A stretch of 64,000 nucleotides of DNA from Alphaproteobacteria bacterium 46_93_T64 (GTDB lineage Bacteria > Pseudomonadota > Alphaproteobacteria > Sneathiellales > Sneathiellaceae). Shown one piece after another: positions 1 to 64,000 of this stretch (position 1 is the stretch's first letter; the number at the start of each line of letters is the position of its first letter). A program made the position numbers and the translations under genes. The stretch covers positions 1 to 64,000 of the forward strand of contig MAAN01000041.1 in assembly GCA_002163135.1 (NCBI GenBank). Reading direction: 5' to 3'. The notes beneath the pieces are model-generated. The model was not told the origin of the DNA and searched no databases. It saw nothing but the letters and a program-made list of their open reading frames with translations.

Positions 1-3
1 AGT

Positions 4-29
4 TGAGAGGAGTTTACGGGCTCCTCTCA
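4..29 (+). terminator. Stem-loop at the window edge
   Basis: Perfect 8-bp inverted repeat (GAGAGGAG / CTCCTCTC) around an 8-base loop, plus one further closing T-A pair. It lies upstream of the first gene and is followed by only a short T-poor tail (ATTTCAT). It probably ends a transcript entering from outside the window, but the weak T-tract leaves its role open. Confidence 0.45.
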
Positions 30-60
30 TTTCATAAGCTTTGAAGAAGGAGTTGGAGAG

Positions 61-501
61 ATGGTCGGTAAATTACACTGGATACTGATGGGAGTGTTTT
101 TGATGCTCCCCATTAATAGTGCACAGGCAGATAATAATAATGCGACGTTTCAGTCGATGGATATCCAGGATGCTACCTTGTTACCCTTGGAAGATGGCGT
201 GTCTGCGATCCTTAGATTTAGCATTAATAATGAAACGTCTGAGGTCTTGACGTTGCTTGGGACCCAGAGCAAATTCTTTGCACAATCTGAAATTATGGTG
301 AAGTTGTCTGAGTCTAAAACTGAAAGATTGGCTTCGCTTTCAATCTCGGGTGAAGAAGCACTTGATCTGACAACCAATCACATGTTTATCAAATTATCAG
401 GGGGCCGAAAGGGAAGTGACTTACCCCCAAACATCACTATGCGATTATTACTGATTAGTGGTGAGGTAGAGTTTGTTGCCCATGTTTTGCCATCGCTGTG
501 A
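61..501 (+). CDS. Exported PCuAC-like (copper chaperone-fold) protein
   Basis: A 146-residue protein with an N-terminal signal peptide (hydrophobic residues 7-20, likely cleavage after SAQA near residue 23). The rest resembles the PCuAC/DUF461 copper chaperone fold: a central L-x-I strand, then a T-N-H-M-F segment (H107, M108) and a final strand containing H141. Family members deliver Cu(I) to cytochrome oxidase in the periplasm using His and Met ligands. Here most of the methionine ligands of the usual H(M)x10Mx21HxM pattern are absent, so copper binding is doubtful. An RBS (aaggag, 46-51) precedes the ATG. The next gene, a cytochrome c, starts 23 bases downstream and is probably co-transcribed, which fits a role near the respiratory chain. 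The family call is from pattern and is moderate. Confidence 0.5.
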   Translation: MVGKLHWILMGVFLMLPINSAQADNNNATFQSMDIQDATLLPLEDGVSAILRFSINNETSEVLTLLGTQSKFFAQSEIMVKLSESKTERLASLSISGEEALDLTTNHMFIKLSGGRKGSDLPPNITMRLLLISGEVEFVAHVLPSL

Positions 502-524
502 TCCCTTGAAATTAGGAAACTTAA

Positions 525-932
525 ATGAAGAAAATATTTATTCTATTTGCAGGCCTGGGGGGCATTGTCCTTGCGTTTTTTCTTTGGTCATCACAATCAG
601 ATCAAGACGCACTAACCAAGACTGAGACGGTTGTTGTCAACACTGATATAAATTCAGGAGATCACTTAGGCCGGACACTTTACAACAACAATTGTGCCGT
701 GTGTCATGGGCCAAACGCGGTTGGCACGGAAAATGGCCCGCCGTTTTTGCATAAAGTGTATGAGCCTAATCATCACGGTGATATTGCCTTTGAACTGGCC
801 GCTAAAAATGGCGTTAGAGCGCATCATTGGCAATTTGGTAATATGCCCCCGATTGGTAATGTAACAGAGGCAGAGGTGACTGAAATCACTCGATATATCC
901 GCAAATTACAAAGGGCTAGCGGTATATACTAA
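525..932 (+). CDS. Membrane-anchored class I cytochrome c
   Basis: A 135-residue protein with an uncleaved-looking N-terminal membrane helix (residues 4-21), a spacer, and one cytochrome c domain. Heme is attached at C57-A-V-C60-H61; M107 in the F-G-N-M-P-P segment is the likely sixth ligand. Such proteins carry electrons on the periplasmic face of the inner membrane. An AGGAAA ribosome site sits just before the start. It follows the PCuAC-like gene by 23 bases, suggesting a two-gene unit that may continue an oxidase or respiratory operon lying to the left of the window. The redox partner cannot be named from sequence. Confidence 0.8.
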   Translation: MKKIFILFAGLGGIVLAFFLWSSQSDQDALTKTETVVVNTDINSGDHLGRTLYNNNCAVCHGPNAVGTENGPPFLHKVYEPNHHGDIAFELAAKNGVRAHHWQFGNMPPIGNVTEAEVTEITRYIRKLQRASGIY

Positions 933-1125
933 TATATTGAGGCACGTTTTCTATTGCATTTAAGTTTCGTCACATGTAGAACCCGCGGCAGGTGTTATGG
1001 GATGCCTGCCCGCAAAAGACGACGTCACCCATTTCGGCGCACTGCCGAATTTTGATATATTGATTGCAATATACTGCTTTTAAGTTGGCTCAAGCGGGAG
1101 CGCCTATAAAACTTAAGGAGTATCT

Positions 1126-1638
1126 GTGATCATGAATAGATCCATCGAAGAACTTAAAATTCGCGCGAATAAGCTGCAAAAATCTGCCGCATCCGGTGAT
1201 GTTGCTGCGCTCAAACAAATACGTCGTATTCATACGTCTGGTGAGGAAGTGAAGCGTAAAACTTGTCTGAACACCCTTGCCTTAGGGCTTGGTTTTTCTG
1301 ACTGGACCGCGGCCAGGGATTTCCTTTCAGGCGATGCAAGCGATGTACAAAATCGCGGTACATTTTGGTATTCTCCGAAATGTACTACATTGCTCAATCA
1401 CTGGTTTGTTGATTACGCGGAAGCCTGTGAATTTCTAGAGAAAAGCTCTAGCTACTTTTTATTACCCTACAAAAATCAGTTTATCGTAGTTGATACTGAT
1501 TATCTGAAAACTCTTGAACTTTGGGAAAGCGGTAATGGAAATTGGCAGGCCATGGGGCGAAACGCCGTTAAAGGATATAATACACAGCCTTGGCATGAGT
1601 TGATATGGCTGCGAATTTCAAGCCTTCGGACTGTCTGA
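1126..1638 (+). CDS. Conserved-looking protein of unknown function
   Basis: A 170-residue soluble protein that I do not recognise. There is no signal peptide or membrane segment. Residues 1-65 are helical and charged and end in a G-F-S-D-W motif, like the small helical domain (A-L..A...G-F-x-D-W) found at the N-terminus of some glyoxalase-superfamily proteins; the rest is aromatic-rich without a known motif. AAGGAG at 1115-1120 lies 5 bases before GTG 1126 and 11 bases before ATG 1132, so either start is possible. A strong stem-loop follows the gene. It stands alone, with 190 bases of non-coding DNA upstream containing a small GGCAGG/CCTGCC inverted repeat. Confidence 0.55.
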   Translation: MIMNRSIEELKIRANKLQKSAASGDVAALKQIRRIHTSGEEVKRKTCLNTLALGLGFSDWTAARDFLSGDASDVQNRGTFWYSPKCTTLLNHWFVDYAEACEFLEKSSSYFLLPYKNQFIVVDTDYLKTLELWESGNGNWQAMGRNAVKGYNTQPWHELIWLRISSLRTV

Positions 1639-1654
1639 ATTTCTGTGAAAAATA

Positions 1655-1685
1655 GGGAGGCGCACCGAGCGGGAATGCGCCTCCC
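1655..1685. terminator. Bidirectional terminator between convergent genes
   Basis: Perfect 10-bp stem (GGGAGGCGCA / TGCGCCTCCC) with an 11-base loop, flanked by a further CTGTG/CACAG pair. Read on the minus strand it is followed by TATTTTTC, so it most clearly terminates the hydrolase gene starting at 2521; it also closes the plus-strand gene ending at 1638. Confidence 0.8.
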
Positions 1686-1690
1686 ACAGT

Positions 1691-2521
1691 TTAGGCTGCT
1701 CCAGACATTCTTTGGACAGCCTCTTCAGTTGTCCAAACCGCGTTTGCGATATATCTGAAATTAATCAATGCAGCCAAATAGCCGTCTCCTTCTGGCAGCA
1801 TAGCTGCTGCGGTTGCATCTTTAACAACAGCAACTTCAAATCCTTGTTCAATCAATTCTCTCATGTGAGACTCAGTGCAAAGATTGGCTGACATGCCGGA
1901 CAGAATTACTTGATCAATTTTGTTTTTCCGGAGCTGTAATACGAGATCATTAGACTCGTTTCCATACACTTTGTGAGGAGAGGTAATGATGGTTTTGCCA
2001 TCATGTATATATTTTTTGTACTGTTGCATGAAATCAGCGCCTGAGTTCTCAAACCCTTCTGTTGTTAAGGGACCCTTCCGGTCAAACATACCGATTTTGT
2101 GCATGAGTTTTTCTAGTGCCCCTTCGAATTTCCACCCATGATCTGTTGGGTAATAATAATGAGGAGAAACCGCGACGGTAAGATTTTGCGCCTTGGCCGC
2201 TTTGAATAAACGTTCAATGTTTTCAACAGTATTGTGTTCCGTAACGCTTTTGCCAACAACTCCCCACGTCACTCCTTCGGGGCTTAAAAAGTCAATTTGC
2301 GGATCAGTGACAACAAGTGCTGTCCGCTTCAAATCCAAAACCATATCACTGGGCGGCAATGCAGGTTTGATGGGATCTGCATAAGGATTGTTTTGAGTTG
2401 CTGCAGCGGCAGAACTGCCTGTAGCGGACGCTACGACGGCTGCTGCGGTAGCAGCGACACCGGCACTAAGTGCTTTGCGCCGATTAATAGAATTCTTTCC
2501 ATGATTTTCAGACATTACCAA
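1691..2521 (-). CDS. Tat-exported isochorismatase-family cysteine hydrolase
   Basis: A 276-residue protein. The N-terminus has a twin-arginine signal (N-R-R-K-A-L followed by an alanine-rich stretch up to about residue 42). The mature part is an isochorismatase-like hydrolase: acid residue in V-T-D-P-Q-I-D-F, a lysine in the S-P-H-K-V-Y segment, and the nucleophile Cys in G-M-S-A-N-L-C-T. The family hydrolyses amides, N-carbamoyl groups or vinyl ethers (for example N-carbamoylsarcosine amidase, nicotinamidase). Most members are cytoplasmic, so the Tat signal is unusual and implies a folded periplasmic enzyme. It is divergent from an AraC regulator at 2640, which probably controls it. The exact substrate is unknown. 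Confidence 0.85.
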   Translation of the reverse strand: MVMSENHGKNSINRRKALSAGVAATAAAVVASATGSSAAAATQNNPYADPIKPALPPSDMVLDLKRTALVVTDPQIDFLSPEGVTWGVVGKSVTEHNTVENIERLFKAAKAQNLTVAVSPHYYYPTDHGWKFEGALEKLMHKIGMFDRKGPLTTEGFENSGADFMQQYKKYIHDGKTIITSPHKVYGNESNDLVLQLRKNKIDQVILSGMSANLCTESHMRELIEQGFEVAVVKDATAAAMLPEGDGYLAALINFRYIANAVWTTEEAVQRMSGAA

Positions 2522-2639
2522 CTCCTGTATTTAATGTACAAGATGATCATGACGGATCAGTTGTACCTTTTTGTCCGAAAAATGATCCTTTTCAATTATA
2601 TTTGTAGCTAATCGTCCAGAGTGTGAGCAAAGTAGATTT

Positions 2640-3554
2640 ATGAATTTTGAACATATTTTTAATGAAATGGAAATCGATGCAGAGCCCTTTGCACTGTGCG
2701 AGTTGCATGGGAAAAGTGACTTAGGGCTGGGCCGCCGACCATTTTCCACGTTGCATTACATTCTCGCGGGAAAGGGTGAAATTGTTTTTCAGGATCGACC
2801 TTCTATTCCGCTTCATCGAGGAACCCTAATTTTGGTGCCGGCTTTACAATCTCACACATTGCGTAGTTTTGGTGAAATTGGCCAACTGCTTCCAAATTGT
2901 TATCCTGAGAAATTGGATCTTATACATCACCATGTTGGCGATCAGGCGCTAGGTCAGCAGGATAAATTGGTGGCTGTTTGCAGTCAGGTTAAAATCGGGC
3001 TTCGCGGCGTAGGTGACTTGATAGATTTGGTGCGCCATCCCATAGTCGAACAGGTCGATCCGAATAGCGCTATGGCAAGCCCTGTCGGGCAGCTGTTACA
3101 AGAAATGTCGAAGCCGGAACTTGGAAGCAGAGCTATGATCCGGGTTCTTCTTATGCAGTGTATGATCTTCCTACTCCGTCAGCGTTTAGATGCTGGTGAT
3201 CCTAGTTTGGCTTGGATGGCGGCATTAGTTGATCAGAAATTATGGACGACATTGCAGCTAATACTGGATGATCCGGGGAAGATTTATACAGTTGAAAGTC
3301 TGGCTGAGCTTGCTGGCATGAGCCGTTCAACTTTCGCGAAACGGTTTTCAAATGCCTATGGGAATGGACCGATGGAGTTGCTGCGGACTATTCGGATGAA
3401 CCGTGCGGCGAGTATGCTGTCAAATACAGACTTGCCCATAAAGAGGATCTCGCTGTTGGCGGGTTTTCAAAGCAGGAGTGCTTTTACGAGAGCATTTGAG
3501 GTCGTCGTTGGGGCAACGCCCGGTCATTTTAGGCGCAACTCCAGAAATCAATAA
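2640..3554 (+). CDS. AraC-family transcriptional regulator
   Basis: A 304-residue protein. The N-terminal half (about 1-190) is a cupin-like sensor domain of the AraC_binding/cupin_6 type, with a typical opening L-H-Y-I-L-A-G-K-G-E. Residues about 205-300 form the double helix-turn-helix, ending in the conserved A-G-F-Q-S-R-S-A-F-T-R-A-F and T-P-G-H-F-R-R segments. It is divergent from the Tat-exported hydrolase (118-base shared promoter region) and is therefore most likely its activator. Its 3' end lies only 8 bases from the convergent histidine kinase gene, with no terminator between them. Confidence 0.9.
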   Translation: MNFEHIFNEMEIDAEPFALCELHGKSDLGLGRRPFSTLHYILAGKGEIVFQDRPSIPLHRGTLILVPALQSHTLRSFGEIGQLLPNCYPEKLDLIHHHVGDQALGQQDKLVAVCSQVKIGLRGVGDLIDLVRHPIVEQVDPNSAMASPVGQLLQEMSKPELGSRAMIRVLLMQCMIFLLRQRLDAGDPSLAWMAALVDQKLWTTLQLILDDPGKIYTVESLAELAGMSRSTFAKRFSNAYGNGPMELLRTIRMNRAASMLSNTDLPIKRISLLAGFQSRSAFTRAFEVVVGATPGHFRRNSRNQ

Positions 3555-3562
3555 AACCGAGT

Positions 3563-5560
3563 TCAATGTTTATTGTCGAGTATCTTGCGAACTGAAATAG
3601 CCAAATCGTGAAATTCGTATGGTTTATCCAAAATGTTTTTTGTGAGTTCGCTGAAAAATATGTTGTCCCCTTTCAATTTTTCTTCTCTAATTTTCGAGAA
3701 GCCGCTGGTGAGTAATATTTTCAAATTAGGATGCATATCTCGTGCAGCTTCAGAAAGCTGATATCCGTCCATACCCTGCGGCATTACAATATCGCTGAAA
3801 AGCAAATCTATATCCGGGTTCTTTTCCAAGACTTCCAGTGCGTTCATGCCATCTTGTGCTAAAATCGTATCATATCCAAGTTTTGTTAGATGAAATTCTG
3901 CTATTTCACGCAATCCCTCTTCATCATCAACAATCAGAACCTTTTCGCTGCCCGTCGGCAATTCACTTTCGATATCGGAGCCATCGTCAATTTCATCCTC
4001 TTCAGTTACGCTACGCGGAAGATACAGCTGGAAGGTTGTTCCATTGCCCGGTTCAGAGTGAATTTTTAAAACCCCAGAAGTTCTTTGCATAAAGCCATAT
4101 ACCATGCTTAAGCCAAGTCCAGTTCCCTTTCCGGGTTCTTTCGTCGTGAAGAAGGGCTGCAAGACCTTGGTCTGGGTTAGTTCGTCCATTCCAATTCCAT
4201 TGTCGCTAACTGATATAAGAACAAAGTCGCCAGGTTGGCCATCGGTTTCCGCCGATAAAAATTCCGCTCCGAGTTTTGTATTTTCAGTTTTGATCTTCAA
4301 CACGCCTCCTTCAGGCATAGCGTCTCGTGCATTGAGAGCTAGATTTAGGAGAGCATTTTCCAGATCGCCGGCGTCAAGTTCGACTGCCCACAGATTTTCT
4401 TTCAGATCCGTTTTGATATCGATCGAAGCGGTGAGCGATTTGGCTATAAGGTCTTTCAAATTGAGTACAAGTTCATTCGCGTCAGTCAATTGTACTTCAT
4501 GCGCATTTTGACGCGAAAAACCGAGCAATTTTCTGGTAACATCGGCACCTCGAATAACTCCGTGCTGTATCTTTTCGAGCCGCTTTTGAATTTCCGGATT
4601 TTCTGAAGACATTTCATCAATCAGTTCTAGGTTTCCCTGAATAAGGCCCAGAATATTATTAAAATCATGGGCGATACCGCCCGTTAATTGACCAACAGCC
4701 TCCATTCTCTGAGCCCGCCGCATCTGCTCTTCCAGCTGGTTCTGTTCTGTGAGGTCGCGACCAACGCCTCTATAACCGATAAAGTCGTTATTTTCATCAT
4801 ATCTAGGTTTGCCGCTAATACTTATAAAGCGATTGTCACCATCTGGCCTGTTCCAATTATATTTAAAGTCTGAAAACGGAAGCCGATTTTTGAGGGTCGA
4901 TTCATGATCTTTCCATTCCGCCGAGTGCCTTAACTTGTTTTCATCATTTACTTCAGCCCTGCTCTTACCGATAAGTTGCTTTTTCTTTAGTCCTAAAATT
5001 TTCTCCATATTACCGGCAATGTATGTGAACCGGAGATCCGAACCCATTTCCCAAAACCAATCAGCACCATTTTCCGCAAAGTCACGAAATCTTTGTTCAC
5101 TTTCAATAACAGCCTCTTCTGCAGTTTGAAGCTTTGCATCTGCCAATTCCAGCTTTGCTGCTGCGAACTGACGAGGGCTTGGGAGTGCTATTATTCTTGG
5201 CATTAAGGGCCAAAGCATTACGCCAATAGATACGGAGACTATGGCTGTGATGACCTTGAATACTGTTTGAATGCCGAAGTCCGGTGTCCACAATGTCCAG
5301 GCGCCTAGAAAATGAACCGTGCCACAGGCGGCAAAAACAAGTGTTCCAAAAGGGATGAAAAACCATTTAAAGGGAATGTCTTCTCTTTGCGTTACAAAGT
5401 AAATCAGGCCAATCGCAACGGAATAGTATGCGAGCCCTGTCAGAACATCGGATATGGCCTGAGTATATAAAATTTCAGGGTACCAGAGGAAGCACGTGCC
5501 GTGAGGCATGAATTCTTCTCTTCCAAAAAAATCAAACACGGTGTTGAGCATTCTCGTCAC
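3563..5560 (-). CDS. Hybrid histidine kinase with ethylene-receptor-like membrane domain
   Basis: A 665-residue sensor kinase. Residues about 30-125 form three membrane helices that match the ethylene-binding domain of plant ETR1: D38, Y45, C79 and H83 align by spacing with ETR1 D25, Y32, C65 and H69 (the last two are the Cu(I) ligands). Then come a coiled linker, a PAS/PAC domain (about 156-272), a phospho-acceptor helix with H298 in G-G-I-A-H-D-F-N-N-I-L, a HATPase domain (D-N-G-I-G-M and a G-T-G-L-G-L box) and a C-terminal receiver domain (about 540-660; D590 in F-S-D-I-V-M-P, K646). Ethylene binding is known for related bacterial proteins such as Synechocystis SynEtr1. Start may be GTG 5560 or ATG 5551. 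No output partner gene lies beside it. Confidence 0.9.
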   Translation of the reverse strand: MTRMLNTVFDFFGREEFMPHGTCFLWYPEILYTQAISDVLTGLAYYSVAIGLIYFVTQREDIPFKWFFIPFGTLVFAACGTVHFLGAWTLWTPDFGIQTVFKVITAIVSVSIGVMLWPLMPRIIALPSPRQFAAAKLELADAKLQTAEEAVIESEQRFRDFAENGADWFWEMGSDLRFTYIAGNMEKILGLKKKQLIGKSRAEVNDENKLRHSAEWKDHESTLKNRLPFSDFKYNWNRPDGDNRFISISGKPRYDENNDFIGYRGVGRDLTEQNQLEEQMRRAQRMEAVGQLTGGIAHDFNNILGLIQGNLELIDEMSSENPEIQKRLEKIQHGVIRGADVTRKLLGFSRQNAHEVQLTDANELVLNLKDLIAKSLTASIDIKTDLKENLWAVELDAGDLENALLNLALNARDAMPEGGVLKIKTENTKLGAEFLSAETDGQPGDFVLISVSDNGIGMDELTQTKVLQPFFTTKEPGKGTGLGLSMVYGFMQRTSGVLKIHSEPGNGTTFQLYLPRSVTEEDEIDDGSDIESELPTGSEKVLIVDDEEGLREIAEFHLTKLGYDTILAQDGMNALEVLEKNPDIDLLFSDIVMPQGMDGYQLSEAARDMHPNLKILLTSGFSKIREEKLKGDNIFFSELTKNILDKPYEFHDLAISVRKILDNKH

Positions 5561-5740
5561 TTTCTGTTTAAGTGTCGGCTAACTCTAGTCAATATTTATC
5601 ATTTAACAAGGGAGTCAAATTTGGGAGGCAAAATATTGCTTTTGGTGATTTTTAAATGGCCTTATTAACGTAAGGGTTTGGTAATTAAAGGAGCGTATTA
5701 TTATTTCGGAGTATTGAGTGTGTGCGTGAGGTGCAAATAA

Positions 5741-6094
5741 ATGCGATCGGAATTAATTTCTACGGGCAAACAATCCGCTCCCCGGAAATTTACTTGGTTG
5801 CCAGCATTCCTAATTATTGCCATCACAATTCTCTCCATTGCATATTTGTCTTTCTTCAAAATTGGTCAGAATGATCTTGTCGCTGTTGTTTTTCCTCCAT
5901 GGGTCGAAACTGAGGAAGCTGTCATTAATGTTGCAGAATCTGGTGGTTATCCCATCCGCAGTGGCGAAGTAGGCACAATTATCATTGCCAAATATGACAA
6001 TGACAACACATTCGCAAATTCTCAATCCAGTAAATCGTGGTTTTCTATGAGTGCAAGGGCATTAGGTGCGTGTTTGCCGTTTGTTCTTTCATAG
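5741..6094 (+). CDS. Small inner-membrane protein of unknown function
   Basis: A 117-residue protein with one membrane helix (about residues 18-39) after a basic N-terminus, so most of it probably faces the periplasm. The outer part contains V-A-V-V-F-P-P-W followed by an acidic-to-glycine segment (S-G-G-Y-P-I-R), a pattern I have seen in uncharacterised alphaproteobacterial proteins but cannot assign. A GAGGT ribosome site precedes the ATG. The methyl-accepting protein starts 51 bases downstream, so the two may be co-transcribed. Function unknown. Confidence 0.55.
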   Translation: MRSELISTGKQSAPRKFTWLPAFLIIAITILSIAYLSFFKIGQNDLVAVVFPPWVETEEAVINVAESGGYPIRSGEVGTIIIAKYDNDNTFANSQSSKSWFSMSARALGACLPFVLS

Positions 6095-6145
6095 TCGCAA
6101 AACCAAGGCATCAATTTTGTTCAAGTCTAATTATGGGAGCGTCAA

Positions 6146-7738
6146 ATGAGTTTCTCTGAAATGCTGAATTCGCAGACAGATCAAGATCTAAAAGCCCAGA
6201 GTTTGATTGACATAAGAGAGAAGGCGAGCTGGTTTTACGTTGCCAGTGCTTGGCTCTATTCAATAGCAATTATCATCCTCGCGTCGGTCTTTGATAACTC
6301 ACCATATGTCGTCGGGACATTAAGTGTTGTCTTTTCGGGAATTATCACTTTGTTGGTAAAGTCGAACCCAAGTGCAGGAATGACGCGATACACAGTCGCA
6401 GCAAGTTTAGCTGCTATCTGGATGGTTCTAGTTTATTCGTTATCAGGAAGTCCCGATGGGTTCATTCTTGATGGGCATATGGTTTTCTTCGTACTCGTCG
6501 CTCAATTAACAGCTTATTTTTGCTGGCGGTCTATGGTGATTTTGCTTTCTGCTGCGGCCGTTCATCATCTGCTTACATCATTGCTTCTTCCATTAATGAT
6601 TTGGCCGTCTGACAATTTCATATACACGCATTTCTTCCTTCATGCCGGTTATGTGGTTTTAGTGGGAGTGCCCAGCATTTGGATAACCGCCACAATATTC
6701 AGCATATTTAATCAATCGACACAGGCTTTGGCGGATGCGAGTGTCGCGGCAGAAGAAACGTCACGGATACAATCAGAAATTCAAGAAGCAGAGAAGCGCC
6801 GTGTAGAGCAGGAAAGGGAAACTCAACGAATTTCTCAGGAAGAGCAAAGCCGAATTAAGGAAGATGAGAGAGAAAAAGCAGAAATTGCCAGAAAACAGGG
6901 ATTGTCAGAGTTGGCAAATCAGTTTGAAAGCAAGGTTAAAGCTGTTGTGGATCAAGTGGAGCAGGCAACTGAGCAAATGTCTGGAAATGCAAAAGGGGTG
7001 TCAGAAGTTGCTGCTAATAATACTGCTCAAGTCGAAAGTGCCTCTCAAACAACAAAGAATGCTGCAGACAACGTCAATTCTGTTGCCTCAAACGCAGAAG
7101 AGCTAACTCGAGCGAGTAATGAAATTGGTGAAAGAGTGCATCAAGCCGCACAAGTTGCACAATCGGCGACGGAAAAAGCGAGAGCGACAAATGATCGAAT
7201 TTCTAATCTTGCTGAGGTCGCGCAAAAGATTGGTGATGTGGTGGACCTAATTAATGACATAGCGGGGCAAACTAATTTGCTGGCGCTAAATGCAACCATT
7301 GAAGCTGCGAGAGCAGGGGATGCGGGTAAGGGATTTGCCGTCGTAGCGTCAGAGGTTAAATCTCTGGCTACTCAAACAGGCCGTGCTACAGAAGAAATTG
7401 GTAATCAGATATCTTCAGTCCAAAGAGAGACAGAAAGTGCCGTCTCAGCCATCCAGGAAATCTCAAAAGTCATCGAAGAGATTAGCGAGATATCAGCTTC
7501 CATCAGCGCGGCTGTGGAAGAGCAATCTGCGTCAACTGCAGAAATTAATCGCGGTATTCAGCTTGCAGCTTCCGAGGCCAGTCAGGCAAATACAGATATA
7601 GTTGCCCTAAGAGATGGGGCGTCAGAAACGGTTTCTTCATCTGAATTAATGGTTGTGTCTGCTGAGGGAGTTGCCTCCAATACCAAGGCGTTGAAAGATG
7701 AGATTGAGGATTTCTTGTCTCAGGTAAGAGCGGGATAG
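6146..7738 (+). CDS. Methyl-accepting chemotaxis protein with multi-pass sensor region
   Basis: A 530-residue chemoreceptor. Residues about 25-195 hold roughly six membrane helices instead of the usual two helices with a periplasmic domain. A long charged coiled coil (about 200-250) leads directly to the signalling domain, without a recognisable HAMP domain. The hairpin tip that contacts CheA and CheW is present ([20 protein letters not shown]). Such receptors usually sense membrane-proximal or intracellular signals. GGGAG precedes the start. It lies 51 bases after a small membrane protein and no other che genes are adjacent. The ligand is unknown. Confidence 0.92.
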
Positions 7739-7938
7739 GATGGCAAATTCTATATGAATTTCCTTTTTGTTCGGATATGCGAAACAAATTGTTTCTTAGG
7801 CATCTATTCAAACGGCCGTGAAAGTGCGAGACGATATTCAGAAAGTGGATTGACGTAAGAGATGCTCGCTCATATAGTTCGGATAACAGAACTAAATTCC
7901 TTATTGTGTAATTGTCTCATGTGGTGAGATGACGGAAT

Positions 7939-8075
7939 GGGAGCTTCGGTCTTGGCTGTTGATATATGGGGGTATGTTAACGCCAGCACCGGCTGCAATA
8001 TGCTGGAAAGACCGGAGCTACCCAACCCTTAAAAAAGAACAATAATAAAGTGCTGCTTTCCAGCATCGCTGGAAA
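7939..8075 (+). other. Structured intergenic segment, possible RNA element
   Basis: The 490-base gap between the chemoreceptor and the enoyl-CoA hydratase has no supportable gene. It contains a long imperfect stem between about 7939-7953 and 8008-8023 (arms GAGCTTCGGTCTT and AAGACCGGAGCT, with one G-U pair and a bulge). An internal hairpin CCAGCA (7983-7988) / TGCTGG (8001-8006) lies inside it, followed by TTTCCAGC / GCTGGAAA around 8054-8075. The sequence GCTGGAAA also occurs in the first element (8002-8009), so the two halves could pair alternatively. No known riboswitch family was recognised. It may be the leader of the next gene or the trailer of the previous one. Confidence 0.35.
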
Positions 8076-8228
8076 ATTGCGGAAAAACAAATCTAAAAAA
8101 ACACCTTGGGAAGAGGGCCCGATCTAGGGCGGAAATTCTACATATCTACCTACAGTTTGTTTGACAAAATAAAAACCTGATCACGGCTCCAAATGCTGAT
8201 GATCAGCAAAAAAGAATGGAATAAAACA

Positions 8229-9026
8229 ATGACGGATCATTTGCTTGTGAGCCAAGAAGACGGCGTTGCCTATTTGACTCTAAATAGGCCTGAAGTTCGA
8301 AATGCCCTCTCCATCGAAATGCGGACCGCAATGATTGAAGAGGTTATGCGCATCGAACAGGATCCAAGCGTCAGGTGTGTTGTTTTGCAGGGGGCTGGTG
8401 GTCACTTCATGGCTGGCGGTGACGTTAAGTCTTTCAAAGAATTTGCTGAAATGCCACCCGCTGCGCGTCGGACTTACTTTGAGAAACGCATTCACACTAT
8501 TCATCCGATGATCATTGCACTTCAGCGTATGCCAAAGCCCGTAATCGCCAGTGTGCGCGGGGGTGCCGCAGGGGCAGGTCTGTCTTTTATGTTGGCGTGT
8601 GATATGGCAATTGCAGCAGATGATGCCTTCTTTAAGCTTTCCTATTCCGCTATCGGTGCAAGTCCGGACGCGTCAGGGTCGTACTATCTGCCAAGATTGG
8701 TCGGTGTTCGCAAGGCTATGGAAATTGCCATGCTTGGAGATCGTTTTGAAGCTGCAGAAGCCAAAGAATTGGGATTGGTTAATTGGGTTGTCCCCGCTGC
8801 AGATCTTGAGGAAGAAACTTCAAAACTTGCGAACAGATTGGCCAATAGCGCGACGGTCGCGCTCGGAAATATTAAAGAATTGATCCATGCTTCTCATGGA
8901 AACAGTTTGGAAGCGCAGTTGGCAATGGAGGCCGCTAAATTTGGAGAATGTGCCGCTTCTGATGATTGGGCGGAGGGCGTATTTGCGTTTAACGAGAAGC
9001 GCAAACCTGTTTTTACCGGTAAGTAG
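8229..9026 (+). CDS. Enoyl-CoA hydratase/isomerase family protein
   Basis: A 265-residue crotonase-fold protein when read from ATG 8229 (an in-frame ATG at 8193 adds 12 poorly conserved residues). Oxyanion-hole segments are M-A-G-G-D-V-K-S and R-G-G-A-A-G-A-G. The usual catalytic Glu region reads I-G-A-S-P-D-A-S-G-S, with Asp in the place used by PaaG-type isomerases. This suggests isomerase or atypical hydratase activity on an enoyl-CoA. It is followed at 9154 by an IclR regulator and is the first gene of the catabolic cluster, although a promoter separates it from the rest. Substrate unknown. Confidence 0.88.
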   Translation: MTDHLLVSQEDGVAYLTLNRPEVRNALSIEMRTAMIEEVMRIEQDPSVRCVVLQGAGGHFMAGGDVKSFKEFAEMPPAARRTYFEKRIHTIHPMIIALQRMPKPVIASVRGGAAGAGLSFMLACDMAIAADDAFFKLSYSAIGASPDASGSYYLPRLVGVRKAMEIAMLGDRFEAAEAKELGLVNWVVPAADLEEETSKLANRLANSATVALGNIKELIHASHGNSLEAQLAMEAAKFGECAASDDWAEGVFAFNEKRKPVFTGK

Positions 9027-9079
9027 CTAATCCCTTCTTCATAGCGACCTGAAAACAGGGTTTCGCGTCGTTTGGGGAA

Positions 9080-9107
9080 TTGACAATTAATCCCATATAA
9101 GTAGTAT
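9080..9107 (+). promoter_or_regulatory. Sigma70-type promoter of the IclR gene
   Basis: TTGACA at 9080-9085 and TAGTAT at 9102-9107, 16 bases apart. The expected start point near 9114 lies just before the putative IclR box at 9119-9133. Confidence 0.5.
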
Positions 9108-9118
9108 GTTGCGTATAT

Positions 9119-9133
9119 TGGAAATGATTTCGT
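9119..9133 (+). promoter_or_regulatory. Putative IclR-type operator
   Basis: TGGAAATGATTTCGT matches 12 of the 14 fixed positions of the E. coli IclR consensus TGGAAATNATTTCCA. It lies between the predicted promoter and the start of an iclR-type gene at 9154, the expected place for self-repression. Confidence 0.55.
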
Positions 9134-9153
9134 AAAATCGAATTCGGGAGATT

Positions 9154-9939
9154 GTGGTGGAAAAAGCAGTGGTTAAATTAGATGGCCCGATGGTGCTCCC
9201 CCGCGCATTCGCATTACTACGGTTATTGGCAAGTGTTCCGCAAGGTCTAAATTTATCTGATATATCTGCGCAACTGGATGTTCCTAAGAGTTCTTTGTCT
9301 GCGACACTTAAAGCGTTGACGGAACAGAAATTTTTGATCCGTCAGGGCTCTTTATATCATTTGGGTTCTGAATCCTTTTCTCTCGCGTCCGTCATTCTCG
9401 CAGGACGGTCCATTCGTCAAATTGCAAGGCCTTACCTGGAAAGAACCATGGAGGCTTGCGGAGAGACAGTTCTGTTGGCGGTTTTGGACCCTGGAATGCA
9501 ACATGCGTCCTATATCGATATTGTAGAATCGCCGAAATCTGTTCGGTTTTCGGTTTCGATCGGAACGCAGCGTCCTCTATATGCTAGTTCATGTGGGCGT
9601 CTATTCCTGTCGCATCAATCCGAGTCTGCGAGGCAAACTTATTTAAGTAATGTTACGTTGGATGCGGTGACGGATAAAACTATTGTTGAGCGTGAAGCTT
9701 TAGCCGATGTGCTGGATAATATCTATAAAGTGGGCGTTTCCGTCACATTGGGTGATTATTCTCAAGATTCAGCTGGTTTTTCAGCGCCTATATTTAACTC
9801 TGACGGGGAACTCGTTGCTGCTCTCGTCATCGGAGTTCCTATTTCAAGAGGTCTACGTGAGATAGACCGTTTTAGAGAGGTTGCCGTTCAGTCGGCGCAA
9901 GCGATATCTAAGGTTCTGGGACATAACGAAGAACAGTAA
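9154..9939 (+). CDS. IclR-family transcriptional regulator
   Basis: A 261-residue protein starting at GTG. It has an N-terminal winged helix-turn-helix (residues about 14-75, with D-V-P-K-S-S-L-S recognition helix) and a C-terminal IclR effector-binding GAF-like domain (about 90-258, R-P-Y-L-E-R-T-M and P-L-Y-A-S-S-C-G-R segments). It probably senses a carboxylic acid or CoA intermediate of the surrounding pathway and controls the downstream SDR-to-hydratase genes as well as itself, given the operator match at 9119-9133. It is flanked by catabolic genes on the same strand. Confidence 0.92.
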   Translation: MVEKAVVKLDGPMVLPRAFALLRLLASVPQGLNLSDISAQLDVPKSSLSATLKALTEQKFLIRQGSLYHLGSESFSLASVILAGRSIRQIARPYLERTMEACGETVLLAVLDPGMQHASYIDIVESPKSVRFSVSIGTQRPLYASSCGRLFLSHQSESARQTYLSNVTLDAVTDKTIVEREALADVLDNIYKVGVSVTLGDYSQDSAGFSAPIFNSDGELVAALVIGVPISRGLREIDRFREVAVQSAQAISKVLGHNEEQ

Positions 9940-10305
9940 AAATTAAACTAATTGTCCCGGTTTGTAATTGAAGTCAGGAAGGGTACTTCCTTCTTGGATG
10001 CAATGTTGAGTGGAAAAAAAAGCACCAATTGGCTTGAATGTCTTTTTCATCAGCGGTGTTGTTGGAAAGTTATTGCCAGTGCGTTCGATCCTTCGAGAAG
10101 GACTCAATTTTCTCCTAGCAAGAAAAGGGTGGCTCAAATATGAAATATTTTTCCAGTATTGAGCCGCAGACTACAAAAATCGTTGACTGAGATAATGTAA
10201 GTTGTTTTAATAACCGAACAAGATACGAATAATCGTACAATCACAAAAAGCGCAGCTTTTCGGTGTATGTCCTGAAATATGAACAAAAAAAGACAGGAAT
10301 TTGAC
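9940..10305. promoter_or_regulatory. Intergenic region with a 14-bp palindrome
   Basis: 366 bases without a convincing gene. Just after the IclR gene is a small stem-loop (AGGAAG / CTTCCT, 9976-9991). At 10224-10237 lies a palindrome, TACGA-ATAA-TCGTA, about 70 bases before the SDR start, a likely regulator site. The nine bases GTACAATCA that overlap its right edge (10235-10243) recur at 19714-19722 beside another inverted repeat of this cluster. Confidence 0.4.
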
Positions 10306-11079
10306 ATGACTAATCCAATGAGCCTTAAGGGGCAGAACGTTATTGTAACAGGTGCCGCGCAAGGCATCGGTGAGGCTGTCTCCAAGCTAGTTGTAGACCT
10401 TGGGGGACGTGCCATTATGGTTGACCTTCAGGAAGAAAAGTTAGGCGCACTGGCTGATGAATTGGGCGTGGAAAACGCTGAGTATCATGTAGGATCGGTT
10501 GCTGACCCGGGATTTGTTCAAGAAATGGTCAATAATGCCGTTGCCAAAAATGGAACGATTAACGGCCTTGTAAATAACGCAGGTATTGTTCGTGCAGCTA
10601 TGTTGAACAAAATGCCAATTGAAACTTGGCAGCAAGTTATAGATGTCAACCTTTCAGGTGTTTTCTACTGCCTGCAAGCAGTGGGCCGACATATGTACGA
10701 ACGTGCAAAGTCAGGGGACACAAGCCCATCTTCAATCGTCAATATCTCTTCAGATGCGGGGAGACGCGGAACAATCGGCCAAATCAATTATGGCGCCGCA
10801 AAATCGGGTGTCATGGGCCTCACGATGAGTGCAGCGCGCGAATATGCTGCCAAACAGGTTCGTGTGAACTCTGTTTGCTTTGGTGTCGTTGAAACAGAAA
10901 TGACAGAAACTATCCGATCTGAAAAATTCCGCGACGGCATAATGGCGCAAGTGCCAATGAAGCGTTTCTCGACACCAAAAGAAGTGTCTGAGCCAGTATG
11001 TTTTTTGCTCTCACCAGCTTCAAGTTACATCACAGGTCAGCATCTATCAGTAAATGGTGGTTACACAATCGGCGTTTAG
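10306..11079 (+). CDS. Short-chain dehydrogenase/reductase
   Basis: A 257-residue Rossmann-fold oxidoreductase from ATG 10306; an upstream in-frame ATG (10279) has no ribosome site, whereas 10306 has AGGA at a usable distance. The cofactor motif is T-G-A-A-Q-G-I-G, followed by N-N-A-G and the catalytic Ser in N-I-S-S-D, with Y and K in Y-G-A-A-K. The C-terminus G-Q-H-L-S-V-N-G-G-Y is typical of FabG-like 3-hydroxyacyl dehydrogenases. It could oxidise a 3-hydroxyacyl-CoA in the cluster's pathway. Hairpins begin directly after the stop codon. Confidence 0.9.
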   Translation: MTNPMSLKGQNVIVTGAAQGIGEAVSKLVVDLGGRAIMVDLQEEKLGALADELGVENAEYHVGSVADPGFVQEMVNNAVAKNGTINGLVNNAGIVRAAMLNKMPIETWQQVIDVNLSGVFYCLQAVGRHMYERAKSGDTSPSSIVNISSDAGRRGTIGQINYGAAKSGVMGLTMSAAREYAAKQVRVNSVCFGVVETEMTETIRSEKFRDGIMAQVPMKRFSTPKEVSEPVCFLLSPASSYITGQHLSVNGGYTIGV

Positions 11080-11221
11080 GGAGGCGTTTGAGCGCCTCCA
11101 AGTAAGTCAGCCAGTTGGTATAAAAAAGAAAAGAGACGCGGCCTTTGAGGCTGCGTCTCGACAATAAAAAATCATGCCAATAGCAAATTAAATTTCGGTC
11201 TCTTGTTCGAGGCAAGAGACC
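11080..11221. other. Three consecutive stem-loops between SDR and acyl-CoA dehydrogenase genes
   Basis: First stem 11080-11099 (GGAGGCG / CGCCTCC) begins on the base after the SDR stop. Second stem is 11133-11159 (GAGACGC and flanking bases, one G-U pair, TTTGA loop). Third stem is 11197-11221 (perfect GGTCTCTTG / CAAGAGACC, 7-base loop). None has a clear T-tract on the plus strand. They may partly terminate or stabilise the SDR message and set the ratio to the downstream genes. Confidence 0.55.
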
Positions 11222-11246
11222 TGTTTGAAAATGGGGTAATTAGATC

Positions 11247-12413
11247 ATGAGCATTGATTTCACACCAGAACAGCAGATGATCAAAGACAATGTTGCGCGC
11301 ATCTGTTCAAAGTTTCCGGATAGTTATTGGTTAGATCGCGATAACGACGGCGTGTTTCCAGAGGACTTCTGTCAGGCCATCGTTGAAGGCGGCTTTATGG
11401 GGATCGCCATGCCAGAGGAATATGGCGGAAGTGGTCTTGGCCTGAAAGAGGCGGCAATCATGGTTCAGACGATTACTGAATCAGGGGCGGCTAATGCAGG
11501 ATTTGCTGCTATTGCGATTAATATTTTTGGCCTTAATCCGGTTGTTGTTTTTGGGACTGAAGAGCAAAAAAGTAAGTGGCTTCCCCGCATTATCAAACGC
11601 CAGGACGTTGCTTGTTTTGCGGTGACCGAGCCTAATACTGGTCTTGATACAACCCGCCTTAAAACGCGTGCCGTTGATAAAGGTGACCATTATTTGGTGA
11701 ACGGCGAGAAAGTGTGGACGTCAACTGCTCAGCAAGCCAACAAAGTTCTTCTAATCGCTCGCACAAAAGATGAAAGCGAAACAGAGAAGCCAATCGATGG
11801 CCTGTCGCTTTTTTATACAGACATTAATCGCGATAACATTGAAATTCGGCCAATCCAGAAAATGGGCCGTAAATGTGTTGATTCCAATATGTTCTTCATC
11901 AACGATTTGAAAATTCCAAAGGAAGACCTCATCGGTGAAGAGGGAAAAGGTTTCCGTTACCTGCTTCATGGATTGAACGCGGAACGTATCCTGATCGCAG
12001 CTTCACTTGTGGGCCTCGGTCGTTGTGCGGTGGACCGTGCGTCCAAATACGCACGTGATCGTATTGTTTTTGGCCGGCCAATCGGGAAAAACCAATCAAT
12101 CCAGCATCCACTCGCGGCTTCTTGGGCTCAGTTGGAGGCTGCTAATCTGATGGCTTTCCGGGCCGCAGAAATCTACGATTCCGGCCGTGAATGCGGCAAG
12201 GAAGCAAATGCGGCGAAGTATTTGGCAGGTGAAGCAACATTTGAAGCCTGCACAAACGCTGTCATGACCCATGGCGGCATGGGGTATTCAAAAGAATTCC
12301 ATGTGGAACGTTATTTGCGAGAATGTCTAATTCACCGTTTGGCACCTATTAGCCCACAAATGATCCTGAATTATATTTCCGAACGGGTTTTGGATTTGCC
12401 GAAATCTTACTGA
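11247..12413 (+). CDS. Acyl-CoA dehydrogenase family protein
   Basis: A 388-residue flavoprotein with the three ACAD domains: N-terminal helices, a central beta domain with C-F-A-V-T-E-P-N-T-G-L-D for FAD/substrate, and a C-terminal helical domain with the FAD-contacting R-I-V-F-G-R-P-I-G segment and M-T-H-G-G-M-G-Y. The usual catalytic motif near the C-terminus (Y-E-G-T) is replaced by R-L-A-P-I-S-P, so the base must lie elsewhere, as in isovaleryl-CoA-type enzymes, or the reaction differs. It probably oxidises an acyl-CoA to a 2-enoyl-CoA. The thiolase-like gene starts 36 bases later in the same direction. Confidence 0.9.
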   Translation: MSIDFTPEQQMIKDNVARICSKFPDSYWLDRDNDGVFPEDFCQAIVEGGFMGIAMPEEYGGSGLGLKEAAIMVQTITESGAANAGFAAIAINIFGLNPVVVFGTEEQKSKWLPRIIKRQDVACFAVTEPNTGLDTTRLKTRAVDKGDHYLVNGEKVWTSTAQQANKVLLIARTKDESETEKPIDGLSLFYTDINRDNIEIRPIQKMGRKCVDSNMFFINDLKIPKEDLIGEEGKGFRYLLHGLNAERILIAASLVGLGRCAVDRASKYARDRIVFGRPIGKNQSIQHPLAASWAQLEAANLMAFRAAEIYDSGRECGKEANAAKYLAGEATFEACTNAVMTHGGMGYSKEFHVERYLRECLIHRLAPISPQMILNYISERVLDLPKSY

Positions 12414-12449
12414 TCAACCTGAAAAATAAGAAACCAATAAGGGGGTCCC

Positions 12450-13625
12450 ATGGGGCGCAGTAGTAAGGCATATATCGCGGGAGCATTTGAGCATCCAACG
12501 CGTAAAGCCGTTGATAAGACAATTGCACAGCTTCATGCTGAAGTTGCGTTTGGAGCCCTGCAGGATGCAGGCCTCTCCAAAGACGATGTAGACGGATATT
12601 TTTGTGATGGCGACGTGCCGGGCCTTGGTGGTTTGTCCATGGCCGAATACATGGGGCTTAATCTCAAATATATCGACTCTACTGAAACGGGCGGATCCTC
12701 TTATGTAGTGCATGTTGGCCATGCTGTTGACGCGATCGCAGCCGGCAAATGTAATGTTGCGCTGATCACTTTAGCGGGTCGACCAAAAGCTGAAGGCGTA
12801 GTCTCTCTCGCGGCGCGCGATGGAGATGGGGGGAAGCTGCCAGAGCGCGGTTTTGAAATTCCCTACGCTCCGGTTATTACGAACATGTACGGTATGGCCG
12901 CCATGCGCCATATGTATGAATATGGAACGACAAGTGAGCAATTAGCTTGGATTAAAGTAGCTGCCTCTCACCATGCACAACATAACGAACGTGCGGTTCT
13001 GCGCGATGTCGTTACGGTCGAAGATGTGGTGAACTCTCCAGTTATTTCAGACCCACTTCATCGTCTTGATTGTTGCGTGATCAGTGACGGCGGAGGAGCG
13101 TTGATTGTTGTTAGCCCTGAAATAGCGAAAACACTCGGTGATCGCTGTGTGAAGGTTCTGGGTTCTGGGTCGGCTATTGGGCATCTCAATAGCGGAAAAT
13201 TTGATCTAACACACACAGCAGCAGTTGTGTCGGGACCTATCGCATTTGAAGAGGCAGGAGTAACGCCCGCGGATATCGATTACGCGTCAATTTATGACAG
13301 CTTCACTATTACTGTACTGGAAACAATTGAAGATCTTGGTTTCTGTGCAAAAGGTGAGGGCGGTAAGTTTGTGTCTGACGGCAATCTTATTTCCGGCGTT
13401 GGTAAACTTCCTTTTAATACTGATGGCGGCGGCCTTTGTAATAACCATCCGTCAAATCGCGGTGGCATAACAAAAGTTGTGGAAGCCGTACGCCAACTTC
13501 GCGGTGAAGCCCATCCTGCGGTTCAGATCCCTGATTGCACGATTGCACTTGCGCATGGAACCGGTGGTCAAATTTCTGCACGTCACGGCAGTGCAACAGT
13601 TATCTTGGGAAGGAACGACGCATGA
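12450..13625 (+). CDS. Thiolase-like protein (SCP-x/Ltp2 type)
   Basis: A 391-residue thiolase-fold protein of the SCP-x / lipid-transfer branch. The nucleophile region of true thiolases (a Cys) reads T-G-G-S-S-Y, without Cys, and the second Cys motif reads A-H-G-T-G-G. The His of G-G-G-L-C-N-N-H-P is kept. This matches Ltp2-type enzymes of steroid side-chain catabolism, which perform retro-aldol cleavage together with a DUF35 protein. The next gene is exactly such a DUF35 protein, overlapping by 4 bases (ATGA), so the pair probably forms one complex. Retro-aldol activity is inferred; ordinary thiolysis seems unlikely. Confidence 0.85.
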   Translation: MGRSSKAYIAGAFEHPTRKAVDKTIAQLHAEVAFGALQDAGLSKDDVDGYFCDGDVPGLGGLSMAEYMGLNLKYIDSTETGGSSYVVHVGHAVDAIAAGKCNVALITLAGRPKAEGVVSLAARDGDGGKLPERGFEIPYAPVITNMYGMAAMRHMYEYGTTSEQLAWIKVAASHHAQHNERAVLRDVVTVEDVVNSPVISDPLHRLDCCVISDGGGALIVVSPEIAKTLGDRCVKVLGSGSAIGHLNSGKFDLTHTAAVVSGPIAFEEAGVTPADIDYASIYDSFTITVLETIEDLGFCAKGEGGKFVSDGNLISGVGKLPFNTDGGGLCNNHPSNRGGITKVVEAVRQLRGEAHPAVQIPDCTIALAHGTGGQISARHGSATVILGRNDA

Positions 13626-14014
13626 GTAATCCAGAACGCACTTATGTAGATCCCAGCATCAACATGGAAACGGAAGCCTATTGGAACGGGACAAAAGAAG
13701 GAAAGCTTCTTTTAAAAAAATGCTGTTCCTGCGGCGAAACTCATTTTTATCCGCGTGCCATCTGTCCGTATTGTTTTAGCAGTGAAACCGAATGGTATGA
13801 AGCGAGTGGCAAAGGAAAAATCTATTCCTATTCCATCATGCGCCGGGCTCAAATTCCGTATGTCATGGCTTATGTGACTCTCGATGAAGGGATCACCATG
13901 ATGACAAATATTGTTGAAAGTGATTTTGACAGTGTTGCCGTCGATAAGGCCGTTGAAGTGACTTTCCGGAAAACCGAAGGGGATCATTCTCTTCCGGTAT
14001 TCCGTTTGGTGTAA
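13622..14014 (+). CDS. DUF35 OB-fold / zinc-ribbon partner protein
   Basis: A 130-residue protein. It starts at ATG 13622 inside the stop of the thiolase-like gene, which decides the start over an in-frame TTG further upstream. An N-terminal helix is followed by a rubredoxin-like zinc ribbon (C34-x2-C37 and C48-x2-C51) and an OB fold with S-G-K-G-K-I-Y-S-Y-S. DUF35 proteins bind CoA and dock to thiolase-like partners; with Ltp2 they form an aldolase. The tight overlap with the thiolase-like gene supports such a complex. The CoA-transferase gene begins 10 bases downstream. Confidence 0.9.
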   Translation: MSNPERTYVDPSINMETEAYWNGTKEGKLLLKKCCSCGETHFYPRAICPYCFSSETEWYEASGKGKIYSYSIMRRAQIPYVMAYVTLDEGITMMTNIVESDFDSVAVDKAVEVTFRKTEGDHSLPVFRLV

Positions 14015-14024
14015 GGGGCTTGAT

Positions 14025-15230
14025 ATGACTAAACCGCTTGAAGGCATAAAGATAGTTGATCTGTCCAATATGCTTATGGCGCCTTATACCACCCAAATTT
14101 TGGGTGATATGGGTGCAGATGTAATCAAAATCGAAGCTCCGGCGGGCGATCCGGTTCGGGGTATTGGCCCGCAGCGGAATGCTGGTATGGGAGCGATCTA
14201 CCTCAACGTAAACCGCAGTAAGCGAAGCATTGTCTTGGATCTTAAAGATCCAGATGGCTTGCAAGCCGCTTTTGATCTGATCAAAGAGGCGGATATTCTG
14301 ATCTATAACCGCCGCCCACAAGTAATGGAGCGGTTGGGCCTTTCCTACGAAAAGGTCCGTGCTGTAAACCCGAGCATTATTTACGCTGGTTTGTTTGGGT
14401 ATGGACAAGAAGGGCCATATGCAAAAAAACCAGCCTTTGATGACTTGATCCAAGGCGCTGTTGCGGTGCCATGGCTCGCACATATGGCGGATGGGAGTGA
14501 TCCAACTTATGCACCAACCGCTATTGTGGACCGCGGCGTTGGCCTGTGGGCTGTTGGCCAGATTATGGGCGCGCTTTTCCATCGGACTCGCACAGGCGTA
14601 GGTCAGAGCATCGACATGCCGATGTTCGAAATGATGGCGAGTTTTGTGCTGGCAGACCATATGGCAGGCCATACGTTCGAACCATCGGAAGGGCCTATCG
14701 GCTACGCGCGGATGCTTAATCCGGATCGCCGTCCTTATCGAACAAAAGATAATTTCGTTTGCGTTATGGTTTACACTGATAAGCATTGGAGATCGTTCTT
14801 CCAAGCCTTAGGCCGTGAGGACGAAATGGACAATGATCCACGCTTTGCCAGCATGACCACACGTACCGAGAATATCGCGGAAATTTACGCGGAACTTGCA
14901 CAATTGCTAAAGACCCGAACGACTGCAGAATGGTTGAAGCTGTTCGATGACGCTGATATTCCGGCAATGCCCCTTAACACCCCCGATGATCTTGTTAATG
15001 ATCCACACTTGAAGGCAGTGGGTTTCTTCAATGAAATCGACCATCCGACAGAGGGTAAACTTTTGGATATGGCGGTCCCAGCCTATTGGTCAGAAACACA
15101 GCCCGGCCCAACGCGGCACGCACCAACACTTGGGGAGCATAGCTCGGAAGTGCTGAGTGAAATTGGGTATAGTGATGCACAAATTTCTAAAATGCTCGAG
15201 AAGGGCGTAACCTCCCAACCTTCTCGATAA
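14025..15230 (+). CDS. CaiB/BaiF family III CoA-transferase (first copy)
   Basis: A 401-residue CoA-transferase. It has the N-terminal G-I-K-I-V-D-L-S and G-A-D-V-I-K-I-E signatures and the family's catalytic Asp at D169 (A-I-V-D-R-G), the same number as in formyl-CoA transferase. These enzymes move CoA between carboxylic acids through an aspartyl-CoA thioester, activating a substrate without ATP. It lies between the thiolase/DUF35 pair and a MaoC-CitE pair. A second family III enzyme (16618) shares much of its sequence, including E-R-L/R-M-L-N-x-x-R-R-P-Y. Donor and acceptor are unknown. Confidence 0.93.
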   Translation: MTKPLEGIKIVDLSNMLMAPYTTQILGDMGADVIKIEAPAGDPVRGIGPQRNAGMGAIYLNVNRSKRSIVLDLKDPDGLQAAFDLIKEADILIYNRRPQVMERLGLSYEKVRAVNPSIIYAGLFGYGQEGPYAKKPAFDDLIQGAVAVPWLAHMADGSDPTYAPTAIVDRGVGLWAVGQIMGALFHRTRTGVGQSIDMPMFEMMASFVLADHMAGHTFEPSEGPIGYARMLNPDRRPYRTKDNFVCVMVYTDKHWRSFFQALGREDEMDNDPRFASMTTRTENIAEIYAELAQLLKTRTTAEWLKLFDDADIPAMPLNTPDDLVNDPHLKAVGFFNEIDHPTEGKLLDMAVPAYWSETQPGPTRHAPTLGEHSSEVLSEIGYSDAQISKMLEKGVTSQPSR

Positions 15231-15254
15231 AAACAAACAAAAAGGAAGAATTGA

Positions 15255-15707
15255 ATGTCCGGTCTTTATTACGAAGAGTTTGAAGTTGGCAGCGAATTTA
15301 AACACGCGCTAACTCGTACAGTCACAGAAATGGATAATATCATGTTCTGTGCAATGACACATAATCCGCAGCCACTTCATTTGGACGAAGAGTATTCCAA
15401 GAAAACAATGTATGGACAGCGCATCGTAAACAGCCTGTTCACATTGGGTTTGGTCATTGGTGTAACTGTCGCGGATACCACATTGGGGACAACACTTGGT
15501 AACCTTGGTATGGGCGATATTCGCTTTAAGCATCCGGTATTCCACGGTGACACCATCAATGTTGTTACCCGGATTAAAGATAAACGGGAAAGCAAGTCCC
15601 GTCCAAACGAAGGTATCGTCACTTTCGAACATGTCGGCTACAACCAACGCGGTGAAGAAATCGCCTACGTGGTACGTACTGGCCTTATGAAGAAGAAACC
15701 AGCATGA
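15255..15707 (+). CDS. MaoC-family (hot-dog fold) hydratase
   Basis: A 150-residue single hot-dog domain. The hydratase motif reads T-H-N-P-Q-P-L-H-L-D, the variant seen in mesaconyl-CoA / methylmalyl-CoA-type hydratases rather than the G-D-x-N-P-x-H of R-specific enoyl-CoA hydratases. Such enzymes add water to branched or dicarboxylic enoyl-CoAs. The following CitE-type lyase gene overlaps its stop by 4 bases (ATGA), so a hydrated CoA ester could be passed straight to cleavage. It is only half as long as two-domain members, so it probably acts as a dimer. Confidence 0.88.
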   Translation: MSGLYYEEFEVGSEFKHALTRTVTEMDNIMFCAMTHNPQPLHLDEEYSKKTMYGQRIVNSLFTLGLVIGVTVADTTLGTTLGNLGMGDIRFKHPVFHGDTINVVTRIKDKRESKSRPNEGIVTFEHVGYNQRGEEIAYVVRTGLMKKKPA

Positions 15708-16597
15708 TTATTCGATCCTGGTTATTTGTTCCCGGTGACAGTGAACGCAAGATGGCGAAGGGACGACAGAATGCTGCTGATGCCCTAATCCTTGATCTTG
15801 AAGATAGTGTCGCTGATAACAGACAGGAAATTGCGCGGGACATGACCCGCGATTTCCTTCGTGCAAATTTGGATCGTTCCCGCCAGCAGTTGTGGGTTCG
15901 TATTAATCCGTTAGATAATCCTCTTTCGTTGCCAGATCTAGCTGCGGCCATTCGAGGGGCGCCTGATGGTATTGTATTGCCTAAAGTGAATTCGGCTGCG
16001 GATGTGAACAAGCTGGCTGATTATCTTGAAATACTGGAAGTTCGTGAAGGTCTTTCCGTGGGGTCAACCAAGATCCATTGCGTCGCGACTGAAACCGCGG
16101 CGTCGCTGCTAACTTTCCACACATATCTTGATGGTGTGTCTGACAGGTTGGTTGCGATGACTTGGGGCGGGGAAGATTTGGCAGCTTCCTTAGGTGCAAG
16201 TGATAACCGTAATCCACGCACCGGTGACTATGACAACCCGTTCTTGTTTGCGAAGTCCATGTGCCTTGCGACAGCAAGAGCCGTTGACGCGCAACCGGTT
16301 GGCGTTGTTGTGGTAGATTTCCGTAATCTGGAAGAGCTGGAAGCGGATTGTCTTCGTGATCGCCGCGCTGGATTTATCGGCAAAATTGCCATTCATCCGG
16401 GCCAATCTGAAGTGATCAATCAGGCGTTTACACCTTCTAATGAAGAAGTCGCACACGCACAGAAAATTGTTGATGTTTTTGCAGATAATCCGGGTCTTGG
16501 TACCATCGGTATTGATGGAAAAATGTATGACATGCCTCACTTGAAACAGGCGCATAATCTCTTGTCACTTTCAGAACAGATTAAGTCTCTTGGCTGA
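15704..16597 (+). CDS. HpcH/HpaI (CitE-type) CoA-ester lyase
   Basis: A 297-residue TIM-barrel lyase of the citrate lyase beta / malyl-CoA lyase group. Conserved segments are R-S-W-L-F-V-P-G-D, A-L-I-L-D-L-E-D-S-V, a phosphate-binding Arg in W-V-R-I-N, and metal-site M-T-W-G-G-E-D-L. Members split (methyl)malyl-CoA or citramalyl-CoA into an acyl-CoA plus glyoxylate or pyruvate. It is translationally coupled to the MaoC hydratase. If glyoxylate is the product, the malate synthase at 28281 could consume it. The exact 3-hydroxyacyl-CoA substrate cannot be told from sequence. Confidence 0.9.
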   Translation: MIIRSWLFVPGDSERKMAKGRQNAADALILDLEDSVADNRQEIARDMTRDFLRANLDRSRQQLWVRINPLDNPLSLPDLAAAIRGAPDGIVLPKVNSAADVNKLADYLEILEVREGLSVGSTKIHCVATETAASLLTFHTYLDGVSDRLVAMTWGGEDLAASLGASDNRNPRTGDYDNPFLFAKSMCLATARAVDAQPVGVVVVDFRNLEELEADCLRDRRAGFIGKIAIHPGQSEVINQAFTPSNEEVAHAQKIVDVFADNPGLGTIGIDGKMYDMPHLKQAHNLLSLSEQIKSLG

Positions 16598-16617
16598 CAA
16601 ATAAACGGAGTAAAAAC

Positions 16618-17814
16618 ATGGCGGGTACGCTTGACGGCATAAGAGTTGTCGATCTTTCAACGGTTATCCTTGGTCCTTGGGCAAGTCAAATGCTTGGGGA
16701 TATGGGGGCAGATGTTATTAAAGTCGAAACGCATGTCGGCGATACTACGCGCCATGCTGGACCCCGAAAAAATCCCGGAATGGCGTCCTTCTTTTTATCC
16801 AGTAATCGGAACAAAAGAAGCGTCGTTCTGGATTTGACGCAGGAAGCTGGTCGTAAGGCCTTACACGATATTATCAAAACAGCAGACGTCTTCCTGCATA
16901 ACATGCGTCCGCGAATTGCAGCTAAGTTTGATATTGAATATGAAACACTGGAAAAGATAAATCCTGATCTTGTTTATTGCGCGACCTATGGCTTTAGAAG
17001 TGATGGGCCGATGGCAGAAAATCCAGCTTATGATGATATAATACAGGCCGCGAGCGGTATTGCTGATTTGCTAACTATCACGTCGGATCAGCCACGATAT
17101 GTGCCAACCATCATGGCAGATAAAACGTCTTCCTATAATGTGTTATACGCCATTTTGGCTGCGCTGTTCAAACGTGAACGTAGTGGCGGCGGACAAGCCA
17201 TTGAAGTGCCAATGTTCGAAAGCCTCGTGGATTTTGCATTGGTTGAACATCTGGCGGGCGCTTGTTTTGAGCCGCCTGTCGGGCCTATGGGGTATGAACG
17301 GCTACTCAATGCTGAACGCAGGCCGTATGCGACGAAAGACAAATATCTGGCAGTTCTGCCGTATACCGATAAAAATTGGCAAGATTTCTTCGACATCGCC
17401 GATCGCGAAGACCTGAAATCTGACCCGCGTTTCAAGGACATGACGTCAAGGACGACACATTCAGAAGAAATCTATCGTTTGCTAGGTGAAATCATTGCAA
17501 CAAGGACTTCTTCTGAATGGCAGGACACGCTGGCGAAGGCAAACATTCCGGTGCAAATTGTCAATACAAAGGAAGACCTTTTGGATAATGAGCAACTGAA
17601 TGCGACAGGGTTCTGGCAGTTTAAAGAGCATCCCACGGAGGGCACGCTTAGAATGCCTGAGCCGCCAGTTCGGTTCTCGAAAGATCCTTCTTCCATTCGC
17701 CGTATGCCGCCCCGTCTTGGCGAACATAGTCGGGAAATACTGGCAGAAGCTGGATACTCCGAAAATGACATCGATCAGTTAATGACTGATGGCGTAACTA
17801 AGCAGGCAAGTTAA
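16618..17814 (+). CDS. CaiB/BaiF family III CoA-transferase (second copy)
   Basis: A 398-residue paralogue of the enzyme at 14025, with catalytic D168 in I-M-A-D-K-T and the same G-D-M-G-A-D-V-I-K signature. Two transferases in one operon suggest either two acids to be activated or a heteromeric enzyme. It is 20 bases downstream of the CitE-type lyase and 18 bases upstream of the second enoyl-CoA hydratase, so it is clearly in the same transcription unit. Confidence 0.93.
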   Translation: MAGTLDGIRVVDLSTVILGPWASQMLGDMGADVIKVETHVGDTTRHAGPRKNPGMASFFLSSNRNKRSVVLDLTQEAGRKALHDIIKTADVFLHNMRPRIAAKFDIEYETLEKINPDLVYCATYGFRSDGPMAENPAYDDIIQAASGIADLLTITSDQPRYVPTIMADKTSSYNVLYAILAALFKRERSGGGQAIEVPMFESLVDFALVEHLAGACFEPPVGPMGYERLLNAERRPYATKDKYLAVLPYTDKNWQDFFDIADREDLKSDPRFKDMTSRTTHSEEIYRLLGEIIATRTSSEWQDTLAKANIPVQIVNTKEDLLDNEQLNATGFWQFKEHPTEGTLRMPEPPVRFSKDPSSIRRMPPRLGEHSREILAEAGYSENDIDQLMTDGVTKQAS

Positions 17815-17832
17815 TATAACAAAAGGTGACTT

Positions 17833-18615
17833 ATGTCCTCATTTGAGTTTATTGGTTTTGAAGTCGAAGATGGTGTGGCTGTGTTGTCGTTAAACCGACC
17901 GGACGCGCTTAATTCTCTCACATTTGAAATGATGGCAGAGGCGAGAGACGCACTTCAAGAAGTGCAGATAGATCGATCCATTCGCGCCCTGATCTTAACG
18001 GGGCAGGGGAAGGGATTCTGTGCGGGCCAAGACTTAAAAAATCGTATTCCAACAGGCATGGACGTGGTCGATACCTTGATGGAACGGTATTTCCCGGTTT
18101 TTAAGGCCATTCGGACGTGCCGCGTGCCCGTTATTGTCGCTGTGAACGGTGTGGCAGCAGGCGGGGGCGCGTCGCTGGCTCTTACAGGTGATATCATTAT
18201 TGCTGCAAAATCAGCAAAGTTTATTCAGGTGTTTAGCCGCATTGGACTTTGCCCGGATCTGGGGTCTACATATCTTTTAAGCCGTGCCATTGGCCGGGCG
18301 CGTGCTCTTGAAATGATGATGACTAACGAGCCTGTTCGGGCAGAACGTGCAGCAGAGATCGGAATGATTAATAAATGCGTTGAAGACGAAGATCTTATGG
18401 CGACCGCACGTGCTATGGCGTTGAAGTTGGCTTCTGGACCGACTTACGCACTTGAAATGACACGAAAAATGGTAGACGACGGAGAAGATGAAGTTTTTGA
18501 AACCCGTTTTAGACGGGAATTGGAAACCAATCGGATTTTACGTGACACGAGGGATTCCAAAGAAGGCGTAGCAGCATTTTTAGAAAAACGATCCGCCAAC
18601 TTTGCCGGTGAATAA
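17833..18615 (+). CDS. Enoyl-CoA hydratase/isomerase family protein
   Basis: A 260-residue crotonase-fold protein. Oxyanion-hole motifs are F-C-A-G-Q-D-L and N-G-V-A-A-G-G-G. The catalytic region G-L-C-P-D-L-G-S-T has Asp as in PaaG-type ring isomerases, and the first catalytic Glu of true hydratases is missing. It probably isomerises or hydrates an unsaturated CoA ester of the pathway. It is the last gene of the forward operon and is followed by a strong bidirectional terminator. Confidence 0.9.
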   Translation: MSSFEFIGFEVEDGVAVLSLNRPDALNSLTFEMMAEARDALQEVQIDRSIRALILTGQGKGFCAGQDLKNRIPTGMDVVDTLMERYFPVFKAIRTCRVPVIVAVNGVAAGGGASLALTGDIIIAAKSAKFIQVFSRIGLCPDLGSTYLLSRAIGRARALEMMMTNEPVRAERAAEIGMINKCVEDEDLMATARAMALKLASGPTYALEMTRKMVDDGEDEVFETRFRRELETNRILRDTRDSKEGVAAFLEKRSANFAGE

Positions 18616-18624
18616 GTAATAGCA

Positions 18625-18654
18625 ATTCCGCCGCGCTGTTATACGCGGCGGAAT
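18625..18654. terminator. Bidirectional terminator
   Basis: Perfect 11-bp stem (ATTCCGCCGCG / CGCGGCGGAAT) with an 8-base loop, between the convergent genes ending at 18615 and 18662. T-tracts are short on both sides, but stem strength and position support termination of both units. Confidence 0.8.
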
Positions 18655-18661
18655 ATCTATC

Positions 18662-19615
18662 CTACCACATGGCAACAGGATTTATGATCATTTGGACTGT
18701 TCCGCGAATGCGTGCCTGCCCCAGAACAAACATAAATTCGTTTACGCCCTCTGCGGCAAGACGGCCGGTATTCATTGTCTCCAAAATATAGATACCGTTT
18801 TCCTTAAGCAGTGTGACGTGACCATAGAAAAGTTTGTCACCTTTCATTGGCGGTACAGCCTCAACACCCCAAGTGTCAGAGCCAACCGCCATAACATTGA
18901 GCCCTGCAAGATATTCAGCCGCATCGTTTGAGGCGCCGGGCTCTCCCGAAACCCATACTTTCGGTTCTGCTTTCAGCTTGCCATCTGTCCATCCAGTGTG
19001 GAACAGAACAACATCGCCTTTTCGGATTTCTACATCTTGAGCCTTGCTTGCCGCTTTCACATCTGCTGCTGTGAACGCCTGACCTGCAGCCATAGTTTTA
19101 ACGCCGAAGAATTTAGCCATATCAAGCAGGACACCGCGGCCAATTAGGGGTGGAATTTGATGGACGCCAAGTTTTGTAAGGCCTGTTAGGGCGGCAAAAT
19201 CTTTCTCGTCATTGCAGTTATAGTACATTCCCTCTTCACCCAGATGACCGAGGCCGTCAATTTGGGGCCCGATGCCAAACCATAATTGGGCTACATCATC
19301 ATTATAGGTGCCAGCATAACCAAATCCATGTAGTCTTTGACCACCTTGTTGGTTTGGCTGAACGACTTGCAGCATCATCCCGCGTGGGGGAAATGCCGGC
19401 GTATTTGGATCAATAATAATGCCAAGTGGATGGCTTTGACCCTTCTTTACGAGTTTGGTCGCCATTAAGACTTGGTCTGATGTTACGTAATTCGCGGACC
19501 CGATTTCATCATTCGCGCCCCACTTGGAGGGCTTGCATTTTGAATCTGCGAGGGCTTGCGAAGCCACAGCAATAGTAAGCACGCCAGCGATGGCGGCAAT
19601 TCTCAACGATCTCAT
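18662..19615 (-). CDS. Periplasmic cyclase-family protein (kynurenine formamidase-like fold)
   Basis: A 317-residue protein with a clear signal peptide (cleavage after S-Q-A-L-A, residue 23). The rest belongs to the cyclase family (PF04199), metal-dependent hydrolases of amides and lactones. The usual H-x-G-T-H-x-D metal motif is altered here to G-P-Q-I-D-G-L-G-H, as in the subfamily annotated simply as cyclase. GGGGAGA before the ATG is a good ribosome site. A perfect 11-bp inverted repeat lies about 72-100 bases upstream. Its position suggests that it prepares a substrate outside the inner membrane for the neighbouring pathway; this is inference. Confidence 0.82.
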   Translation of the reverse strand: MRSLRIAAIAGVLTIAVASQALADSKCKPSKWGANDEIGSANYVTSDQVLMATKLVKKGQSHPLGIIIDPNTPAFPPRGMMLQVVQPNQQGGQRLHGFGYAGTYNDDVAQLWFGIGPQIDGLGHLGEEGMYYNCNDEKDFAALTGLTKLGVHQIPPLIGRGVLLDMAKFFGVKTMAAGQAFTAADVKAASKAQDVEIRKGDVVLFHTGWTDGKLKAEPKVWVSGEPGASNDAAEYLAGLNVMAVGSDTWGVEAVPPMKGDKLFYGHVTLLKENGIYILETMNTGRLAAEGVNEFMFVLGQARIRGTVQMIINPVAMW

Positions 19616-19686
19616 TGTATTCTCCCCTTAAGAGTGCTTGTTTTTAGTCGAACTGCTGTCGACGATTTTTAGTCTGGGAAATATGC

Positions 19687-19715
19687 ACGTATCCAAATAT
19701 ATTGTTTGGATACGT
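19687..19715. promoter_or_regulatory. 11-bp inverted repeat, likely operator
   Basis: ACGTATCCAAA (19687-19697) and TTTGGATACGT (19705-19715) are perfect inverted arms around a 7-base AT spacer. There is no T-tract and no transcript ending here, so a dimeric regulator's binding site for the cyclase-family gene is more likely than a terminator. The surrounding 19616-19795 is AT-rich and holds no gene. Confidence 0.6.
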
Positions 19716-19795
19716 ACAATCATACAAGTAAAATCTAATTTTGAAAGAAATAATAAACTATTTGGTGTGGATTTTTATAATGCAGAAAAAGAGGG

Positions 19796-19819
19796 TCGGG
19801 AAAGCAAGAGCTTTCCCGA
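19796..19819 (-). terminator. Terminator of the betaine transporter operon
   Basis: Perfect 10-bp stem (TCGGGAAAGC / GCTTTCCCGA) with a 4-base loop. On the minus strand it is followed by CCCTCTTTTTC, 5 bases after the stop codon of the ATPase gene. Confidence 0.85.
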
Positions 19820-19823
19820 TTGT

Positions 19824-21002
19824 TTAGTTCGAGAGAACTTCTGCCAGAGAGGAGCGTGGTAAGTTACCTTGAAGATCTCCCTCTTTATCCACAACAGGGA
19901 GCGGATAGTTGGCTCCCATGCTGTCTGGAATAATTTCTTCCAAAACGGTATCCGGAGAAATGGGCGGTAAATCTTCGAAGAGATCATCTTGGATGGCTTT
20001 TGAGCCGTCCAATTTAACAGCTTCCTCAAGGGTGGATTGCAGCAAAAAGCCTTGATAGCCTTCATCCGTGCAGTAATATCCATAATCACTGGAAAAAGTC
20101 TTCATCTGCTGAAGTGCTTCAGCGATCGTTCCTTTTGTTATTCGATGTGCTGGCGGTTTCATAACAGTTTCAACTGTTAGTGCACGCGCACGGTTCACGT
20201 CTTTCACAAAGGCTTCCACATAATCAGTTGCTGGATGGAGCAGAATATCGGCAGGTGCACCCTCCTGAACTAGTTCACCATCTTTCAAAATGGCAATCCG
20301 GTCACCAAGACGGAGAGCTTCATCCAGATCATGGGTGATGAACACGATGGTTTTGTGAAGTTTTTCCTGCAATTCAATCAACTGGTCTTGCATTTCACTG
20401 CGTATAAGAGGGTCGAGTGCCGAGAAGGCTTCGTCCATCAAAAGAATATCCGCATCTGTACAAAGTGCGCGGGCAAGGCCCACACGTTGTTGTTGTCCGC
20501 CAGATAATTGTGAGGGGTATTGGTTCTCATAGCCACGAAGGCCAACAGTTTCGATCCATTCACCCGCTTTCGCAAGACGGTCTTTTTTGTTCATTCCCTG
20601 TACAGTAAGCCCGTAAGCAACATTTTCAATTACCGTGCGATGAGGCATTAGCCCAAAGCGTTGAAATACCATAGACATTCTATGACGCCGGAATTGTTCA
20701 AGGTCCTTTTGGCCCAGCTTCATAACATCTTCACCATCGACAATGATTTTGCCTTCGGTCGGGTCAATTAATCGGTTCAAGTGGCGAATTAGAGTGGATT
20801 TACCAGATCCGGACAGGCCCATGATGACATAGATCTGGCCTTTTTGGATATCTAGATTGATGTCCTTTAAGCCAACTGTATGCCCGGTTTGGGCAAGTAT
20901 GTCATCCTTGGGAACGCCGTCTTTAACCATAGACATAGCTTTTTTGGGTGCGACACCAAATACTTTGTAAAGGCCTTCAATGCGAATAAGCGGTTCAATC
21001 AT
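19824..21002 (-). CDS. Glycine betaine/proline-type ABC transporter ATPase (ProV-like)
   Basis: A 392-residue ATPase of the ProV/OpuAA group. Walker A is G-L-S-G-S-G-K-S-T, signature L-S-G-G-Q-Q-Q-R, Walker B I-L-L-M-D-E. Residues about 275-390 form a CBS-domain pair, which in OpuA senses ionic strength. The characteristic insert before the Walker A (G-H-T-V-G-L-K-D-I-N) is present. The start overlaps the permease stop by one base (TAATG). It energises uptake of a quaternary amine or similar compound. Confidence 0.93.
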   Translation of the reverse strand: MIEPLIRIEGLYKVFGVAPKKAMSMVKDGVPKDDILAQTGHTVGLKDINLDIQKGQIYVIMGLSGSGKSTLIRHLNRLIDPTEGKIIVDGEDVMKLGQKDLEQFRRHRMSMVFQRFGLMPHRTVIENVAYGLTVQGMNKKDRLAKAGEWIETVGLRGYENQYPSQLSGGQQQRVGLARALCTDADILLMDEAFSALDPLIRSEMQDQLIELQEKLHKTIVFITHDLDEALRLGDRIAILKDGELVQEGAPADILLHPATDYVEAFVKDVNRARALTVETVMKPPAHRITKGTIAEALQQMKTFSSDYGYYCTDEGYQGFLLQSTLEEAVKLDGSKAIQDDLFEDLPPISPDTVLEEIIPDSMGANYPLPVVDKEGDLQGNLPRSSLAEVLSN

Positions 21003-21895
21003 TATTGAGCCCTTTCCATGTGTTTCTGAGTGCGCTTGCCATAAGCTTGCGAGACCCGATCAAAAACAATAGCAAGTGCGACAATTGCAAGGCCATTGAA
21101 CAATCCCAATGTAAAATACTGATTTGTGATGGATTTTAAAACCGGTTGCCCAAGTCCTTTTACGCCGATCATGGAGGCGATAACCACCATGGCAAGAGCC
21201 ATCATAATCGTCTGGTTTATGCCAGCCATTATTGTTGGCAGGGCCAAGGGTAATTGCACCCCGAAAAGGCGTTGGGTTGAGTTGGCTCCGTACGCTGTAG
21301 CAGCCTCCAGAACTTCTTTGTCAACCAATCGGATACCTAAGTTCGTAAGGCGAATAACCGGCGGAATTGCATAGATTACAACTGCGATCACGCCTGGAAC
21401 TTTACCAATTCCAAGCAGCATAACAACAGGGATCAAATATACAAAGGCCGGCATGGTTTGCATAATGTCGAGCATTGGAGTGATGATAGATTGCATGCGA
21501 TTTGAGCGTGACATCATAATCCCAATAGGAATGCCCATGGCAATCGAGATCATGGTGCAGACAAAAATAATGCTCAATGTCCGCATGGTATTTTCCCACA
21601 TACCAAAATAGCCGATCAGGAAGAAAGCTATTAAAACACCAACGGTTAGCTTTACTGATCTAGTCGCTGAATAAACAATCGAGCAAATAACGGCAATTAT
21701 CAGCCACCAAGGTGAATTCACAAGCAGTTTTTCAAACCAGACGAGAAAGCGAAGAAGGGGTTCGAAAAGGTTTTCAATTATTTCGCCGTAAGAGCGAGAG
21801 AATTCTTTGTAGGCACCATCTAGACCTTTGCGGATAACAAGCAAGTCGCTTCGGTCCATTTGAGGAAATTCCGTCAGCCAATTTCCTTTTGACAT
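21002..21895 (-). CDS. Glycine betaine/proline-type ABC permease (ProW-like)
   Basis: A 297-residue membrane protein with an amphipathic N-terminus, about six helices and the permease loop E-A-A-T-A-Y-G-A-N that contacts the ATPase. It resembles ProW/OpuAB. A terminator-like hairpin separates it from the upstream binding-protein gene, so it is probably expressed at a lower level than the binding protein. No start problem. Confidence 0.93.
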   Translation of the reverse strand: MSKGNWLTEFPQMDRSDLLVIRKGLDGAYKEFSRSYGEIIENLFEPLLRFLVWFEKLLVNSPWWLIIAVICSIVYSATRSVKLTVGVLIAFFLIGYFGMWENTMRTLSIIFVCTMISIAMGIPIGIMMSRSNRMQSIITPMLDIMQTMPAFVYLIPVVMLLGIGKVPGVIAVVIYAIPPVIRLTNLGIRLVDKEVLEAATAYGANSTQRLFGVQLPLALPTIMAGINQTIMMALAMVVIASMIGVKGLGQPVLKSITNQYFTLGLFNGLAIVALAIVFDRVSQAYGKRTQKHMERAQ

Positions 21896-21933
21896 TATAC
21901 TACTCCGGTGGTGATAAAACTATGACATGAAAA

Positions 21934-21963
21934 AAGCCCTGCGAGATTTCTCTAGCAGGGCTT
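21934..21963 (-). terminator. Attenuating terminator inside the betaine transporter operon
   Basis: On the minus strand: stem AAGCCCTGC / GCAGGGCTT with a 12-base, partly self-pairing loop, followed directly by TTTT. It sits between the binding-protein stop and the permease start and would lower permease expression. Confidence 0.75.
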
Positions 21964-21969
21964 AGTTTT

Positions 21970-22971
21970 TTAAAGGGCTGCAAGAGCCTTTTTAATTTTC
22001 GCTGCAACATCAGCGGAAACCCACGACGTCCACGTGGCTTCATTCGTCTTCATATACTGTTCCATAGCAATATCACCGTCAGCTTGGTTTTCTTCCATCC
22101 AAGCTAGCAATGTATTCATTTCAGCGTTTTTGAAAGACCGTCTAGTCAAATACTCATATGCTTCCGGTGCTTTGGTCGCAAAAGATTCTGTTGTAATCGT
22201 ATGAACCGGTGAAGGTGGGTACATTGTGACTTTTGGATTTTCACAATCTGCTTGTGTTGTACAGTTTTTGAAATGTTCTTCATCGATGCCATTTCCAGTG
22301 TCAACTTTAACCATCTTGTATTTTCCAAGAATAGCTGTTGGCGCCCAGTAATAACCGAACCAGCCTTCGCCGCGCTCATAGGCTTTTGCGATTGAGCCAG
22401 AAAGGCCTGCTCCAGAACCTGGATCGATAAGTTCAAAGCCCGCGGCTTCAAGGTTCAATGCTTTAAACAGATTTCCCCCTGAGATCTGACAGTTCCAACC
22501 TGCAGGGCAGCCCATCATTGCTGATTTGCTTGGATCTTCTGGGTGTTTAAACAATTTTGCGTTTTTGATAATGCCTGCAATAGTCGCAAGGCTAGGATCT
22601 TTTTTGACGAGGTATTCTGGAACCCAGAAACCTTCTTCGCCGCCATCAGCCAGAGATTTGCCTGCATAGCGCAACCGTTTTTCAGCAACACCTTTATCAA
22701 GCGCAGCCTTCATGGAGTTACTCCACAGTTCCGGCGCAATATCAGGTTCGCCTTTTTCGATCATGGACGTACCCGTAGGCATTGTGTCGCCAGGGATCAG
22801 CTCTGCTTGACAGCCAAAACCATGTTCAAGGATAAATTTATCAACATTTGCGATAACTGTTGCTGAATTCCAGTTCATGTCAGCAATAGTTACTTTCCCG
22901 CAGGCAGCGCTCGCAGTAGATGCGCCAGCCATACTTGCGAGTACTAACGCAGCACCCAATAGTCGTTTCAT
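21970..22971 (-). CDS. ABC transporter substrate-binding protein (ProX/OpuAC-like)
   Basis: A 333-residue periplasmic protein read from ATG 22971, where GGGAG stands 6 bases upstream; an upstream in-frame start (23007) would only add 12 residues before the signal peptide. Signal peptide ends at S-T-A-S-A. The mature protein is an OpuAC/ProX-type fold with several tryptophans (W-N-S-A, E-G-W-F-G-Y-Y-W-A-P) of the kind that build an aromatic cage for quaternary amines. It heads the transporter operon. The ligand could be glycine betaine, choline, carnitine or another betaine. Confidence 0.9.
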   Translation of the reverse strand: MKRLLGAALVLASMAGASTASAACGKVTIADMNWNSATVIANVDKFILEHGFGCQAELIPGDTMPTGTSMIEKGEPDIAPELWSNSMKAALDKGVAEKRLRYAGKSLADGGEEGFWVPEYLVKKDPSLATIAGIIKNAKLFKHPEDPSKSAMMGCPAGWNCQISGGNLFKALNLEAAGFELIDPGSGAGLSGSIAKAYERGEGWFGYYWAPTAILGKYKMVKVDTGNGIDEEHFKNCTTQADCENPKVTMYPPSPVHTITTESFATKAPEAYEYLTRRSFKNAEMNTLLAWMEENQADGDIAMEQYMKTNEATWTSWVSADVAAKIKKALAAL

Positions 22972-23007
22972 AGTTATCTCCCAGTTCTTTGATTTTGCTG
23001 TAAGCAA

Positions 23008-23298
23008 TTATTGGTCTTTTTTAATCTAAAAAAAGCAAATTTATATAAGAAAAATGCTATACTTAAAATAGAACAATTGAAATTTTCTGTCAACTGACGT
23101 GGAAGCGACGTAATTTACTTTGAAAGCGACGTATATTGTGGCGAAATGACTTATAGATTACATGTTAAAATACAAATTCATGTATTTAATTATTTAGATT
23201 CACGAATTCTATAGTCAATTTAAAGTAAAAGTAATTTTTACTTAACCGTAATGTCGTTTTATTCTGATTTTTGGGAAGCTTTACTAGGCGCATAAAAA
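23008..23298. promoter_or_regulatory. AT-rich promoter region with helically phased ACGT repeats
   Basis: No gene. AAGCGACGTA occurs at 23103-23112 and again at 23124-23133, and a third ACGT sits at 23097-23100. The ACGT cores start at 23097, 23108 and 23129, spaced 11 and 21 bases (one and two helical turns), so a protein could bind all on one DNA face. The sites lie 126-160 bases upstream of the binding-protein gene and may control the transporter operon. Confidence 0.4.
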
Positions 23299-23317
23299 GG
23301 GGAGAATAAATCTCCCC
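23299..23317 (-). terminator. Terminator of the acyl-CoA dehydrogenase pair
   Basis: Perfect 7-bp stem (GGGGAGA / TCTCCCC) with a 5-base loop; on the minus strand it is followed by TTTTTATG. It lies 13 bases beyond the stop of the gene at 23331. Confidence 0.85.
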
Positions 23318-23330
23318 AATTCACTAGTTC

Positions 23331-24542
23331 TTAAAGCGCAAGCACTTGTTTTGCTAATATTGTCCGCTGAACTTCACTGGAACCGGCATAGATGGTTGCC
23401 GCTCGGCCGTTCATGTATTTTGCGGTTGCAGTCCGTGCACGTTCTGGGCCAGGAAAGGCGACATTACTCCCTGGATTTCGGGATTCAGTCACATACGGCA
23501 GAGCATAGAAACCAACCGCTTCCATACGCAGTTCACCAATCTCCTGTAATAACTCGGAGCCTTTCAATTTCACGATAGAGGATTTCGCTCCCGGATTTTG
23601 ACCCTGACTAAGGGCGGACATTTGGCGCAGTTCTGTAAATTCAGCGGCCATCAGTCCAATTTCCAAATTGCTAAGCCGTTGTGCAAATACCGGATCGTCT
23701 ATAAGGCGCTCGCCAGTTCCTGTTGTTTCGACCTTGGCTATTGCTTTCACATTTTCCAAACCTGCTTTTAAGGTTGGTGTGTAGGCAATGCCTCCGCGTT
23801 CAAACTCCAGCAGATATTTTGCAACTGTCCAGCCGTCGTTCTCGGGGCCAACTCGGTTGCTTTTTGGGATGCGAACATCATCAAAAAAGACTTGGTTTAA
23901 TTCGTGGTCGCCAGAAATTGTCAAAATTGGTCTAATGCTGATCCCGGGGGCCTCCATATCGTCAATCAGGACAAAGGAGATCCCTTCCTGTTTTTTGCCA
24001 CCAGTTCCGCCGGTTCTTACAAGGCAGAAGCATCGGTTTGCATAATGGGCGCCTGTCGTCCAGATTTTGGTACCATTGATGATGTAATCATCGCCGTCAC
24101 TTGTCGCGCGGGTTTGCAAAGACGCCAGGTCGGATCCTGCGCCTGGTTCAGAATAGCCCTGACACCATGAATCTTCATGCATGGCAATGCGCGGCAGATA
24201 AAAGTCTTTTTGTTCTTGCGTGCCGTATTTGTCGATCAGGGGTCCTACCATGCGATATCCCATGGAGTTAATGATCGGAGCGCCCGCGATTGAGCATTCA
24301 TATTCAAAAATATAACGTTTAACAATGTCCCAGCCGGGGCCGCCCATTGATACCGGCCAATTATAGACAAGCCATCCTTTTGCCCCCAAAATACGGGCCC
24401 AAGCGCCTGCGGTTTCGGGATCTGTCCGTATAGAGGCTTGGATAGAGGATCGGTTTCGAAGGTCTTCCGTTAGGTTTTCATCCAAAAATGTCCGGACTTC
24501 TTCGCGAAATGCTTCATGTTCGCTGCTGAGTTCTAGTTCCAT
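23331..24542 (-). CDS. Acyl-CoA dehydrogenase (FadE-like, longer subunit)
   Basis: A 403-residue acyl-CoA dehydrogenase. It shows W-C-Q-G-Y-S-E-P-G-A-G-S-D-L for flavin/substrate binding, K-I-W-T-T-G-A-H, and a C-terminal I-Y-A-G-S-S-E-V-Q-R in which the usual catalytic Glu (Y-E-G) is Ala. Sequences of this type occur as one half of two-subunit dehydrogenases for bulky CoA esters. The second dehydrogenase gene lies immediately upstream on the same strand, 75 bases away, and the two probably act together. Substrate unknown. Confidence 0.92.
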   Translation of the reverse strand: MELELSSEHEAFREEVRTFLDENLTEDLRNRSSIQASIRTDPETAGAWARILGAKGWLVYNWPVSMGGPGWDIVKRYIFEYECSIAGAPIINSMGYRMVGPLIDKYGTQEQKDFYLPRIAMHEDSWCQGYSEPGAGSDLASLQTRATSDGDDYIINGTKIWTTGAHYANRCFCLVRTGGTGGKKQEGISFVLIDDMEAPGISIRPILTISGDHELNQVFFDDVRIPKSNRVGPENDGWTVAKYLLEFERGGIAYTPTLKAGLENVKAIAKVETTGTGERLIDDPVFAQRLSNLEIGLMAAEFTELRQMSALSQGQNPGAKSSIVKLKGSELLQEIGELRMEAVGFYALPYVTESRNPGSNVAFPGPERARTATAKYMNGRAATIYAGSSEVQRTILAKQVLAL

Positions 24543-24617
24543 TGTGTCACTCTTTTTTGTTGTTCTTTATTGACTGAGTTACGATAGCATGAAAATCGAA
24601 AAGGGAGCAATTTTCCT

Positions 24618-25736
24618 TTAGAAAGAGGCGGCTATTCTTTCGTTCATCATTTCAGTAGATCCATCGGTGTAGGCCGCAATTTTTGCGCAGGCAAGATGGT
24701 GCCCTAATCCGTTTTCTTCTTTAAGGCCATTGGCTCCCATGGCCTGAATGCAGGCGTTCAAACCTGGAAGTGTTTCTTCTCCCGCTACTTTTTTGGCAAT
24801 CGCCGCACTTAAAACTGCATCTTGCCCATTGTCGATTTGCAGTGACGCCTTTTGAGTAAGCAAATCAAGGATTTCGATTTTCCCGGCAACATCCACCAAA
24901 GACCATTTCATTCCTTGATGTTGCAATATTGGAACGCCGAAGCTTTGACGCTCTTTTCCATACGTTACCGCTTTCTTATGGGCATCATTGAGCATGCCTG
25001 CGCACATGGCGGCCACATAGGTTCGGGCTCCGTTGATACTGGACATTGCAGATTTGAATGCGTCACCCGGCATAGCGATCAAATCTTCATTCGGGGCAAA
25101 ATAGTTGTCTAAAACGAAGCCGCCAGCTCCGATAACATGTCCCCCGATCAAATCGTAGCGTTCGCCGCGACTAAATCCTGATTTCCGGGCATCTACTAGA
25201 AATGAAGCAATGCCGCGCCAGCCTTTTGTCGGATCGGTTTGAGCGTACAGCAGGATAATATCGGCGTTTCCAGCATTGGTAATCCATGCTTTCTCACCGC
25301 TAATTCGCCAACCGCCGGGCTCTTTTTTTGCGGTGGTTGTAATAGCGGCGAAATCGCTGCCAGCATGAGGCTCAGTTAATGCAGTGCATCCAACGAGCTT
25401 ACCGTCCCGTAATTCCGGAGCCAATTCTTCTCGATGTCGCAAGGTGCTGCTAAGAGCAAGACGGCTTGCTATATTTTGGCTGTTTATGATGGCAAATGCA
25501 GTCGCCATGGAATAGTGGGAGAGTTGCCGTGCAAATTTGACTTTGTCGGAAAAACTTACGCCGCTACCTCCCATTTCGATAGGCGTCTCCAATCCAAGGA
25601 AGCCATACTCTGCAGCTTCTTGAAAAATTTCTCTAGGGGCTTTATGAGTACGTTCCCAGCCCACGATATTTGGTGCCACGACCGTCTCGCCAAAGTCTCG
25701 AACGGCTTTCTCCAAATCTACAATTGAATATGACAT
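24618..25736 (-). CDS. Acyl-CoA dehydrogenase (shorter subunit)
   Basis: A 372-residue acyl-CoA dehydrogenase with A-L-T-E-P-H-A-G-S-D-F, K-A-W-I-T-N-A-G-N and the flavin Arg in K-E-R-Q-S-F-G. The C-terminal catalytic motif reads Y-T-D-G-S-T-E-M, again without the standard Glu. AAGGAA precedes the start by 8 bases. It is the first gene of a two-gene unit divergent from guanine deaminase. The pairing with a longer ACAD suggests a heteromer, but two separate enzymes remain possible. Confidence 0.92.
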   Translation of the reverse strand: MSYSIVDLEKAVRDFGETVVAPNIVGWERTHKAPREIFQEAAEYGFLGLETPIEMGGSGVSFSDKVKFARQLSHYSMATAFAIINSQNIASRLALSSTLRHREELAPELRDGKLVGCTALTEPHAGSDFAAITTTAKKEPGGWRISGEKAWITNAGNADIILLYAQTDPTKGWRGIASFLVDARKSGFSRGERYDLIGGHVIGAGGFVLDNYFAPNEDLIAMPGDAFKSAMSSINGARTYVAAMCAGMLNDAHKKAVTYGKERQSFGVPILQHQGMKWSLVDVAGKIEILDLLTQKASLQIDNGQDAVLSAAIAKKVAGEETLPGLNACIQAMGANGLKEENGLGHHLACAKIAAYTDGSTEMMNERIAASF

Positions 25737-25959
25737 TTTTTGTTCCTTCTTGATTTTATTGACTTTGAGGCCGTGACCCTTATGTGACTACCCATTGATT
25801 GTATGTCAGTGGGCGTTGTTTAGGCGGCTCCGGGATACTGGAAAATGTGCTTGTTATCGCGCTGATAGAATACCACCAATCTAGAAAAAATCAGTCACAT
25901 TTATACGTGGTTTTTGATATGGTGGTCAGCTGGCCCAAGTCTTGGAAGTGGATGTAGTT

Positions 25960-27297
25960 ATGATAAGCGCAATACGCGGTTCTGTTCTTTCTTTTCGCAG
26001 CAGCCCTTTCGAGGCTCCTGAGAGCGAGTATCTATATTATGAGGAAGACGGCCTTGTTGTCATGGAAGACGGCAAGATCTCGAAGATCGGGCCCGCCACA
26101 CAATTATTGTCAGAACTTGAGCGTTCTGTGGTCGTTACTCACTACAAGCATAGTCTCATCATGCCGGGCTTTATTGATTGCCATGTGCATTACCCGCAAA
26201 CGGAAATCATTGGTGCTTATGGCAAGCAACTAATCGACTGGCTTAATAAATATACCTTTGTCGCAGAACAAAAATTTGGCGATAAAGCGCATGCTAGTCT
26301 CACGGCCGAGTTATTCCTTAAGGAAGCCTTGTCCGTGGGGACTACAACCGCTTCTGTTTTTTGCACTGTTGAGCCAGCTTCCGTGGATGCCTTCTTTGAA
26401 CAATCTGTAAAATTCGGAATGCGTAATATTGCCGGTAAGGTTTTGATGGATCGCAACGCGCCATATGCTCTGCTTGATACGGCTCAAACTGGGTACGACC
26501 AAAGTAAGAAATTAATTGAAAAATGGCACGGAAAAGATCGTTGCCTCTATAGCGTTACACCGCGCTTCGCACCCACAAGTAGCCCAGAACAAATGGAGAT
26601 GACGGGCGCTTTATGGCAAGAAAGTCCGGGAACCTATTTGCAATCACATATTTCCGAAAATCTAGACGAAATTGAATGGGTGAAATCTCTGTTTCCAGAC
26701 GCTTCAGGATATCTGGACGTATATGAAAAGTTTGGGCAAATAGGACCACGTGCCATTTACGGGCACGGAGTGCATTTATGCGAGGCAGAGCTTCAGAGAT
26801 TGCATGAGAGTGGAACCAGTCTTGCGCATTGCCCCACCTCAAACTTCTTTCTTGGAAGTGGTCTGTTTAGTGTTGAAGAGGCGAAGAGGGAAGATCGACC
26901 TGTGCGCGTTGGACTTGCGACAGATCTTGGTGCTGGCACAAGTTTCTCACAGCTTTCTACCATGGGGGAGGCCTATAAGGCCGCTCAACTTAAAGGTTAC
27001 TCATTGAGTGCGTTCCACGCCTTCTATCTCGCAACACGAGGCGCGGCAGAGGCATTGTATCTGGAAGATCAGGTGGGCAGTATTGAAAAGGGAATGGAAG
27101 CAGACCTCGTGGTTTTGGATCTGAAAGCAACACGCCTGATGGCGCACCGTCTCAACTATGCTGATACTCTTCATGAGATTTTGTTTGTTCTTATGACACT
27201 TGCAGATCCTAGAACAGTGAAATCAACATATATCGGCGGAAAATTGGTTGCTGATAGAAATATCACAACAGGGCAAATGGAGTTTCATACGGTCTGA
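25960..27297 (+). CDS. guaD: Guanine deaminase
   Basis: A 445-residue amidohydrolase from ATG 25960; in-frame GTG 25948 and TTG 25942 are alternatives. Zinc ligands are seen in D-C-H-V-H-Y-P-Q-T, Q-S-H-I-S-E-N, Y-G-H-G-V-H and A-T-D-L-G-A-G-T-S-F-S. The segments G-A-Y-G-K-Q-L and M-D-R-N-A-P are typical of guanine deaminase, which converts guanine to xanthine and ammonia in the cytoplasm. No xanthine dehydrogenase or other purine gene is adjacent, so its place among acyl-CoA genes is unexplained. It is divergent from the ACAD pair and convergent with an IclR regulator. Confidence 0.85.
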   Translation: MISAIRGSVLSFRSSPFEAPESEYLYYEEDGLVVMEDGKISKIGPATQLLSELERSVVVTHYKHSLIMPGFIDCHVHYPQTEIIGAYGKQLIDWLNKYTFVAEQKFGDKAHASLTAELFLKEALSVGTTTASVFCTVEPASVDAFFEQSVKFGMRNIAGKVLMDRNAPYALLDTAQTGYDQSKKLIEKWHGKDRCLYSVTPRFAPTSSPEQMEMTGALWQESPGTYLQSHISENLDEIEWVKSLFPDASGYLDVYEKFGQIGPRAIYGHGVHLCEAELQRLHESGTSLAHCPTSNFFLGSGLFSVEEAKREDRPVRVGLATDLGAGTSFSQLSTMGEAYKAAQLKGYSLSAFHAFYLATRGAAEALYLEDQVGSIEKGMEADLVVLDLKATRLMAHRLNYADTLHEILFVLMTLADPRTVKSTYIGGKLVADRNITTGQMEFHTV

Positions 27298-27343
27298 TTG
27301 GGCTTCCTATTGTTAGGGCGTTTGCAAATTTTAAAATATGTCT

Positions 27344-27366
27344 GGCGGCTTAGGACGGAAGCCGCC
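27344..27366. terminator. Stem-loop at convergent gene ends
   Basis: GGCGGCTT / AAGCCGCC with a 7-base loop, overlapping the stop codon of the IclR gene. On the minus strand T-rich DNA follows only after 5-6 bases, so it is a plausible but not ideal terminator for either convergent gene. Confidence 0.5.
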
Positions 27367-28147
27367 CTCCTAAAGCTGCAGTAATATCAGCTGAAAATTG
27401 CTTTACGGTTTCACCGAGTTTCAACAAGCGACCTGTTGATATCCGTGCTGTTGGACCAGAAATGGATAAAGCTGCATAGGGTTCCGCATATTCATCATAA
27501 ATAACACTGGCCACGCACCGAAGGCCTACCGCGTGCTCTTCATCATCTGTTGCGAACCCTCTTTGGCGGCTCTTGTTTAGTTCAGCTTTCAGGCTAGGAA
27601 GATCCAGCAATGTTTTGTCAGTCAGTTTCGGGAGGCCGGCGATCTGGAAAATGCGATTTATGTCTTTCTCCGCCATCAGCATAAGCATTGCTTTTCCGAC
27701 ACCCGAACAATGGAGCGGAACGCGATTTCCGGGCTTTGAATAGACGCGCATCATTTCTCGGCTTTCAACTTGCGCCATATAGATTACGTCATCTCCCTCG
27801 GAGATAGCCAAGTTCACAGTTTCGCCGTTTTCTTCCATCATGCGGCGCATGTAGGGCCGTGCAACTGAAACAAGGTCTCTTGAAGACAAAAAGCCGTTTC
27901 CGGATACAAATGCCTGTATTCCAACCTGCCAGCGGCTTGTGTCTCTGTCATACTGCACATAACGCTCTTCTTGTAATGTTGTGAGTAGGCGATGGGTTGT
28001 GGAGGGGGCGAGGCTTAATTCACGGGCTATTTCCGTCAACTTCATTCCTGAAGCTGAACTAGCAATGGTGTTAAGAATGGCGAGTGCTCGTGTAATGGAT
28101 TGGACTTGTCCGGTGCGAGCGCTAGATTTCTTTTGCTGGTCGGTCAT
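27350..28147 (-). CDS. IclR-family transcriptional regulator
   Basis: A 265-residue regulator read from M-T-D-Q-Q-K (28147). In-frame starts further upstream (28165, 28216) would run through the putative operator at 28168-28183, so the shorter form is preferred. It has an N-terminal winged helix-turn-helix (recognition segment L-A-P-S-T-T-H-R-L-L) and an IclR effector domain (R-P-Y-M-R-R-M-M, C-S-G-V-G-K-A). It is divergent from malate synthase G and probably represses it in response to glyoxylate or a similar acid, as IclR-type proteins do for glyoxylate-cycle genes. Confidence 0.9.
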   Translation of the reverse strand: MTDQQKKSSARTGQVQSITRALAILNTIASSASGMKLTEIARELSLAPSTTHRLLTTLQEERYVQYDRDTSRWQVGIQAFVSGNGFLSSRDLVSVARPYMRRMMEENGETVNLAISEGDDVIYMAQVESREMMRVYSKPGNRVPLHCSGVGKAMLMLMAEKDINRIFQIAGLPKLTDKTLLDLPSLKAELNKSRQRGFATDDEEHAVGLRCVASVIYDEYAEPYAALSISGPTARISTGRLLKLGETVKQFSADITAALGGRLPS

Positions 28148-28167
28148 TAAAAGTAAAATTTCCATAT

Positions 28168-28183
28168 TGTGAAAACGTTTCCA
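28168..28183 (-). promoter_or_regulatory. Putative IclR-type operator between iclR-like gene and glcB
   Basis: On the minus strand the site reads TGGAAACGTTTTCACA, close to the E. coli IclR consensus TGGAAATNATTTCCA (both TGGAAA and TTTC halves kept). An 8-bp palindrome AAACGTTT lies at its centre. It sits just upstream of the preferred regulator start and about 100 bases before glcB. Confidence 0.5.
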
Positions 28184-28280
28184 AATAGTATTCCCTCTTG
28201 GCGACCTTGCTGTCAATATACAGAAATAAATAAGCTGCTGGCTTGAAGAGTAGTTGCAGTAATCTATTAAGGAGTTTCAC

Positions 28281-30449
28281 ATGTCGGAATATGTTCAAAA
28301 AGGAAGCCTAAGTGTTGCAAGCGAGCTTGTATCACTTGTGGAAAATAAAATTACAACTGGACTGGACATTTCAGCCGATGAAATATGGGCCGCACTTGAA
28401 AAGTTAGTGGATGAGTTTGGCCCACGGAATAAAGCCCTGCTTGCTAAACGTGAAGATCTGCAATCCAAGATGGATGCTTGGTGCAAAGAGCACGGGGCAC
28501 AAACAAAAGATCTTCCTGCGTACAAGAAATTCCTGACAGAAATTGGATATCTGGTGCCGGAAGGACCCGCATTCAAAGTGACAACTGCGAATGTGGATCC
28601 TGAAATCGGTTCTGTCGCAGGTCCGCAGTTAGTGGTTCCTGTTATGAATGCACGGTATGCGCTCAATGCGGCCAACGCCAGATGGGGAAGCTTGTATGAT
28701 GCTCTCTACGGAACGGATGTCATTTCTGAGACAGATGGCGCAGATAAGGGCAAGGCTTATAATCCTAAGCGAGGCGCTAAAGTTATTGAATATGCGACTG
28801 CATTTTTGGATCAAGCGGCCCCACTTGCAAGTGGCAGTCATGGCGACGTTACGGAATACAAGCTCAGTGATCAGAACGATCTGATTATGTGCCTGAAAGG
28901 GGGCAGTGAAACTGCCCTTAAAGAGCCAGAAAAATTTGTCGGGTATCATAGTGCGGAGACGTTAGATTCGATTTTGCTGGTAAATAACGGATTGCACATG
29001 GATGTGCAGATCGATCCAACACATCCTGTCGGGCGGGATCATCCGGCTGGCGTTAAAGATGTTGTGATGGAAAGCGCAATGTCCACCATTCAGGATTGTG
29101 AAGATTCTGTTGCTGCGGTTGATGCTGAAGATAAAGCAGTTGTGTATGGCAATTGGCTTGGCTTGATGAAAGGTGATTTGACGGACACCTTTGATAAGGG
29201 AGGAAAATCTGTTGTTCGGCGATTAAATGCGGATCGGCGTTATACTGCGAAAGAAGGCGGTGAGATTGTTCTACATGGGCGCAGCTTGTTGCTAGTCCGA
29301 AATGTTGGCCACCTCATGACCATTGGTGCGGTTCTGGATCGGGATGGAAACGAAATTCCAGAAGGGATCTTGGATGCCTTGATGACTTCGGCTTGTGCTC
29401 TTCACGATTTGAAAGGTAAAAGCGCCTATCCAAACAGTCGCGCGGGCAGCATGTACATCGTGAAACCAAAAATGCATGGTCCAGAAGAAGCAGCTTTTAC
29501 CAACGATTTGTTTGACGCTGTCGAAGACGCTCTGGGGCTTGACCGAAATACACTAAAAGTTGGTGTAATGGATGAAGAACGACGCACCACAGTAAATCTG
29601 AAGGAATGTATCCGTGCGGTATCCGAACGCCTTTTCTTTATCAATACAGGTTTTCTGGATCGTACAGGCGATGAAATTCATACAAGTATGGAGGCTGGTG
29701 CCTTTATGCGTAAAGATGACAGTAAGGCTGAGCCTTGGATTTCATCTTATGAAGACTGGAATGTGGATATGGGCTTGGAATTAGGCCTTCCGGGGCATGC
29801 TCAAATCGGTAAAGGAATGTGGGCGAAGCCTGATGAGATGGCCGAAATGATGCAAGTGAAAATCGGCCACCCACAAGCTGGAGCCAACTGTGCATGGGTA
29901 CCGTCGCCGACAGCAGCGACACTCCATGCGATGCATTACCACGCAGTATCCGTGAAAGACCGCCAGGAAGAGCTTTCTAAACGTGATCGTGCCAGTCTGG
30001 ATGCAATATTAACGCCGCCCGTCATGACTGGTCAAAACTGGTCCGATCAAGAAGTAACGGCAGAACTTGAAAATAATGCACAAGGCATACTTGGGTATGT
30101 GGTGCGCTGGATCGATCACGGCGTCGGGTGTTCAAAAGTTCCGGATATTCATGATGTAGGATTGATGGAAGATCGGGCGACACTCCGAATTTCCAGTCAG
30201 CACATCGCAAACTGGCTTCATCACGGTATTTGCAAAGAAGCTCAAGTGGTGGAAGTCATGAAGCGTATGGCGGGTGTTGTTGATGAGCAGAATAAGGGGG
30301 ATGCAACTTATTCGCCAATGTCGGGTAACTTCGATAGCTCTGTGGCTTTTAAGGCGGCGATGGATCTAGTCTTGAAAGGACGGGCGCAACCTAGTGGATA
30401 TACTGAACCTATTCTTCACGCTCGTAGAATTGAAGCAAAAGCAGGATAA
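28281..30449 (+). CDS. glcB: Malate synthase G
   Basis: A 722-residue enzyme of full length for the G isoform. It condenses glyoxylate with acetyl-CoA to malate. Diagnostic segments are [47 protein letters not shown] and the catalytic Asp in [13 protein letters not shown] stands 7-8 bases before the ATG. No isocitrate lyase is nearby, so the glyoxylate may come from glycolate, purines or the CitE-type lyase at 15704. A terminator follows. Confidence 0.97.
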
Positions 30450-30477
30450 CACCTTATACCTATAGGGCGATTGGTTG

Positions 30478-30528
30478 AGCGCAGTATGTTTAGTCTTTCG
30501 GCAAAAATGCTGCGCTTTTCTTTTTTTG
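30478..30528 (+). terminator. Rho-independent terminator of glcB
   Basis: AGCGCAG (30478-30484) pairs with CTGCGCT (30510-30516) around a long 25-base loop, followed by TTTCTTTTTTT. Stem is short but the T-tract is strong. Confidence 0.65.
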
Positions 30529-30620
30529 GGGTGTAAATGTTCTTCCGGCCTTGAAAAAATGAGTGTGAGATGCGTATAAAAATTGAAATGTAGCGAAAAA
30601 GAACTGGGAGAATATTTTTC

Positions 30621-31094
30621 GTGGCTTCAAAAAACGAGACGCACAAATCAGATGATGCGGCACATGCCCCAATGAAACTGGGAGCATTAGAGCAAAATGT
30701 GGGATACCACATGCGGAAATCTGTTCTTGCAGCACAAAGCTCATTTCTTAGGGAAACCGGAGTGAAGCTGATGACAGGACAATATTCTGTCATGGAAATT
30801 ATTGCCAATAATCCGGGGCGCACGCAATCTGCGATCGCCTGGGCGGCAGGTCTGGACCGCTCCTCTCTCGTACCAATCCTAAATCAGTTCGAGAAAAACG
30901 GTACGATCAAACGAGATCCGGTTGCCAATGATAAAAGAGCCTATGCCGTCTCTCTTACGGAAAAGGGTGAAGAGGATTTGCTGGAACTGCGGGGCAAAGT
31001 TGAGGAAATGGAACAGGTCTTCATCAAAGGAATGGGCGCGCGCAGCCACAAACAGCTCATTTCACTTCTTAATAAATTTATGGAAACTCTCTAA
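30621..31094 (+). CDS. MarR-family transcriptional regulator
   Basis: A 157-residue winged-helix regulator starting at GTG with GGGAG at 30606-30610. The N-terminal 15-20 residues are polar; then the MarR fold with R-T-Q-S-A-I-A-W-A-A-G-L-D-R-S-S-L recognition helix and the wing containing D-P-V-A-N-D-K-R-A-Y. It stands alone between two terminators and probably controls itself or a distant gene. The effector is likely a small aromatic or other acid, but this cannot be told from sequence. Confidence 0.88.
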   Translation: MASKNETHKSDDAAHAPMKLGALEQNVGYHMRKSVLAAQSSFLRETGVKLMTGQYSVMEIIANNPGRTQSAIAWAAGLDRSSLVPILNQFEKNGTIKRDPVANDKRAYAVSLTEKGEEDLLELRGKVEEMEQVFIKGMGARSHKQLISLLNKFMETL

Positions 31095-31134
31095 CAGGGT
31101 TCAGTTCAATAAGTGATCTGATATAGGCGGCCCA

Positions 31135-31164
31135 AGAGCCACTACGTTCAATCGTGCTCTTTTT
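31135..31164 (+). terminator. Terminator of the MarR gene
   Basis: AGAGCCAC pairs with GTGCTCT (one bulged base), followed by TTTTTGT. It lies 40 bases after the MarR stop. Confidence 0.7.
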
Positions 31165-31477
31165 GTAAAATAGAAATCACTTTTTAGTGAAATTCTTTGA
31201 TCGCTTCTAATTGCGATTCGGAAGAAATTTGTCATTTTTCGAAGCATATACTATAAGTTGTCTTTTCCGACATCTACATTCTGTAAAGTTGTTTGATTGG
31301 GGTAAATCAATATATTGTATACTGCCAAATAGTTTTCTTCATTAAGGCACAATAATAAACTTTAAAAGTGCATAATGAGAATTAAAACAATCATAGGGCT
31401 TGTTTTCGTGTTTGAAGATACGTTACCTTTTTGACAATTGGAGCAGTTAAGAAAGCTGTTTCTTTCAAGGGGGGAAT
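31165..31477. other. AT-rich gene-free stretch
   Basis: About 310 AT-rich bases without a supportable gene or RNA. The only sign noted is a TTGACA at 31431-31436, which could be a -35 box for the small reading frame at 31478, but no good -10 follows. Confidence 0.3.
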
Positions 31478-31660
31478 ATGAGATTAATTTATAACGATTT
31501 AGGTACAGCACTTTCCGTCAAAAGTTGTTATTCACGGTATATAACAACGGTGTCTTTATTTGCAATGTTGCTACTACTACCTGCGGTATTGTTGTTGGAG
31601 GCCGAGGAGAAATCTGTTTCATATTCGGCAATCTCATCAAATTTTCTAGTTGCCGATTAA
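31478..31660 (+). CDS. Possible small single-pass membrane protein
   Basis: A 60-residue reading frame with an excellent ribosome site (AAGGGGGG just before ATG). Residues about 22-41 form one hydrophobic helix (S-L-F-A-M-L-L-L-L-P-A-V). The remainder is polar. I do not recognise it. The strong ribosome site in an otherwise empty AT-rich region is the main support; it could also be chance. Confidence 0.35.
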   Translation: MRLIYNDLGTALSVKSCYSRYITTVSLFAMLLLLPAVLLLEAEEKSVSYSAISSNFLVAD

Positions 31661-31809
31661 ATGCTGCTGGAATTTAACAAAACTTCTTAAGCTACATTAG
31701 ATTTTTGACGGATTTCCACTGGTTTTGCATACATTTCTTTAAGGTTTATTCGATAAAGATAGAGTGAGTAGACGATTCAAATGGCATGTATAGGTCAAGA
31801 TAGTCAGGT

Positions 31810-32412
31810 ATGGTGGAAACTGTTAGTAAGTTAGATTTATTTAGAGCGAGGGCACTCGGTACAAATGTTAGTGCTGTGTCATTGCTTGCGACAGACTATC
31901 TAAATCATTTCAATGAAGCTTTGATGCTCGCTGAATTGCTTCCCGATATGCCAGATATGATCGATGAGTTTGAAGTCTGGGCACCCAAACATTACAAAGA
32001 TCATTTCAGAGATAGTGGCATTGCTGATCGTGAATTAGCGATAGAGGCTTATGATGTGTGTCCTACTGAATACCGTGATCCTTTTGACACCACTGTTCTA
32101 ATGCTGAATAAGCAACTTATGTTATTGCAACGCGAACTTCTGAAAAACCAAACTGCATTGGAAGCTGGAGAAAAGAACGAATTCATCGCAATCAAGTGCG
32201 GATTAATCCGCAAACTAATTGATCGTGCGGGGGGTATCATCAATGGGCAAATACCCGAAAAAATACCAGACAAACCAGATGTTACTGTACAAGAAGGTAA
32301 AGTAGAGAGAGGCTTGAAAGAGGAAACGGTTAAACCAGTCACGGGGGCAACTGTTGAAGTGTCAGATGGGAAAGTGTTAGACCAGTCTGACATTGACGCG
32401 CTATTTGATTAG
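31810..32412 (+). CDS. Unknown protein ending in a FliM/CheY-binding-like peptide
   Basis: A 200-residue soluble, mostly helical, acidic protein that I do not recognise as a whole. A linker rich in Pro, Val and Glu (about 145-185) leads to the last 11 residues, L-D-Q-S-D-I-D-A-L-F-D. This closely resembles the FliM N-terminal peptide L-S-Q-x-E-I-D-A-L-L that binds phosphorylated CheY. A flexible linker with such a tip suggests docking to a CheY-like receiver. A receiver-type protein is encoded 1.3 kb downstream (33680) and a PilZ protein at 33266. No signal peptide. Function inferred only. Confidence 0.6.
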   Translation: MVETVSKLDLFRARALGTNVSAVSLLATDYLNHFNEALMLAELLPDMPDMIDEFEVWAPKHYKDHFRDSGIADRELAIEAYDVCPTEYRDPFDTTVLMLNKQLMLLQRELLKNQTALEAGEKNEFIAIKCGLIRKLIDRAGGIINGQIPEKIPDKPDVTVQEGKVERGLKEETVKPVTGATVEVSDGKVLDQSDIDALFD

Positions 32413-32473
32413 AACAACTTAGGCGGATTGATGTTCTGTATTATTCTTATTCTCTCTTCGAAAAGACGTTAAA

Positions 32474-33169
32474 ATGCTTAACTCTGGATTTAGAAGATTA
32501 AGTGTTATCTGCTTGGCGATTGCAGCGATTATTGTGATCAATAATAAGGATGCACAGGCGGTAACAAATAAGCAATGCTTGAAAACTCAGGTTGAGCCTC
32601 AAATTATTTTTCAGCAAAATACCGCAAAAACAACGATTAATCGTAGTAAAACATCCGACCAAATTACGAGGTTTGCGAAAAAAATTAGTGCGTATAAGCG
32701 CAGCAAAGGGAAACGATTATTGGGGCTAGCCTACACAGAGATGAGTTCTGGTATGGGAGTTGAAGTTCGAGGAAGCCGGACTGGAAATCGAACTTGTATT
32801 AGTCTAAAAAAAGTGAAATTCAGTTTTAGTCGAGTACATAGCGAAATTTTCGTGGCGCGAAAATATAAACCTGGAACTTGCGCCTATAAAGTGATCCTTG
32901 CCCATGAGCGAGAACATATGAAGATCAATGATAAAGTTCAGGCAAAATATGCGAAAAAAATAAAAAAATTGGTATCCAGTCGAGCGAATATGGTGCGGCC
33001 GTACATTACCTCCAAACCGAAAGCGGCGCCTAAGGCTCTGATAAACCGGCTAAATAACGAGATAAAGCCGCTGGTCGCACAGTTTAATAAAGAAAGAAAA
33101 CGGCTGAACGAAAAAATAGACACACCTAAAAGTTATGCAAAAGTGCATAGTAAATGCGCTAAATGGTAG
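32474..33169 (+). CDS. Secreted protein with HExxH motif (possible zinc protease, DUF922-like)
   Basis: A 231-residue protein with a signal peptide (residues 1-29, ending D-A-Q-A). The mature part is strongly basic. H144-E-R-E-H148 in A-H-E-R-E-H-M-K-I is an HExxH zinc-protease motif, in the context (C-x-Y-x(2)-V-I-L-A-H-E-x-E-H) seen in DUF922-type predicted secreted proteases. A conserved-looking Cys pair surrounds it (C108, C136). The C-terminal 80 residues are a Lys-rich helix. Activity is not proven. It lies 61 bases after the preceding gene. Confidence 0.65.
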   Translation: MLNSGFRRLSVICLAIAAIIVINNKDAQAVTNKQCLKTQVEPQIIFQQNTAKTTINRSKTSDQITRFAKKISAYKRSKGKRLLGLAYTEMSSGMGVEVRGSRTGNRTCISLKKVKFSFSRVHSEIFVARKYKPGTCAYKVILAHEREHMKINDKVQAKYAKKIKKLVSSRANMVRPYITSKPKAAPKALINRLNNEIKPLVAQFNKERKRLNEKIDTPKSYAKVHSKCAKW

Positions 33170-33265
33170 TGGAAGGTTTGCCTTTTGTTAATCAATTTCT
33201 GTTCTAATGGCTTGTGATAAGGGGCGGCAAAAGCTGCATATTGCTAAAAACTGCAGGATAGGCAA

Positions 33266-33664
33266 ATGATAATTGGTAAAGACATTCATCAAATGCTGAA
33301 CGACTTGGATCGTTCGCGTGAAAAAGATGAAGCGAAGGACAGTGAGAATTACCGTGAAAACAGAAACTTCCGTCGAAGCCGTGTGGTTTGGGAAGCAAAA
33401 ATTAAAATCTATTTCAATGATGTAACGCTGAAAAGTGAAGTGCGTGAAGTTCACGGTGTCGTTCGAGATATATCAGCAAACGGAGCACGGCTTGAGTTGG
33501 CGCAACCAATTGCAGAGCGCGCTGGACTGGAACTTGTTATCCCGAAACTCGGTACTTTCCCATGTGAAACTGTTTGGATCAGTGACTGTCAGGTTGGTAT
33601 CCGGTTCAATGAGCCTCCAGAGATCGTCTTCCAGCATCTAGTCCGTATTCTTCCCAACGCCTGA
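33266..33664 (+). CDS. PilZ-domain protein
   Basis: A 132-residue protein. A charged N-terminal segment (about 1-30) precedes a PilZ domain with both c-di-GMP signatures: R-N-F-R-R-S-R (RxxxR) and D-I-S-A-N-G (D/NxSxxG). It should bind cyclic di-GMP and act as a small adaptor in motility or surface attachment. The receiver-like protein starts 15 bases downstream, so the two are very likely co-transcribed. Confidence 0.88.
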   Translation: MIIGKDIHQMLNDLDRSREKDEAKDSENYRENRNFRRSRVVWEAKIKIYFNDVTLKSEVREVHGVVRDISANGARLELAQPIAERAGLELVIPKLGTFPCETVWISDCQVGIRFNEPPEIVFQHLVRILPNA

Positions 33665-33679
33665 TGGCAAAAGTAGGTT

Positions 33680-34621
33680 ATGTTAGATCCTAGGTACAAG
33701 TCTTCTTCAGTCTTATTATATGATCCGCAATCAGCATTGCGACATAATACTCGTATTGCATTACTGGGAATTGGATTTGGCGAAGTCGATGCCGTGAAAG
33801 ACCGATCTGAATTCCTTGAACGACTGGAACAAGAGCAGTATGATCTGGTCATAGGGGACATGATTACGAAAGAGGGAAACCTAAACACCCTTGTCTCAAA
33901 AATGCGGCAGAATGATCTGGGCAGTAATCCGTTTACTAATATCATCGTGACGCTTTGGGATACCAGCCCGGAATTTGTGAACCAAGGTATTCGCGCAGGC
34001 GCCGACGACTTAATTTCCCGACCAATGTCAGCAACGCAAATCGCTGAACGTGTTCAGGGGCTTGTGGTGGGACGAAAGCCCTTTATCGTGACAGAAGACT
34101 ATTGTGGACCTGAACGACGGCAAATTGTTCGTGGATTATCTCAGGGGAGCATGATGATTGTTCCTAATTCCCTAAAGGCTAAAGTTGAAAATAAGCCTGA
34201 ACTTGATGCGACACCTGAAAATATTAAGCTCGCGCTTTCGGCGGTGAATGATCGCAAAATAACCATATTTACAGAACAATTTTTGAGGCATTCCACAAAA
34301 ATAGTGGCACTTGGCGGGAGTTTGGATGATCTTGATAAGCGACATCTTTTGGTAAGCCAGATGATTTCCATGAACGAAGAACTTGTTCGCCGTATTTCCG
34401 GCACAGAATACGCGCATACTCAATCTCTGTGTGAAGCATTTTTGGGCGTGCTGAAACGAATACTGGCCTCCACCAGTGCAGTTACGGAACAGGACAAAGA
34501 GTTATTGTACCAAATTCCGTTTGGTATTCACAAAGCCTGTAAGGAGGTCAGACACTCAGCCAATCTCGTGTTTGATATTGAAGAAATCTCTTCACAGGTA
34601 AAAAAAACGGGGACGAGCTAG
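33680..34621 (+). CDS. Receiver-like domain protein with helical C-terminus
   Basis: A 313-residue protein. Residues about 10-130 look like a CheY-type receiver: L-L-Y-D-P-Q, candidate phospho-site D60 (V-I-G-D-M), I-V-T-L-W-D and I-S-R-P-M-S. Only one acid is present in the first acidic cluster and the invariant Lys before Pro is Arg, so normal phosphorylation is uncertain. A C-G-P-E-R-R motif follows. Residues about 185-310 are helical with no recognised domain. It is co-oriented with and 15 bases from the PilZ gene, pointing to c-di-GMP or motility signalling. Confidence 0.75.
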   Translation: MLDPRYKSSSVLLYDPQSALRHNTRIALLGIGFGEVDAVKDRSEFLERLEQEQYDLVIGDMITKEGNLNTLVSKMRQNDLGSNPFTNIIVTLWDTSPEFVNQGIRAGADDLISRPMSATQIAERVQGLVVGRKPFIVTEDYCGPERRQIVRGLSQGSMMIVPNSLKAKVENKPELDATPENIKLALSAVNDRKITIFTEQFLRHSTKIVALGGSLDDLDKRHLLVSQMISMNEELVRRISGTEYAHTQSLCEAFLGVLKRILASTSAVTEQDKELLYQIPFGIHKACKEVRHSANLVFDIEEISSQVKKTGTS

Positions 34622-34754
34622 ATTATTTCGCTATAGAAACGATTTCTTCATATACGGGATGGTTTTGTTATATCAATTAGTGCATACAACTTTGTGACGA
34701 TAATCTAATGCGTACGGTAACAACGTAATAAAATGTAGGAATGGAGGCGCGCAA

Positions 34755-35783
34755 ATGTCATTGGGCATATCGCTAACGAAACGAGCAAGTAAATTGATAC
34801 TGGCCTTGTTTGCGCTTGTTTTGTTTTCCAGCCCCTTGATCGCGCAAGACGTTACCTTTTTTCGAATAGGAACGGGCGCCACTTCAGGAACATATTTTCC
34901 CATTGGTACATTAATCGGTTCAACAATTACAGGCCCGCCCGGCAGTCGTCCATGTGCCGATGGGGGATCTTGCGGTGTGCCGGGACTAATCGCTGCGGCG
35001 CAAACCACTCGTGGTTCAGTTGCCAACATCAAAGCGGTGCTCGCAGGGCAATTGGAATCCGCATTGGCGCAATCTGATCTGGTTTATGCTGCCTACTACG
35101 GGACGGGTCTGTTCGAGAAAACCCCGACAGCTGGAAAATCCTTACGGGTCATTGCAAATCTTTACCCTGAAGATGTTCATTTGATCGTTCGTAAGAATAT
35201 TGGGATCGCGACAGTCTCTGATTTGAAAGGGAAACGTGTTTCCATTGACTTGCCAGGTTCTGGAACGCGCCAAAATGCTAAAAATATCTTGAAAGCCTAT
35301 GGTATCAAAGAACAGGACTATGTGCCGGTAGAGGCCAATTCGGACAAGGCTCTGAGTTTACTGCGTAAAGGTGAATTGGATGCTTTCTTCTTTATCGCGG
35401 GGTACCCTGTTGTTGCCGTCGCGGAATTGGCGGATGCAGATCTCATTGAATTGCTTCCAATAGAAGGTAGCAAGGCAAATGAGATTATAAATCTGTATGA
35501 GTTTTTTAGCGCGAGTACTATCCCCGAAGGGGCTTACAAAGGGCTTGGGGCAGTGCAAACGCTGGCTGTTAGCACGCAATGGATCGTAAACTCAAAGCTT
35601 TCAGACGATATTGCTTATGGAGTTACCAGTTCTCTTTGGCATCCGAGCAATCGAGCCCTGCTCGATTCCGGGCATTCAAAAGGTAAGCTTATCCTGTATG
35701 AAACAGCCCGAAAGGGTGTCGGAATACCCATACATCCCGGGGCCACAAAATTCTATCGCCAGCGCGACGAAAAGGAAGAATAA
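34755..35783 (+). CDS. TAXI-family TRAP solute-binding protein
   Basis: A 342-residue exported protein (signal peptide ending S-P-L-I-A-Q, about residue 31). It shows the TAXI family features F-R-I-G-T-G-A-T-S-G-T-Y-F, a loop with two Cys (P-C-A-D-G-G-S-C-G) and V-L-A-G-Q-L-E-S-A-L-A-Q-S-D. Such proteins feed organic acids or amino acids to a TRAP permease. No TRAP membrane gene is adjacent, so it must work with a permease elsewhere or act as a sensor. GGAGG precedes the ATG. Confidence 0.9.
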   Translation: MSLGISLTKRASKLILALFALVLFSSPLIAQDVTFFRIGTGATSGTYFPIGTLIGSTITGPPGSRPCADGGSCGVPGLIAAAQTTRGSVANIKAVLAGQLESALAQSDLVYAAYYGTGLFEKTPTAGKSLRVIANLYPEDVHLIVRKNIGIATVSDLKGKRVSIDLPGSGTRQNAKNILKAYGIKEQDYVPVEANSDKALSLLRKGELDAFFFIAGYPVVAVAELADADLIELLPIEGSKANEIINLYEFFSASTIPEGAYKGLGAVQTLAVSTQWIVNSKLSDDIAYGVTSSLWHPSNRALLDSGHSKGKLILYETARKGVGIPIHPGATKFYRQRDEKEE

Positions 35784-35846
35784 GGGAAAGAAGTTGTTTG
35801 TCTTTCAAGCGTTTGTTACCTTCCAAGCAAAGAGAAGGAGAAAAAC

Positions 35847-37229
35847 GTGATCCCTAACATTTCGGACGAAACAGCTACCCCCTCAACTTCAATTAAAGTT
35901 ATTGAAATTTCAGCATTTGATGGTTGGCTGAATGATCAGACAGATATGGTTAAAAACTGGATTTCAGTTCAGGCTTTTAAACCTGTAAAAGGGGCGCATA
36001 TTGTTGTTCCAAACCCTGAAGGCGGTATCTCCTTTGTTCTTCTCGTACTTAAAGATCTCAACTGGAATGTGTGGAGCCTTGCTTCGCTGCCAGCCTCATT
36101 GCCAGAGGGTATCTATAAACTGGAGGCCGAGCTAGACGAAAAACAGGCAAGTGATGTTTCAATTGGCTGGTCTTTAGCGACTTACAAATTTGATCGATAC
36201 AAAGAAAACAACAAAGTATTTGCAACACTTGTGTTGCCGGTAAACGCTGACCAAGCTCATGTTGAGCGGAGTGTTTATGCAACTAATTTAGCTCGCGATC
36301 TGATTAACATCCCGACATCAGACATGGGCCCAAAGGCACTTGAAGGCGCAGCCTCACAAATTGCAGGCGAGTTTGAAGCAAGGCAGATGAATGTGGTTGG
36401 TGAAGATTTGCTGACCTATCATTTTCCAATGGTTCACGCTGTTGGGCGAGCGTCTGAACAAAAACCACGTTTGATTGATATGGTTTGGGGAGATGCATCT
36501 GCACCAAAAGTGACAATCGTTGGCAAGGGCGTCTGCTTTGATACGGGCGGTCTTGATCTAAAACCCTCTTCCGCCATGCTGCTAATGAAGAAGGATATGG
36601 GCGGCGCTGCTATGGCACTGGGACTTGCGTATATGATCATGCATGCGGGTCTGCCAGTTCGCCTCCGTGTTCTGATCCCGGCCGTTGAAAATGCGGTCTC
36701 TGGTAATGCCTATCGCCCCGGCGATGTTTTGACCAGCCGGAGCGGTAAAACAGTGGAAATTGGTAACACCGATGCAGAAGGTCGTTTGGTTCTGGCCGAC
36801 GCGCTTACAGCCGCTGATGAAGAAGAGCCAGACTTGCTAATTGATTTTGCAACGCTTACGGGCGCAGCGCGTGTCGCGGTGGGCACTGAAATTTCAGCCA
36901 CTTTTACGGATGACGACGAGCTATTTGCGTTGATCGAGCGTCATGCAAAAGCTGAAAACGATCCCGTTTGGCGCCTGCCACTCTGGGATAACTACCGTGA
37001 ACTTATTGACAGCAAGGTCGCCGAAATCAATAACTCTGGCTCTACAGGGTTTGCAGGCGCCATAACAGCAGGGCTATTTCTCAAAGAATTTGTTGAGAAA
37101 AGCAAAAGCTGGGTTCATTTTGATATCATGGCTTATAACAACCGTGCACGTGCTGGACGGCCTGTTGGCGGAGAAGCATTTGCAATCCGTACCATGTTCG
37201 CAGCTTTGAGCGAGCGTTACGGGAAATAG
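35847..37229 (+). CDS. M17 leucyl aminopeptidase family protein
   Basis: A 460-residue metallopeptidase starting at GTG with AAGGAG 6 bases upstream. Metal-site motifs are V-G-K-G-V-C-F-D-T-G-G-L-D, M-K-K-D-M-G-G-A and N-T-D-A-E-G-R-L-V-L-A-D-A. The family removes N-terminal residues from cytoplasmic peptides using two metal ions. Its stop codon directly abuts the stop of the convergent LysE gene, with no base between. It could process peptides brought in by the Yej-type transporter encoded nearby; this is inference. Confidence 0.93.
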   Translation: MIPNISDETATPSTSIKVIEISAFDGWLNDQTDMVKNWISVQAFKPVKGAHIVVPNPEGGISFVLLVLKDLNWNVWSLASLPASLPEGIYKLEAELDEKQASDVSIGWSLATYKFDRYKENNKVFATLVLPVNADQAHVERSVYATNLARDLINIPTSDMGPKALEGAASQIAGEFEARQMNVVGEDLLTYHFPMVHAVGRASEQKPRLIDMVWGDASAPKVTIVGKGVCFDTGGLDLKPSSAMLLMKKDMGGAAMALGLAYMIMHAGLPVRLRVLIPAVENAVSGNAYRPGDVLTSRSGKTVEIGNTDAEGRLVLADALTAADEEEPDLLIDFATLTGAARVAVGTEISATFTDDDELFALIERHAKAENDPVWRLPLWDNYRELIDSKVAEINNSGSTGFAGAITAGLFLKEFVEKSKSWVHFDIMAYNNRARAGRPVGGEAFAIRTMFAALSERYGK

Positions 37230-37844
37230 TTATCTTTCCGCGAACGCTAATTTGATGCCGAGGCCTGCAAAGGCCCCGGCAACACCACGATTGAACCATT
37301 TCAAGATATTTGGCCGTGAAAATACGTGGTGGCGAAGTTGAGCCGCAAACACGCCATAAATTATAAAAACACCAAATGTCATGGCCATAAAAACAAGACC
37401 AAGAACGCTCATATCCAGCATTGCAAGTCCGGCTCCGGTTTCCACGAACTGCGGTAGAAACGCTAAGAAGAAGATGGAGAGTTTTGGGTTGAGGATGTTT
37501 ATTAGAAACCCGGTTGTGACTATGGATCCGTAGCTTTTTTTGTTGTCTTGGTGGTTTTCAATGGATAGGGCGCCATTTCCTTTGTAAGCCTGCCATGCAA
37601 GATACAGCAAATACAACACTCCGGCATATTTGACGACCTGAAATAAAACGGCGCTGGTATGCAATATGGCTGAAAGACCCAAAATACTCGCTGCCAAATG
37701 CGGTAGAATTCCTAATGTGCATCCAAATGCAGCCGTAATGGCAAAAAGTGTTCCGCGAGAAATTCCCATAGCAACTGTGTAGATCACACCGGTACCCGGG
37801 GCGAGAACAACAATCAAAGATGTAATTAAAAATTCAGTGCTCAT
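37230..37844 (-). CDS. LysE/RhtB-family amino-acid exporter
   Basis: A 204-residue inner-membrane protein with about six helices and the family opening L-I-V-V-L-A-P-G-T-G, followed by G-I-S-R-G. Members export amino acids such as homoserine, threonine or lysine. It is divergent from a small MarR-type regulator (76 bases), which probably controls it. The substrate is unknown. Confidence 0.9.
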   Translation of the reverse strand: MSTEFLITSLIVVLAPGTGVIYTVAMGISRGTLFAITAAFGCTLGILPHLAASILGLSAILHTSAVLFQVVKYAGVLYLLYLAWQAYKGNGALSIENHQDNKKSYGSIVTTGFLINILNPKLSIFFLAFLPQFVETGAGLAMLDMSVLGLVFMAMTFGVFIIYGVFAAQLRHHVFSRPNILKWFNRGVAGAFAGLGIKLAFAER

Positions 37845-37920
37845 GGTTCTGCCTGTCTAGTGTGGGCAATCGGTGTTCCGTTACGCTTGCGAAATAACCC
37901 GAAATATGTCATAATACTTT

Positions 37921-38277
37921 ATGCAGAATAAGAGCACATCACAAGCCGCATTGGCGATGTTTAAGCAGGCACTAAGCGAATTAGTTCAAAGGCAAGGGCC
38001 TGATTTGTCGTCGCGACAAATGGCGATCATGTTGATCGTGTATTTGGAAGAGCCTCCGCACACTGTACGTGGATTAGCGGCACAATTGAAAATATCAAAG
38101 CCTGCTGTTACACGTGCCCTTGATACTCTTGGTAAAATGGATCTGCTTAAACGCAAACCAGACGAGGCAGACCGACGTTCAATAAATGTTGTGCGGACGG
38201 TTAAAGGTTCCGTCTATTTAAGCGAAATAGCGGATGTGATTGAGCAGGCAGCTTGGAATAATCTCGGCCAATCGTAG
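37921..38277 (+). CDS. Small MarR-type regulator
   Basis: A 118-residue winged-helix protein. It has the DNA-binding part of MarR (T-V-R-G-L-A-A-Q-L-K-I-S-K-P-A-V-T-R-A-L and the wing D-E-A-D-R-R-S) but short dimerisation helices. It is divergent from the LysE exporter and most likely represses it. A short TATG-T-CATA palindrome just before its start could be the operator. Convergent with glyoxylate reductase, 23 bases apart. Confidence 0.85.
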   Translation: MQNKSTSQAALAMFKQALSELVQRQGPDLSSRQMAIMLIVYLEEPPHTVRGLAAQLKISKPAVTRALDTLGKMDLLKRKPDEADRRSINVVRTVKGSVYLSEIADVIEQAAWNNLGQS

Positions 38278-38300
38278 TTTTGACTACCTGCTCATATATT

Positions 38301-39230
38301 CTAATATCCGCGGGAAAGATCCACCTGATTTAATAGCGGTTCCCCTTTGCGTGCGCGATCAATATTTAGGGCTGCAAGTTCGGCAACGCGGCCTGGCGCT
38401 GCGATGCTCGCGACATGCGGGGTAATCCTGATTTTTGGGTGGGACCATAGGGGGCTAACTTCAGGCAGTGGCTCGGTGTGAAATACATCCAACGTGGCGC
38501 CTGATAAATGTCCGCTGTCCAATGCTGCAATAAGATCGTCATCAACTAAATGGGGGCCGCGGCCGGGATTGATTATTGCCGCACCCTCAGGCAGTTTTGT
38601 AAACAAGTCAGCGTTCATAATGCTGTTTGTTTGCGGTGTCAGCGGGAGTAGGCAAACAAGTATCTCAGTGCGTGCTAGGAAATCATTTAATTGATCACCT
38701 CCATGGAAGCATGTGACGCCTTCAATATTTTTTTCTGTACGGCTCCAGCCCGCGACGTCAAAACCCAAGTATTTGAGTGTTTGCGCAGCGCCTTGACCGA
38801 GCTCACCAAGGCCCATGATGCCAATTTTACGGTTGCGAGCAGCGGGTGCATGACGAACTTCCCAAGATTTATCTTTTTGTTGTTGGTCATATTCGATTTG
38901 GTAACGGTGGTGATTTAAGACGTGTTGAACTACATATTCGCTCATACGTGCCGTAAGCTCATCATCTACGACGCGCGCAAATGGAATATGCAATGGGAAA
39001 GTCGGATCCTTAAAAAAATGATCGACCCCTGCGCCCAATGAGAAAATAGCTTTCAAGTTCTTGAACTTTGCGAGTTCCCCTTCTGGCATGTTGAAGCACA
39101 ATGCAAACTCTATGTCGTCGGGGTTTCCAACCTCTGGATAGAATCTGATTTCAAGATCAGGAACATGTTTCCCGATTTCAGCGCGCCACCAGTCATCACG
39201 TTTGATAGAGCTGTGAAAAATCAAAGCCAT
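38301..39230 (-). CDS. ghrA: Glyoxylate/hydroxypyruvate reductase A
   Basis: A 309-residue D-2-hydroxyacid dehydrogenase of the GhrA type. The NAD(P) motif is G-L-G-E-L-G-Q-G-A-A; catalytic Arg in N-P-G-R-G-P-H, Glu in F-H-T-E-P-L-P, and His in T-P-H-V-A-S. It reduces glyoxylate to glycolate and hydroxypyruvate to glycerate in the cytoplasm. It lies 24 bases after the end of the Yej-type operon on the same strand and may be read through from it. It is a second glyoxylate-handling gene beside glcB in this window. Confidence 0.88.
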   Translation of the reverse strand: MALIFHSSIKRDDWWRAEIGKHVPDLEIRFYPEVGNPDDIEFALCFNMPEGELAKFKNLKAIFSLGAGVDHFFKDPTFPLHIPFARVVDDELTARMSEYVVQHVLNHHRYQIEYDQQQKDKSWEVRHAPAARNRKIGIMGLGELGQGAAQTLKYLGFDVAGWSRTEKNIEGVTCFHGGDQLNDFLARTEILVCLLPLTPQTNSIMNADLFTKLPEGAAIINPGRGPHLVDDDLIAALDSGHLSGATLDVFHTEPLPEVSPLWSHPKIRITPHVASIAAPGRVAELAALNIDRARKGEPLLNQVDLSRGY

Positions 39231-39254
39231 TTGTCTCTCCGGTCTTATTATTGT

Positions 39255-40856
39255 TTATAGGGTTGCGAGGTCAAAAGCTGCTTTCATAAGCGCCTTTGTG
39301 TAGGTGGTTTGTGGGGTGTCAAAAATTTGTTCTGCAGGTCCTTGTTCGACAATCTTGCCATTTTTCATGACCAGCACTGTGTCTGCCATGGCGCGAACAA
39401 CCTTCAGGTCATGACTGATGAAAAGATAGGCCAGATCATACTTTGATTGCAAGTCACGCAATAGATCAACGATCTGCGCCTGCACTGACATATCAAGCGC
39501 TGACGTGGGTTCGTCCAGAACGATAAATTTCGGTTTTAGGATAAGGGCACGGGCGATTGATATTCGTTGCCGCTGCCCGCCTGAAAATTCGTGCGGATAT
39601 CGATCTTGAGCATTCCCATCGATCCCGACCTCTTCCAGCGTTTTTGAGATCAGGGCACGTCGCTCCTCGCGGTCTCCGTTTCCCTGATGAACCAACAGTC
39701 CTTCTTCGACGATTTGTCCGACGGACAGGCGAGGGCTTAAGCTGGAATAGGGGTCTTGGAATACAATTTGAATGTCAGAGCGCAAGGGCCGCAGTTCATT
39801 CCAGCTTTTATTCTGAATAGACTTTCCGCAATAAGCTATCTCTCCCTCGGATTTGAGGAGGCGAAGAAGAGCTAATCCCAACGTTGATTTACCTGATCCG
39901 CTTTCCCCAACAATACCAACGGTATGTCCTGCCTTTACAGACACAGAGATATCATCAACGGCCCGAACATAGTCCACTGTGCGTTTCAAGAGGCCTTTCT
40001 TGATCGGGAAATATACTTTCAAATTATCGCCGCGGATAATCTCAGCTGCATTGATTTCCTTTCTATACGGTAAGCCTTTGGGTTCAGCCTCTAGGAGCAT
40101 TTTCGTATAGTCGTGTTTCGGACTTGTAAACAGCTCCTCTGTTGGGGCTTGCTCAACAACAACACCGTCGGTCATCACGCACACAGTTTTTGCCATGCGC
40201 CGAACAATGCCCAAGTCGTGGGTAATGAGCAATATCGCCATACCGAGGCGTTCTTGCAGCTCTTTTAGGAGCTCTAGGATTTGCGCCTGAATTGTCACAT
40301 CAAGGGCGGTTGTAGGTTCATCGGCGATCAACAGATCAGGCTCATTTGCAAGAGCCATCGCAATCATAACGCGTTGGCGTTGGCCGCCAGAGAGTTGGTG
40401 GGGAAACGCGTTCAAACGATCTTCTGTTGCTTCTAGTCCAACGAGATCAAGTAATTCACGCACTCTGTTTGCCGCCTGCTTTTTATTCATTCCCTTATGG
40501 ATCAGCAACGTTTCATTGATTTGTTTTTCAATGGTATGCAATGGGTTCAAGGACGTCATGGGCTCTTGAAAGATCATGGAGATCTTGTTGCCGCGAATTT
40601 TATGCATGGTCGCGTCATCTGCACCAATAACATTGAAACCATCTACATGAATGCTACCTGTCGGATGAGAGGCAAGTGGGTACGGTAATAACTGCAGGAT
40701 ACTTAAGGCAGTGACAGATTTTCCAGATCCGCTTTCGCCAACAATTGCAAGCGTCTCGCCATGTTCAATCTCGAAAGAGATGTTTTTGACGGCAGGGATA
40801 TCCTTGCCCTTTATCTTAAAGGAGATGGCGAGATTTTCTACTTTGATCAATGCCAT
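39255..40856 (-). CDS. yejF: Oligopeptide ABC transporter double ATPase (YejF-like)
   Basis: A 533-residue protein with two fused ATPase domains. Walker A motifs are G-E-S-G-S-G-K-S-V and G-E-S-G-S-G-K-S-T; each half has an L/F-S-G-G-Q-R-Q-R signature. It powers the YejABEF system, which imports peptides such as microcin C. The start overlaps the stop of the YejE gene by one base. Complete and apparently functional. Confidence 0.92.
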
Positions 40857-41893
40857 TATTTGAAGGTCTTTCTTGGGTCAAACGCATCACGGATGCCCTC
40901 TTGCATGAAGAATGCGAGCGTCAGCATAACAGATAGAACCATAAAGGCGGTGATCCCAAGCCACGGTGCCTGCAAGTTAGCTTTGCCTTGGGCAAGCAAT
41001 TCCCCAAGGGATGGAGAACCCGGCGGCAACCCAAGTCCTAGAAAATCGAGGGATGTCAGGCTGACGATGGAGCCGGTTAGGACGAATGGCAAAAAGGTCA
41101 GGGCCGACACCATGGAATTTGGAAGCAAGTGTTTGAAAATAATGACCCGGTCGCGAACACCAAGCGCTCGCGCAGCCCGGACATAGTCAAAATTTCTAGA
41201 TCGCAAGAATTCTGCGCGAACGACCCCCACTAGGCTAGGCCAACTGAATAGAAGTAATAGTCCAAGAAGAATTGTGAAGGTCGGCTCAATCATGGCTGCG
41301 AGAATGATCAGGATGTAGAGGCTCGGCATGCCTCCCCAAATCTCCAGAAGTCGCTGGAAGATAAGGTCGGTTGCTCCACCAAAATAACCCTGCACTGCAC
41401 CGGCTGAGACCCCAATGATGGAACTCAAAATCGTCAGAATGAGACCAAAGGCCACTGATATGCGATAGCCATAGATCACACGAGCGAGCACGTCTCGGCC
41501 TTGATCGTCAGTACCAAGCCAATTTTCTAAGTCAGGTGAGCTTGGGGCTGGTGATTTTAAGTCATAGTTGATGGTCGTATAACTGTATCGGATGATCGGC
41601 CAGATAGTCCAGCCGCCGCTCTCTTCGATCAGCTCAGCGACAAATGGATCGCGATAATCTGCCTCGGTTTCGAAATCACCACCAAAGGCCGTTTCCGGAT
41701 AAGTGACGAGAAAAGGGGTGTAAAGTTCGCCCTTATGGGAGATCAGGAGCGGTTTGTCATTTGCGACAACTTCAGCAAACAGAGAAATAACGAACAACCC
41801 CAAAAACAGGATCATCGACCAGTAGCCACGTCTGTTCGCTTTGAAGTTTTCCAATCTGCGTTGATTGATCGGGGAAAGCTGCATGTCGTTCAA
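40856..41893 (-). CDS. yejE: Oligopeptide ABC permease (YejE-like)
   Basis: A 345-residue permease with an N-terminal helix, a periplasmic loop and a five-helix transport domain with the coupling motif R-A-A-R-A-L-G-V. It contains the [11 protein letters not shown] signature of DppC/OppC-type subunits. Start overlaps the YejB stop by 4 bases, showing translational coupling. Confidence 0.93.
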
Positions 41894-42999
41894 GCCCCCC
41901 GTGCTTCAAAATCGATACGCGGATCGATCAATGTATAGGTTAAATCACCGATTAAATTCATTACAAGGCCAAGTAAGGCAAAGACATAAACAGTTGCAAA
42001 AATAACAGGGTAATCTCTGTTTATAGCGGCTTCAAAGCCGAGCAGGCCAAGGCCGTCGAGACTGAAAATAACTTCAATGAGCAGGGAGCCTGTAAACAGA
42101 ATTCCGATAAAGGCACTTGGAAATCCTGCGATGACGATCAACATGGCATTTCGGAAAACATGTCCATAAAGGACCCGTTTTTCCGACAGTCCTTTTGCCC
42201 GTGCAGTTAGCACATATTGCTGACTGATCTGATCGAGGAAAGAGTTCTTTGTAAGCTGCGTCAGGGCGGCAAATCCGCCAATAACCATGGCAGTTACTGG
42301 AAGGGCAATATGCCAAAGATAGTCAGTAATTTTTCCAAAGAGGCTCAGTTCGTCAAAATTCTCAGATGTGAGACCCCGAAGCGGGAACCAATCCAGATAG
42401 GAACCGCCTGCAAAGAAAACAATAAGGGCAACGGCAAACAAGAAACTTGGAATAGCATTGCCGACAATGATCAGACTGCTACTCCACACATCAAAACGGC
42501 TCCCATCTCGTACGGCTTTTTTGATGCCAAGTGGTATGGAAATTAAGTAAACAAGCAACGTTGTCCAAAGTCCGAGGGAAATGGAAACGGGCATTTTTTC
42601 GAGTACCAGATTAAAAACGGTTTCGTCTCGGAAATAACTGGTGCCAAAATCAAACACCAGATAGTTTTTGATCATCAGGAAAAAACGCTCATGCGCCGGT
42701 TTGTCGAAACCGAATTGTATTTCAAGTTCTTTAATGAATTCAGGGTCGAGGCCTTGAGCCCCCCGGTAGCTGCTTTCGTTGCCGCTGCCAGCGCTTGGAC
42801 TACTGCCAGACGATAGATCGCCCCCGCCTGAACCACCTATTCTGGCTGTGGCGCTAATGGCAGTCCCCTGTATTTCTGCAATAATCTGCTCGATAGGGCC
42901 GCCAGGTGCAAATTGGATGACTGCAAAGTTCAAGACCATGATGCCAAAAAGCGTCGGGATCATTAAGAGAAGTCGTCTAAAAATATACGCGAGCACCAA
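41890..42999 (-). CDS. yejB: Oligopeptide ABC permease (YejB-like)
   Basis: A 369-residue DppB/OppB-type permease. After the first helix ([13 protein letters not shown]) it carries a Gly/Ser-rich insert at about residues 50-75 ([10 protein letters not shown]), typical of YejB. The C-terminal domain has the coupling loop T-A-R-A-K-G-L-S. Seven bases separate it from the second binding-protein gene. Confidence 0.93.
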
Positions 43000-43006
43000 T
43001 TACCCC

Positions 43007-44869
43007 CTAATTACGTGTTGCAGCAGCTAATTTAGCTGCTTTTTCTGTATCATACCACCAGCTATGCAGCGCGGCGCGGTCATAACCGGGTTTCGGCGCT
43101 TTAGGGCGCCCGAATTTATCCCAGTAGGCGACAAAATGACTTGCTTTAAACCACTGGGGGATCGTGTAGTGAGATGTCATTAAAATTCGATCGAGCACGC
43201 GTGTCGCGGTTTTTAGCTCATCCCGGTTTGTTGCTTTCAAGATCTGCTCAATACTGTCGTCGATAGCAGCGTTTTTAACGCCCGCGATATTAAGACCACC
43301 GGTGGTATCCGCGGATTTCGATCCCCACCAGTTTCTTAGCTCAACACCGGGAAAGGCGGGTTGAGAAAAACGGCGCGAGGTGATGTCAAAGTCAAACTCC
43401 TGCAATCTGTTTTGCCAGCTTGCCGCATCCATAATTCGGATTTTTGCGTCGATACCGACACGTTCAAGGTTGCGAATGAACGGATTTATTATGCGCGTAA
43501 ATGATTTATTGTAGAGCAAAAACTCAATCTTCATTTGAACGCCATTCCCATTTACCAGCTTTTTATTCTTAATCGTCCATCCTGCGCTTTTTAAATCGGT
43601 GAGAGCCGCCCGAATTGATTTTCTGATTTTTCCGCTTCCATTGGTGATCTGCGGAACGAACGCATGACCAAAGGCAGCACTTGGGATTTCTCTTTTCCAC
43701 TTATTAAGCAGGATCATTTCTTCAGATGACGGACTACCTTCGGCACTCATTTTCGAATTTTCAAAGGTAGAGGTTAAGCGTTCATAGCTATTGTAAAACA
43801 GGTTTTTATTCGTCCATTCATAATCAAACATAAGGCCTATGGCGCGGCGAACCCGAATGTCTTTGAATTTCTCGCGGCGGGTATTAAAGAAAAATGCCTG
43901 ATAACCGGTGAGGGAGGTGTCTTTTAAGACATCCTTGATGATGAAGCCCTTGTCGAATGCCGGTTTGCCGACATATTCAGTTGCCCAGCTTCTAGAAGTG
44001 AACTCTTCGCGGAAGTCATATTCTCCCGCGAAGAACGCCTCAAGTGCCACGGTATTATCTCGATAATAATCAATTTGAATGCGATCAAAATTGTAGCGAC
44101 CAACGTGAACAGGTAATTTTTCAGCCCAATGGTTTTTCACACGCTCGTAGGTAACAGCCCTACCCGGTTGTACTTTCGTAATTTTGTAGGGACCGGAACC
44201 GAGCAATGGTGTCATGGTTGTCTTATTAAATGGTCTGTCTTTAAATGAGGCTTCGGAGAGGATTGGCATTTGGCCAATTTGTAGGGCAAGCCCTCGCGTG
44301 CGGGCGCCTTTTTTAAAGTCAAACCGGATGCTGCTGGTCTCCGGAATGGTGGGAGGGAGGACATCTTGAAAACGAAGACGATAACGCGGGTGCCCTTCTT
44401 TTTTTAGAGTGTTGAAACTGTAGACGATGTCCGCAGCTGTTATAGGGCTTCCGTCATGAAAAGTTGGCCCCTGCCGTAAATGGAATGTCACCCATTGACC
44501 GGCTTCATCGACGGTAACTTCTTTCGCGGCGAGCCCATAGACTGCATCAGGCTCATCATGGGCACGGGTCATCAAGCTGGCGTAATTAAAAGAAAGGTCT
44601 CCTCCTGCATCTGCGTTGACCACGTCATACAGACCTTTAAGGATGAACGGGTTGAGGCTGTCAAAACTGTTTAGATTTCGAAGCCGAATGGTCCCGCCTT
44701 TAGGGGCCTCTGGATTAACAAAATCAAATTGATGGAAGTCATTGTTGTATTTCAAATCCCCAAAAGTCGAGAGACCATGGGTGCGGTATTCTCCTGCCAC
44801 TGCGATATGTGTGTAGTTCACACAAAATCCGATTAAACCGCACAGAAGAATTTTCCTTCCAACTCCCAT
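43007..44869 (-). CDS. Peptide-binding protein (YejA-like, second copy)
   Basis: A 620-residue periplasmic binding protein of SBP family 5. ATG 44869 is preferred because GGGGA stands 8 bases before it; in-frame ATG 44878 and TTG 44884 have no good site. Signal peptide ends at I-A-V-A-G. Family features are H-G-L-S-T-F-G-D-L-K-Y, N-P-E-A-P-K-G-G, F-H-D-G-S-P-I-T-A-D-D-I-V and W-W. It is a diverged tandem duplicate of the next gene upstream (44886). Two binding proteins could give one transporter a wider peptide range. Confidence 0.9.
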   Translation of the reverse strand: MGVGRKILLCGLIGFCVNYTHIAVAGEYRTHGLSTFGDLKYNNDFHQFDFVNPEAPKGGTIRLRNLNSFDSLNPFILKGLYDVVNADAGGDLSFNYASLMTRAHDEPDAVYGLAAKEVTVDEAGQWVTFHLRQGPTFHDGSPITAADIVYSFNTLKKEGHPRYRLRFQDVLPPTIPETSSIRFDFKKGARTRGLALQIGQMPILSEASFKDRPFNKTTMTPLLGSGPYKITKVQPGRAVTYERVKNHWAEKLPVHVGRYNFDRIQIDYYRDNTVALEAFFAGEYDFREEFTSRSWATEYVGKPAFDKGFIIKDVLKDTSLTGYQAFFFNTRREKFKDIRVRRAIGLMFDYEWTNKNLFYNSYERLTSTFENSKMSAEGSPSSEEMILLNKWKREIPSAAFGHAFVPQITNGSGKIRKSIRAALTDLKSAGWTIKNKKLVNGNGVQMKIEFLLYNKSFTRIINPFIRNLERVGIDAKIRIMDAASWQNRLQEFDFDITSRRFSQPAFPGVELRNWWGSKSADTTGGLNIAGVKNAAIDDSIEQILKATNRDELKTATRVLDRILMTSHYTIPQWFKASHFVAYWDKFGRPKAPKPGYDRAALHSWWYDTEKAAKLAAATRN

Positions 44870-44885
44870 TAATTCCATCCCCAAA

Positions 44886-46739
44886 TTAATTTGAATTCTT
44901 AAGAGAGTTCAGTTTTTCTTTAAGTTCTCTTTCTTTTGCGCTTTCAACCCACCATGCCGTTATATCTGTTCCTTGGCTGGGTGTGATATCAGTCTTACCA
45001 AACTTGTTCCAATAAGCGATACGTTCAAACGCAGATGTGTATTGAGGGATAATATAAAAACTCCAACTGAGTACCCGGTCTAACGCTCTGACAATTGGCT
45101 TCAAGTCTTCATATGTTGGGGCGGCAATCAATTTTTCGATTAACTCATCGATTGCAGGATTATCGATACCCATTAAGTTTCTGCTACCAGGGCGATTTCC
45201 AGCAGCGCTTCCCCAAAATTCACGTTGCTCATTTCCGGGGCTGCTAGATTGGGCAAAGCCAGAAGTTACAATATCAAAATCGTAATTTCGAAGACGTTCT
45301 GTATATTGAGCCGTGTCAACAACACGAGATTTCGCGGTTACGCCCAGTTTTTCCAAATTTTTAATGAACGGACCGGCAACCCGAAGGCTGTTGGGATCAT
45401 ACATGAGGAATTCGATGATGAGTGGTTTGCCGGTATTCGGATCGATGAGTTTGCCGCCTTCAACTTTCCATCCTGCGGCTTTCAGAATTTTCTTCGCTGC
45501 ACGAAGTGGTTTCCGGTCTCTGCCGCTTCCGTCCGTAACGGGGGGCTCATAGGCTGGACCAAATACTCTTTCAGGAACCCTGCCGCGATAGGTTTCCAAA
45601 AGTGCAAGCTCGGCTCCTGTAGGTGCATCTTTTGCGGCCATGACTGAATTATAGAAGTAGCTGTTGGTTCTTTTGTATTGATTGTAGAAAATATTCTTGT
45701 TCAGCCATTCAAAGTCGAAGGCATAGGCAAGTGCTTCACGCAGTGCGGGATCCTTGAACTTATCCTTTCGAAGATTATAAACGTAGCCTTGTTGACCTGC
45801 AGGAGAGTTGCTTGGAATGTTTTCTTTAACAACCAGTCCATTTGTTAACGCAGGAAAATCATAGCCAGTCGCCCAGTTTTTAGCACTATTCTCGGCTCTA
45901 AAATCATACTCTCCGGCTTTAAAGGCCTCTAACAGAACAGATGTGTCACGGTAGAAATCATAGCGCATGGTTTGAAAGTTATAACGGCCTTTGTTGATCG
46001 GGAGGTCTTTGCCCCAATAGTCCGCCACTCGTTCGTATGTAATAAATCGATTGGCTTCGAATTCCTTGACCTTGTAGGGGCCGGAACCGAGGATCGGGGT
46101 CAACGTTGTTTCTGAAAAATCCCGATTTTCAAAATGCTTTTTAGAGAGCACGGGGAGAAGCTGTCCAACTATTTGAGGAAGTTCCCTATTTGGCGGGCCG
46201 GTGAATACAAATTTGATCCGCTTGGGGCCCATAGGGATGGCGTCTTTCACATCCGCATAATAATACCGGAAGAGAGGGCGACCCTTTTCCTTGACCATTT
46301 TCAAGCTGAAGACGAGATCGTCTGATGTAATAGGCGTGCCGTCATGAAAGCTTGCTTCAGCGCGCAAGTTATAGATGGCAAAACTTAGATCTTCGGCAAC
46401 CTCAACACTCTCGGCAACCAATCCATATTCTGCACTGGGAGAGTCGCTTGGCTGCGCCATCAGTGTCTCAAAGGTCAAACTGATGCCGGACGCAATGTTT
46501 CCTTTGGGTATATACGGGTTCAAATTGTCAAATCCGCCGCGAGCCGACAACTTGATCGCACCGCCTTTTGGAGCGTTTGGATTGACGTAGTCAAGGTGTG
46601 TGAAGTCTGGCCCGTATTTTAGGGGGCCTGCTAAAGACAAACCATGAGATTTGGTCGTTTTGACCTCATCAGAAAGGGCGAAGTTCGTGCCGGATAGCAA
46701 CGCAACGCAGAGAGTGGCCGCAGCCGTCAGAAGTTTCAT
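44886..46739 (-). CDS. yejA: Peptide-binding protein (YejA-like, first copy)
   Basis: A 617-residue periplasmic binding protein, SBP family 5, with signal peptide ending near N-F-A-L-S. It has H-G-L-S-L-A-G-P-L-K-Y, N-P-N-A-P-K-G-G and F-H-D-G-T-P-I-T. It is the first gene of the five-gene transport operon and resembles its neighbour at 43007 along the whole length. Two inverted repeats upstream (46756-46777 and 46788-46800) may regulate it. Confidence 0.9.
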   Translation of the reverse strand: MKLLTAAATLCVALLSGTNFALSDEVKTTKSHGLSLAGPLKYGPDFTHLDYVNPNAPKGGAIKLSARGGFDNLNPYIPKGNIASGISLTFETLMAQPSDSPSAEYGLVAESVEVAEDLSFAIYNLRAEASFHDGTPITSDDLVFSLKMVKEKGRPLFRYYYADVKDAIPMGPKRIKFVFTGPPNRELPQIVGQLLPVLSKKHFENRDFSETTLTPILGSGPYKVKEFEANRFITYERVADYWGKDLPINKGRYNFQTMRYDFYRDTSVLLEAFKAGEYDFRAENSAKNWATGYDFPALTNGLVVKENIPSNSPAGQQGYVYNLRKDKFKDPALREALAYAFDFEWLNKNIFYNQYKRTNSYFYNSVMAAKDAPTGAELALLETYRGRVPERVFGPAYEPPVTDGSGRDRKPLRAAKKILKAAGWKVEGGKLIDPNTGKPLIIEFLMYDPNSLRVAGPFIKNLEKLGVTAKSRVVDTAQYTERLRNYDFDIVTSGFAQSSSPGNEQREFWGSAAGNRPGSRNLMGIDNPAIDELIEKLIAAPTYEDLKPIVRALDRVLSWSFYIIPQYTSAFERIAYWNKFGKTDITPSQGTDITAWWVESAKERELKEKLNSLKNSN

Positions 46740-46755
46740 TTTTCCCCTGTCAGTT

Positions 46756-46800
46756 CTTGACTTAATTGTATGTCAAGATGGGGTTAAATGTCTAAGACAT
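46756..46800. promoter_or_regulatory. Two inverted repeats upstream of the Yej-type operon
   Basis: CTTGAC (46756-46761) / GTCAAG (46772-46777), and a 13-base palindrome ATGTCT-A-AGACAT (46788-46800). Both lie within 65 bases of the operon start at 46739 and after the hisN-like gene's end on the other side is excluded, so they are likely operator sites. Confidence 0.4.
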
Positions 46801-46825
46801 CAAGAATTATTCAAAAATATGTGTC

Positions 46826-47608
46826 TTAAGTTGACTTCAGGTGGGCAAGTGCGTCGGTATGAAGGCTTTCGTTTCCTGCTGCCAGCACGTAACCCGGATT
46901 GGTAAGGGTCAAAGGATTGCCATCCCAATCAGTAATTGTCCCGCCAGCGTATTGAACAACGGGCACAAGGGCGCAATAATCAAACGGCTTCATATCCGCA
47001 TCTGCTACCACGTCGACAAAACCGTGTGCGAGCAAGCCAAAGGCATAGCTATCGTAACCAAAACGAACACGTTTTACGTTGTCGCAGAGTTTTCTATAAT
47101 CATCTCCGCGGTCGCATTTAAGAAGCTCAATCCCATAGGAATAGAGAGAGGCATCTGTTACAGCGGTAACGTCTTCGTTTGTTGAAAGCTGCTTGCCGTT
47201 TAGCGTGGTTGTGCCATTCGCACCAACCCAGCGTTCGTTTGCGATCGGTTGATCAACAACACCCATGATCGGAACGCCATTGCGGCAGAGGCCAACCAAT
47301 ATTGCAAACGTTGGAGCGCCGGAAATAAAGGAGTGTGTGCCGTCAATTGGATCAAGTACCCACACATATTCCGCGTCTGTTCTAACCTGCCCGTGTTCTT
47401 CGCCATATATACCATGATCAGGATATTGAGCTTCGATGATTTGGCGCATCGCCATTTCAGCGTTCTGATCCGCAATGGTCACCGGGCTGGCATCGTCTTT
47501 ACTAACAATGTCAATTTTTTGCCGGAAAAGCGGGCGAATAATCTCGCCGGCCGCATCTGCGAGCCGGTTGGCGAGATCAATAAACTCAGTGGGGCAAATT
47601 TCACTCAT
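46826..47608 (-). CDS. hisN: Inositol monophosphatase family, probable histidinol-phosphatase
   Basis: A 260-residue Mg-dependent phosphatase. Motifs are T-I-A-D-Q-N-A-E, Y-G-E-E-H-G, W-V-L-D-P-I-D-G-T-H-S-F and the C-terminal M-K-P-F-D-Y-C-A. The D-P-I-D-G-T-H-S-F-I-S-G variant is typical of the histidinol-phosphatase (HisN) branch, the eighth or ninth step of histidine synthesis. No other his genes are near. A general inositol or sugar phosphatase role is the alternative. It is 17 bases downstream of the cytochrome c gene. Confidence 0.8.
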   Translation of the reverse strand: MSEICPTEFIDLANRLADAAGEIIRPLFRQKIDIVSKDDASPVTIADQNAEMAMRQIIEAQYPDHGIYGEEHGQVRTDAEYVWVLDPIDGTHSFISGAPTFAILVGLCRNGVPIMGVVDQPIANERWVGANGTTTLNGKQLSTNEDVTAVTDASLYSYGIELLKCDRGDDYRKLCDNVKRVRFGYDSYAFGLLAHGFVDVVADADMKPFDYCALVPVVQYAGGTITDWDGNPLTLTNPGYVLAAGNESLHTDALAHLKST

Positions 47609-47625
47609 TGGGCAAATAAACTCTG

Positions 47626-48174
47626 TTAGTTCGCAGCAGGGAGTGGAAGTGCGCTTGAACCTAGCGTCCGAAGGAATGCAATTAGATTTGCACGATCCGT
47701 TGGTTTTTTAATGCCAGCAAACGACATTTTGGTCCCTTTGATGAAGCTTTTCGGCTTCGTCAGGAATGCGTTCAAATCCTCATATGACCAGTCGCCACCT
47801 TTTTCCATAAGGGCGCCTGAGTATGAAAAGCCAGCGCTTGCGCCTTTTGCTTTGCCAACAATTGCATAAAGATTGGGGCCAATTTTATTAGCGCCGCCTT
47901 CTTCTGTCGTGTGACACGAGCCACACTTTTTGAAGACTTTGGATCCTTTTGCGGGATCTGCTGCTGCGAGAAGTACGCCAAGGGACGGTCCTTCTGCTAC
48001 TGCTGCAGGGGCCGCGCCATCACTTGCTGCCACTGTTCCTGTATCAATCGCATACGCGGCTTTCTCAGGGGCAGTCGGGTGAACGGCGATATTGGCGATT
48101 TCGTTGACCGCTACAACAAGAAGGGCACCTGCAAGTACTGCACCGGCAATTTTGTTTAGCTCGAAATTATTCAT
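47626..48174 (-). CDS. cycM: Membrane-anchored cytochrome c (CycM-like)
   Basis: A 182-residue protein with an N-terminal membrane helix (about 9-28), an Ala/Pro-rich linker and a cytochrome c2-like domain. Heme site is C84-G-S-C87-H88; the Met ligand is in G-T-K-M-S-F-A-G. CycM-type proteins carry electrons from the bc1 complex to the aa3 oxidase in alphaproteobacteria. It is divergent from kdsB, the gene order seen in many members of the class. Confidence 0.88.
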   Translation of the reverse strand: MNNFELNKIAGAVLAGALLVVAVNEIANIAVHPTAPEKAAYAIDTGTVAASDGAAPAAVAEGPSLGVLLAAADPAKGSKVFKKCGSCHTTEEGGANKIGPNLYAIVGKAKGASAGFSYSGALMEKGGDWSYEDLNAFLTKPKSFIKGTKMSFAGIKKPTDRANLIAFLRTLGSSALPLPAAN

Positions 48175-48341
48175 TGCTTACCTCAGCTCATATATTCTGG
48201 GCGTAGCTCTACCAAACGCAGCAAAAAAAAGCGAGTGGAATTTATCTGCTTTTGCTTCGAAAACGTAAGACGTATAAAAAGAAAGCCAAATTGACACACC
48301 CATTCGGGCATTTTTTATGGATTTTAGGAGTAATTTTCCAC

Positions 48342-49088
48342 ATGTCAGAAGAATTGAAGCCAGTTGTTGTAATTCCTGCGCGTATGGCGTCGACCCGACT
48401 TCCCGGTAAGCCATTGGCTGATATTGGCGGCAAAGCAATGATTGTGCAGGTGCTAGATCGCGCCCGTGAAGCTGATATCGGGCCTGTAATTGTTGCCTGC
48501 GGCGAACAAGAGGTAGCGGATGCGGTGAATTCGGCAGGTGGAAATGCAGTTTTAACGCGAAGTGATCACCCTTCTGGCTCGGACAGAGTATTTGAAGCCG
48601 TAGAAACATTTGACCCTGCGGGGAGATTCGATGCCGTGATTAACTTGCAAGGTGACTTGCCGGGATTGGATCCTCAAGCAATTATTGCGTCCCTTCAGGC
48701 TTTATCTTCAGCAAACGCAGATATTGCGACACTGGTCGCGGAGATTAATGATCCCGATGAACTGGAAGATGAAAATGCCGTGAAAGCAGTCGTCAGTATG
48801 GGGGAAGGTTCAAAAATCGGGCGCGCAGTTTGGTTTAGCCGACTGAAAACTCCGTGGGGGCCAGGTCCACATTATCACCATATCGGAATTTACGCCTACC
48901 GTCGGGCTTCCTTGAAAAAATTTGTAGAATTGCCGCCTTCTCCGTTGGAGCTTCGCGAAAAGCTAGAACAATTACGTGCGTTGGAAGCTGGAATGCGGAT
49001 TGATGCAGCATGCGTTGACACTGTGCCACTTGGTGTTGATACTCCCGAAGACTTGCAGCGTATGCGCGAATTTTTTGCTGCACGCTAA
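48342..49088 (+). CDS. kdsB: 3-deoxy-manno-octulosonate cytidylyltransferase
   Basis: A 248-residue enzyme read from ATG 48342, with TAGGAG 11 bases upstream; an upstream in-frame start (48252) would add 30 residues not seen in the family. It activates Kdo with CTP for lipopolysaccharide synthesis. Signature segments are V-V-V-I-P-A-R-M-A-S-T-R-L-P-G-K-P-L, N-L-Q-G-D-L-P and H-I-G-I-Y-A-Y-R. Followed by pheA in the same direction. Confidence 0.95.
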   Translation: MSEELKPVVVIPARMASTRLPGKPLADIGGKAMIVQVLDRAREADIGPVIVACGEQEVADAVNSAGGNAVLTRSDHPSGSDRVFEAVETFDPAGRFDAVINLQGDLPGLDPQAIIASLQALSSANADIATLVAEINDPDELEDENAVKAVVSMGEGSKIGRAVWFSRLKTPWGPGPHYHHIGIYAYRRASLKKFVELPPSPLELREKLEQLRALEAGMRIDAACVDTVPLGVDTPEDLQRMREFFAAR

Positions 49089-49147
49089 TTGAACCTGTAA
49101 GATCCAACAACTTGAATGATGTAGAATAAAGTAACCGGAAAATAATT

Positions 49148-50008
49148 ATGTCTAACTCCGAACCAGAAAATTTAATTACCTTCCAAGGTGTCCTCGGCGC
49201 GTATGGACATTTGTCCTGCAAAAAAGTCTTTCCGGATATGGAAGCAGTTGCGTGCGAAACCTTTATGGACGCGATTTCTATGGTTCGCGATGAAAAAGCC
49301 AAATACGCAATGATCCCTATTGAAAACTCTCTTGGGGGACGCGTTGCGGATATTCACCATCTACTTCCTGAAAGCGGTCTTTATACAATTGGAGAGCATT
49401 TCCAGCCGGTTCAGCATCAGCTACTTGGTGTAAAAGGTACGAAGCTTACAGATGTTAAGGCGGTACATAGTCATGAACAGGCTTTGTCGCAGTGCCGTAA
49501 CTTCACGCGTGAACTGGGCATCGAACCCCTAATTCATGCAGATACTGCGGGTTCAGCTAAAATGATCGCGGAACTTGGTGATAAATCGCAAGCTTCAATC
49601 GCATCCAGCTTGGCCGGAGAAATCTACGGTCTTGATGTATTGCGCGAGCGAGTTGAAGATCGGCTAGGCAATACAACACGCTTTCTTATTCTATCGCGAG
49701 ATCGCGTTGATCCGGGGCTTAAGAGTGGCCCGTGTATGACGAGTTTTGTATTTCAGGTCCGCAGTCAGCCTGCCGCGCTTTATAAAGCGCTTGGTGGATT
49801 TGCAACAAACGGTGTCAACGTTACCAAGTTGGAAAGTTATATTACGGATGCCAGTTTTGAAGCGGCACAATTCTACATTGATGTAGAAGGGCACCCGGAT
49901 GAGGCACATCTGTCCCGCGCCATCGAGGAATTGCAATTCTTTTCGGCAAAGCTAAAGGTTCTTGGTGTGTATCCTCAAAACCCATATAGAAAAGAATATA
50001 ACGCTTAA
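49148..50008 (+). CDS. pheA: Prephenate dehydratase
   Basis: A 286-residue monofunctional prephenate dehydratase for phenylalanine synthesis. The catalytic domain begins F-Q-G-V-L-G-A-Y-G-H and contains the N-T-T-R-F-L-I-L motif; the C-terminal ACT domain (about 195-280) with K-L-E-S-Y-I binds phenylalanine for feedback control. It stands 59 bases after kdsB, as usual in alphaproteobacteria. Confidence 0.95.
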   Translation: MSNSEPENLITFQGVLGAYGHLSCKKVFPDMEAVACETFMDAISMVRDEKAKYAMIPIENSLGGRVADIHHLLPESGLYTIGEHFQPVQHQLLGVKGTKLTDVKAVHSHEQALSQCRNFTRELGIEPLIHADTAGSAKMIAELGDKSQASIASSLAGEIYGLDVLRERVEDRLGNTTRFLILSRDRVDPGLKSGPCMTSFVFQVRSQPAALYKALGGFATNGVNVTKLESYITDASFEAAQFYIDVEGHPDEAHLSRAIEELQFFSAKLKVLGVYPQNPYRKEYNA

Positions 50009-50088
50009 GGCTTGATCACCTCGATTTTTATACATACAAGCACTATCAAATTTAGGGTCTCGCCGGAATAGGTGAGGTCCACTTTATT

Positions 50089-50667
50089 GTGGGTTCGAAT
50101 TTTATGATAAATGTTTCTGGTACAACACCATTGCAACGCGTCTTTTTATTAGGCGGCGTGATTGCCATGGCAGTTGTTGTAACGGCTTCCAATATATTGG
50201 TTGAAATGCCGATCAACGATTGGCTGACATGGGGGGCGTTGAGTTACCCGTTTGCTTTTTTGGTAACTGATCTGACCAATCGCGCACTGGGCGCGTCAAA
50301 GGCACGTATCGTTGTTTGTGTTGGTTTTGCTGCGGCTGTGATTATGTCACTTCTGTTTGCAGATCCGCGCATTGCTTTGGCATCCGGTTCAGCTTTCTTA
50401 CTGGCACATTTATTGGATATTTTCCTGTTTGATAAATTGCGCCAAGCGGCTTGGTGGAAAGCGCCTCTTTTCTCTTCAGTTATCGCTTCTTTTCTCGACA
50501 CAGTGATTTTCTTCAGCTTGGCATTTGCTGGAACAGGTTTACCGTGGGAAACATGGGCGTTGGGTGATTATGGCATTAAACTCTTTATGGTCGCGGTTTT
50601 GATTTTACCGTTCCGAGGCCTTTTGAAATTCACAGATCCGTTGACTTTGGCAAGTACTGCCCGTTAA
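50089..50667 (+). CDS. VUT-family transporter, probable queuosine precursor carrier
   Basis: A 192-residue inner-membrane protein with about six helices, including T-A-S-N-I-L-V, Y-P-F-A-F-L-V-T-D-L-T-N-R and L-L-D-I-F-L-F-D-K-L. It matches the VUT/YhhQ family that imports 7-cyano- or 7-aminomethyl-7-deazaguanine. GTG 50089 is taken as start; ATG 50104 is the alternative. No preQ1 riboswitch was recognised upstream; only a TCACCT / AGGTGA pair is visible there. Followed by a series of hairpins. Confidence 0.8.
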   Translation: MGSNFMINVSGTTPLQRVFLLGGVIAMAVVVTASNILVEMPINDWLTWGALSYPFAFLVTDLTNRALGASKARIVVCVGFAAAVIMSLLFADPRIALASGSAFLLAHLLDIFLFDKLRQAAWWKAPLFSSVIASFLDTVIFFSLAFAGTGLPWETWALGDYGIKLFMVAVLILPFRGLLKFTDPLTLASTAR

Positions 50668-50686
50668 GGTCTCTTAAGATAAAAAA

Positions 50687-50815
50687 AGGGGCTGTGCGCT
50701 AACACAGCCCTTAGTATGGGAGGAAACGCCCTCTTGCGAGGGCAGTCAGTGTATGTGTGTGCTGACAAAAGATATATTGCACCTGCGAACATCCATCGCA
50801 AGTGCAATTCTTCCT
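50687..50815. other. Cluster of four stem-loops, possible small RNA
   Basis: Four inverted repeats in 130 bases: 50687-50712 (GGGCTGTG / CACAGCCC), 50728-50743 (GCCCTC / GAGGGC, TTGC loop), 50745-50766 (GTCAG / CTGAC) and 50777-50807 (11-bp stem, one mismatch) followed by TTCTTCCTTTTATT. The first, with an A-run before it, looks like a terminator on the minus strand; the last looks like one on the plus strand. The rest of 50668-51055 holds no convincing gene. Confidence 0.5.
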
Positions 50816-51055
50816 TTTATTCTGAATTTTTCTTTAAGAATATTGAATGCTGTTTGTTTGTGCGCGATGACTATTTTTTGCGCAGTGAATGGCTGAAAAT
50901 AAGGCGAATACTTTTGATGGAGTTGTGTGATTTCATCAAAAAAAGCTCCTTGCTTTATAGTTTCCTGTGCGTCTGTATGTGTTTCGTAATATTAGGGTTC
51001 TAGTAACTTGTGCGTTGCGGAATGGAATACTGTTCGCTAGCTGTGCAAAAAAAAA

Positions 51056-51078
51056 CGGCCCCAATACATGCAGGGCCG
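51056..51078 (-). terminator. Terminator of nudC
   Basis: On the minus strand, stem CGGCCC / GGGCCG with an 11-base loop is followed by a run of nine T. It lies 29 bases beyond the nudC stop. Confidence 0.88.
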
Positions 51079-51106
51079 CCTTTCCAAATTCCGTGTCTAT
51101 TTTTGA

Positions 51107-52030
51107 TTATTTTTCTTCTATCCAGGCCTTCGCAAGCTGATGGGCAATCGCCATGGGCGGTGACAATCGCGGTGTCTCGTTTGTCCCCGAACGTTCAATC
51201 ATTGTCACGATTTCGTCGCGAGTGAACCAGCGAGCGTCAGCCAGTTCCTTTTCATCGATCGTGATCTCTTCGCTTAAGGCTTCGGCGAAACAACCGATCA
51301 TCAACGAGGATGGGTATGGCCAAGGCTGAGAGGAGTGATAGCGTACGTCTCCCGTTTTGATGCCGGTCTCTTCAAATACTTCGCGGCGGACGCCTTGTTC
51401 GATTGTCTCTCCAGGTTCAATAAATCCGGCCAGCGCCGAATATTGCTGCTTAGGGAAGTTATGACCGGTTCCCAAAAGACATTTGTCGCCCATCGTCACC
51501 ATCATAATGGCAACCGGATCGGTTCTCGGGAAATGAGGCGCGTTGCAGGATTCGTTTGTGCATTTGCGTGAGTAGCCAAGTTCCTGAATTGCAGATTTGC
51601 TGCCGCAGACGGAACAGAAGCCGTGATTGTCATGCCAAGCTACCATGGAACGTGCCTGCGCAAGGGCGCCGGCCTCACCTGGGCGAAGTTGAGCCGAGAC
51701 CGATCTCACATCAATGAATTTCCCCCAATCAGAGTTTGGGAGTTGTTTCGGGTTTTCAATCGAGGATACATCGACCGCGAAATGGCATGAAAAGTCTGCG
51801 ATCCCGAGGAAAATCAGATTTGCGCCGTCATCCAGATACGACTGGATATCAGTAGCGCCCCGCCAATCAATGCAAGGGCCACCGGGTAGATCAATGAGCG
51901 CCTTTTGCCGGTGCATGGGCAGAAAGCGGCTGGAAGGATCTTTGAGTTTTTCCGCTAACCAGTTGGCGTCGTTGCGCAAATGGGCGGCCCGGTCAAACCT
52001 GTTGCCGGTAAATACGAGAGGTTTTGTCAT
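51107..52030 (-). CDS. nudC: NAD(H) pyrophosphatase
   Basis: A 307-residue enzyme from ATG 52030; the only longer in-frame start is a TTG at 52075. A NudC N-terminal domain is followed by a four-Cys zinc ribbon (C-S-V-C-G and C-T-N-E-S-C), the Nudix box G-F-I-E-P-G-E-T-I-E-Q-G-V-R-R-E-V-F-E-E, and the NudC-specific S-Q-P-W-P-Y-P-S-S. It cleaves NADH to NMNH and AMP and can remove NAD caps from RNA. Single gene with its own terminator. Confidence 0.94.
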   Translation of the reverse strand: MTKPLVFTGNRFDRAAHLRNDANWLAEKLKDPSSRFLPMHRQKALIDLPGGPCIDWRGATDIQSYLDDGANLIFLGIADFSCHFAVDVSSIENPKQLPNSDWGKFIDVRSVSAQLRPGEAGALAQARSMVAWHDNHGFCSVCGSKSAIQELGYSRKCTNESCNAPHFPRTDPVAIMMVTMGDKCLLGTGHNFPKQQYSALAGFIEPGETIEQGVRREVFEETGIKTGDVRYHSSQPWPYPSSLMIGCFAEALSEEITIDEKELADARWFTRDEIVTMIERSGTNETPRLSPPMAIAHQLAKAWIEEK

Positions 52031-52149
52031 GATTTGCAAATTCTTACACAACTTTAATGCGCTGGCAATCGTCAAGGGTGTTTGTACGACGGAAATTCGT
52101 GCCAGTTTGTAGAAATATCAATAATTCGAGGCAAAAGTAGATTAAAGGG

Positions 52150-52178
52150 TTGCAACTTGTCGGAACATATCAGATATA
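52150..52178 (+). promoter_or_regulatory. Promoter of ffs
   Basis: TTGCAA (52150-52155) and GATATA (52173-52178) spaced by 17 bases, directly before the SRP RNA. Confidence 0.55.
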
Positions 52179-52185
52179 AGCGGTG

Positions 52186-52278
52186 GAAGGCTGGCGATGG
52201 GCGTGCCCCTCGCTAACCCGGTCAGATCCGGAAGGAAGCAGCCGTAACGAGTTTCGGCGCGGGTCGTTGCCAGTCTTC
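52186..52278 (+). ncRNA. ffs: Signal recognition particle RNA, small bacterial type (4.5S)
   Basis: About 93 bases. The two ends pair (GAAGGCTGGCGA with the terminal TTGCCAGTCTTC) and the apical part contains the conserved SRP core GGTCAGATCC...GGAAGCAGCC. It is the RNA of the signal recognition particle that binds Ffh and targets membrane proteins. It stands immediately upstream of dnaX, as in many alphaproteobacteria. The ends are judged from pairing and could be off by a few bases. Confidence 0.92.
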
Positions 52279-52365
52279 TTAACCCCCGCACAATTTGAAA
52301 ACAGCTTCTCTAATTTTTCCCATAATTCTTTGAACATGTGAATGTTTCTCTGATATGATCCTTTC

Positions 52366-54201
52366 ATGTCTGAAGAAAATAAAAATTCTGTATACCGCGT
52401 GCTTGCACGAAAATACCGTCCATCAAACTTTGATGATCTGATTGGTCACGAAGCCATGGTTCGGACACTTTCCAACGCACTTGATTCTGGGCGTCTGGCC
52501 CATGCGTTTATTTTAACCGGAACCCGGGGTATCGGTAAAACGACGACGGCACGTATTATTGCACGTGGTTTAAATTGTATTGGGCCCGATGGAACAGGTG
52601 GTCCGACAGTACATCCGTGCGGTGAATGTGAGAATTGTGTTTCTATCGCAGAAGATCGTCATCAAGATGTTCTTGAGATGGATGCTGCTAGTCGCACAGG
52701 TGTCGACGACATTCGAGAACTTATTGACGGCGTTCGGTATCTTCCCATCAATGCTCGCTTCAAGATTTATATCATCGACGAAGTGCATATGCTTTCCAAA
52801 AATGCCTTTAATGCGCTCTTGAAGACATTGGAAGAACCACCGGAACATGTGAAGTTCATCTTTGCGACAACAGAAATTCGAAAAATCCCAGTAACTGTTT
52901 TATCCCGTTGCCAACGTTTCGATCTGAAACGTGTCGATGCCGAGACGTTGACTGACTATTTTGGCAAGATTGCTGAAAAAGAAGGTGCGACTATCGAAGG
53001 AGATGCGCTGCGTTTGATTGCGCGCGCTGCCGAAGGCTCTGTTCGGGATGGTTTGTCATTGCTGGATCAAGCGATCGCCCATGGCGATGGAACAGTTAGC
53101 GCAGAACAGGCCCGTGATATGCTGGGCCTTGCTGATCGCTCACGTATGCTCGATTTGATGGAAACCTTGTTCAAAGGGGAAATTGCAGAATCACTTGGGA
53201 TTTTACGAGGCCAGTATGATCGCGGTGCAGACCCTGTTGTCATTATACAGGATTTGCTTGAACTGACACATTGGTTGACGACAATAAAAGTTACGCCCGA
53301 GGCTGCAAATAATGTGGCGGTAAGCGGAGGAGATGTTAGCCGTGGTCAAGAAATGGCTGGGAAACTTTCCATGTCTTCTTTGGCACGCACGTGGCAGATG
53401 CTTTTAAAAGGGCTTGATGAAGTTCGCAATGCGCCCATGGCAATAGCCGCTGCTGAAATGATCCTGGTCAGAATTGCTTACGCGAGCGATTTACCGACAC
53501 CGGGAGATTTAGCTAAAAAATTAGCAGAAGGTACGCAAAGCAACGCGGGGGTTAGTCCAAACGGTATTTCACCGACAAATGGCGGGGGAGCCCGAATGAG
53601 TCAAGGCGGCGGTGCTGCGGCACTCGCTGTCTCAAACCAGCAACCCATCAATTCTCCGAACACCTCTTCTGCGCCGCGGGCCCACTTGTCTTTGGTAGAG
53701 AGCCAGATTTCTGAAGCTAATGCATATGCTCAGCCGATGCCGTTGCAAAATCAGATGGCAGAACCAGAAGCGCAGGCTGTCAAAATCCCAAAAACCATGG
53801 AAGACATTGTTGATCTCCTCGCAGACAGGCGTGATGTGATGTTGAAAGGACAGGTGATTAATTTCATGCGTCCTGTAAAATTCAAAAAGGGATTGCTGGA
53901 ATTTAGCCCCGCCCCGGGTGCGCCGATAGACTTGGCTGCGCGTTTGGGAAAACGATTGCGTGAAATCACAGAACAACAATGGACAGTTACCGTCGCGGCC
54001 GAGGCCGAAGGTGCGCCAACAGTTGCTGAAAAACGGCAGCTGGATAAAGCTGCAATGATTGAAGCAGTGCAGCGCCACCCATTGGTGCAACGCATTAAGG
54101 AAAAATTTAACGGAGTGACAATCCGCGAAGTGCGAGATTTGGCGCCAACAATTGAATTTTCGCAGGATGAGAATATATCCGGTGATGAAGAACTAGATTA
54201 G
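52366..54201 (+). CDS. dnaX: DNA polymerase III subunits gamma/tau
   Basis: A 611-residue clamp-loader subunit. Walker A G-T-R-G-I-G-K-T-T-T-A, zinc module C-G-E-C-E-N-C, Walker B I-Y-I-I-D-E-V-H, sensor V-L-S-R-C-Q-R-F. Domains I-III end near residue 382; a Gly/Pro/Ser-rich linker and the tau C-terminal domains follow. At 53502-53521, right after domain III, GGGAG lies 8 bases before AAAAAA in a context where a slip in either direction would end translation within a few codons, a possible source of a gamma form. ybaB and recR follow closely. Confidence 0.96.
   Translation: MSEENKNSVYRVLARKYRPSNFDDLIGHEAMVRTLSNALDSGRLAHAFILTGTRGIGKTTTARIIARGLNCIGPDGTGGPTVHPCGECENCVSIAEDRHQDVLEMDAASRTGVDDIRELIDGVRYLPINARFKIYIIDEVHMLSKNAFNALLKTLEEPPEHVKFIFATTEIRKIPVTVLSRCQRFDLKRVDAETLTDYFGKIAEKEGATIEGDALRLIARAAEGSVRDGLSLLDQAIAHGDGTVSAEQARDMLGLADRSRMLDLMETLFKGEIAESLGILRGQYDRGADPVVIIQDLLELTHWLTTIKVTPEAANNVAVSGGDVSRGQEMAGKLSMSSLARTWQMLLKGLDEVRNAPMAIAAAEMILVRIAYASDLPTPGDLAKKLAEGTQSNAGVSPNGISPTNGGGARMSQGGGAAALAVSNQQPINSPNTSSAPRAHLSLVESQISEANAYAQPMPLQNQMAEPEAQAVKIPKTMEDIVDLLADRRDVMLKGQVINFMRPVKFKKGLLEFSPAPGAPIDLAARLGKRLREITEQQWTVTVAAEAEGAPTVAEKRQLDKAAMIEAVQRHPLVQRIKEKFNGVTIREVRDLAPTIEFSQDENISGDEELD
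53502..53524 (+). other. Possible frameshift/slippage site in dnaX
   Basis: In-frame reading GCT AAA AAA TTA. A Shine-Dalgarno-like GGGAG (53502-53506) lies 8 bases before the A6 run (53515-53520). A +1 shift meets TAG at once (53522-53524); a -1 shift meets TAG after 11 codons. This resembles the layout of the E. coli dnaX signal, but the heptamer T-AAA-AAA is a poor fit to the A-AAA-AAG standard. Confidence 0.3.
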
Positions 54202-54214
54202 TGGAGAAAAGTGC

Positions 54215-54538
54215 ATGAAAGATCTTGGAAACCTGATGAAGCAGGCCAAGGAAATGCAAAGTAAGATGGCAGAAATGCAAGCATCAATGGAAAGCCATGA
54301 GCTAACCGGTGTTTCTGGTGCGGGCATGGTTGAAGTTACTTTGAATGGAAAAGGCGATATGCGAGGTCTTAAGATTGACCCAAGTATTATCGATCCCGAA
54401 GATCCAGAGATTATGGAAGACCTGATCAAGGCCGCCCACGCGGATGCCCGTGCAAAAGTAGAAGCTTACAGCCAAGAAAAAATGCAAGAAATGACAGGCG
54501 GACTGCAGCTTCCACCTGGCATGCAGATGCCATTTTAA
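54215..54538 (+). CDS. ybaB: YbaB/EbfC nucleoid-associated protein
   Basis: A 107-residue DNA-binding protein. It opens with the family helix K-Q-A-K-E-M-Q-S-K-M-A-E-M-Q and has G-A-G-M-V-E-V-T-L-N-G-K-G-D-M in the central sheet. It acts as a dimer on DNA. It is located between dnaX and recR, the standard order, starting 13 bases after the dnaX stop. Confidence 0.95.
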   Translation: MKDLGNLMKQAKEMQSKMAEMQASMESHELTGVSGAGMVEVTLNGKGDMRGLKIDPSIIDPEDPEIMEDLIKAAHADARAKVEAYSQEKMQEMTGGLQLPPGMQMPF

Positions 54539-54556
54539 TCGGATCGTACATTTTCA

Positions 54557-55156
54557 ATGAGTACTTCTGAAATTGATCAACTGATCCAGCTTTTATCTAA
54601 GCTTCCGGGGCTTGGTGCGCGGTCTGCGCGCCGGGCTACCCTGTATTTAATTCAGCACCGCGAAAGTCTGCTTATCCCGTTAGGCGGGGCCATGGCGGCG
54701 GCGGCGGAAAACGTAATGACATGCGATATCTGCGCGAATTTGGATACGGTAAACCCTTGTAATATTTGTGCAAATCAAGGGCGTGATCAGAAAATAATTT
54801 GTGTTGTCGAAGACGTTTCCGATCTATGGGCCTTAGAGCGTTCAGGAGCGTTTTCCGGGACCTATCACGTTCTAGGGGGGACATTATCCGCCCTAGATGG
54901 TGTCGGCCCTGAAGAACTTCGTATCGAACCGCTTCTGAGCCGGGCTATCGATGATGTCGTAACAGAGGTTATCCTTGCCTTAAACGCGACAGTAGATGGG
55001 CAGACAACAGCGCATTACCTCTCTGACAGGTTAGCAGAGAGTAATGTCACGGTGAGCCATCTAGCCCACGGGGTTCCTGTGGGAGGTGAGCTGGATTATC
55101 TGGATGATGGAACGCTGACTACGGCGCTTAGATCACGCCGCATTCAAATCCAATAA
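54557..55156 (+). CDS. recR: Recombination protein RecR
   Basis: A 199-residue protein of normal length. It has the helix-hairpin-helix [12 protein letters not shown], four-Cys zinc finger (C-D-I-C ... C-N-I-C), and a Toprim domain ([15 protein letters not shown]). With RecO and RecF it loads RecA at gaps. Convergent with rmuC, 9 bases apart. Confidence 0.96.
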
Positions 55157-55165
55157 TTCAAAATA

Positions 55166-56359
55166 TTATTGAAGCATTTCAGCAGGATTGGTGAGTAGTT
55201 CTTCACTGTCTTGTTCTCCAAGCTGTAGGTCTTCGATTTTCTCTCCGCGGCTTATAATCTTACGACTTGATGTTTCGATATCACCTACGTCTTTACTCGC
55301 TTGTGCAAAATGCCGCGACAGACTGTCGACACGTTTATCCAACCGTTCCACATCCTTGAGCAAGACCCCAACTTCCTTTTGAATAACGCCAGCTTGTTCA
55401 CGCATTTGGCTGTCTTTTAAAACAGCACGAACCGTATTTAGTGTGGCCATCAATGTGGTTGGGGAGACGATCCAAACCCTTGCATCGTAAGATTTTTGCA
55501 AGACTTGAGGGAAGTTGCCGTGGAGTTCTGCATAAACGGCCTCAGACGGTAGAAACAACAACGCTGATTCGGCTGTTTCCTCATCAATGATATATTTTTG
55601 GCTAATATCATTAATGTGTTTGCCCATCGCAGAAATAAAAGCGCGTCTGGCTATTTGTAAGTCGGCATCGTTTTCTGCGTTTCGAAGTAGGTGATAGCTT
55701 TCCAATGGAAATTTAGCATCCACTACGATCGATCCCGGAGGGTTCGGGAGTTTGATCAGACAATCAGCACGCTTGCCATTACTCAAGGTTACCTGAAAAT
55801 CATATGCAGAGGGTGGCAGAGCAGATTTCACTAAATCATTTAATTGTAACTCTCCGAACGCGCCGCGGGCTTGCTTGTTCGCAAGAATGTCTTGCAAGCC
55901 AACCACTTGGGACGACAAATCGGTCAAATTGTCTTGTGCCTTGTCAATAATGGCGAGCCGTGCCTGCAATTCACTTAACGCTTTGCCCGTCTTTTCCGTT
56001 GTTTGGGAAAGGCTTTCCCCAAGTTGTATAGTGACTTTGTCTAATCGTTCCGTAACCGTTTTATTCGTGTTTTCAGTTGATTGGACTAGACTGTCACCCA
56101 GTCTTTTGGAGACATTATCCAACCGTTCAGCGAGCGTCTTGTTAATGGCGCTTTGGCTAGCGGCACCATCTGTGGACATTTGAGTCAATTGTCCTTCAAG
56201 CTTGACCTGTTGATTGAGGAGCCCTTCGGTAAGACGTGTTAAATTTTCGCTGTTTGTCATGGCTACCTGGATCATCTTTTCCGATTTTCCGATTTTGAGT
56301 GCCACCAGCCCAGTTACAATAGCGAGCACGATAACAATGCCGATCAGTACAAATTCCAT
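55166..56359 (-). CDS. rmuC: DNA recombination protein RmuC
   Basis: A 397-residue protein from ATG 56359 (M-E-F-V-L-I-G), with GGGGG-type ribosome site just upstream. A longer reading to 56629 would overlap def on the other strand and has no family support. One N-terminal membrane helix (about 3-22), a long coiled coil (about 35-140) and the RmuC nuclease-like core (G-A-F-G-E-L-Q-L-N-D-L, V-D-A-K-F-P-L-E-S-Y). It limits inversion at short repeats. Convergent with recR and divergent from def. Confidence 0.93.
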   Translation of the reverse strand: MEFVLIGIVIVLAIVTGLVALKIGKSEKMIQVAMTNSENLTRLTEGLLNQQVKLEGQLTQMSTDGAASQSAINKTLAERLDNVSKRLGDSLVQSTENTNKTVTERLDKVTIQLGESLSQTTEKTGKALSELQARLAIIDKAQDNLTDLSSQVVGLQDILANKQARGAFGELQLNDLVKSALPPSAYDFQVTLSNGKRADCLIKLPNPPGSIVVDAKFPLESYHLLRNAENDADLQIARRAFISAMGKHINDISQKYIIDEETAESALLFLPSEAVYAELHGNFPQVLQKSYDARVWIVSPTTLMATLNTVRAVLKDSQMREQAGVIQKEVGVLLKDVERLDKRVDSLSRHFAQASKDVGDIETSSRKIISRGEKIEDLQLGEQDSEELLTNPAEMLQ

Positions 56360-56480
56360 AAAGAGCCCCCAGCCCCGAGTGTAGATGTTCCGCAAGAACC
56401 TTGACGTTTGACCCGCAGAGTAATACCTAATGAGTGAATTTCTATAGCTTGTATTGTAACTTGAAGAATGTTGGAAGACC

Positions 56481-57002
56481 ATGGCCATTTTGCCGATAAT
56501 TGTCGCACCTGATCCGCAGCTTAAAACCATATCAACGCCTGTCGCTGAAATCACAGATGAAATCCGTGAGCTGGTAGCTGATATGTTTGAAACAATGTAT
56601 GAAGCACCGGGCATTGGTCTCGCGGCCATACAAGTTGGTGTGCAGAAACGCCTGCTTGTCTTGGATGTTGTTGGTAAAGGTCAAGAAGGGGAAGACCCAG
56701 AACCGATCGCCATAATCAACCCGGATATTACATGGGTTTCAGATGATGACAGCATGTATGAAGAAGGCTGCCTGTCAGTTCCCTCACATTATGCAGATGT
56801 GGTTCGCCCAACTGAGATAAAATTGTCCTACCTTGATCTGGACGGTGAAAAACAGGAACTGCATGCTGATGGTCTCTTGTCGACTTGTATACAGCATGAA
56901 ATTGATCATCTGGATGGTATATTGTTTGTTGATCATATCTCTGCGTTAAAGCGGAACATGATCCTGCGGAAATTACTTAAACAGAAAAAAATGGCAAGTT
57001 AG
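56481..57002 (+). CDS. def: Peptide deformylase
   Basis: A 173-residue metalloenzyme removing the N-formyl group from new proteins. All three motifs are present: [18 protein letters not shown] and Q-H-E-I-D-H-L-D-G. It heads the def-fmt-truA unit (8-base gap to fmt). Confidence 0.97.
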
Positions 57003-57010
57003 GGGATCAC

Positions 57011-57934
57011 ATGGGCAGCCTTCGAATTGCGTTTATGGGAACGCCTGATTTTTCCTGCACCGTTTTGAAGGCTTTGCTTCAATCGGATCATGAGATTGTC
57101 TGTGTTTATTCTCAGCCACCGCGCAAAGCGGGACGCGGAAAATCTTTACGTCCAACCCCAGTTCATCAACTGGCGGAAGAGCGCAATATTGAAGTGCGCA
57201 CCCCCACGTCCTTGAAATCAGAAGAAGTACAGGCAGAATTCGCTGCCCTTAATTTGGATGTTGCAATTGTAGTTGCCTATGGGTTGTTGCTTCCAAAAGC
57301 TGTACTGGATGCGCCAAAGTTCGGATGCTTTAATTTGCATGCCTCTTTACTACCTCGCTGGAGAGGCGCTGCGCCAATCCAACGGGCTATTATGGCTGGT
57401 GATACAGAAACCGGTGTTGGCATTATGCAAATGGCTGAGGGCCTGGATACAGGTGATGTTTTGGCTGAGGCCCGATTGCCCATTACAATGGAGACCACAG
57501 CGGGTAGTCTACATGATGAGCTGGCAGATGTTGGTGCTGAGCTGATGGTCCAGACCATCGGAAAACTTGGGTCAGACAATGTTAAGGCGTGCGTTCAGCC
57601 TGAGGCTGGTGTCACATATGCGAAAAAAATCGACAAAGCAGAAGCGGCAATTGACTGGCAACGTTCTGCATCAGAATTGAGTTGCCATATTCGCGGATTA
57701 AGTCCTTTTCCTGGTGCATATTTCGAAAAAGACGGCACAAGGGTAAAAATTCTAAATGCTGAAATCTGCGAAGAACAAGGTGAACCCGGTGTTCTTCTCG
57801 ACGATTTTCTATGCGTTGCATGTGGTGAGGGCGCGTTAAAACTTACGAAGTTACAACGTGCGGGCAAATCGCCCATGGATACAAAAACATTCCTTAATGG
57901 ATATCCGCTCACCAAGGGCGAAAGGCTTCTGTAA
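57011..57934 (+). CDS. fmt: Methionyl-tRNA formyltransferase
   Basis: A 307-residue enzyme that formylates initiator tRNA. N-terminal formyltransferase domain with [24 protein letters not shown] and the L-D-T-G-D-V loop, then a C-terminal OB domain. Its stop overlaps the truA start by one base (TAATG), showing coupling. Confidence 0.97.
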
Positions 57935-58677
57935 TGGCCCGCTATAAGGTGACCATAGAATATGATGGAACCGGATTGGTTGGTTGGCAGCGACAAAAAA
58001 CCGGCGCTTCTGTTCAGCAAACCATTGAAGAGGGGATCTTTGCCTATTGCGGTGAGGATATTCGAATTCAAGGGGCAGGTCGTACGGATGCCGGTGTTCA
58101 TGCTCTCGCACAAGTCGCAAGCTTTGATTTGCAAGAAGAACACGATCCGGCCACGGTTATGAACGCTGTCAATCATCATATGCGTCCAGCCCGCGTGGTG
58201 ATTTTGGATTGCGTACGTGTGACCGATGAGTTTAACGCACGGTTCTCTGCTCATGGTCGTCACTATGTCTATCGAATTTGTAACCGGCACTCCAGATTGG
58301 CGCTGAATATGGGCCGTGCATGGCACATTCGCCAGGAACTTGACACCGATGCCATGCAGGAAGCTGCAAACTTACTTATCGGTAATCATGATTTTTCCAG
58401 TTTTCGGGCGGTTGCTTGTCAGGCTAAAAGCCCGATTAAGACACTGGATCAGTTGGAAATTGTCAGAAATGGTGTGGACATAAGTATTTATGTATCGGCC
58501 CCTTCTTTTTTACACAATCAAGTACGGGCAATGGTTGGTACTTTATCCCTTGTTGGTAAGGGGCAGTGGAACAATCAAGATGTGTTGGATGCATTGGCGG
58601 CGAAAGATCGACAGAAAGCCGGACCTAACGCCCCTGCTCATGGACTTTACTTAGCGAAAGTGGATTATCCCTGCTGA
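57934..58677 (+). CDS. truA: tRNA pseudouridine synthase A
   Basis: A 247-residue enzyme making pseudouridine 38-40 in tRNA anticodon arms. Catalytic Asp is in G-A-G-R-T-D-A-G-V-H-A; other segments are Y-D-G-T-G-L-V-G-W-Q-R-Q and F-L-H-N-Q-V-R-A-M-V-G. Its last 13 bases overlap the 3' end of the convergent astB gene. Confidence 0.96.
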   Translation: MARYKVTIEYDGTGLVGWQRQKTGASVQQTIEEGIFAYCGEDIRIQGAGRTDAGVHALAQVASFDLQEEHDPATVMNAVNHHMRPARVVILDCVRVTDEFNARFSAHGRHYVYRICNRHSRLALNMGRAWHIRQELDTDAMQEAANLLIGNHDFSSFRAVACQAKSPIKTLDQLEIVRNGVDISIYVSAPSFLHNQVRAMVGTLSLVGKGQWNNQDVLDALAAKDRQKAGPNAPAHGLYLAKVDYPC

Positions 58678-60008
58678 AATTCATAGATGGAGCCCAGCTT
58701 CATGATTTGTGTGAGCTCATCCAACGCAGTACGGCATTCGTTCAGCAAATCAGGATCTGCTAAATCCGCAGGGCTAAGCCTGTCCCGATAATGACTCTCG
58801 ACCCAATAGCACAAATCGTGAAATAGGCTGTCACAAAGAAAAACCCGTGCATCAATACTGTTTCTAGCCTCCTCGCTTAAAGAAACACGAAGGCGTAGAC
58901 AGGCAGGTCCTCCTCCGTTTTTCATGCTTTGGCGAACATCAATGTACGAGACATCTTTGATGGGCGTATCCTTTGCGAGTAACGCTTCTAGATAACTATG
59001 CACTCTGCTGTTTTCGCGGCATTCCATCGGGGCGATAAGGCGCATTTCGGCAGAGTTGTCAGGATCGGATAATAGTTGCGTGTTAAATAGATAAGTGGAA
59101 ACTGCCTCTGCAACGGAAACTTCCTCGCGAGGGACTTCAATAAAAACAGCATCGGGAATTTGTTTTGAGACTGCAGCCTTTAAGGCATAGGCGTCTTGAA
59201 ACGCATCCTGATGGTAAAAGAGACAATTGCCATTTCCCACCGAAATGACATCGTTATGAAACACTCCTGCGTCGATCACGTTTGGATTTTGTTGAACAAA
59301 AATTGCCTTATCATTGGTGAGACCATGTGCTCGGGCGATGGCTTCAGATGCTTCCAGTGTTTGCCGAGCAGGAAATTTGGCAGGGCGTGGCCGCCTTCGA
59401 TCAAACGCTGACATCCCATAAACAAATATTTCGATTCCGGAATGAGAAGAATTAGAAAACAGACGCGTATGATTTGCGGCCCCTTCGTCGCCAAATTGAA
59501 GCCCCGTCGGAAGCGGGGTGTGATGCGCAAAATGGTCGGTGTTTGAGAATATTCGTTTCAAAATACGTTCAGTAATCGGGTGTTCGATGGATCTGTGAAA
59601 CATAGCGGCTAAGTTCGCTGGGGTGAAATGAGTGCGCCCATCAGATGTGTTGTTTGCGGGGCTAACAGTCGCGGCATTTGCCACCCACATAGCAGATGCT
59701 GAGGAGCAGGCCGCCAACAAATGGGGGGCAGTCTTCGAAACCGTTGCCAATATTTCTGTATCTGTGCCGGTAAAACCCAATTTTCGCAAAGTTGAAATAT
59801 GAGGTCGTTCGTGGGGAGGGAGGACACCCTGAAAGTATCCCATTTTTGAAAGGCCTCGCATTTTCTTAAGGCCCTGCAAAGCGGCTTCTTTGGGGTTTGA
59901 GCTGCTTGCAGCACTCCCCGTGGAGGCGATGTTGCCCAAAGATAGACCTGCGAAGTTATGCGTTGGGCCCACCAATCCATCAAAATTATACTCTTGTTCT
60001 TTGATCAT
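58665..60008 (-). CDS. astB: N-succinylarginine dihydrolase
   Basis: A 447-residue enzyme of normal length, second step of the AST pathway: succinylarginine to succinylornithine, CO2 and two ammonia. Features are F-D-G-L-V-G-P-T-H-N-F-A-G-L-S, Q-Q-N-P-N-V-I-D-A-G-V-F-H-N-D-V, and the catalytic Cys in N-G-G-G-P-A-C-L-R-L-R. Its start overlaps the astD stop by 4 bases. Last gene of the operon; it runs 13 bases into truA. Confidence 0.96.
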   Translation of the reverse strand: MIKEQEYNFDGLVGPTHNFAGLSLGNIASTGSAASSSNPKEAALQGLKKMRGLSKMGYFQGVLPPHERPHISTLRKLGFTGTDTEILATVSKTAPHLLAACSSASAMWVANAATVSPANNTSDGRTHFTPANLAAMFHRSIEHPITERILKRIFSNTDHFAHHTPLPTGLQFGDEGAANHTRLFSNSSHSGIEIFVYGMSAFDRRRPRPAKFPARQTLEASEAIARAHGLTNDKAIFVQQNPNVIDAGVFHNDVISVGNGNCLFYHQDAFQDAYALKAAVSKQIPDAVFIEVPREEVSVAEAVSTYLFNTQLLSDPDNSAEMRLIAPMECRENSRVHSYLEALLAKDTPIKDVSYIDVRQSMKNGGGPACLRLRVSLSEEARNSIDARVFLCDSLFHDLCYWVESHYRDRLSPADLADPDLLNECRTALDELTQIMKLGSIYEFQQG

Positions 60009-61474
60009 ACACTGATCCCTGGCGTTAAGATTGCCGGTAGGTCCGCTTTCTCAGCCTCTAGTGAGGCCACAGGATAGGCGCAGTAATCAGCAGCGTAATA
60101 GGCGCTGGGGCGGTGGTTTCCACTGGCGCCAATGCCGCCAAACGGTGCTGATCCGCTTGCGCCAGTAAGGGGTCGGTTCCAATTAACAATACCGGCAGAG
60201 GACAGAGCGAGAAATTTTTCATAAAGGGCTGGATCGTCACTGATCAGACCCGCGGAAAGACCGTAGCGCGTATTATTTGCAGCGTCGATGGCTGTGTCAA
60301 AATCGGAGACACGGATGATTTGCAAAAGAGGCCCAAAATATTCTTCGTCGGGTAATTTACCGATAGAAGTTACGTCAATAATGCCCGGGCTTAGATACGG
60401 TTTTCCTATAACTGTCCGTGCCATTGATTTAAGAATTTTACCGCCCAGTGACGAAAGATTTTCCTGGGCTGTTAGTAAGTCGTCTGCAGCCGTATTTGAA
60501 ATAACAGATCCCATGAACGGATCGCTATTATCCATTTGGGGTCCTACCTTTATATTCTTTGTCGCAGACACGAGTGCGCTTATGAAGTGATCGCCCTCCT
60601 CACCAATGGGAACAATAAGGCGCCGCGCGCATGTACAGCGCTGTCCTGCTGTAATAAATGCAGATTGGATGGTGTGATATACTGCCCCTCGAATGTCAGA
60701 TATATCCGTTACGATAAGCGGATTATTACCGCCCATTTCGAGGGCAAGGATTTTTGCAGGATGCCCCGCAAATTCACTGTGTAATAAGGCGCCAGTATGA
60801 GAGCTTCCCGTAAAGAATAGCCCGTTGATACCATCATGTGTGCTTAGTTCGATGCCAGTCTCGCTATTTCCCTGAACCAAATTGAGGACACCGGCAGGAA
60901 GTTCTGCCTCCTCCCAGCAACTCGTCATGAACTCACCTACACCGGCTGTTTGTTCGCTGGGTTTAAAGACGATAGTGTTGCCTGCCAGAAGGGCCGGTAC
61001 GATATGGCCATTTGGAAGATGTCCCGGAAAGTTGAAAGGTCCAAATACGGCTATAACGCCGTGGGGTTTGTGTCGCAATCTGGCAACCGCGCCCGGAACT
61101 TCAGCTTCAGTTGTCCCCGTACGTGCTTCATGGGACTTAAGGGAGACGTCGATTTTCCCGATCATAGTTGCGACTTCAAGTTTTGCTTCCCAGTGTGGTT
61201 TGCCGCATTCCAGTGATATAAGTTCAGCCAGAACATTTTGTTCTGCCCGAAGGACTTCTTGATACCGCCGGATTGTACTCACCCGATCTTCAAATGGGAG
61301 GAGGGCCCAATTTTTAAAGGCGGTGCGAGCAGCTGAAACGGCATCGGACACATCTTGTTCGGTTGCACTTTTCCCGCTGAGCAGGACGGCATCGCTTGTG
61401 GGAGACGTCGACAGGATTGTGTTGCCATGTCCATCTTGCCAATTACCATTAATAAATAGTTTTCCGCTAAGCAT
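60005..61474 (-). CDS. astD: Succinylglutamate-semialdehyde dehydrogenase
   Basis: A 489-residue NAD-dependent aldehyde dehydrogenase, fourth AST step. It has F-G-P-F-N-F-P-G-H-L-P-N-G, catalytic Glu in L-E-M-G-G-N-N-P and catalytic Cys in A-G-Q-R-C-T-C. Located between astA (5-base gap) and astB (4-base overlap), which supports the AstD call over other aldehyde dehydrogenases. Confidence 0.95.
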   Translation of the reverse strand: MLSGKLFINGNWQDGHGNTILSTSPTSDAVLLSGKSATEQDVSDAVSAARTAFKNWALLPFEDRVSTIRRYQEVLRAEQNVLAELISLECGKPHWEAKLEVATMIGKIDVSLKSHEARTGTTEAEVPGAVARLRHKPHGVIAVFGPFNFPGHLPNGHIVPALLAGNTIVFKPSEQTAGVGEFMTSCWEEAELPAGVLNLVQGNSETGIELSTHDGINGLFFTGSSHTGALLHSEFAGHPAKILALEMGGNNPLIVTDISDIRGAVYHTIQSAFITAGQRCTCARRLIVPIGEEGDHFISALVSATKNIKVGPQMDNSDPFMGSVISNTAADDLLTAQENLSSLGGKILKSMARTVIGKPYLSPGIIDVTSIGKLPDEEYFGPLLQIIRVSDFDTAIDAANNTRYGLSAGLISDDPALYEKFLALSSAGIVNWNRPLTGASGSAPFGGIGASGNHRPSAYYAADYCAYPVASLEAEKADLPAILTPGISV

Positions 61475-61479
61475 CTGAA

Positions 61480-62502
61480 TTACTCCACATAAGTGATCGT
61501 ATCACCAATTGAGACATGAAGGGCTTTGGCAGAAGCTCGGCCCATAAAAACTGTTCCATCCTGATGAAGGGTCAAAGACTGGTTGACCAGCCGATAATCG
61601 TTGGAAGAGCGGTTACTAATGATATATCGCGTTGTGTCCGTTATTTCTCGATCCTCGACCAAGTTAGAGACTTTTCTGGTTTGTACATTGCGGATCGTTT
61701 CAATGTTTCCAGATTGGCAATGAACCGTGGGACCCCCATCAAAGATGTCGACATAGCCGCTTTTGCGAAAGCCTTCTTTTTCCAACAAACGCAAGGCAGG
61801 AGCGGAGGCTCCGTGGGGTTCTCCAATCACTTCTTGCGCTGAAGTCGGGAGTAAATCCGCGTAAATAGGGTGGCGGGGCATAAGGTCAGCAATGAACTGA
61901 TTGCCTTTAACAGAACTCATGAAATCAGCATTTTCGAATCCGAGACCGAAAAATTTTCTGCCCAAATGCTCCCAAAACGGTGAGCGGCCTTCTTCGTCCT
62001 GCCAACCCCTCATTTCTGCGAAAATGGGATCTCCGAACCGATCTGGAAAATCGGATATCATCAGAAAACGGCCGCGTGATAAAAACCGTCCATTCCCGTT
62101 TTTTCGGTAGTCTTTGTCGAGAAAAAGCGAGCCAATTTCTGTTGCACCTGTAAAGTCGTTGACCAGATGCAGAACATTCATCTGATTTTTTTTATCTAGA
62201 CCTTTAGAAAATGAAACCAATTTTGAGACTTTGTAGGAGAAGAAGGGTTGATCCAAACCAACGCCTGCATAAATGGCGGTTGTCCCTACAATTTTGCTTG
62301 TCTCACTATCTTCCATCACCATGAAATAGATTTCGCCTTCTGGCGCGCTTGCTTGCTTGGCAAAGCTTTCTTCGCTTTTTTTAATTTTTGCGGCCCAGGA
62401 GTTGAGATCACTTGGCATGGACGACATACCGCTGCCTGTTGCCATAGAGATTTCCAGCAAGCAATTCAAATCGGATGTTTTTGCGGGACGAATAACTATC
62501 AT
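61480..62502 (-). CDS. astA: Arginine N-succinyltransferase
   Basis: A 340-residue GNAT-like enzyme, first AST step: arginine plus succinyl-CoA. N-terminal I-V-I-R-P-A-K-T-S-D-L, L-F-L-D-K-D-Y-R-K-N-G-N-G-R and A-E-M-R-G are typical; the segment G-E-P-H-G-A-S-A-P-A holds the conserved His. One AstA subunit is present, so the enzyme is the single-type rather than the AruF/AruG pair. Start overlaps the M20 hydrolase stop by 4 bases. Confidence 0.95.
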   Translation of the reverse strand: MIVIRPAKTSDLNCLLEISMATGSGMSSMPSDLNSWAAKIKKSEESFAKQASAPEGEIYFMVMEDSETSKIVGTTAIYAGVGLDQPFFSYKVSKLVSFSKGLDKKNQMNVLHLVNDFTGATEIGSLFLDKDYRKNGNGRFLSRGRFLMISDFPDRFGDPIFAEMRGWQDEEGRSPFWEHLGRKFFGLGFENADFMSSVKGNQFIADLMPRHPIYADLLPTSAQEVIGEPHGASAPALRLLEKEGFRKSGYVDIFDGGPTVHCQSGNIETIRNVQTRKVSNLVEDREITDTTRYIISNRSSNDYRLVNQSLTLHQDGTVFMGRASAKALHVSIGDTITYVE

Positions 62503-63725
62503 ATCGTTTGCCTTGTGAAAACTGGGTCTGTGGTCTGCGAAAGACGATGGAGAATAAGGGCCGATAGTTTGGCGCGTTCCGCCAAACTATCCACAATCAT
62601 GTATTCCTGATCCGAATGGATGCTGGCACCGCGAACACCCAATGTGTCGATATTCGCAAGGCCCGCGGCCGCTAGGTTATTGCCATCACAACATCCCCCT
62701 GTCGCCGTGTGCTGAACAGTTATTCCCAGTTCCTGCCCGCAAGAAGCTGCCAAGTTGAATAATTTTTCTAGTGTCGGCGTCATCGGTTTTGGGGGGCGAG
62801 AAAAACCACCGGTTAGCTTGGTTTGAATACCATCCCGTGTATTAATGTCCCTCAGGATGGCATCCAGTTTTTCTAGAAGCCAAGGTTGATCCTCAATGGC
62901 TTCCAGACGAACATTAAAACGAACTTGGGCAAGTTCAGGTACGACATTTAAAGCGCCGCCGCCAGAGATCTGCCCGACATTAACAGTAAGCCCATCGCGT
63001 TGACCCGAAAGAGTGTCGAGGCTTGTTATCACATTGGCCAACGTTGCAATGGCGTTGCGTCCCAAATGATGCTCTCTACCGGCATGGGCAGCCCGGCCGT
63101 GTACTGTTATTGTGAAGTTTCCACTTCCCTTGCGAGCGCCCGCAAAAGTGCCGTCCGGCATGGAGGGTTCGAATATCATTCCAACTTCAGCGGCCTTGGC
63201 CGCTTCTGCCAGAATACGTGCCGAGCCGAATGAGCCAATTTCCTCATCCGCATTGATAATCACCTGCCAGCCTAGATTTGAACAATCGGGACTCTTTTCA
63301 AACGCAAGTAAAGCGTTGAGCATGACCATTAGGCCGCCCTTCATGTCAGCTGTACCAGGTCCGTGCATTTGTCCATCGGCAGGATCTTTGCAAATCTGAA
63401 ACGGGTGGGACGGGCTGAAAACTGTATCCATATGACCACAGAGTAGAACCCGCCTATTAGCGTCTGGTCGTTTCGTAATCCTTAAAATCGAGCCAAGCTC
63501 CACGTCGGATATCTCACCGTTTTCGGCAGTAATAGTCATCGGATCGGATGGCAAAACTTCAATATTGGCTTCGGTTTCCGCAAAGGCTTTCTCGAGGGTT
63601 TTCGCCATCAAGGCAAGACCCGAAAGGTTCAGGGATCCCGAATTGATGTTCGACCAGCTCTGTAAATTGCGAACCATTTGATCTTGTTGGCCATCAATCC
63701 AATCAATGAATGGAGGAAGAGACAT
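62499..63725 (-). CDS. M20-family hydrolase in the AST operon
   Basis: A 408-residue zinc peptidase-family protein (ArgE/DapE/carboxypeptidase G2 type). Metal ligands are in L-C-G-H-M-D-T-V, G-T-A-D-M-K-G-G, A-D-E-E-I-G-S and a late His (G-V-R-G-A-S-I-H-S). Its dimerisation domain has H-G-R-A-A-H-A-G. It is tightly coupled to astA and 9 bases from astC. Family members hydrolyse N-acyl amino acids, so it could remove succinate from succinylglutamate, the AstE step, for which no classic AstE gene is seen here. Acetylornithine or glutamyl-peptide hydrolysis is the alternative. Confidence 0.88.
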   Translation of the reverse strand: MSLPPFIDWIDGQQDQMVRNLQSWSNINSGSLNLSGLALMAKTLEKAFAETEANIEVLPSDPMTITAENGEISDVELGSILRITKRPDANRRVLLCGHMDTVFSPSHPFQICKDPADGQMHGPGTADMKGGLMVMLNALLAFEKSPDCSNLGWQVIINADEEIGSFGSARILAEAAKAAEVGMIFEPSMPDGTFAGARKGSGNFTITVHGRAAHAGREHHLGRNAIATLANVITSLDTLSGQRDGLTVNVGQISGGGALNVVPELAQVRFNVRLEAIEDQPWLLEKLDAILRDINTRDGIQTKLTGGFSRPPKPMTPTLEKLFNLAASCGQELGITVQHTATGGCCDGNNLAAAGLANIDTLGVRGASIHSDQEYMIVDSLAERAKLSALILHRLSQTTDPVFTRQTI

Positions 63726-63734
63726 GTCTGCTCC

Positions 63735-64000
63735 CTACCAGTTTTTGAGGGTTTTGTTTAGAATGCCAAGAGCCTCGTCAATATGAGCATCCGTTAGATT
63801 TAGCGGTGGGAGAAGCCGTAAAATATCTGTTCCGGCACGCCCAGAAAGGAGCTTGTTATCACGAAGTTTAGTAAGAAAATCGACATTAGGAATGAGACAT
63901 TTCATACCGACCATCAGCCCTAGTCCCTGAACACTGGTCAATTTGTCTGGATGCAAGGAGACAAGATCTTCAAGACCGGACTTCAACGTTTCACTATGTT
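63735..64000 (-). CDS. astC: Class III aminotransferase, C-terminal part (probable AstC)
   Basis: Only the last 88 or so residues are in the window; the gene continues past base 64000. Segments G-L-G-L-M-V-G-M-K and L-R-L-L-P-P-L-N-L-T are typical of the C-terminal domain of acetylornithine/succinylornithine aminotransferases. Its position at the head of the AST genes points to succinylornithine transaminase (third step). ArgD-type activity cannot be excluded. Confidence 0.85.
   Translation of the reverse strand, partial: HSETLKSGLEDLVSLHPDKLTSVQGLGLMVGMKCLIPNVDFLTKLRDNKLLSGRAGTDILRLLPPLNLTDAHIDEALGILNKTLKNW

Follow-up and report, generated by a model that had tools for sequence, protein, structure and literature searches.

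Ethylene binding by the plant receptor ETR1 requires seven residues (PMC11819568, PMC6682694). PMC11819568 names D25 among them, and PMC6586836 names I35, P36 and I62 as essential, besides C65 and H69, and places these three next to the modelled ethylene sites. Bacterial ethylene receptors have been called by conservation of the seven binding residues (PMC11819568, PMC6682694). One bacterial ETR1_N histidine kinase, SynEtr1 of Synechocystis, is shown aligned in both papers with the seven residues marked; unlike the protein described here, it carries a cyanobacteriochrome (PMC6682694, PMC11819568). For another, AzoEtr1 of Azospirillum brasilense, ethylene binding has been shown and all seven residues are kept (PMC11819568).

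The gene studied here lies in a stretch of 64,000 nucleotides (the window) of contig MAAN01000041.1 from Alphaproteobacteria bacterium 46_93_T64. Its product resembles AzoEtr1, which is likewise alphaproteobacterial and combines an ETR1_N sensor with a PAS domain and a histidine kinase. However, AzoEtr1 has all seven residues and lacks the insertion in helix 2 that is found in the window protein, and it has 525 aa and a separate small response regulator, whereas the window protein has a fused receiver (PMC11819568). Over the sensor, L033, a sequence from A. brasilense, shares 47% identity with the window protein. With plant ETR1, the protein shares the three-helix, presumably Cu(I)-binding sensor, the D/Y/C/H/K positions and the histidine kinase with receiver, but ETR1 has I35, P36 and I62 and a helix 2 without the extra residue. 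The descriptions in PMC6586836 give ETR1 a GAF domain where the window protein has PAS.

The kinase gene and its copper-site residues

The gene occupies positions 3563..5560 of the minus strand and encodes, from a GTG codon, a hybrid histidine kinase of 665 aa with the layout ETR1_N-PAS-HisKA-HATPase-REC. The reading frame is intact, with zero internal stops. Translation probably begins at the ATG at base 5551, three codons inside the GTG, which would give a product of 662 aa; this ATG is favoured because the ortholog L035 starts at the corresponding ATG, preceded by AAGGAG. Residue numbers are nevertheless counted from the GTG start (665-aa version) throughout.

A Pfam scan placed the ETR1_N sensor domain at residues 30-126 (5183..5473, minus strand) with an E-value of 3.4e-29 and 101.4 bits, the curated cut-off being 27 bits (PF25487). 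The same scan gave a PAS domain at residues 174-269 (4754..5041, minus strand), a kinase module at residues 290-516 (4013..4693, minus strand) made up of HisKA (290-352) and HATPase_c (396-516), with the H-box (H298), N-box and G-box present, and a Response_reg receiver at residues 541-624 (3689..3940, minus strand) with D545/D546 and the presumed phospho-acceptor D590. The kinase motifs are GGIAHDFNN at 294, LNLALNARDAM at 405, VSDNGIGM at 451 and GKGTGLGLSMVYG at 477, and those of the receiver are LIVDDEEG at 542, LFSDIVMP at 587 and DKPY at 645; K646 lies outside the Pfam-matched stretch 541-624. The protein, with HisKA, HATPase_c, a receiver and the catalytic motifs, is a hybrid histidine kinase. 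The Pfam results bear out the preliminary description, which had proposed an ethylene-receptor-type sensor joined to PAS, kinase and receiver modules, and its assignment of the host to the alphaproteobacteria agrees with the same-genus contig of L035, which is also alphaproteobacterial.

The window gene is the single ETR1_N match found in the source genome by a search with the family model. The same model gave matches above the cut-off in 0 of 14 control genomes and, because it was silent there, the likeness to ETR1_N is not due to chance. One match of 21.8 bits, below the cut-off of 27, was not counted as a receptor; it sits in a protein that we take, from its translation, to be CtaA-like. 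Identity as a CckA or PRK13557 kinase was rejected on the NCBIfam scores, which were 379.1 against a cut-off of 631 for PRK13557, and 319 and 268.5 against 1000 for two CckA models. The top structure matches of the kinase core were 5idj ('Histidine kinase') and 5idm (CckA).

In the alignment to the ETR1 sequence, D38 (5447..5449, minus strand; residue coordinates were calculated from base 5560), Y45, C79, H83 (5312..5314, minus strand) and K102 pair with D25, Y32, C65, H69 and K91. The copper ligands Cys65 and His69, together with Asp25 and Tyr32, the last of which we presume to belong to the seven-residue set, therefore have identical counterparts in C79, H83, D38 and Y45. C79 and H83, the latter as the second presumed ligand, would be expected to bind Cu(I). 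The alignment thus agrees with the earlier observation that these four residues, including the ligands, are kept. The spacing had been called nearly the same; it is indeed close, but D38 and C79 are 41 residues apart and D25 and C65 are 40 apart, because there is one extra residue inside helix 2. The invariant columns of an Azospirillum row (L098) agree with the AzoEtr1 numbering D35, C75, H79 and K98 given in PMC11819568.

AlphaFold2 predicted for the window sensor the three long N-terminal helices that are a trait of PF25487 (residues 28-58, 65-91 and 95-124; mean pLDDT 84.7, pTM 0.70), and similar ones for the Azospirillum sensor (25-55, 62-87 and 91-121; mean pLDDT 85.4, pTM 0.69). Predicted helix 2 is 27 residues long in the window protein vs 26 in the Azospirillum sensor. 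A helix model had been proposed earlier as a check on the copper site; this one puts D38 in helix 1 and C79 and H83 in helix 2, and speaks to helix placement only. Sequence comparison gave no solved structure for the sensor (best 3ddl_A, at E 0.23), and Foldseek returned zero matches to the model at E<=0.001.

Two further observations concern metal-site residues in the family. Cys65 and/or His69 is lost in L027, L028, L029, L030, L032, L156, L157, L184 and L185 (9/168 distinct rows); such ETR1_N members provide a natural collection of relatives in which the copper site is incomplete. Just ahead of helix 1, residues 19-23 of the window protein read PHGTC. The pattern PHGxC is absent from ETR1 and is present in 20 of the 25 ligand-keeping rows of L002-L032, which came from family-model searches, and in 96 of 103 rows over all genome searches; it is perhaps a second metal site or a dimer-disulfide site. 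A single cysteine ahead of helix 1 is described for cyanobacterial relatives in PMC6682694.

The altered pocket and its distribution

At the positions of ETR1 I35-P36, the window protein has V48-A49 (5414..5419, minus strand), and its helix 2 contains V75-F76-A77-A78-C79 (5324..5338, minus strand), with one residue added ahead of the Cys ligand. Counted inclusively, the stretch that runs from the counterpart of ETR1 residue 57 up to the Cys has ten residues in the window protein vs nine in ETR1. The counterpart of I62 is V75 by profile pairing or F76 when counted back from the Cys. Hence, all three of I35, P36 and I62 are altered, to V48, A49, and V75 or F76 plus the inserted residue; in addition, T68 is replaced by V82 and A102 by G113. 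The view that the I62 counterpart is simply Phe, as in I62F, which we take to be the change in the Arabidopsis allele etr1-4, was dropped, since the insertion leaves the pairing ambiguous; the term I62F was absent from the results of our literature search. All eight rows of alignment A4 have Phe three residues before the Cys. The extra residue would either rotate the pre-Cys part of helix 2 against the Cys/His face by ~100 degrees or bulge out. The Pro-to-Ala change at P36 is presumably the same as that in the ETR1 alanine scan cited in PMC11819568.

A profile from alignment A2 was run over 220 loci and yielded 207 domain rows, 185 of them distinct when ETR1 is excluded; the loci are not a random sample, as 80 stem from a scan centred on the window and many more from A4 searches. 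Both Cys and His are kept in 175 of the 185 distinct domains. Among these 175, P36 is present and the insertion absent in 156, and all seven ETR1 residues are kept in 141. The insertion occurs in 11, every one of which lacks P36 (nine have Thr and two Ala), while eight others lack P36 without an insertion (seven Ser, one Ala). Gly at position 102 is found in 11/11 insertion-type domains vs 2/164 of the other ligand-keeping ones. All 11 insertion-type sequences, which come from two classes, retain the equivalents of D25, Y32, C65, H69 and K91.

The 11 sequences are the window protein, its ortholog L035 (= L003), five from Colwellia (L053, L061, L065, L066 and L073), L095 from an uncultured Cellvibrionales MAG, and L119-L121 from the family of C. 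marinimaniae. L035, from an uncultured Alphaproteobacteria MAG, is the only same-genus ortholog found, and shares the V48/A49-type changes, the helix 2 insertion and the resulting change at I62. The nine gammaproteobacterial proteins are like the window protein in the insertion, the loss of P36 and Gly at 102, but differ from it in having Thr at P36 and in keeping I35; by profile pairing, I62 is kept in eight of the nine. Because the gammaproteobacterial members keep I35 and mostly I62, only P36 loss, the insertion and Gly at 102 are, on these alignments, marks of the whole group. L095 has the domain order of the window protein, to which it is 36% identical end to end, and L053, the one Colwellia protein scanned, consists of sensor and kinase only (399 aa). 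The link between insertion and P36 loss does not represent 11 independent events, since the 11 sequences are related. A literature search, with poor coverage of subscription journals, returned no description of an insertion-type subgroup, and none for an ethylene receptor together with Colwellia.

These counts bear on the reading, to which we give serious but lesser weight, that the protein is an ordinary ethylene receptor in which the helix 2 insertion would offset the missing proline of helix 1, with ethylene bound at Cu(I). Each insertion in the sample accompanies a P36 loss, as such compensation predicts; moreover, the presumed copper-site residues are kept, the gammaproteobacterial members keep I35, the sensor is 47% identical to that of Azospirillum, and it is strongly conserved in L035. 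Set against this are the three altered residues out of the seven needed in ETR1, one of them Pro to Ala, and the retention of the full set by 141/175 ligand-keeping relatives. Thus, the step from four matching residues to ethylene, taken in the preliminary description, is not supported as stated for this protein, with its altered I35, P36 and I62 and its insertion, when AzoEtr1 keeps all seven. The alternative given there, another small copper ligand, may still apply.

In the class of the window, the Pfam ETR1_N model matched in 28/385 genomes (30 of 35 matches fetched), and the variant was found in 2/25 genomes of the order, both of the window's genus. The A4 profile gave 226-251 bits for variant proteins and at most 145 for all other listed matches. 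Variant-level scores were obtained in 4/295 genomes of the C. marinimaniae family, where 68/295 had any match, in 1/369 genomes of its class and 1/144 of the family of L095 (in both cases the starting genome), and in 1/398 genomes of the phylum (the window's own); insertion status was read in 30 of the 74 listed matches of the C. marinimaniae family and in 20 of the 24 of the L095 family. The search of the C. marinimaniae family also gave many lower-scoring matches in ORFs of ~320-360 aa or ~188 aa, which are apparently separate groups of short ETR1_N proteins. Several variant carriers are deep-sea or pressure-loving organisms, some of them judging by name, namely Colwellia marinimaniae, C. 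piezophila and the source of an ALOHA_DT MAG (L053, L065, L066).

Trees were built from 130 columns, none of which was a trait column. A quick tree covering 111 rows put the 11 variants on one side of a branch with an SH-aLRT value of 84 (the tool warned of few columns). They also grouped, with moderate support (76/80), in a careful tree of 64 rows that excluded long branches and for which most canonical rows were randomly drawn. One origin of the variant, followed by transfer between classes, would be the simplest reading, with moderate support; the bootstrap range is 1-2 changes. Two origins, if true, would make the coupling of insertion and P36 loss more telling.

Constraint on the sensor and gene surroundings

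Between the window protein and L035, the sensor is identical at 118/134 positions (88%), vs 82/148 for PAS plus linker, 146/235 for the kinase and 69/129 for the receiver (53-62%). Nonsynonymous differences per site, in a comparison in which synonymous sites are saturated, are 0.08 in the sensor, 0.28 in PAS plus linker, 0.24 in the kinase and 0.32 in the receiver. The contrast is smaller between L053 and L065 (0.065 in the sensor and 0.098 in the kinase). Relative to L095, the sensor (61/131, 47%) is better conserved than PAS plus linker (40/133) and kinase (92/234), and is on a par with the receiver (57/122, 47%). Overall, the altered sensor is clearly constrained, and this argues against decay. 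That it is a degenerate, ligand-free membrane anchor, with the signal entering through the PAS domain, is accordingly improbable in our view. Changed pocket residues beside an intact PAS domain and kinase would fit such an anchor, as would the loss of a ligand residue in 10/185 distinct family domains (by subtraction) and the comparison with L095, in which the sensor fares no better than the receiver. However, the sensor is the best-conserved part in the comparison with L035 (0.08 vs 0.24-0.32), and Cys, His, Asp, Tyr and Lys are all present in 11/11 variants from two classes.

The kinase gene is flanked by genes for an AraC-type regulator (2640-3554) and a chemoreceptor (6146-7738). The gene list of the window also holds a small ORF without a Pfam match and, after the chemoreceptor, an enoyl-CoA hydratase, an IclR regulator and a short-chain dehydrogenase. 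The chemoreceptor next door had been offered as a clue to function, but it carries no weight as a partner of the kinase: it has 19 matching regions in the genome at E<=1e-30, its own included; elsewhere in the genus search (24 genomes), the best matches over nearly its full length reach 34-35% identity (up to 53% for the shared signalling half alone); and no chemoreceptor was found among the five ORFs scanned of the seven others near L035, where there are other kinases and a YaeQ gene. By eye, the N-terminal half of the chemoreceptor appears to have several membrane helices with many His residues, and it lacks a Pfam sensor domain. No response regulator gene adjoins the kinase gene in the window. 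The genome has one HPTransfase-family match, presumably a gene of the ChpT kind, whose product is a possible partner for the receiver.

No copper-handling family was found among the neighbours scanned around the window gene, L035 and the gammaproteobacterial loci, and a copper-resistance context was therefore discarded. This counts against the idea that the gas pocket was given up and that Cu(I)/Ag(I) itself is sensed, which retained ligand residues next to changed pocket positions would suit. The femtomolar Cu(I) affinity of ETR1 (1.3e-15 M; PMC6586836) also fits a cofactor better than a sensed ion, and we regard a metal sensor of this sort as unlikely.

Other surroundings are noted for completeness. 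Scans found a TonB receptor, SapC and a tryptophan-halogenase near the Colwellia variant gene L053, a TonB receptor near L065 and a halogenase near L066, and the surroundings of L073 resemble this set by look only. Glycosidases lie near some of these genes as well (GH3 and GH1 in L053, GH16 in L065 and GH3 in L066), so that the Colwellia genes are perhaps linked to glucan use; as a trait of the group this link was rejected, being unseen among the scanned neighbours of L061, L095 and the alphaproteobacteria. Finally, on plasmid p2 of Novosphingobium sp. ES2-1 (L034, 1-4465), an ETR1_N-like ATP-binding protein and a response regulator are encoded near a gene annotated as type II Cas9.

A probably remodelled sensor and its possible ligands

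Taken together, we think it somewhat probable that this membrane hybrid kinase of the ETR1_N family depends on Cu(I) for sensing and that its pocket has been remodelled. Its three N-terminal helices would bind a single Cu(I) by way of C79 and H83, and D38 would position H83 and contact K102, as suggested by the ETR1 modelling reported in PMC11819568. A small neutral ligand would arrive through the membrane and bind at the copper, and helix 3 would relay the resulting change to the PAS domain and the kinase, altering autophosphorylation of H298. Phosphate would pass from H298 to D590 in the fused receiver and then, probably, to a phosphotransferase. The pocket near the copper would have been rebuilt by removal of the proline from helix 1, the residue added to helix 2 before the Cys, and Gly at the position of ETR1 A102. 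Such changes would be expected to alter the ligand preference relative to that of ethylene receptors. Two points temper the remodelled pocket: P36 may not be a strict requirement in bacteria, because eight other ligand-keeping proteins lack it and have no insertion, and the effect of the insertion could be to repair the pocket rather than to alter it.

Our guesses at the natural ligand rank ethylene first, as a candidate that nonetheless falls well short of even chances; another small alkene or gas follows as a doubtful candidate, then Cu(I)/Ag(I) itself as an unlikely one, and the absence of any ligand as the least likely. Ethylene is possible, since the insertion may compensate for the missing proline; the protein does not conform to the seven-residue rule, however, and ethylene sensing is therefore no longer the default. 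The presence of Cys, His, Asp and Tyr alone is thus insufficient for calling ethylene receptors.

A bolder and tentative proposal is that the alpha- and gammaproteobacterial variants form a separate ETR1_N branch, which would have kept the Cu(I) site and rebuilt the pocket for a non-ethylene ligand, such as a small alkene or gas. If true, this branch would represent a kind of ETR1_N receptor whose ligand differs. The variants are a natural, conserved subgroup in which the metal-ligand residues are kept and other required positions depart in a coupled manner, and they may help to tell the residues that serve copper from those that serve ethylene, and to find out if there are further ligands in the family.
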